Virus record (IMG/VR): IMGVR_UViG_3300008448_000697 | Span: 1 to 22,919 of that record | Length of the DNA stretch: 22,919 nucleotides | Origin: a virus | Reading direction: 5' to 3' (one strand) | Shown here: piece by piece, positions 1 through 22,919 of the stretch | Layout: each line of letters begins with the position of its first letter | Numbering within the stretch: the stretch's first letter is position 1 | Position numbers and translations under genes: made by a program | The notes under the pieces: model-generated | The model's input: only the letters and a program-made list of their open reading frames with translations | Databases searched by the model: none | What the model was told of the DNA's origin: nothing

Positions 1-333
1 ACCGTCGGGCAGATTTACACGGTCAACAAGCAGACCAGCTTGGGCATGCGCCAGTCTGACAACGCCACGGCTGTGGCCGTCAGCACCAACAACGCTTTTG
101 TCGGCATTGCCTCGAAGATTCAAGCACCAGCAGCCAATGTCACCACGATTGGTGGAAACGGTGTGATCGGCTCGGGCTCATACTCGATTGGGGCAAACAG
201 TGGAAGCAACTCTGGGAATTCTGGTCGCATTGCTGGGGGCAGCATCACTGACAATACTTCTGTTCCAACCGTAGTCCCCACAACCACGACTACGACGACC
301 AGCACCCTGAGTTGCACAACCGGACCCTGCTGA
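1..333 (+). CDS. C-terminal part of an unrecognised Thr/Gly/Ser-rich protein (5' truncated)
   Basis: The reading frame is open from base 1, so the gene begins before the window and 110 codons are visible. The visible part has no recognisable domain. It is rich in Gly, Ser, Asn and Thr and ends in a run of seven threonines followed by a short tail with two cysteines (SCTTGPC). Such low-complexity, beta-prone sequence is common in surface-exposed or structural phage proteins, but no function can be assigned. The first internal ATG at 40 is probably not the start, because the same composition continues upstream of it. Its TGA (331-333) shares one base with the ATG of the next gene, so it heads the coupled lysis-region operon. 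Coding status is likely, since frame and downstream coupling agree; identity is unknown. Confidence 0.6.
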   Translation, partial: TVGQIYTVNKQTSLGMRQSDNATAVAVSTNNAFVGIASKIQAPAANVTTIGGNGVIGSGSYSIGANSGSNSGNSGRIAGGSITDNTSVPTVVPTTTTTTTSTLSCTTGPC

Positions 334-431
334 TGAAAGACTGGGCTGTTGCATTCATTGCCGCAGCCCTTGTCGTTGGGCTGGTAATCTGGTGTGCATA
401 CATCGTTATTCCGTTGTTTAGGAGCATGTAG
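333..431 (+). CDS. 32-aa single-pass membrane peptide in the lysis cassette
   Basis: This short ORF starts at an ATG that overlaps the preceding TGA (TGATG) and ends at a TAG whose last base is the first base of the next GTG start (TAGTG). The peptide begins MKDWAVAFIAAALVVGLVIW and ends in PLFRSM: a short charged N-terminus, about 22 hydrophobic residues that would span a membrane once, and a small basic end. No good Shine-Dalgarno sequence precedes it, so translation probably depends on reinitiation after the upstream gene. Its place just before the holin and endolysin genes suggests a role in lysis, such as a holin partner, antiholin or small spanin-like peptide; that role is inference. 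Chance is less likely given the one-base overlaps on both sides. Confidence 0.6.
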   Translation: MKDWAVAFIAAALVVGLVIWCAYIVIPLFRSM

Positions 432-880
432 TGCTTGCCGAGATTGCTGCCGCCAATGCGGCCTTTGCTGTAATAAAAGGTGCGCTGGCGAACGGCAAGG
501 AGCTGCATCAGCTCGGTTCGCGGGTCTTTGATTACTTTGACAACAAAGCCAAGATTCAGGAGCAGGCCAACAAGAAGGGTGGCGGCTCCGACCTCGAAGA
601 GTTCATGGCGCTTGAGCAGCTCAAGCAGCAAGAAGAGGAACTCCGAGAGCGCATGGTCTACGCCGGTCGTCCGGGCATGTGGGATGACTGGACCAAGTTC
701 CAGGCCGCTGCTGCCCGTAAGCGCAGGGAAGCCAAGGAAGCCGCAGCACGGGCCGAGGTCCAGCGCAAAAAGAGGCGAGAGCAGCTGGCCGAGTACATCG
801 CCATCAGCCTCGCCACTATCGTCCTGGCTGCACTGTTGATCTACGGCATCTTCATTTACATGATGTACATCCGCAAATGA
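431..880 (+). CDS. Conserved phage coiled-coil protein with C-terminal membrane anchor
   Basis: The GTG start at 431 is chosen because TAGGAG lies six bases upstream and the codon overlaps the preceding TAG. The 149-residue product has an Ala-rich N-terminal helix, a central segment with GRPGMWDDW at about 78-86, and a highly charged Lys/Arg/Glu/Ala coiled coil at about 88-120. One hydrophobic segment follows at about 123-145, leaving a very short end (YIRK). This is a tail-anchored layout with the bulk of the protein in the cytoplasm. The N-terminal and RPGMWDDW portions look like a family often seen as conserved hypothetical proteins in aquatic phages; that is from memory, not a search. The gene sits in the holin-endolysin operon and overlaps the next gene by ATGA. 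A membrane-associated lysis or host-takeover role is possible but unproven. Confidence 0.85.
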   Translation: MLAEIAAANAAFAVIKGALANGKELHQLGSRVFDYFDNKAKIQEQANKKGGGSDLEEFMALEQLKQQEEELRERMVYAGRPGMWDDWTKFQAAAARKRREAKEAAARAEVQRKKRREQLAEYIAISLATIVLAALLIYGIFIYMMYIRK

Positions 881-1485
881 CCGAGAAGGCCGACACCATC
901 ATTGACAAGGTGCTGTCCTATGTGGACAGCCCTTTCAAGCTGTTTGCTGTCATCTTGATGGGTGTGGTGGCCTTCTCTGGTTATTTCCTGTGGCAGAACC
1001 AAGAATTCATGCGTGACGCCTACAAGGAGTCCAAGAAGCTGCCCGAGATCAACACGGCCAGGGCCGATGAAGCCAGCGCCATGCTGTTCAAGCAGACGAG
1101 CGCTACCGTTGTTGCCATCTTCAGGGTCAACCCGCTGTTCAATTCCCGGGTGGTCTACAAAGCATACACCAAGGATGGCAGGGACAAGAGCATTGACGAT
1201 ATTGACGTGGGGCTGTTCACTCACAGCACACCCAACAACAACGACGTGGTCAAGCTGATGACCAACCAAATCCCTTGCGGGGAGTACCGCTACGCGCAGT
1301 CTGAGGTGGGCTTGTGGTACATCGAGAAGGGCGTGGGGTACACCTGCCGGGTAAGCGTCCCGCCAGACAGTCCGAGGTTTGTCGGGCAGGTCACCGTGGG
1401 GTGGCCGCAGGAGCCAGAAAATCTTGAACAAGTAAAATTCATGCTGGAGATCGCCAGCGCAATGCTAACCAAAAGGGGTAACTGA
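877..1485 (+). CDS. Membrane protein with one N-terminal segment and an extracytoplasmic or soluble domain
   Basis: The 202-residue product has an amphipathic N-terminus (1-18), one membrane segment at about 20-38 (FKLFAVILMGVVAFSGYFLW) and a soluble domain of about 160 residues. The alternating strand/helix pattern around TVVAIFRVNP (77-86) and the terminal helix recall small sensor folds of the GAF/PAS type; this is only a visual impression. There are just two cysteines, at 134 and 157, both in the soluble domain and able to pair if it is periplasmic. The start ATG lies in ATGA with the preceding stop and has no clear Shine-Dalgarno, so it is probably translationally coupled. The stop overlaps the holin ATG by one base. 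Position suggests lysis timing or an antiholin/spanin-like function, but no known family is recognised. Confidence 0.85.
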   Translation: MTEKADTIIDKVLSYVDSPFKLFAVILMGVVAFSGYFLWQNQEFMRDAYKESKKLPEINTARADEASAMLFKQTSATVVAIFRVNPLFNSRVVYKAYTKDGRDKSIDDIDVGLFTHSTPNNNDVVKLMTNQIPCGEYRYAQSEVGLWYIEKGVGYTCRVSVPPDSPRFVGQVTVGWPQEPENLEQVKFMLEIASAMLTKRGN

Positions 1486-1988
1486 TGCTTTCACTGTTCT
1501 CAACTCTTGGGGGTCTGCTGATCTCCGGCCTCCCAAAACTGCTGGAGTTCTTCCAGAACAAGGCCGATCAGGCGCACGAGCTGAAGCTGGCCGCACTCCA
1601 AAACGAGCGTGAGCTGGCCATGGCCGCGCAGGGCTTTGCTGCCCAGTTGAAGATCGAAGAGGTCCGCACCGATCAGGTCCAGATGGAGACCGACGCTCGG
1701 ATGACTGAAGCGGCGCTCAGCCACGACGAGAAAGTGCTTGAGAAGGCCAGCAAGTGGGTTGCCAACTACGTGGGCACCGTGCGCCCCACCGTGACCTACA
1801 TCTTTGTCTTTGAGCTGGTGCTGATCAACGGCTTCATGGCCTTCTACCTGTGGAACCACCCCGGCCTGATTACCAGCATTGATGACGTCATCAAGTACGC
1901 AGACCTGATCTTCAGCGAAGACGAGATGGCCATGCTCGGCGGCATCATTGGTTTTTGGTTCGGCTCTCGCGGCTGGAGCAAGAAGTGA
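1485..1988 (+). CDS. Holin of the three-membrane-segment (gene-transfer-agent) type
   Basis: A holin forms lesions in the inner membrane that release the endolysin at the end of infection. The 167-residue product has a hydrophobic N-terminal segment at about 5-22 (including LGGLLISGLPKLLEFF) and a long charged helix at about 25-90. A membrane segment follows at about 101-122, introduced by the VRPT motif at 99-102, and a final glycine-rich segment at 149-162 ends in FWFGSRGWSKK. The RP-T motif before a membrane span and the terminal GFWFGSR signature match my memory of the 'holin of 3TMs, for gene-transfer release' family. A start at 1485 is supported by AAGGGG upstream and by overlap with the preceding TGA. 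The endolysin follows directly with a GTGA overlap, the classic holin-lysin arrangement. The membrane topology is strong; the family name is moderately certain. Confidence 0.75.
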   Translation: MLSLFSTLGGLLISGLPKLLEFFQNKADQAHELKLAALQNERELAMAAQGFAAQLKIEEVRTDQVQMETDARMTEAALSHDEKVLEKASKWVANYVGTVRPTVTYIFVFELVLINGFMAFYLWNHPGLITSIDDVIKYADLIFSEDEMAMLGGIIGFWFGSRGWSKK

Positions 1989-2500
1989 AACTGAGTAAAG
2001 CAGGCGCTGATGTGATGCACCGCTACGAGGGGTGCAGGAACAAGCCATACCTGTGTCCCGCTCATATCTGGACGATTGGCTACGGCCACGTCCTGTACCA
2101 AGAGCAGATCAGGCTCCCCATGGTCCGGCCACCGGGCAAGACCAAGGCCGACATCCCCATGATCCGCAGCGAGTACCCATTGAAACCGGAGGACAGCCGT
2201 GTCTGGTCAAAGCAGGAAATTGAGGAACTATTCTCGACTGACGTCGCTTCTTTTGAACGTGGTGTTCTTCGACTTGTTCCCGGCGTTGTTGGCCGTCAAG
2301 GCAGCTTTGACGCTCTGGTCTCTATCTCCTTCAATTTTGGGCTAGGCAACCTCCAGCGCAGCACCATTCGCATGAAGGCCAACCGAGGTGACTGGGCCGG
2401 TGCAGCCGATGCGTTCCGTGCTTGGACCAAGGGCGGCGGCAAAATCCTTCCCGGGCTGGTCAAGCGCCGTGAGGCCGAGATTGCGCTGTTCTTGAGTTAA
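1985..2500 (+). CDS. Endolysin, GH24 lysozyme (muramidase)
   Basis: Cleaves the beta-1,4 bond between MurNAc and GlcNAc in peptidoglycan during host lysis. With the GTG start at 1985, the catalytic signature E-x8-C-x5-T is exact: E15, C24 and T30, within RYEGCRNKPYLCPAHIWTIG, followed by GYGH. In this family the central residue is Asp or Cys, so this is the Cys form. The C-terminal lobe has the usual FDALVSISFNFG helix and a terminal GLVKRREAEIALFL motif. An insertion of roughly 35 residues (about 36-72) separates the active-site hairpin from the helical lobe. The GTG is preferred to an in-frame TTG at 1955 because GGAG sits six bases upstream and the codon overlaps the holin stop (GTGA). No signal peptide or signal-anchor is visible, so export through the holin is expected. 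Length of 171 residues is normal. Confidence 0.97.
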   Translation: MKLSKAGADVMHRYEGCRNKPYLCPAHIWTIGYGHVLYQEQIRLPMVRPPGKTKADIPMIRSEYPLKPEDSRVWSKQEIEELFSTDVASFERGVLRLVPGVVGRQGSFDALVSISFNFGLGNLQRSTIRMKANRGDWAGAADAFRAWTKGGGKILPGLVKRREAEIALFLS

Positions 2501-2547
2501 GTGCGAAAATGCCGCATATGACCGAACTTTTTTGACTGGAGCTCATT

Positions 2548-2706
2548 ATGAAAGCCCCTCCGATCTGGGACAAAAAACGCCCTAAAAGCATTGGGAAGCC
2601 CAAGGCCCTGACTCCTGCAAAGAAGGCTTCCGCGAAAGCCGCTGCTAAGAAGGCAGGACGGCCGTACCCAAACCTGGTTGACAACATGCGCGCTGCAAAG
2701 GGGTAA
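2548..2706 (+). CDS. Small basic Lys/Ala-rich protein (52 aa)
   Basis: A complete ORF runs from an ATG preceded by GGAG (2538-2541, six-base spacing) to TAA, two bases before the next gene. The product begins MKAPPIWDKKRPKSIGKPKA, continues with a lysine/alanine-rich stretch and ends in GRPYPNLVDNMRAAKG. It is strongly basic and probably flexible, so nucleic-acid or virion binding is plausible, but no family function is known to me. The non-repetitive ending (RPYPNLVDNMRAA) looks like a conserved motif rather than a random tail. A strong ribosome-binding site and a tight fit between two real genes support its reality. It probably starts the structural transcription unit that continues into the tail hub gene. 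Confidence 0.75.
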   Translation: MKAPPIWDKKRPKSIGKPKALTPAKKASAKAAAKKAGRPYPNLVDNMRAAKG

Positions 2707-2708
2707 AA

Positions 2709-4562
2709 ATGCCACTGCTTCGACTCTTCCTCAAGCCCGGCATTGACAAACAAAACACCGAATACGGCGCTGAAGGCGGCTGGGTGGACGGTGACTTTGT
2801 GCGCTTTCGCTACGGCTTGCCAGAGAAGATTGGCGGCTGGGAATCTTTTAACAGCCCACAGGTTTATTTCATAGGGGCTGTCTCTGAGGTTTTTACGTGG
2901 AACGCTCTGGACGGAACGCCCTACATGGTCCTCGGCACCAACCGAAAAGTCTATGTTTTTTACGGGGGAGATTGGGCAGACATTACTCCCATCCGGGCTA
3001 CTGACACGGTCACTTTTGACACCACAAACGGTTCAACTACGGTCACAGTTAATGATGCAAGCCACGGCGCCGTCGTCGGTGACTTTGTCACTTTTAACAC
3101 AGTTACCGGCAATCCTGGCGGCATTCCAAATGCCAGCTTGACTGGGGAGTTTGAGATTCAACAAATTTTGAGTGGTAGCCAGTACACCATCGTGTCGCCT
3201 ACCGCTGCCTCCTCTACCGCTTCTACTGCAGGCACCGCCAACGCGGTGTACCAAATCAATGTCGGCAGTGACGTGAGCTTCTTTGATTACGGTTGGAACA
3301 CAGGTGCGTGGAACGCCTACGCTTGGAACACGCCCCGTCCGCCTACCGTTCTAGGCCTCGCCCTAGGGTCCCGTGTTTGGCAGTTTGACAACTACGGTGA
3401 AGACCTGATCATGCAGCTTGTAAATGGTCAGATTTTCCAGTGGTCCCCGTCATCGGGCCTTGGAACACGGGCCACGGTCATCGCAGGCGCGCCCACACGA
3501 AGCGCTTTTGCCATAATCTCCACGCCTGACCGGCACCTGGTCTGCTTTGGCACAGAGTCTGTGCTTGGCGATCCCACCAGCCAGGACCCGATGTTTGTTC
3601 GGTATTCAAGCCAGGAGGACATTGGCCAGTTTGTGGCCACTGCTACCAACACGGCGGGTGGACAACGGCTCACGGACGGCAACGAGATCATCTCGGCGTT
3701 GCGCTCCAGAGGTCAGATTTTGATTTGGACAGACACGTCTTTGCATGGCCAACAGTACATCGGGCCCCCCTACACTTTTGGTTTTCAACAGCTCGGCGCT
3801 AACTGCGGCATCATCGGCCCGCATGCCTGCGCTGACGTTAACGGCGTGGCGTATTGGATGAGCAAGGACGCTTTCTTTGTGTTCGACGGTACAGTGAAAA
3901 AACTCCCCTCCTCTGTGCAAGATTATGTGTACGACAACATCAACCTTGGACAGGGGTTCGCGGTCAACGTGGCTATCAACACTCAGTTCAATGAAGTAAC
4001 GTGGTTTTACCCTACTACTGACAGCTCATATGTCAACCGATCGGTGACGTACAACTACCTGGAAAACGTCTGGTCTATCGGCACGCTGGCTCGCACTGCA
4101 TGGCGCGACGTTGGGTCCTTTCCATCGCCACTGGCCACAAAATATGATCCTGAGGCAGCAGAAGCAAGCCTTACCCCAATTGTGGGGCTTACTCCAGGAC
4201 GCTCAATTCTGTATAACCAAGAGATAGGGGTAAATGACGACGGCACGCCTATTCCTGCCTACATTTACTCTGGATATTTTGACATCGGTGACGGTGATCA
4301 AGTGCTTTTCATGAAGCGGTTCATCCCTGACTTCAAGAACCAGGTGGGCGACTTGACAGTAAGGTTGCTGTTGCGCCTGTACCCGCAGACAAGCGCTACG
4401 CCCAGCTCCTTGGACCCGTACATCATCACACCCACTACCGACAAAGTCGACACACGGGCGCGCGGCCGACAGATTCAACTGCGCATTGAAAGCGATGAGA
4501 TAGATACCAACTGGCGCTTTGGCACGATGCGCGTCGACATCCAACCGGACGGCATTCGATGA
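2709..4562 (+). CDS. Putative tail hub/nozzle protein (P22 gp10-like or T7 gp12-like), beta-propeller type
   Basis: The 617-residue product starts PLLRLFLKPGIDKQNTEYGA and consists of repeated beta blades with motifs such as PYMVLGTNRKVYVF, PDRHLVCFGTE, VAYWMSKDAFFVF and VTYNYLENVWSIG. It ends in a jelly-roll-like LRIESDEIDTNWRFGTMRVDIQPDG. This layout (Gly/Asp N-terminus, blades that read out a per-position value, a final rough-surface strand pair) matches my understanding of podovirus tail hub or packaged-DNA-stabilisation proteins. These plug the portal and connect it to the tail. Residues about 98-187 look like an inserted beta module (see findings). AAAGGGG precedes the ATG at good spacing, and the next gene overlaps by ATGA. 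Assignment rests on pattern recognition, not on a search. A different tail or head-completion protein is possible. Confidence 0.55.
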   Translation: MPLLRLFLKPGIDKQNTEYGAEGGWVDGDFVRFRYGLPEKIGGWESFNSPQVYFIGAVSEVFTWNALDGTPYMVLGTNRKVYVFYGGDWADITPIRATDTVTFDTTNGSTTVTVNDASHGAVVGDFVTFNTVTGNPGGIPNASLTGEFEIQQILSGSQYTIVSPTAASSTASTAGTANAVYQINVGSDVSFFDYGWNTGAWNAYAWNTPRPPTVLGLALGSRVWQFDNYGEDLIMQLVNGQIFQWSPSSGLGTRATVIAGAPTRSAFAIISTPDRHLVCFGTESVLGDPTSQDPMFVRYSSQEDIGQFVATATNTAGGQRLTDGNEIISALRSRGQILIWTDTSLHGQQYIGPPYTFGFQQLGANCGIIGPHACADVNGVAYWMSKDAFFVFDGTVKKLPSSVQDYVYDNINLGQGFAVNVAINTQFNEVTWFYPTTDSSYVNRSVTYNYLENVWSIGTLARTAWRDVGSFPSPLATKYDPEAAEASLTPIVGLTPGRSILYNQEIGVNDDGTPIPAYIYSGYFDIGDGDQVLFMKRFIPDFKNQVGDLTVRLLLRLYPQTSATPSSLDPYIITPTTDKVDTRARGRQIQLRIESDEIDTNWRFGTMRVDIQPDGIR

Positions 4563-5272
4563 GCAAGATTACCAACGTCCGTCTGCCCAACGCGTCGACT
4601 GGGGGCTACGACCCTGCCCAGTTCAACCAGCTGGTGCGTTCGCTTGAGCAGGTCATCCTGCAGCTCAACAACACCTACACTCCTGTCACCAGTCAAGACA
4701 CTGCAGCCGCAGCCACGTGGGCAGGCATGGGCGGCGGTGCGGGTGGCGGCTTCGCAGGCGGTGTTCGGGGGTTTCAGCTGTCCAACGGCATGCTGCAGCC
4801 TCATGCCATGTTGATTTCCAACACGGACCAGACCAGCGCAGGCATTACCAGCGAAAACCTCCTGACCTTTGATACCGTGGCGCTGTCCAACGGCATCCGT
4901 GTCGTGGACAACAGCAAGATTTACGTTCCCTGCTCGGGCCAGTATTTGGTGACGTTTACGCTCCAGGTCTCCAACCGCAGCAACGCCGTGGCGGAATTTG
5001 AGGTGTGGGCCAAGGACACGGGAGTTAACTACCCCTTAAGTAACACCCGATTTGACGTGCAAGCGCGCAAAAGCGCAGAAGTTTATGCCCACGTGGTGCC
5101 CGCCATTACAGGCATCTTCACCGTCACCGACCCCACGGTAAACTACCTTCAGATTGCATGGTGGTCGGGCAACATTGACGTATATCTGGAACACTACGCC
5201 GCAGGGGTGAGCCCCACGCGGCCCGAGATTCCCTCGGTGATTCTCACTATCAACTTTGTTTCAGCGGGCTGA
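4559..5272 (+). CDS. Structural protein with C-terminal C1q/TNF-like jelly-roll domain
   Basis: The 237-residue product has an N-terminal helix (LPNASTGGYDPAQFNQLVRS, then LEQVILQLNN), a Gly-rich hinge at about 56-70 (GMGGGAGGGFAGG), and a beta-rich C-terminal domain. The latter has phrases such as FDTVALSNGIRVV, IYVPCSGQYLVTFTLQVSN and a closing VILTINFVSAG. The 'F ... NGI ... I.VP.SG.Y.VTF.LQ' sequence is typical of C1q/TNF-like trimeric jelly rolls found in phage decoration, fibre or neck proteins; that is family knowledge by pattern. The start overlaps the hub gene stop (ATGA) and the stop is two bases before the next ATG, so it is part of the same structural operon. It may form a head-tail joining, decoration or fibre element; the exact position in the virion is not deducible. 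Confidence 0.65.
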   Translation: MSKITNVRLPNASTGGYDPAQFNQLVRSLEQVILQLNNTYTPVTSQDTAAAATWAGMGGGAGGGFAGGVRGFQLSNGMLQPHAMLISNTDQTSAGITSENLLTFDTVALSNGIRVVDNSKIYVPCSGQYLVTFTLQVSNRSNAVAEFEVWAKDTGVNYPLSNTRFDVQARKSAEVYAHVVPAITGIFTVTDPTVNYLQIAWWSGNIDVYLEHYAAGVSPTRPEIPSVILTINFVSAG

Positions 5273-5274
5273 CC

Positions 5275-5607
5275 ATGGCAAACAAGTATTTACGCAAAAA
5301 CCTCACTCCGTCAGCCACCACGGAGACGACGATTTACACGGTCCCTGCTGCCAACACGGCCGTTGTGTCGTCGCTGCGCGTCACCAACCGCAACGCTTCT
5401 CCAGCGGCGTTGTCCATCAACGTCTACCCAAGCGGCGGGGCCACAGCTTTTGCTTTGTTGAAGACCTATTCACTGCCCACGAGCCAGACCATGGACGCTT
5501 TTAGCGGCGTTCCGTGCATTTTGGAGACCGGAGATGTCCTGAAAGTTACCTCCAGCGTGGCAACCGTGGACTTTCACATGTCTTATTTAGAGGTGGACAG
5601 GTCGTAA
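5275..5607 (+). CDS. Small beta-rich structural protein (110 aa)
   Basis: The product begins MANKYLRKNLTPSATTETTI and is built of short alternating beta strands: IYTVPAANTAVVSSLRVTN, ALSINVYPSGG, a MDAFSGVPCILETGDVLKV motif, and a final FHMSYLEVDRS. The sequence is an even, hydrophobic/polar beta sandwich without charged linkers. The ending YLEVDRS and the 'FSGVPCILE.GDVLKV' motif look like a small conserved family that sits next to tail hub genes in aquatic phages; this is recollection. No enzyme motif is visible. Position suggests a decoration, neck or fibre-attachment component. It is the last gene before a 108-base gap with promoter-like sequence, so it may end the first structural cluster. 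Confidence 0.75.
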   Translation: MANKYLRKNLTPSATTETTIYTVPAANTAVVSSLRVTNRNASPAALSINVYPSGGATAFALLKTYSLPTSQTMDAFSGVPCILETGDVLKVTSSVATVDFHMSYLEVDRS

Positions 5608-5723
5608 TGAGTGGACAAAACTTGACTTTTTGTCGGATAATTTCAGCCATTAACGCGTCCTTTCCCGGCGCGCAGCCCCACGCGAGGCTAGTGGCAAAAA
5701 CTGGAAAGGACTATCATGGTTAA
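5607..5723 (+). CDS. Possible 38-aa ORF in the gap (doubtful)
   Basis: An ATG overlaps the TAA of the preceding gene (TAATG) and opens a 38-codon frame that ends eight bases inside the next gene. The encoded peptide begins MSGQNLTFCRIISAINASFP and shows no domain. The stop/start overlap follows the local style, but no good Shine-Dalgarno lies at proper distance and the same bases hold a plausible promoter. It is kept only as a possibility. Confidence 0.2.
   Translation: MSGQNLTFCRIISAINASFPGAQPHARLVAKTGKDYHG
5612..5641 (+). promoter_or_regulatory. Candidate sigma-70-type promoter for the ejection-protein genes
   Basis: TGGACA (5612-5617) and GATAAT (5636-5641) match the bacterial -35 and -10 consensus in five of six bases each and are 18 bases apart. 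They lie in the only sizeable gap of the structural region and point towards the 669-aa gene at 5716, whose own ribosome-binding site (AAGGA, 5706-5710) is strong. Host polymerase use is an inference; a phage-specific late promoter elsewhere is equally possible. Confidence 0.4.
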
Positions 5724-7725
5724 TGAAGGAATCATGGCGATGCCTCAAGGCATGCCCATGGAAGGCGAGCAGCCCGTAGCTGAGCCAGTCACCACTGTTT
5801 CAAGCGGTGAGTCGTATGACGCTGCGCAAACAGCGCTTCAGCGGATGAACCCCCAAGAGTACGCAGTACTCAAAGAAACCCTGCGCCAGAACTTGGCGGA
5901 TGTAGAGCTTTCAGCCGCCGAAATATCTTCGATGCTTGAGGCGCTGGTCTACATGACACAGAATCCGGCGCAGTATCCGGAGTTGCGCCAGAACCTGATC
6001 AACAGCGGCATGATTGATGCTGAAGATTTGCCAGAACAATTTGACCTTGAGTTTCTGGGCGTCTTAATCATCTCTCTCCATGAAATGCAGTTGATGCAGT
6101 TCGAGGGAGCGCAGGCTCCAATGATGGACATGCCCCCTGTACAGGGCGAAGACGCTATGCAAGGTCTTGATGGGGCCCAGCCAATGGCCATGGCCCAAGG
6201 CGGCCTGGCGGACGTTGCGTCTTACATGGCTTCTAAAGGGCGCAATGGCGACACGATGCTTGCGCACATTACCCCCGGAGAAGCGCAGATGCTCAGAGCC
6301 CGAGGCGGCTCTGGCACGATCAATCCTGTCACGGGCTTGCCTGAGTTTTTTCTTAAAAAGCTTTTCAAAAAAGTAGTTAACGTAGTAAAGAAAGTCTTAA
6401 AAAACCCTATTGGAAGGATTATTGCCACAGTGGGCCTTGCCACCCTTTTGGGCCCCACTGCGATTGGGGCGACGTTAGGTAAGGCAGGCACTGCTGCGCT
6501 TGTATCCGGGGGCGTCACACTGTTGGGCGGGGGCAAACTAAAAGATGCTCTGATTGCTGGAGCCACTGGTTATTTTGGGGCAGGCGGGACCATTGGGGGC
6601 TTTAACCCCATACAGTCTCTTGGCTCTTTCTTGCCGGGGGCAGCAGGTGGTGCCCTTAACACAGGCTTGGCCACTGGTATTGTCGGTGCAGGTATCGGCA
6701 AGCTGGGGGGCATGAGCACTCAGGACGCATTGAAGATGGGCCTTACCCAAGGCTTGTCCGCCGGTGCGATGCAGGCCCTCCAAGGCCAGCAGGCTCCTGC
6801 CGAGCCGCAAATGCAGTCTAACCCGCAAACAGACAGCCCTTTCTCAGGCGCAAGAACCGACGGCACTGCTCAAAGCTTGCTTGCGTCGCAGCCTCAGGCC
6901 AGCCAGCAGATGCAATTTGATACGTCCCCACTGGGAGGTGCACCAGCAGCTCCTAAGGGCTTTTTTGAATCAATGTTCAGCTCCGATCCTGCTCCCGCTG
7001 CAGCTTCTGACCCGCTTAGCGCTGCTCCGGGCTCCTCTGCCGCCTTGGGCGCAGGCACTGCGGCTCCTGCCATACTAGGAGCTGCTCCAGGCGCTGCCGC
7101 TGCCATGGGTTCCGCCGCTCCTGCCGCCGCAACAGGGGGTATGTTTTCGGGCATGATTCCAAAAATCGGCCTTGGCCTTGGAGTTGCGGCACTGGCTGGC
7201 GGCTTTAAGGACAAGACGGAATTAAACCCGGTCTCAGAGGCTGAAAAAGAGCGGTATCTTGAGAATCTCAAGATAGCAAAACAACGCGACGACTTTATTA
7301 GAGGCGGTGGTTATGGCCTTGAAATGCCTTCGATTACCACACGCAACCCAATTGTGGCCACTGATTACTCAGCGACGCTTCCTATCAGGCAAGACACTTC
7401 GGTAGTAATGCCTACGGGCATTACTCGTTCTCCTGGCGGCATAGCACAGCCGTATAACCTTGCGGGGATGTATGGAGTGCCATTGATTTATGGGCTGGCC
7501 AAAGGGGGCATGCCAACACCTACAAACTTCCCACGAAAAACAGGGCCAATCAATGGCCCGGGCACCGGAACGTCAGATGACATCCCCGCTATGCTATCGG
7601 ACGGAGAGTTTGTGTTCACGGCCAAGGCAGTGCGTAATGCCGGGAACGGAAGTCGTCGCAAAGGAGCGGCGCGCATGTACAAGCTCATGAAAATGCTTGA
7701 AGGCGGTCCTGTAAAGGGGAAATAA
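5716..7725 (+). CDS. Putative internal virion/ejection protein with cationic amphipathic helix (669 aa)
   Basis: The product has a Met/Gly/Pro-rich start and a helical region at about 35-128. A motif GGLADVASYMASKGRNGDTM (162-181) leads into HITPGEAQMLRARGG. A cationic amphipathic helix, FFLKKLFKKVVNVVKKVLKN (211-230), is followed by a Gly/Ala/Leu-rich hydrophobic stretch (about 231-290), then long Ala/Pro/Gly low complexity. The final domain, from 614, contains GTSDDIPAMLSDGEFVFTAK and AARMYKLMKMLE. The latter signature occurs widely in phage tape-measure-like and internal virion proteins as I know them. The membrane-active segment suggests the protein leaves the head and enters the host envelope during DNA delivery; this is inferred. 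AAGGA lies five bases before the ATG, and the next gene begins directly after the stop. A tape-measure role is the main alternative. Confidence 0.6.
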   Translation: MVNEGIMAMPQGMPMEGEQPVAEPVTTVSSGESYDAAQTALQRMNPQEYAVLKETLRQNLADVELSAAEISSMLEALVYMTQNPAQYPELRQNLINSGMIDAEDLPEQFDLEFLGVLIISLHEMQLMQFEGAQAPMMDMPPVQGEDAMQGLDGAQPMAMAQGGLADVASYMASKGRNGDTMLAHITPGEAQMLRARGGSGTINPVTGLPEFFLKKLFKKVVNVVKKVLKNPIGRIIATVGLATLLGPTAIGATLGKAGTAALVSGGVTLLGGGKLKDALIAGATGYFGAGGTIGGFNPIQSLGSFLPGAAGGALNTGLATGIVGAGIGKLGGMSTQDALKMGLTQGLSAGAMQALQGQQAPAEPQMQSNPQTDSPFSGARTDGTAQSLLASQPQASQQMQFDTSPLGGAPAAPKGFFESMFSSDPAPAAASDPLSAAPGSSAALGAGTAAPAILGAAPGAAAAMGSAAPAAATGGMFSGMIPKIGLGLGVAALAGGFKDKTELNPVSEAEKERYLENLKIAKQRDDFIRGGGYGLEMPSITTRNPIVATDYSATLPIRQDTSVVMPTGITRSPGGIAQPYNLAGMYGVPLIYGLAKGGMPTPTNFPRKTGPINGPGTGTSDDIPAMLSDGEFVFTAKAVRNAGNGSRRKGAARMYKLMKMLEGGPVKGK

Positions 7726-9612
7726 ATGGCAACCGAAGCTACTACACAAATATCGGCAGAATCCCCGAGGATCGAAGATGCTCGGATGCGGTTGCTAGAT
7801 GAGGCCGAATCACTGGCCTTTGGTGCTCCAAATAATGCGAGTGCCATGCAGTATTTCCAGCAGAACCCAGATGTTGCTGCTGCGTTTAAGGCAGACCCTA
7901 AGGGTCTGACGGCTGCACAGTTTGCTCAGCAACATTACCAAGAGTTTGGTCAGAAAGAGGGTCGAGCAGCTCCTCCCGTCCGTCCCACTTTAGGGTCCCA
8001 GCTCAAAGAATTTGGCGCATATAACGTAGCCGGGTTTACTCCTGCCCAGCAAGCCGCTTTGGACGCGGCTGCAAGCCAGGGCATCGGGGCTTACAACCCT
8101 TACATGGACAACGCGAATGCTGCCCTGGCTGCCGCCTACGGCACCACAGGAGAGGCCGCTGACGTATTGCGCGGTGCAGACACCCGTAACCAGTTCTTCG
8201 ACGCACAGGCCGCTATGCGGCAGGCAGGGCAGGCCGGCGGTAACATCACCTCGGGCATTGGCCAAATCAACGAAGGCCTGAGTTACTTGGACAGCGCCGC
8301 ACGGCGCACGGCCCAGTCTGACACCACCGGACAATTTGGCGCTGCTCGTCAGGACTTGCAATCAGGCCTTGGCGCGTTGTCCACGGCCCAGAACCTGGCG
8401 GCAGGATCGAGTCAAGCTAATCTGCAGCCTGCCACGTCTAACATTGGCCAAGGTATTGGCGGTCTTGGCCAAGCGCAGCAGCTTACGCTAGGGGCAAGTA
8501 GCGCAAATTTCATGCCCTCGCAGCAGCTCCTGCTTGGTGCATCCAGGGGTTATGACCCTGCCTCCGCGCAGGCCTTCATGGACCCCTATCGCCAGCAGGT
8601 CATTGACGAGACCATGCGCCAGATGGATCGCCAAGGCGCGATTGCTGGCCAAGGCCTGGCCAACCAGGCGGTGCGCTCCGGTGCTTTCGGCGGCGAACGC
8701 GAAGGGATTCAACGCGCTGAGATGCAGCGTAATTTGATGGACCAGAAAGCGTCGACCATTGCCAACCTTCTGTCACAGGGCTACTCGCAAGCACAGGCCC
8801 AAGCCATGAATGCGTTCGAACAGCAGCAGGGCCGTCAAATGCAAACGGGGCAGCAGTTCGGTTCACAGGCAGCGCAGCAGGCTCAACTGGGCCAGGGCGC
8901 AGCAGGCTTGTACGGAAACCTGGCTCAAAACCAGATTGGCGCAGGGCAAGCCCTTGGCCAACTGGGGGTGCAACAAGCTCAACTGGGCCAAGGCGCAGCA
9001 GGGCAGTTTTTGCAGGCAGGACAGCAGTACGGCAACTTTGCCTCGCAGGGCGGTGCACTGGCGGGCCAAGAGTCAGCAATCAACCAGAACATCTCGAACT
9101 TGTTGCTGCAAAATGCGCAAGCACGAAATCAGGCTGCGCAAACGGCCGCTGGCATTTACGGTCAGCAAGGGCAGCAGTTCCAGCAACTGGGCCAAGGCAT
9201 TGGCGCTTTGGCAGGGCAGCAGTTTGGCATCGGCCAGCAGCAGGCACAGGGCCTTGGTGCGATGGCCGGTCAACTCGGCCAGCTCGGCGTGCAGCAGGCT
9301 GCTTTGGGTCAGACCGCTCAAGGCCTGCAGCAAAGCGACATCAACTTCTTGTACAACACTGGGCAAGCTCGCCAAGCGCTCAACCAGCAGGCGCTCGACG
9401 CTCAACGCGCTACGAACATGCAGCAGATTTATGCGCCTTACCAGCAGGCAGGGTTCTTGTCGGACATCCAGCGCGGAGCCCCTAGCACGCAGATGTCGAC
9501 TACCATTTCAAGCATCCCTCAAGCCAGCCCTTTCCAACAAGCTGTTGGCATTGGCTTGGGAGCCATCTCCACCTTAGCAGGTGCACAAAAAGCTGGTCTT
9601 AAACTTTTCTAA
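7726..9612 (+). CDS. Putative internal virion protein, Gln/Gly/Ala-rich repeats (628 aa)
   Basis: ATG follows the preceding TAA with no gap, and an AAAGGGGA site lies in the end of the upstream gene. Residues about 37-82 form a small module with the phrases YFQQNPDVAAAF and FAQQHYQEFGQKEGRAAP. That resembles the 'NPDV ... HY..FG..EGR' unit seen in various secreted and phage proteins. A helical section follows, including MDPYRQQVIDETMRQMDRQ and RSGAFGGEREGIQRAEMQRN at about 285-335. From about 350 to 545 the sequence is almost only Gln, Gly, Ala and Leu with imperfect repeats of about 32 residues. No membrane span or enzyme motif is seen. Between two other giant virion-type proteins, an ejection or internal scaffold function is the best guess. 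Long helical bundles would fit a periplasm-spanning tube, but this is inference. Confidence 0.6.
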   Translation: MATEATTQISAESPRIEDARMRLLDEAESLAFGAPNNASAMQYFQQNPDVAAAFKADPKGLTAAQFAQQHYQEFGQKEGRAAPPVRPTLGSQLKEFGAYNVAGFTPAQQAALDAAASQGIGAYNPYMDNANAALAAAYGTTGEAADVLRGADTRNQFFDAQAAMRQAGQAGGNITSGIGQINEGLSYLDSAARRTAQSDTTGQFGAARQDLQSGLGALSTAQNLAAGSSQANLQPATSNIGQGIGGLGQAQQLTLGASSANFMPSQQLLLGASRGYDPASAQAFMDPYRQQVIDETMRQMDRQGAIAGQGLANQAVRSGAFGGEREGIQRAEMQRNLMDQKASTIANLLSQGYSQAQAQAMNAFEQQQGRQMQTGQQFGSQAAQQAQLGQGAAGLYGNLAQNQIGAGQALGQLGVQQAQLGQGAAGQFLQAGQQYGNFASQGGALAGQESAINQNISNLLLQNAQARNQAAQTAAGIYGQQGQQFQQLGQGIGALAGQQFGIGQQQAQGLGAMAGQLGQLGVQQAALGQTAQGLQQSDINFLYNTGQARQALNQQALDAQRATNMQQIYAPYQQAGFLSDIQRGAPSTQMSTTISSIPQASPFQQAVGIGLGAISTLAGAQKAGLKLF

Positions 9613-9621
9613 GAGGTCGAC

Positions 9622-11616
9622 ATGAATAAGAAAATGATGGCAATGGACGACGACATTGAAAACGTCGGCATCATGCAGGGTTTTATGGACTCCATGGTCG
9701 ACGAGGACGAAGGCGATGATGAGGGCGATCCAGAGGAGAAGCTGGAGCGCCGCCCTGACACCCCTGAAATTTTGATGAACAACCTGCGCGGCGACATGCG
9801 CTCTATTGAAGCGCGTCGTGATGAACTGGCCGACATGGTGGGCTACCAAGCAGCTACAGAGACGCCGGAATCAGTGTTGGCCATGCTGCAGCCTGTACTG
9901 GCGCAGCAGGGCGGCATTGGCGCGTTGCCTCAATCAGGGCCCATGGCTCAAGGGCCACAGGCCCCGATGATGGGTGGCGCTCCTGGTATGCCCCCTCCTG
10001 GTATGCCTCCAGTGCCTGCCGGCATGGGCGTTCCTCCGCCTGGTATGCCTCCGATGCCTCCAGGCGCGGGCATGCCTCCTCCGCCTCAACAAGGCGGTAT
10101 TGCCGAGCTGATGGCAGGCATGGGCGGCGCTCAAGGTGGTATGCCTGCATCTGACCAGCCTCCAGTGGCCATGGCGCGTGGCGGGCTTGTCCAAAATTTC
10201 AGCTTGGGGTCAAATGAAGAAGGCGTGACCCCTGCTGCTGAACAAGGCCCTTCTGATGCGGGAATGATGATGTTTCCCCCGGAGATGGTGGCTGCTGCTC
10301 AGCGCCAAGCCATGGGCACGCTTAACCAGCAGCCCACTCAGGCCCCAAGCATTGAAGAAGCGACCATGTCCCGCCTGCCACTGCTCAACAAGTTGATGGG
10401 CCCGGACAGAAACGCGATGCAAGCACAAATGCTTTTTGACCTCGGACAACGGGCCTTTGGCTTTGCGGCTAACACCGACGAGTCAGGACGCCCATTGAAG
10501 GGTAGCTTCATGTCCCGCTTGGCCGGGGCTACCCGAACACTGCCTGCAGCGATGGGCAAGCAGCTTGAGCAAATTACCCAGATTGACCGCCAGATTAAAG
10601 CGCTGGCTCTGCAACAGGGTGAGAAGGACGTCGACAAGATTGAAGCGAAAAACGCTGCACTGGAAAATCGTAAAGGCAGTTTGCTCAACGAAGTGCTGCG
10701 CGCGCAGGCCAAGATTGAGGCCAAGAAACTAGGGGGCACCAAGCCCACCAGCATGTTTGGCAACAGCTTGGACGGGCGCATTCTGGACGCATTCGCCACC
10801 ATCGGCCCAAAGATTGAAGCTGGAACCGCCACAGAGCAAGAAAAAATAATCTACAACTTGTCCGCGCAGCATTACACGCGGCTCACCCCTGTGCCAATTA
10901 TTGATCCAGTGGACAAACAAATTAAGGGATACACGATGATGAGCAGGCCAATGCCTGTGCTAGGGGGCACCCCTCTTCCAGGACAAGGGGGAGCGGGTCC
11001 TATGGTGGGTCAAGGTGGTCCAATGCCCATGTCGCCAAGTGTTCCTCCACTACCGGGTGCGACCAATGCGCCGGCGGCAGCGCAAGAGCCCGCGCGAGAG
11101 CCCGAAATTAGTCTTTTCAGGGACAGATTTAAAATCTATGGACCAGTAGCTGCCGGAGCCGACACCATTTCGGGAATTCCAGGACTTGGTGCCCCGTTTT
11201 CAGAGGTTACTATTGCGCGAAGCCAGGGTGATCAAGTAGCTGAGCGCGTCATAAACTCCTTACTAAAGAGCACTCAAGGCAGTGTTAGGGAGCAAGAACG
11301 GTTACAAGGGGTGATAGGTATCAGGCCTGGTGCCGTGAAGGACCCAGATGACGCTGGCGCAAGACTTATTGGTTTAGGAAGCACTATTCGAGACATCATT
11401 AGAGAGAACGAGGAACGGGGCATGGATAACTCAGGCCTAACCCCGGAAGCCAAGGGTTTAGCGCGTCAGAAAGCTGCGGAGCTTAGAGCAATTTACGATA
11501 GGCTAGGGCTACCGCCTGTCGTATATTCTAAAGAAGAAGCGCAGAGGCTTAGGCTTAAGCCGGGTACCGTAGTCTTGTTTGGCGGCACTCAATTGGTTGA
11601 AGTTGAGGAATACTAA
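9622..11616 (+). CDS. Putative internal virion protein with Pro/Gly/Met linker (664 aa)
   Basis: AGAGG precedes the ATG at normal spacing. The first 45 residues are very acidic (including DEDEGDDEGDPEEKLE), followed by a helix with MNNLRGDMRSIEARRDELAD. That phrase I associate with conserved structural proteins of aquatic phages. A linker at about 104-155 consists of repeated PGMPP/PPPGMPP units. After AMARGGLVQNFSLG (about 183-196) comes a helical core with LPLLNKLMGPDRNAMQAQML and a Lys/Ala/Gln coiled coil (about 300-370). A mixed C-terminal domain ends in GTVVLFGGTQLVEVEEY. No catalytic motif is seen. The last ~170 residues use AGG, AGA, TTA and CTA codons more than the rest (see findings). 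Genomic position between other giant Gly/Ala proteins supports an ejection or internal head role; exact function is unknown. Confidence 0.6.
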   Translation: MNKKMMAMDDDIENVGIMQGFMDSMVDEDEGDDEGDPEEKLERRPDTPEILMNNLRGDMRSIEARRDELADMVGYQAATETPESVLAMLQPVLAQQGGIGALPQSGPMAQGPQAPMMGGAPGMPPPGMPPVPAGMGVPPPGMPPMPPGAGMPPPPQQGGIAELMAGMGGAQGGMPASDQPPVAMARGGLVQNFSLGSNEEGVTPAAEQGPSDAGMMMFPPEMVAAAQRQAMGTLNQQPTQAPSIEEATMSRLPLLNKLMGPDRNAMQAQMLFDLGQRAFGFAANTDESGRPLKGSFMSRLAGATRTLPAAMGKQLEQITQIDRQIKALALQQGEKDVDKIEAKNAALENRKGSLLNEVLRAQAKIEAKKLGGTKPTSMFGNSLDGRILDAFATIGPKIEAGTATEQEKIIYNLSAQHYTRLTPVPIIDPVDKQIKGYTMMSRPMPVLGGTPLPGQGGAGPMVGQGGPMPMSPSVPPLPGATNAPAAAQEPAREPEISLFRDRFKIYGPVAAGADTISGIPGLGAPFSEVTIARSQGDQVAERVINSLLKSTQGSVREQERLQGVIGIRPGAVKDPDDAGARLIGLGSTIRDIIRENEERGMDNSGLTPEAKGLARQKAAELRAIYDRLGLPPVVYSKEEAQRLRLKPGTVVLFGGTQLVEVEEY

Positions 11617-11653
11617 CGCGTTGCCAACATTAGGCAGGAAGTGAGAACATTGC

Positions 11654-14600
11654 ATGTCCAAAGATGATTCAATTCCGGAAGGGTTTAGAAGCGTTCAAAA
11701 ATCTCCGCTTAGGATTCTGACGGAACCATTTGAGACTAAGCCCATACCTGAGGGGTTTAGAGCACCCTCTGACGCCTCTCCACCTCTTTTAGACAGCGCA
11801 GGGGAGGCGGTTAAAGGAACCGGCCAGGGTTTGCTTAGCTTTGGACCTGCAGTAGCAGGGGCTGTTGGGGGTTTAAAACTGGGCATGGCCACGCTCAATC
11901 CATTTGGAGCCTTGGCAGGAATGATCGGAGGAGGCATTGCAGGCTACTACGCTGGCCAAAGTGCAGAAGATGCCTATAAGAGTTTCTTCCCGGAACCCAC
12001 TAACCCTACTTTAAGAGCGTACCGTGAGGCAGGTAAGACGTTTGGCAGTAGCTTGCCGGCTTCTGCCGCCGTTCCTTTTTTGCCAACGATGACGGGAAAT
12101 CGTGTCAGCCGATTTGTCACAGGTATTCGCGACGCCGCTGTACGTAATCCAAAGTCATTTCAAACCGCTGAGGTCTTAGCGGCACTTGGCTCAGGTGCCG
12201 GTGCTGGAATAGCAGAAAGCACCGACCCAGGAGCCCCCGGCACAAGGCTTGCGGGGGAGGTTTTGGGAGGGCTCGTACTGCCGAGCCCCGCTACTTTGAT
12301 TGTTAGTCAATCCGGGGTTTTGGCGGATGCTTTAAAAAGAATGACGGGCAGTTTTAGTGAAAGCTCTCGTGAAGCTGCAGCGGCAAAACGATTGACTCAG
12401 ATTCTGGAAGAATTTGGGGAAGACATTCCCGCATTGATTCGTGCTCTAGAAGCCGACACGCCGATTGACAAGTTGTCTCAGCCAGGGGCAAAACGGCTCA
12501 CGCCAAGCTCCGCCCAAAAGACAGACAGTCTTGGGTTGACCGCCTTGGAGTCCGCACTTGGCCAAGGCAACAAAGAGTTTCTTGGGAAGGTCCGAGAGCA
12601 GGGTCGACAGTCTGCTCAAGCCTATCAGCTGTTGACAGACAAACTGAAGGACATTGGCACTCCAGAGTCCTTGGCCATGGCCGCCAAGGTCCAAGAAGGC
12701 CGCTTCACTGCCATGCTCGATAAACGGCTGGAAGATGCGGACAAACTTGCAGCGTTAAAAATTTCGAAGTTTACAAAAGACACGCCCGAATCTCGGCAGG
12801 CGATTGGCGCAACGATCAAAGAACAAACTGAACTTGCACTGCGCGACGCTCGCGACTACGAATCTAGCTTGTGGAAGCAGGCGCTGTCACAGATGTCGCG
12901 CAAGCCTGTAAAGATGCCCCCTGGCGTACCGTTAAATGTTGTCTCTATTCCAACTCTTGCGCCTACAAGCACTGTCAAAGATTTCATGGACTACACGCTA
13001 AGCATTGGCGATGCGGTGCTAGAAAAGAATACCCCAGCTTTGGTTAAAAGCATCATGGGCAAGTTTGGCGTAACGCTTAACGACATTAAGAAGTACAAAG
13101 CAGGACGCCGAAGCGAGGAGTTTGCTCTCACGGGAGAAATCCCGGCGCGGTTCCTGCCTCAGGCCAAAGAGTTGGACCTGTCCGAGTTGGTAAATTACCG
13201 CTCCAATCTTTTGAATGAGGCACGTGAAGCGGCAGGAAAAGGGGAGGCGGCCAACGCCAACTTTTACAGCACACTTGCCCAAGGTCTGACGAAGGACTTG
13301 GACACCGTCAAGAACCCCGCGTTTGATGAGGCCCGCGCTTTCTCCAAGTCTTTGAACGATGTCTTTACTCGTTCATTTGCCAACACGGTCACTGGAGTAA
13401 CGGGGACCGGAGCAGAGCGCTTACCTCCTGAAATTCTCGTGAAACGCGCGTTTGGCACAAATGCCGACATGACCGCTATGCGGATGAACGAGATAGAGGA
13501 TGCCGTTAAGTTCATGTCGACCCAATACGACAGCGCTGTAGCTCGCTTTGGTGCAGACAGCCCGCAGGCTGCCGCGCTTAAGCCTGGGGCAGACGTGTCG
13601 CGCGCAGGAGCCGCTTCTATCGCTGATGCTCAGCAGCGTGTGTTACGCATGGGTGCGGCAGCTGCCGTTGACACTACTTTTGATCCTGCAACTGGTCGGG
13701 AGGTCACACGGCTTAACACCACAAAGCTGGAAAGATTTGTCGGTGAGAACAAGGCCATGCTGGACCAGTTGGGTCTTACGCCTGACCTGACCGACGCTAC
13801 TAAGGCAGAGAACGCCTTCCGCATGGTGCAGAACGAAAACAGCGCGTTGATGAAACGTGCTGCTGACCAATATGCGTTTGGCCAGGTTCTTAAAATAGGT
13901 AATGAGCGTCCTAGTCTTGCAATCGGCAGCATGCTTGGCGGCAACAACCCCGTCCGCGACATGAAGAACCTGGTCAAGATGGCCATGGATTCTGACAACC
14001 CAGAAGCTGCTGTTCGAGGACTGAAGCATTCGCTGTACGACTATGCGTACACAAAGGCTTCTGGCTCGGGCGGGAAGTTTAGTCCACAAGCTTTTGAGGA
14101 CGCCTTCTTCAAGCCCCTGGGCCCAAAGCAGCCTTCTGTTGTAAATGTCATGCGCGCCAACGGCCTTATGACGCTTACCGAGATGAAGAATATCAAACGT
14201 CTCATAGACCCCATGACCCGCATCGAAAGGTCCATGGCAGCGGGACGCACGCTTGATCAGATAGTGCCTGGCAGCACTGCAATAGACGACCTGATGCAAT
14301 CCGTTATTGGTGCACGAATCGGTGCCGCAGCGGTGCCGGGAGGCCCTGCCTCCCTGATTGCTGCGCAGGCAGGCTCTAAAGCAGTAAAGAACATTTTTTC
14401 CAAGATGCCTGGTCTAAGCACCGTGGCCGTTTTAGAACGAGCGGCTGCGGACCCTGCTTTTGCAGCGCTGCTGCTTAAAAGAGCTGAAACAGATAAAGAA
14501 AAGATTGAGCTTGGCCGACGGCTACATGGCTACCTTTATTCTGCAGGCTTAAACTACGCCACTTATGAAGAGCCTGAAGTAGCCCCTCTTCCTAACCCCA

Positions 14601-14836
14601 GGTCGCCGCTTTACAACAAACCTGCAGCGCAACAGTTGCGTGAGCTTCCTGCCGCGCCTTCCACTCGGGGGGTACCAGGGCTCAACCTTGCCCCCAAACC
14701 AGCCGGCCAGCCGGCTGCGTCAAACAACGCCCCTGCAAACCCTTCCGCGCGGTCCCAGTTCCAAGCGCTGTTCCCAAATGACAGCATTAGTGGTCTGGCC
14801 GCGCAGCAGGCACAGCAGCCGCCTGTGCCGCAGTAA
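11654..14836 (+). CDS. Putative large DNA-ejection protein (1060 aa)
   Basis: The longest gene of the window. The N-terminus carries the hexapeptide IPEGFR twice (residues 7-12 and 31-36). A Gly-rich hydrophobic stretch at about 56-102 (such as ALAGMIGGGIAGYYAG) could enter a membrane. The rest is mostly helical with many Ala, Lys and Glu residues, a form shared by T7 gp16-like and P22-like ejection proteins, although no transglycosylase motif is visible. The C-terminus is a Pro/Ala-rich tail ending near ARSQFQALFPNDSISGL. The ATG at 11654 has AGGAA 13 bases upstream and GTGAG closer, a weaker site than its neighbours. Its last 50 bases overlap the oppositely oriented nuclease gene. Host-membrane insertion during DNA entry is inferred from composition and position. 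Confidence 0.6.
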   Translation: MSKDDSIPEGFRSVQKSPLRILTEPFETKPIPEGFRAPSDASPPLLDSAGEAVKGTGQGLLSFGPAVAGAVGGLKLGMATLNPFGALAGMIGGGIAGYYAGQSAEDAYKSFFPEPTNPTLRAYREAGKTFGSSLPASAAVPFLPTMTGNRVSRFVTGIRDAAVRNPKSFQTAEVLAALGSGAGAGIAESTDPGAPGTRLAGEVLGGLVLPSPATLIVSQSGVLADALKRMTGSFSESSREAAAAKRLTQILEEFGEDIPALIRALEADTPIDKLSQPGAKRLTPSSAQKTDSLGLTALESALGQGNKEFLGKVREQGRQSAQAYQLLTDKLKDIGTPESLAMAAKVQEGRFTAMLDKRLEDADKLAALKISKFTKDTPESRQAIGATIKEQTELALRDARDYESSLWKQALSQMSRKPVKMPPGVPLNVVSIPTLAPTSTVKDFMDYTLSIGDAVLEKNTPALVKSIMGKFGVTLNDIKKYKAGRRSEEFALTGEIPARFLPQAKELDLSELVNYRSNLLNEAREAAGKGEAANANFYSTLAQGLTKDLDTVKNPAFDEARAFSKSLNDVFTRSFANTVTGVTGTGAERLPPEILVKRAFGTNADMTAMRMNEIEDAVKFMSTQYDSAVARFGADSPQAAALKPGADVSRAGAASIADAQQRVLRMGAAAAVDTTFDPATGREVTRLNTTKLERFVGENKAMLDQLGLTPDLTDATKAENAFRMVQNENSALMKRAADQYAFGQVLKIGNERPSLAIGSMLGGNNPVRDMKNLVKMAMDSDNPEAAVRGLKHSLYDYAYTKASGSGGKFSPQAFEDAFFKPLGPKQPSVVNVMRANGLMTLTEMKNIKRLIDPMTRIERSMAAGRTLDQIVPGSTAIDDLMQSVIGARIGAAAVPGGPASLIAAQAGSKAVKNIFSKMPGLSTVAVLERAAADPAFAALLLKRAETDKEKIELGRRLHGYLYSAGLNYATYEEPEVAPLPNPRSPLYNKPAAQQLRELPAAPSTRGVPGLNLAPKPAGQPAASNNAPANPSARSQFQALFPNDSISGLAAQQAQQPPVPQ

Positions 14837-15494
14837 GTCTCGCCATCCACTGGGTCTTGAAGTTTCGCCACTCTCGACCCGTGGTGGTGAACTCCTGCGT
14901 GGTGCCATCCTGCACCGCGATCAGTACGGCGCCAAAGTCAATGTTGGTGCCGTGCATCCAGTCATGGGCCGTGGCGTAAGCCGCAAGCTGGTGAAAGTAG
15001 TCGGTGATGTGCTCGTAGCGCTTGGGCTTGACCGACTGCTTGAAGTCCACAATGGCCAGCTTGCCACGGTACGTGGCCACCAAGTCGGTTGAACCCGCGT
15101 ACTGCTGGCCGTAATGCAGCGACACCTCCGAGCCATGAATCTCGGAGATCGCACCGAAGTACCGGTTGGCCATGCGGAACGCCATCTCGTAGCCCCTCAA
15201 GGCCAGCCAGTCAGGGCTCACGGCCCACGGCTCGCCGCTCAAGATGTGCTCCAGCGCCAGGTGCATGTGCGTGCCCACGTGCGCCGCTTCCCCTTTTTGT
15301 CGATCGGCCTCCGCCTGGCCAACCCTGTCCGCCCATTCCTTGAGCGCCGCTTTGTCCTTGGTGCGGTCCAAGATGGTTGTCACCGATGGGACACGGCTGC
15401 CGTCCGGCAGTGCGTACATGCGGCCGGTGGGCGCGTCGATGCGCTCGAGCTTTTTGTAGTCAAAGCTCTTTGACCAAGGGATTAGATGAGCCAT
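14787..15494 (-). CDS. PD-(D/E)XK exonuclease (RecB/Cas4/MGME1-like)
   Basis: The 235-residue product has the ordered motifs of the RecB-type nuclease fold. These are VPSVTTIL (35-42), GTHMHLALEH with H78 (74-83), E123 in GSEVSLHYG, and catalytic D137 in AGSTDLVA. D150 and K152 follow in IVDFKQS, and Q169/Y173 in YFHQLAAYA. The family degrades or trims DNA ends using Mg2+. Phage members act in replication, recombination or host-DNA breakdown. The gene starts 13 bases inside the end of the upstream helicase gene on the same strand, so the two are probably co-translated and may work together. Its 3' end overlaps the end of the large ejection-protein gene by 50 bases. No Cas1/Cas2 or iron-sulfur cysteine cluster is visible, so a CRISPR adaptation role is not supported. 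Confidence 0.92.
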   Translation of the reverse strand: MAHLIPWSKSFDYKKLERIDAPTGRMYALPDGSRVPSVTTILDRTKDKAALKEWADRVGQAEADRQKGEAAHVGTHMHLALEHILSGEPWAVSPDWLALRGYEMAFRMANRYFGAISEIHGSEVSLHYGQQYAGSTDLVATYRGKLAIVDFKQSVKPKRYEHITDYFHQLAAYATAHDWMHGTNIDFGAVLIAVQDGTTQEFTTTGREWRNFKTQWMARLTAAQAAAVPAARPDH

Positions 15495-16933
15495 TGTTTG
15501 AAGTCCTCTCCCAGCACTTGGGTTGCGATGTCGATCTTGCTGCGCAGTGCCTTGACGATCTTCTCGTCTACGGTGCCGACGGCAATCAGGTCAATGTAGG
15601 TCACGTTCTTGGTCTGGCCAATGCGGTGTGCGCGGTCCTCGGACTGCAGGCGTTTTTCCAGGTCGAAGCTGTTGCTGTAGTAGACCATCGTGTGCGCGGC
15701 CGTGAGGGTCAGGCCATAGCCGCCTGTGCTCGGGTTGCCCACGAAAAAGCGCAGCTCGCTGTCCATGTTTTGGAAGTCGTCAACGATGCGCTGGCGCTCC
15801 TCTGACACCGTGTCCCCGTAGTAGGTGGCCACGCTGTTCATGCCGTACTCTTTGGCCAAGGCCAGCTTGATGGCCTCGATGTCGTGCCGGTAGTTGGCCC
15901 AGATGATGAGCTTGCCATCTGTTTCCTCTACGACAGCCAGCAGCTCTTCCAGGCGCTTGTTGGGCAGCTCAATGATGGTGCCGTCGTCCAGCTTGGCATG
16001 GCCACACACGATTTGATGCAGGCGCATGAGCTGTGTCAGGGCGTTGACCGTGCTGATCAGGCCGCCGTCGATCTGCGCCATGGCGTAGGCCTTCATCTCG
16101 TTGTAGGCCTTCACCTGCTCAGGCGTCAGGTCCACTTCGCGCTTGACGTAGAGCTTGTCCGGCAGGTCCAAGCACTCCTCTTTTTTGACCCGATAGGCAA
16201 AGCGATCAAGCTTTTCCTTGAGCTCGTCCAAGCGTCGGTAGCCTACGATCTGCTTGAAGCTGTGGGTATTGAGCTGGCGCTCCACGGTGACGCAGTAGCG
16301 GGCCTGGAACACGTAGAAGCTGCTGACGTTCAGGCAGCCGTCTGACAGGAAGGCGCACTGCTGGTACAGGTCCATCGGGCTCTTGGTGACCGGGGAGCCC
16401 GTGAGGATGCGCCGGAACCGCGCGCCACGGCCCACCTTCTCGGTATTCTTGCTTCGAGCTGAGCTGTGCGTCTTGATGGTGGTGCTCTCGTCAATCGCCA
16501 TCATGGCGTCGTGCACCAGCAAGAAACGCTTGGCAAAGGCGGTGCCCTTGGCCGTGCTAAAGGCCTCGACGTTCATGACCAGGATTTTGAGGTCCTCTGT
16601 CACGGTGAACAGCTCGTCCAGGGCCTGCTGCTCGGCCTTACGGGGCGACGGGTTCCAGATCGCCATGCGGTAGACAATGTGGTCGGGCAAGTGCTTGGGG
16701 ATTTCGGTGTTAAACCAGTTGCGGTAAACGCCCTTGGGTGCCACGATCAAAAACCCGTTGATCTTGCCCTTGTCGTAGAGCATGGCCACGTTGTTGATGA
16801 GCATGAAGCTCTTGCCCGTGCCCATATCGGCAAACAAAGCGGCTACAGGGTATTCCCAGAAGCGCTCGAGGTAAGCCTGTTGATGGACAAACGGCTTGTT
16901 TTTAAACGGGTAGGTCGATAAAAATTGATTCAT
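15482..16933 (-). CDS. SNF2-type superfamily 2 DNA helicase/translocase
   Basis: With the ATG at 16933 the protein has 483 residues and all superfamily 2 motifs. Motif I is ADMGTGKS (35-42), motif II IDEST (147-151, a DEST form instead of DEAH) and motif III LTGSP (177-181). Motif IV lies in KLIIWANYRHD (341-351), motif V in GGYGLTLTAAH (404-414), and motif VI is QSEDRAHRIGQ (430-440), the hallmark of SNF2 proteins. It is expected to use ATP to move along double-stranded DNA and remodel DNA-protein complexes or fork structures. An in-frame ATG at 17017 exists, but the 28 extra codons lie over the divergent control region and show no conserved character. The later start gives the usual phage form, and AGAAAGA precedes it. 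The nuclease gene overlaps its end, which suggests a coupled helicase-nuclease pair. Confidence 0.94.
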   Translation of the reverse strand: MNQFLSTYPFKNKPFVHQQAYLERFWEYPVAALFADMGTGKSFMLINNVAMLYDKGKINGFLIVAPKGVYRNWFNTEIPKHLPDHIVYRMAIWNPSPRKAEQQALDELFTVTEDLKILVMNVEAFSTAKGTAFAKRFLLVHDAMMAIDESTTIKTHSSARSKNTEKVGRGARFRRILTGSPVTKSPMDLYQQCAFLSDGCLNVSSFYVFQARYCVTVERQLNTHSFKQIVGYRRLDELKEKLDRFAYRVKKEECLDLPDKLYVKREVDLTPEQVKAYNEMKAYAMAQIDGGLISTVNALTQLMRLHQIVCGHAKLDDGTIIELPNKRLEELLAVVEETDGKLIIWANYRHDIEAIKLALAKEYGMNSVATYYGDTVSEERQRIVDDFQNMDSELRFFVGNPSTGGYGLTLTAAHTMVYYSNSFDLEKRLQSEDRAHRIGQTKNVTYIDLIAVGTVDEKIVKALRSKIDIATQVLGEDFKQWLI

Positions 16934-17017
16934 GATGTCTATCTTTCTGGCAGGGGTTGCGTTTCCCTGAAAATGTAGTGTACACTGGCCCCTCGAATTC
17001 AGAAAGGAGAAATTCAC
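16934..17017. promoter_or_regulatory. Divergent control region with a 10-bp palindrome
   Basis: This 84-base gap separates the minus-strand helicase gene from the plus-strand replication genes, so promoters for both directions should lie here. AGTGTACACT (16977-16986) is a perfect inverted repeat. In the plus direction TACACT could serve as a -10 element with TTGCGT (16957-16962) as a weak -35 at 18 bases. Because the palindrome reads the same on both strands, TACACT also faces the helicase. A repressor or activator site is plausible. The plus gene has AAAGGAGA (17003-17010), flanked by GAATT/AATTC, which could place the ribosome-binding site in the loop of a weak hairpin. The promoter assignments are inferred. 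Confidence 0.45.
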
Positions 17018-17362
17018 GTGCCCAAGGTTTACGTTGTCTCAGAGACTACGCAACACAACATTGCAAGCGCTCTGGACTATGGCCAGATCGAAACTATTCT
17101 GCCGCCCAATGCGCAGATAGCATTCTCTGTTGTGCCGACAGTCCGCCGCATCCAGCGCAAGTTGGAGAAATTTACCGATGAGGACTTCTTGCTCCTCATT
17201 GGTGACCCATCTGCCATAGGCATTGCCTGTGCAGTAGCTGCCAGTAAAAACAATGGCCGCTTTAAGTGTCTCAAGTGGGACAAGCGCGAACGCCGCTACA
17301 TTCCGCTGGAGGTTGATTTGTTCAAGAAAGGAGAAAGTGATGAGTCTTACGAATTTATTTGA
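17018..17362 (+). CDS. Conserved phage protein of unknown function (114 aa)
   Basis: The GTG start is set by the strong AAAGGAGA site seven bases upstream; no better ATG lies near. The product begins MPKVYVVSETTQHNIASALD, has a central DEDFLLLIGDPSAIGIACAVAA stretch in which GDPSAIG could form a loop between a strand and a helix, and ends with NNGRFKCLKWDKRERRYIPL followed by an acidic tail. The alternating pattern is that of a small alpha/beta protein, but no nucleotide-binding or catalytic motif can be claimed. I believe similar proteins often open early replication clusters of aquatic phages. It is the first gene of the rightward replication unit and overlaps the next gene by 23 bases. Confidence 0.85.
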   Translation: MPKVYVVSETTQHNIASALDYGQIETILPPNAQIAFSVVPTVRRIQRKLEKFTDEDFLLLIGDPSAIGIACAVAASKNNGRFKCLKWDKRERRYIPLEVDLFKKGESDESYEFI

Positions 17363-17894
17363 GGATGACGCAGGTGCCTTGAAGGTATCTGACGATCAGG
17401 TATCTGGTATCGCCGGTCTTGCCCGTCGTGCCAAGCTCTTGGAGAAAGAGATTGCTGACATGGAAGAGGTGCTTAAAGAGCGCTCTGAACAGTACCGCAA
17501 GCTCACCGAGCAGACCATTCCCGAGGCCATGGCCGAGACAGGCATGAAGAAGTTTGTGATGGAGGATGGCTCGTCCATTGACATCAAGCCGTACTACGGT
17601 GCAAGCATCCCTAAAGCCCGTCAGGCAGAAGCGTACCAGTGGCTGCGCGATCACCAGTCTGACGACATCATTAAGAACACCATCAGCGTCCGCTTTGGGC
17701 GCGGTGAAGACGAGCTCTCTGCCCGTCTGCTGAATCTCCTGGGCGAGCAAGGCTACCCTGCCGAGCAAGCACAGAAGATAGAACCCCAGACCCTCAAGGC
17801 CTGGGTCAAGGAACGTGTCGAGAAGGGTCAGCCCGTTGACACAGAACTTTTTGGCGTATTTATTGGCCAAAAAGCCATCATCAAATCAAACTGA
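17340..17894 (+). CDS. Coiled-coil replication-region protein, Gp157-like layout
   Basis: The ATG at 17340 is preferred to an upstream in-frame ATG (17253) because AAAGGAG (17327-17333) lies six bases before it and the conserved-looking sequence starts there. The 184-residue product has a coiled coil at about 27-60 (RRAKLLEKEIADMEEVLKER) and then a 'MAETGMKKFVMEDGSSIDIK' element at 63-82. In layout (long helix, then a Gly-Lys-containing beta hairpin with a small variable end) this resembles Siphovirus Gp157-type proteins. Those are found beside SSB and recombination genes. The remaining half, with FGRGEDELSARLLNLLG and a final VFIGQKAIIKSN, is not recognised. It overlaps the end of the preceding gene and lies 17 bases before the candidate SSB. 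An accessory role for single-strand DNA handling is inferred. Confidence 0.8.
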   Translation: MSLTNLFEDDAGALKVSDDQVSGIAGLARRAKLLEKEIADMEEVLKERSEQYRKLTEQTIPEAMAETGMKKFVMEDGSSIDIKPYYGASIPKARQAEAYQWLRDHQSDDIIKNTISVRFGRGEDELSARLLNLLGEQGYPAEQAQKIEPQTLKAWVKERVEKGQPVDTELFGVFIGQKAIIKSN

Positions 17895-17911
17895 AACAAG
17901 GAAAACGAACC

Positions 17912-18685
17912 ATGGCTAAGACCGAAATTGCAGCACAACAGGCCAGCACTGCACTGGCAATCATGAGCGACCTGGAGCAAGACGCAGGCGCGGGCTTTGA
18001 CGGCATGACCCAAGAGGACTATGCGCTGCCCTTCTTGCGACTGCTTACCAACGTCAGCCCAGAAGTGGGCGAAATTGACGGCGCACTGCCCGGCATGCTG
18101 CTCAACAGCGTGACAGGCGAGCTGTTTGACGGCAAGCGCGGTATCACCGTTGTGCCATGCGCCTATGTGCGCCAGTACATTGAGTGGGCACCTCGCGGCC
18201 AAGGCAGCGGCGCACCTGTGCACATCTACCCTGCTACCAGCGACATCCTGTCCCAGACCCACAAGGAACCTGGCGACAACAAGGACTACCTGGACAACGG
18301 CAACTACATCGAGAACACTGCGAACTACTACGTGATGATCATCAGCGACGCGGGCACTCCCGAACCTGCTTTGATCACCATGAAGTCCACGCAGCTCAAG
18401 AAGAGCCGCAAGTGGAATTCCATGATGCAGTCTGTCAAAGTGCAGGGCAAGAACGGCCTGTTCACGCCCCCTATGTACAGCCAGCTGTACAAGCTGACTA
18501 CCGTGGCCGAGTCTAACGACAAGGGCAAGTGGTTTGGCTGGGAAGTCGAGCGCACTGGCCCTGTGGAGTCCACAGACATTTACAATGCCGCTAAATCATT
18601 TGCGCAATCAGTCGGCGCGGGTGACGTGAAAGTGAAGCACGAAAGCGAAACTGGTGCGGCTGGCAATAACGCTGCACCGTTCTGA
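17912..18685 (+). CDS. Candidate single-strand DNA-binding protein
   Basis: AAGGA precedes the ATG. The 257-residue product has an N-terminal segment ending in GFDGMTQEDYALPFLRLLTN and a mixed beta core with GITVVPCAYVRQYIEWAPRG (about 77-96) and TANYYVMIISDAG. Lysine-rich strands follow (KSTQLKKSRKWNSMM), as well as FTPPMYSQLYKLTTV and WFGWEVERTG. It ends in a disordered tail terminating Ala-Ala-Pro-Phe. Many SSBs end in a Pro-Phe that docks partner proteins, though here the tail has little acidic charge. The beta core with scattered aromatic and basic residues, plus the place between a Gp157-like gene and a primase, support a gp2.5-like SSB role. I have no diagnostic motif for an OB fold, so this is a moderate inference. 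It could instead be another conserved replication accessory protein. Confidence 0.5.
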   Translation: MAKTEIAAQQASTALAIMSDLEQDAGAGFDGMTQEDYALPFLRLLTNVSPEVGEIDGALPGMLLNSVTGELFDGKRGITVVPCAYVRQYIEWAPRGQGSGAPVHIYPATSDILSQTHKEPGDNKDYLDNGNYIENTANYYVMIISDAGTPEPALITMKSTQLKKSRKWNSMMQSVKVQGKNGLFTPPMYSQLYKLTTVAESNDKGKWFGWEVERTGPVESTDIYNAAKSFAQSVGAGDVKVKHESETGAAGNNAAPF

Positions 18686-18702
18686 TTTTCGGGGCCGAAA
18701 AT
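18685..18702 (+). other. Inverted repeat at the SSB-candidate stop codon
   Basis: ATTTTCGG and CCGAAAAT form a perfect 8-base inverted repeat with two bases between; its first base is the last base of the TGA. A stem with a GGGG-centred loop is possible. No run of T follows, so it is not a standard terminator; it may be a processing or stability element. Confidence 0.5.
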
Positions 18703-18808
18703 GTTCGGGAGACTGATAGTTGATGCACGCCAGGTAGCTCCTGGCGGGCAGTCTACGGGTACCCCTTCCGGCTTGAGTAGGCCCCACCTCACTAGAAAGA
18801 AGAAATGA
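18701..18808 (+). CDS. Possible 35-aa ORF between SSB candidate and primase
   Basis: An ATG at 18701 opens a frame that ends in a TGA overlapping the primase start (ATGA at 18805-18808), the same junction used elsewhere in this genome. The peptide starts MFGRLIVDARQVAPGGQSTG and ends in HLTRKKK. Against it, there is no good Shine-Dalgarno, and codons such as AGA, AGG and ATA are unlike the neighbouring genes. The same bases also hold strong RNA stems. It is either a tiny coupled gene or a chance frame through a structured RNA. Confidence 0.3.
   Translation: MFGRLIVDARQVAPGGQSTGTPSGLSRPHLTRKKK
18707..18785 (+). ncRNA. Structured intergenic RNA element (unclassified)
   Basis: Several complementary pairs nest in this gap. 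CGCCAGG (18728-18734) pairs with CCTGGCG (18740-18746) around the loop TAGCT. AGACTG (18710-18715) and CAGTCT (18749-18754) enclose it. GGGTACCC (18758-18765) is self-complementary. GGGGCC (18691-18696) could pair with GGCCCC (18780-18785) around the whole. The nested exact pairs are more than one expects by chance in so short a gap. No tRNA features, ribozyme core or T-tract are seen. Possible roles are leader regulation of primase translation, RNA processing or a small RNA; none is proved. Confidence 0.35.
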
Positions 18809-20337
18809 CTGACATCACTCGGTTCAAGGCGATTTTTTCCGGCCTGGACATCGCTTATGGAACATACAAAATTGAGTCATCCCGTGGAGACGGAAAACAG
18901 GCAGGCAAGGCCGTCGTGGTGCGCAAGCCACCGACTGACGACTTGTGGGTCAAACACCTTGAAGGCGCTGAGCCGAGTCTGGGAATTATCCCGATCCGGG
19001 CGGATAACTCCTGTATCTGGGGCTGTATTGACATTGACCAGTATCCACTGGACCACACGGGACTGATCAAGAAGGTCCGCAGCCTGGAGCTGCCGATGGT
19101 GGTGTGCCGCAGCAAGTCTGGTGGCGCACACGTCTTCCTCTTCACCAAAGAGCCGATCCCCGCTGGTGAGATGCAGCGGTTCCTCAAAGCCTGTGCTGCC
19201 CTGCTGGGCGAAGCGGGTCGCGAGATATTCCCCAAGCAAGCTGAGATTTTGGTCGACCGTGGCGACACGGGCAACTTTCTGAACCTGCCGTACTTTGGCG
19301 GGGACATGTCCACCCGGTACGCCATCAAGGATGATGGCTCGGCCGCAACCCTCGAAGAGTTCTACGCGCTCTACGACCAGTGGGTCCAAGGTCCCGATCT
19401 GAAATTCCCCGAAGAGCCCAAAGCGCCTGATCACCCGATCAAGGATGGCCCGCCCTGCTTGCAGGCACTGTGCGCCCAAGGCGTGCCCGAAGGCACCCGC
19501 AACAACGCGCTCTTCAACATCGGCATCTACCTCAAGAAGGTCATCCCCATCCACTGGGACGACGCACTGGTGGAGCACAACCTCAAGTACGTTTCCCCGC
19601 CGCTGCCCAACAACGAGGTGCAAATCCTGGTCAAGCAGTTGCACAAGAAAGATTACCGCTACAAGTGCAAGGACGCCCCGCTCAACAGCTTTTGCAACAG
19701 CGGCCTTTGCAGGACACGCAAACACGGGATCGGGGCCCACGGGCCTGACTCCCCGCAGATGTCCTCGCTGTCCAAGTACAACTCCGAGCCGCCGCTCTGG
19801 TTCTTGGACATCAACGGCAAGCGCATAGAGCTGGACACAGAAAGCCTCTTTGCCCAAGCAGCATTCCAAAAGGCCTGCGTCGAGAAGCTCAACCTGCTGC
19901 CGCCCACGCTGCGCAAGCAGGACTGGGAGCTGATGCTCAACGCGCTGCTCAAGGAAATGGTCGAGACCGAGCAGATCACCGAGGCGTCCGAAGACACCAG
20001 CATCACTGGGCGCTTCACGGACATGCTGGAAGAGTTCTGCACACACCTGCAGCAAGCCATGGATCGCGACGAAATCCTCATGGGCCGCCCTTGGACGGAT
20101 GACGAAGAGGCCAAGACCTACTTCCGCATGAAGGACCTGGAAGCGCACCTGCTGCGCAACAACTTCAAGGGCATGACCCATCCCAAGATGGCGCAGCGCC
20201 TGCGCGACATGGGTGGCGAGCCCATATCACTGTTCCTCAAGGGCCGCACTGCCCGCTGCTGGCGCATCCCGCGCTTCAGCCGTCAAGACGCCCCGTTTGA
20301 TACGCCCGAGCAACGAACCCAAGGGAGCCCATTCTGA
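18805..20337 (+). CDS. Archaeo-eukaryotic-type primase (AEP superfamily, TOTE-like) with zinc motif
   Basis: The 510-residue product has the AEP active-site order. The acidic pair D76/D78 lies in WGCIDIDQY, H109 in SKSGGAHVFLF (103-113), and there is a third motif around GDTGNFLNLPYFGG (153-166). These residues bind metal and nucleotide for primer or short-chain synthesis. A region with GVPEGTRNNALFNIGIYLKK (226-245) resembles the helical linker of primases. C288, C297, C302 and H307 form a likely zinc site. A possible winged-helix end is seen at about 440-495 (LRDMGGEP ... RCWRIPRFS). No helicase domain is fused. The ATG at 18805 is preceded by AGAAAGAAGAA, and the stop overlaps the next gene by one base. 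It should initiate DNA synthesis for the downstream family A polymerase. Other AEP types are possible, but not DnaG. Confidence 0.87.
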   Translation: MTDITRFKAIFSGLDIAYGTYKIESSRGDGKQAGKAVVVRKPPTDDLWVKHLEGAEPSLGIIPIRADNSCIWGCIDIDQYPLDHTGLIKKVRSLELPMVVCRSKSGGAHVFLFTKEPIPAGEMQRFLKACAALLGEAGREIFPKQAEILVDRGDTGNFLNLPYFGGDMSTRYAIKDDGSAATLEEFYALYDQWVQGPDLKFPEEPKAPDHPIKDGPPCLQALCAQGVPEGTRNNALFNIGIYLKKVIPIHWDDALVEHNLKYVSPPLPNNEVQILVKQLHKKDYRYKCKDAPLNSFCNSGLCRTRKHGIGAHGPDSPQMSSLSKYNSEPPLWFLDINGKRIELDTESLFAQAAFQKACVEKLNLLPPTLRKQDWELMLNALLKEMVETEQITEASEDTSITGRFTDMLEEFCTHLQQAMDRDEILMGRPWTDDEEAKTYFRMKDLEAHLLRNNFKGMTHPKMAQRLRDMGGEPISLFLKGRTARCWRIPRFSRQDAPFDTPEQRTQGSPF

Positions 20338-20579
20338 TGCTGAAAATTGACGGACACGACAACGCGATTCTTGGCCCCGCCATGATCTGGAGGGGCAACA
20401 CCACGGTGGACGTCTTGGTTTATGACGCAGAGGTCATCCGAGACAACCTTGTCAAAGAGGGCATGGACCGTGAAGAGGCACGCGAATACATTGAGTTCAA
20501 CATCGAGGGCGCATACGTTGGTGAGCACACCCCTGTGTTGGTTTGGCCAGACGACGAGTGGGACCTGGAGCAAGAATGA
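20337..20579 (+). CDS. Conserved small acidic protein of unknown function (80 aa)
   Basis: The ATG overlaps the primase TGA (TGATG) and has AAGGGAG nine bases upstream. The product begins MLKIDGHDNAILGPAMIWRG, followed by VDVLVYDAEVIRDNLVKEGM and the phrase EEAREYIEFNIEGAYVGEHT, then PVLVW and an acidic tail. 'YDAE.I...L...GM..EEA.EY..FNIEGAYVG..TP' is, from memory, a signature of a small family in phages and bacteria with no known activity. It resembles a compact alpha/beta domain with an invariant-looking FN-GA-VG-TP. Its stop overlaps the start of the UvrD-type helicase gene (ATGA), so it is cotranslated with primase and helicase. A role as a replication accessory protein is a guess from position. 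Confidence 0.85.
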   Translation: MLKIDGHDNAILGPAMIWRGNTTVDVLVYDAEVIRDNLVKEGMDREEAREYIEFNIEGAYVGEHTPVLVWPDDEWDLEQE

Positions 20580-22075
20580 ACATCACCAAAGTTTTCGGCC
20601 CACCCGGCTCTGGCAAGACGACGTTCCTCCTGAGCATCGTTGAGCAAGAGCTGGAGAGTGGCGTGCACCCGATGAAGATCGGCTACTTTGCCTTCACCAA
20701 GAAGGCCGCTACCGAGGCCCGTGATCGGGCGATCCAAAAGTTTCCAAACCTCAACCACGAGACTGACTTCCCGTTCTTTCGCACCCTGCACAGCCTGGCT
20801 TATCGGTGCCTTGGCATCAGCACCAAAGACATGATGTCGCCCGACCACTACAAAGAGTTTGCCAAAGAGGCAGGCATTGAGCTGGCCATTGAGAACGGGG
20901 ACGAAGAGTTTGCGGTCAAGGTGGATCACCCTATCCTCAATGAGATCAACATCGCCCGCATCCGGGGCATGGACCTGCGCACGCACTACAACAACTCCAA
21001 GATGGACATCGAGTGGTTTCACTTTGAGTATGTCGAGCGGGCCTACCGTCACTACAAGACGTCCCGCAACCTGCTGGACTTCACCGACCTTTTGGAATAC
21101 GTGCTGCTTGAACCAGAGCGCCTGCCAAAGCTCGAAGCATTGATCATTGACGAGGCGCAAGACCTCTCACGCTTGCAATGGAGGCTGGTCGAGCAACTTG
21201 CGTTGCGCGCCCAGCGCTGCTTTTTGGCAGGCGACGATGACCAGGCTGTTTACACTTGGGCTGGAGCCGACGTCGCAAGCTTCCTGGGGTTTACAGGTGA
21301 TGTCAAAGTCCTTGACCAGTCTTACCGAGTCCCCGCCAAAATCCACGCCTTAGCCAACCAGGTGGTGACGCGCATCAAGCATCGCCAGCCAAAGGTCTGG
21401 AAAGCCCGTGAAGAGACAGGCTCGATCAGCTATTACAACGACTTCAGCCAGGTCGACATCAGCCACGGCAACTGGCTCATCCTGGCCGCCGCAAACTACA
21501 TGCTCACGGACATGCACGACTGGATCAAGAGCCAAGGCCTGCTGTTCGAGCGCCACGGCCAACGCAGCGTCAGCGAGAGCATCCTCACCGCCGTGCTGGG
21601 CTGGGAGAAGCTGCGCAAGGGCGGCGAAGTGCCGTTCCCCGTGGTCAAGATGATCTACAAGTACATGGACGGCGACCACATCAAGCATGGCCACAAGATG
21701 CTGCGCACGGCGGACCCTGCAGGCATGTACACACTCCTTCTCCTGAAAGAAAAGCACGGACTTCTTGCAGAAGAAATCTGGCACAAGGTGCTGACTAAGA
21801 TCAGCGAGGACCGCCGGGACTATCTGATCTCGCTCTTGCGCCGCAACACGCGGCTCACGGGCCACGTGCCCATCAAGCTGTCCACGATCCACGGGGCCAA
21901 GGGCGGCGAGGCAGACAACGTGCTGCTGCTGTCGGACCTGTCGACCAAGTTCGCCAAGGACTATGACAAGAACTCAGACGACATCAACCGTCTGTTGTAC
22001 GTGGGCATCACCCGCGCTAAACAAACACTGCACATCGTGCTGCCAAAGAATGAACAGAAAGGCTTCAGACTATGA
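20576..22075 (+). CDS. UvrD/Rep-type superfamily 1 DNA helicase
   Basis: From the ATG at 20576 (GGAG five bases upstream, overlap with the previous TGA) the protein has 499 residues. It shows all SF1 motifs. Walker A is GPPGSGKT (8-15), motif Ia FAFTKKAATEA, Ib FRTLHSLAYR, II IIDEAQD (190-196) and III AGDDDQAVYTWAGAD (218-232). Motif IV is QSYRVP (248-253), V STIHGAKGGEADNVLLLSD (436-454) and VI LLYVGITRAK (473-482). It is a 3'-5' single-strand translocase by family. At about 500 residues it is shorter than bacterial UvrD, which fits trimmed phage versions. An in-frame earlier start at 20543 is rejected. It is coupled to the polymerase gene by ATGA, suggesting it unwinds DNA for the polymerase or restarts forks. 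Confidence 0.95.
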   Translation: MNITKVFGPPGSGKTTFLLSIVEQELESGVHPMKIGYFAFTKKAATEARDRAIQKFPNLNHETDFPFFRTLHSLAYRCLGISTKDMMSPDHYKEFAKEAGIELAIENGDEEFAVKVDHPILNEINIARIRGMDLRTHYNNSKMDIEWFHFEYVERAYRHYKTSRNLLDFTDLLEYVLLEPERLPKLEALIIDEAQDLSRLQWRLVEQLALRAQRCFLAGDDDQAVYTWAGADVASFLGFTGDVKVLDQSYRVPAKIHALANQVVTRIKHRQPKVWKAREETGSISYYNDFSQVDISHGNWLILAAANYMLTDMHDWIKSQGLLFERHGQRSVSESILTAVLGWEKLRKGGEVPFPVVKMIYKYMDGDHIKHGHKMLRTADPAGMYTLLLLKEKHGLLAEEIWHKVLTKISEDRRDYLISLLRRNTRLTGHVPIKLSTIHGAKGGEADNVLLLSDLSTKFAKDYDKNSDDINRLLYVGITRAKQTLHIVLPKNEQKGFRL

Positions 22076-22919
22076 AGCGCGACACCAAGACCATGTCCAT
22101 GTTCCCTCGGATTTCCGAGTGGCTCCCCCCACAAATTTTCCCTAACTTGAGCGAAGCAAAGGAGATTGCAATTGACCTGGAAACCTGTGATCCGAACATG
22201 GAGTCGCTTGGTCCTGGCTGGCCTCGCAACGACGGTTTTATCGTTGGGTACGCAATCGCTGTGGATGGCTGGGCTGGCTATTTTCCTGTTGCTCATGCTG
22301 GTGGTGGAAATCTTGATAAGCGTCTGGTGGAGCGGTGGGTCAAAGACGTCCTCGCCACCCCCGCCGACAAGATCATGCACAACGCCGCCTACGACCTCGG
22401 CTGGCTACGAGCCACCGGCTTCGAGGTGAACGGCACGATCTACGACACCATGCTTGCCGCGCCCTTGCTGGACGAGAACCGCTTTGCCTACAGCTTGAAC
22501 AGCCTGGGCTTTGATTACCTCAAGGAGATCAAGTCCGAGCAGGGCTTGAAAGAGTCCGCGTCCGACTTTGGTGTGCACCCCAAAAAGGAGCTGTGGAAGC
22601 TGCCTGCCATGCACGTGGGCGATTACGCCGAGCAGGACGCCGCGCTCACGCTCAAGCTCTGGCACCACTTCAAGGCCCTGCTGGCCCGCGATGAGGTCGA
22701 GTCCATCTTTGATCTCGAGACAGAGGTGCTGCCGGTGCTGGTGGACATCACGCTTAAGGGCATCAACTTTGACCGCGCCAAGTGCGAGGCGCACATGCGC
22801 GACATGCGCACCAAGGAAAAGGAAATCCTGCAGTACCTGAAGAGCCAAGCAGGCATGCAGGTGGACATCTGGGCTGCCCAGTCCATCGCCGCAGCCTTTG
22901 ACCGCATGGGCGTGCAGTA
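22072..22919 (+). CDS. polA-like: Family A DNA polymerase, N-terminal part with 3'-5' exonuclease (3' truncated by window)
   Basis: The start ATG overlaps the helicase stop (ATGA) and the frame remains open to the window end, showing 282 codons. The visible part is the proofreading exonuclease domain of Pol I-type enzymes. Exo I is AIDLET with D35 and E37, Exo II HNAAYDLGWL with N104 and D108, and Exo III YAEQDAALTLKL with Y185 and D189. The next stretch, with LETEVLPVLVDITLKGINFD, is the usual link into the polymerase thumb. All exonuclease residues are present, so proofreading should be active. There is no room for a 5'-3' exonuclease domain at the N-terminus, as in T7-type phage polymerases. 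The polymerase domain lies beyond the window. It is the main replicase candidate and is cotranscribed with primase and helicase. Confidence 0.96.
   Translation, partial: MKRDTKTMSMFPRISEWLPPQIFPNLSEAKEIAIDLETCDPNMESLGPGWPRNDGFIVGYAIAVDGWAGYFPVAHAGGGNLDKRLVERWVKDVLATPADKIMHNAAYDLGWLRATGFEVNGTIYDTMLAAPLLDENRFAYSLNSLGFDYLKEIKSEQGLKESASDFGVHPKKELWKLPAMHVGDYAEQDAALTLKLWHHFKALLARDEVESIFDLETEVLPVLVDITLKGINFDRAKCEAHMRDMRTKEKEILQYLKSQAGMQVDIWAAQSIAAAFDRMGVQ

Follow-up and report, generated by a model that had tools for sequence, protein, structure and literature searches.

The 119-nt gap that separates the gp34-like gene from the primase gene (18686-18804) is, we conclude with high confidence, a structured RNA on the + strand, composed of an outer stem (P1), an internal loop of the sarcin-ricin type and a tip (P2, P3 and a probable pseudoknot), and it represents, at the primase locus, a hitherto undescribed family of phage RNAs in which the base is conserved and the tip is exchanged. 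The window, i.e. the whole stretch of DNA analysed, is a virus record of 22.9 kb whose phage has DSL-LC04 as a relative (~71% across the region). Its rightward unit consists of gp32-like, gp33-like and gp34-like (257 aa) genes, the gap, the primase, a small gene, a UvrD-like helicase and a polymerase. The initial annotation had singled out the gap as the largest of this unit, and it is indeed the only sizeable one, the other junctions being 17 nt long or overlapping.

The RNA at the primase locus

The gp34-like protein encoded upstream of the gap ends in ...AAPF*, resembling an SSB tip; every listed gp34-like relative has a C-terminal F, and nearly all have -PF. Its predicted fold weakly matches viral SSBs, while comparison with solved structures gave 0 sequence matches and only insignificant PDB fold matches. 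The protein is probably a phage ssDNA-binding protein. Its homologue in DSL-LC04 is annotated as an ATP-binding protein. The parts of the RNA and the flanking genes are listed in Table 1.

Table 1. Features of the gap and its neighbours in the window
Feature	Position	Strand	Details
gp34-like gene upstream of the gap	17912-18685	+	257 aa, Pam3 gp34-like; PF23977 1.4e-67, PHROG 2402
P1, 5' strand	18691-18696	+	GGGGCC; starts 5 nt past the stop codon
Sarcin-ricin-like internal loop, 5' side	18697-18700	+	GAAA; 55/66 distinct gaps alignable
P2, 5' strand (type A tip)	18701-18710	+	10 pairs, 5 changed on both sides, 20 relatives
35-codon frame	18701-18808	+	rejected as a gene; codon-selection tests, frame comparison
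AGUU, candidate pseudoknot with P3 loop	18718-18721	+	98.8% of cells paired
P3 hairpin, 5' strand	18728-18734	+	compensatory changes in 6/8 pairs counted
P3 loop	18735-18739	+	UAGCU; conserved in type A alignment
P3 hairpin, 3' strand	18740-18746	+	covariation in relatives
Conserved palindrome of type A	18757-18764	+	GGGUACCC (GGGCGCCC in one relative); alignment
P2, 3' strand	18765-18774	+	covariation in relatives
Sarcin-ricin-like loop, 3' side	18775-18779	+	GAGUA, core AGUA; 55 gaps
P1, 3' strand	18780-18785	+	GGCCCC, then ACC; ends 19 nt ahead of the primase start
Primase, AEP type	18805-20337	+	PHROG 21866 1.2e-95, PF22548 2e-13

Folding of the window sequence by itself was unexceptional (-45.1 kcal/mol, z = -1.62, with 13 of 200 shuffles equally good), and significance was therefore drawn from relatives. 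These were gathered via primase homology, which yielded 80 viral contigs with 66 distinct gaps of 43-240 nt between the gp34-like gene and the primase, nearly always with a hairpin inside. A stem of at least 4 bp closes onto GAA ... AGTA in 44 of the 66 gaps, against 0.5% of shuffled gaps, and 55 could be aligned as (G)(A)(A)(A) opposite (N)(A)(G)(U)(A) when small deviations were allowed. Because the gaps were collected by protein homology, without an RNA pattern, the search itself cannot have produced the GAA/AGUA loop. Across the 55 alignable gaps, the 5' side was conserved as G in 52, A in 55, A in 51 and A in 51, and the 3' side as A in 50, G in 50, U in 55 and A in 55, preceded by G (38), A (10), C (4) or U (3). 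The sarcin-ricin consensus is AGUA opposite GAA. The loop of the window and the family resembles this module (also called bulged-G or loop E) in these bases and in the variable neighbouring pair, the module being known for a bulged G that is conserved and, beside its core, a non-Watson-Crick pair that varies (PMC8450098). Judged by sequence, the internal loop would thus be a sarcin-ricin/bulged-G module. The module is a building block found in many RNAs rather than a functional family, in which it differs from the window RNA.

The spacing around the hairpin was also conserved, mostly 4-8 nt from the stop codon to P1 and 16-22 nt from P1 to the start codon in nearly all gaps, regardless of the length of the tip. 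The long-range GGGGCC/GGCCCC pairing reported in the initial annotation is P1, which relatives keep: it occurs in 31 of the 44 gaps with GAA/AGTA, with very different tips among them.

Twenty sequences carry the tip of the window (type A). P1 is invariant among these and is neutral as evidence there; in P2 and P3, 11 pairs were altered on both sides, compared with 7.1 in shuffles, and none of 500 shuffles was as good. The covariation score was 0.322 versus 0.156, and slid controls reached at most 0.114. Aligning the gap in related phages, the check proposed at the outset, thus gave compensatory changes that support an RNA, and the excess of G-U over A-C pairs (16:3, and 77:12 in type A) points to the + strand acting as RNA. 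P2 had been overlooked in the initial annotation; it is weak in the window and has strong support in relatives. The hairpin CGCCAGG-TAGCT-CCTGGCG had been recognized, and it lies inside 11-nt arms (18724-18750) and is preserved in relatives via compensatory change; the self-complementary GGGTACCC likewise proved nearly invariant. Two other repeats, the 8-nt inverted repeat ATTTTCGG/CCGAAAAT (18685-18702) and the enclosing stem AGACTG/CAGTCT (18710-18715/18749-18754), are present as described but lost in most relatives, and look like chance features. A pseudoknot between AGUU and AGCU of the P3 loop is plausible, with little variation across the alignment: AGUU becomes AGCU in two relatives (L035/L036) and is otherwise mostly invariant.

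Plain GC hairpins occupy the site in some phages, and given these a strong hairpin may be enough at the primase locus. Four gaps (L007, L008, L015 and L016) have another structured tip, of 151-152 nt, whose GGGGGACAC/GTGTCCCCC stem lacks the GAA/AGUA loop, and two gaps of 240 nt (L070 and L074) each hold two family hairpins in tandem.

The initial annotation had offered a structured RNA or a micropeptide as readings of the gap. The RNA part is borne out by the covariation, the conserved loop and further copies elsewhere, and a regulatory role for it is what we infer; the micropeptide part fell. The 35-codon ATG frame exists, its ATGA overlap with the primase could suit translational coupling, and it is open with ATG or GTG in 119-nt relatives, where it stays open because the RNA keeps its length. 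However, its pN/pS was 0.90, compared with 0.158 for the adjacent primase (1.21 and 0.71 in the other two frames of the gap), and its variable columns were spread over the codon positions as 12/16/16, with no third-position excess. Values for the gp34 gene, computed on sequences without indel alignment, were excluded from this comparison. In addition, the frame is shifted in 120-nt gaps and missing from the other alleles at the locus (43-240 nt, with different tips). A translation-coupled micropeptide is therefore extremely improbable.

Members of the family and exchange of their tips

The base of the RNA, GAAAGC...GCGAGUA inside a covarying P1, is shared by more than 100 viral contigs and by five named phages; in most of them the neighbouring genes are unrelated. 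A first pattern of this base found 54 contigs, about half of them away from gp34-like/primase genes. A second pattern, in which only the core GAAAGCGGATGC ... GCAGCGAGTA was fixed and the outer stem was free, found at least 120 viral stretches and 10 genome contigs. Over all loci there were 157 distinct instances, in which the first four positions of the outer stem were paired in 99, 97, 97 and 94%, using GC, CG, UA, AU and UG pairs, and 82 aligned copies gave a covariation score of 0.459 versus 0.114. The 22 fixed core positions were excluded from the evidence because they are conserved by construction of the search.

A model built from the wider-family copies (R1) matched Alcaligenes phage CASP1, Bordetella phages IFTN6 and PHB04 and two Manatee Spring phages. 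The subtype to which the window belongs escaped R1, having another sequence in place of the inner loop GGAUG/RYGCA; the window's putative link to the family is drawn from the position and spacing, from P1 and the GAA/AGUA loop and from alleles of intermediate form at the primase locus. Each of 40 phage records searched whole had exactly one match, which ruled out a repeated regulatory site. In a Comamonas-centred family sample 5 of 301 genomes had the RNA, indicating that it is rare in hosts. Four of the 10 matches in the genome collection lacked the outer stem; some sit in a longer noncoding RNA-like region, and the other stemless ones may be chance matches. A longer noncoding stretch, conserved and close to tRNA genes, surrounds the core in PHB04, IFTN6 and some genome contigs (L365:3740-4340, L364:4000-4163, L359, L356 and L309); these share a GGTGGAACTCCGCGCCGGAGACGTAACCGGC hairpin in it, and it is possibly a larger undescribed RNA.

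The tips were at least 85% identical in 34 pairs of copies, and in 28 of these both 150-nt flanks were near background similarity, with P1 differing in most of the 28; an identical 39-nt tip, for example, sits on P1 GGGT/GCCC in L268 and on GAGGC/GCCTC in L311. The primase locus reverses this pattern, with a constant P1 and changing tips. Taken together, a constant tip on changing P1 elsewhere and changing tips on a constant P1 at the primase locus point to an exchanged unit inside P1. We also observed a second hairpin family with the conserved base ACGCATGRGGA(TTG)...TCCYCAKYCGTGTTGG and variable tips, sometimes adjoining the first (L061, L067, L207, L248, L260, L284 with two copies, L314, L322 and L348). 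The tip TGTGGGTTCATCCACGA is common to both families, and in L284:1575-2260 about five different hairpins follow one another, the ACGCATG base being present in three of them.

Among 150 non-redundant copies, 107 have a codirectional gene end at most 25 nt upstream, compared with 19 antisense gene ends. The distance from the stop codon is most often 4-9 nt, and the next start follows after ~19 nt; P1 is usually followed by ACC, like a tRNA end minus its last A. Many upstream proteins end in SSB-like tips, e.g. DDDIPF, and their PHROG/Pfam matches include several ssDNA-binding families; one upstream protein matches Tad2-like (Thoeris anti-defence, 3.8e-26). Downstream are DNA polymerases, MazG-like enzymes and many proteins of no assigned family. 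Most copies have no adjacent promoter. Some copies with no gene upstream follow a promoter-like site directly (TTGACA-16-TATACT in L294 and TTGACG-16-TATAAT in L276) and start 6-8 nt past the -10 element, which would put the hairpin at the very start of the RNA. Only such clear cases were used, because -10-like hexamers were not significantly enriched in general (11 of 43 copies without an upstream gene versus 24 of 107 others). The copies of CASP1, IFTN6, L308 and PHB04 lie near tRNA genes.

Comparison with known RNAs

No Rfam 15 covariance model matched the RNA as a family. At E ≤ 5 the window gave one chance match and a canonical copy (L105) three, and six whole loci gave none at the gathering threshold. 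Searches covering the open literature found no description of the RNA. Among known systems, put of phage HK022 is an RNA-only antiterminator, with putL located just past the early promoter (PMC9378689). It resembles the RNA described here as a nascent phage RNA of ~70 nt that needs no phage protein, and putL is promoter-proximal like some copies; however, put has two stem-loops and conserved bases of its own. R1 found no match in HK022 24000-34000, and no GAA/AGUA hairpin was seen near the HK022 early promoters, so that by R1 and hairpin inspection the two do not appear homologous. The EAR/epsC RNA, an antitermination element (PMC2864571), is likewise a cis-acting RNA domain with the elongation complex as its presumed target, whereas no Rfam family matches the window RNA. 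GOLLD and ROOL are RNAs of phages and prophages, often near tRNA islands (PMC12286853), as are some copies here; these RNAs, however, are intricate and hundreds of nucleotides long, and their covariance models had no match in the regions scanned.

Possible function and rival explanations

We see about an even chance that the RNA acts in cis, on the replication-gene transcript to which it belongs, with the base as a platform for a host factor, since the RNA is common to unrelated phages that have no obvious gene in common. Cis action is supported by the spacing kept on both sides whatever the tip length and by the codirectional gene ends upstream. It is possible, though doubtful, that by analogy with put or EAR, with which no homology is implied, the RNA changes elongation to give full transcription downstream, i.e. 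processive antitermination. The RNA would fold while leaving RNA polymerase and would alter elongation, whereby the downstream replication genes, or untranslated tRNA/ncRNA stretches, would be fully transcribed. An effect on elongation is favoured because of the position, the low copy number and the lack of a shared phage protein, and is supported by the copies just past a -10 element, the position of putL, and by those beside tRNA genes. The whole explanation, a structured family RNA acting in cis by an antitermination-like mechanism, falls a little short of even chances in our view. Antitermination leaves the interchangeable tips unexplained. A decidedly speculative extension is a modular system in which a host-factor-binding platform (P1 and the sarcin-ricin loop) shows an exchangeable tip, one per phage and traded between unrelated phages and platforms, and the tip sets specificity, e.g. 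against a host defence or for a host partner.

Two other readings are serious rivals. The RNA could be an intercistronic hairpin serving mRNA processing, stability or translational insulation between the ssb-like and primase messages; as an insulator it would keep ribosomes finishing the first gene from disturbing initiation at the second. Its place exactly between stop codon and ribosome-binding site, at fixed spacing, would suit such a hairpin, as would its replacement by simple hairpins in some phages and the copies at a transcript 5' end, which could act as 5' stabilisers. However, simple protection does not call for a conserved internal loop, and a hairpin of that kind should be present several times in a genome, not once in each record; we consider this reading unlikely, though it deserves weight. 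A trans-acting small RNA or decoy, in which the base stabilises and the exchanged tip gives specificity by pairing with a target or binding a host or defence protein, would fit a single copy in very different gene contexts, with its own promoters in some phages. It would also fit the tip shared with the second hairpin family and the 85-100% identical tips on different P1 stems between unrelated flanks. Against this, most copies lie between genes at fixed spacing and have no 3' terminator nearby, which makes the reading rather improbable.

Very unlikely as the full account is a mobile or recombining DNA hairpin, with a GAAA-to-GAGTA unit moving between palindromic intergenic sites, or tips recombining in short conserved arms, and no necessary phage function. 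The reversal between constant tip and core on changing P1 and constant P1 with changing tips agrees with such movement, but the strand-specific loop sequence and the G-U bias disfavour a DNA-only element, and mobility would predict many copies per genome, not one. Movement as DNA is compatible with a function as RNA, and the two could coexist. An intrinsic terminator or attenuator between the ssb-like and primase genes is highly improbable. Like intrinsic terminators, the RNA is a GC-rich hairpin between genes, and a T-run comes after several of the simple alleles at the locus (L053 and L058); it differs from them in its conserved internal loop, and the U-run directly after the stem is missing in the window and most copies. 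No terminator was called in the window, and TTTT occurs within 15 nt in only 36 of the 150 copies.

That many otherwise unrelated phages carry this structured RNA, in a single copy per genome that often neighbours replication genes and without a counterpart in the RNA family library, suggests that they share a need which a host partner serves. Because tips are exchanged, the RNA can be approached directly, by comparing natural tip variants on one and the same platform. An action on transcription would make it a widespread member of the RNA-only antiterminators, a group with few known examples; should the tips instead work in trans, they would form a new class of phage specificity element.
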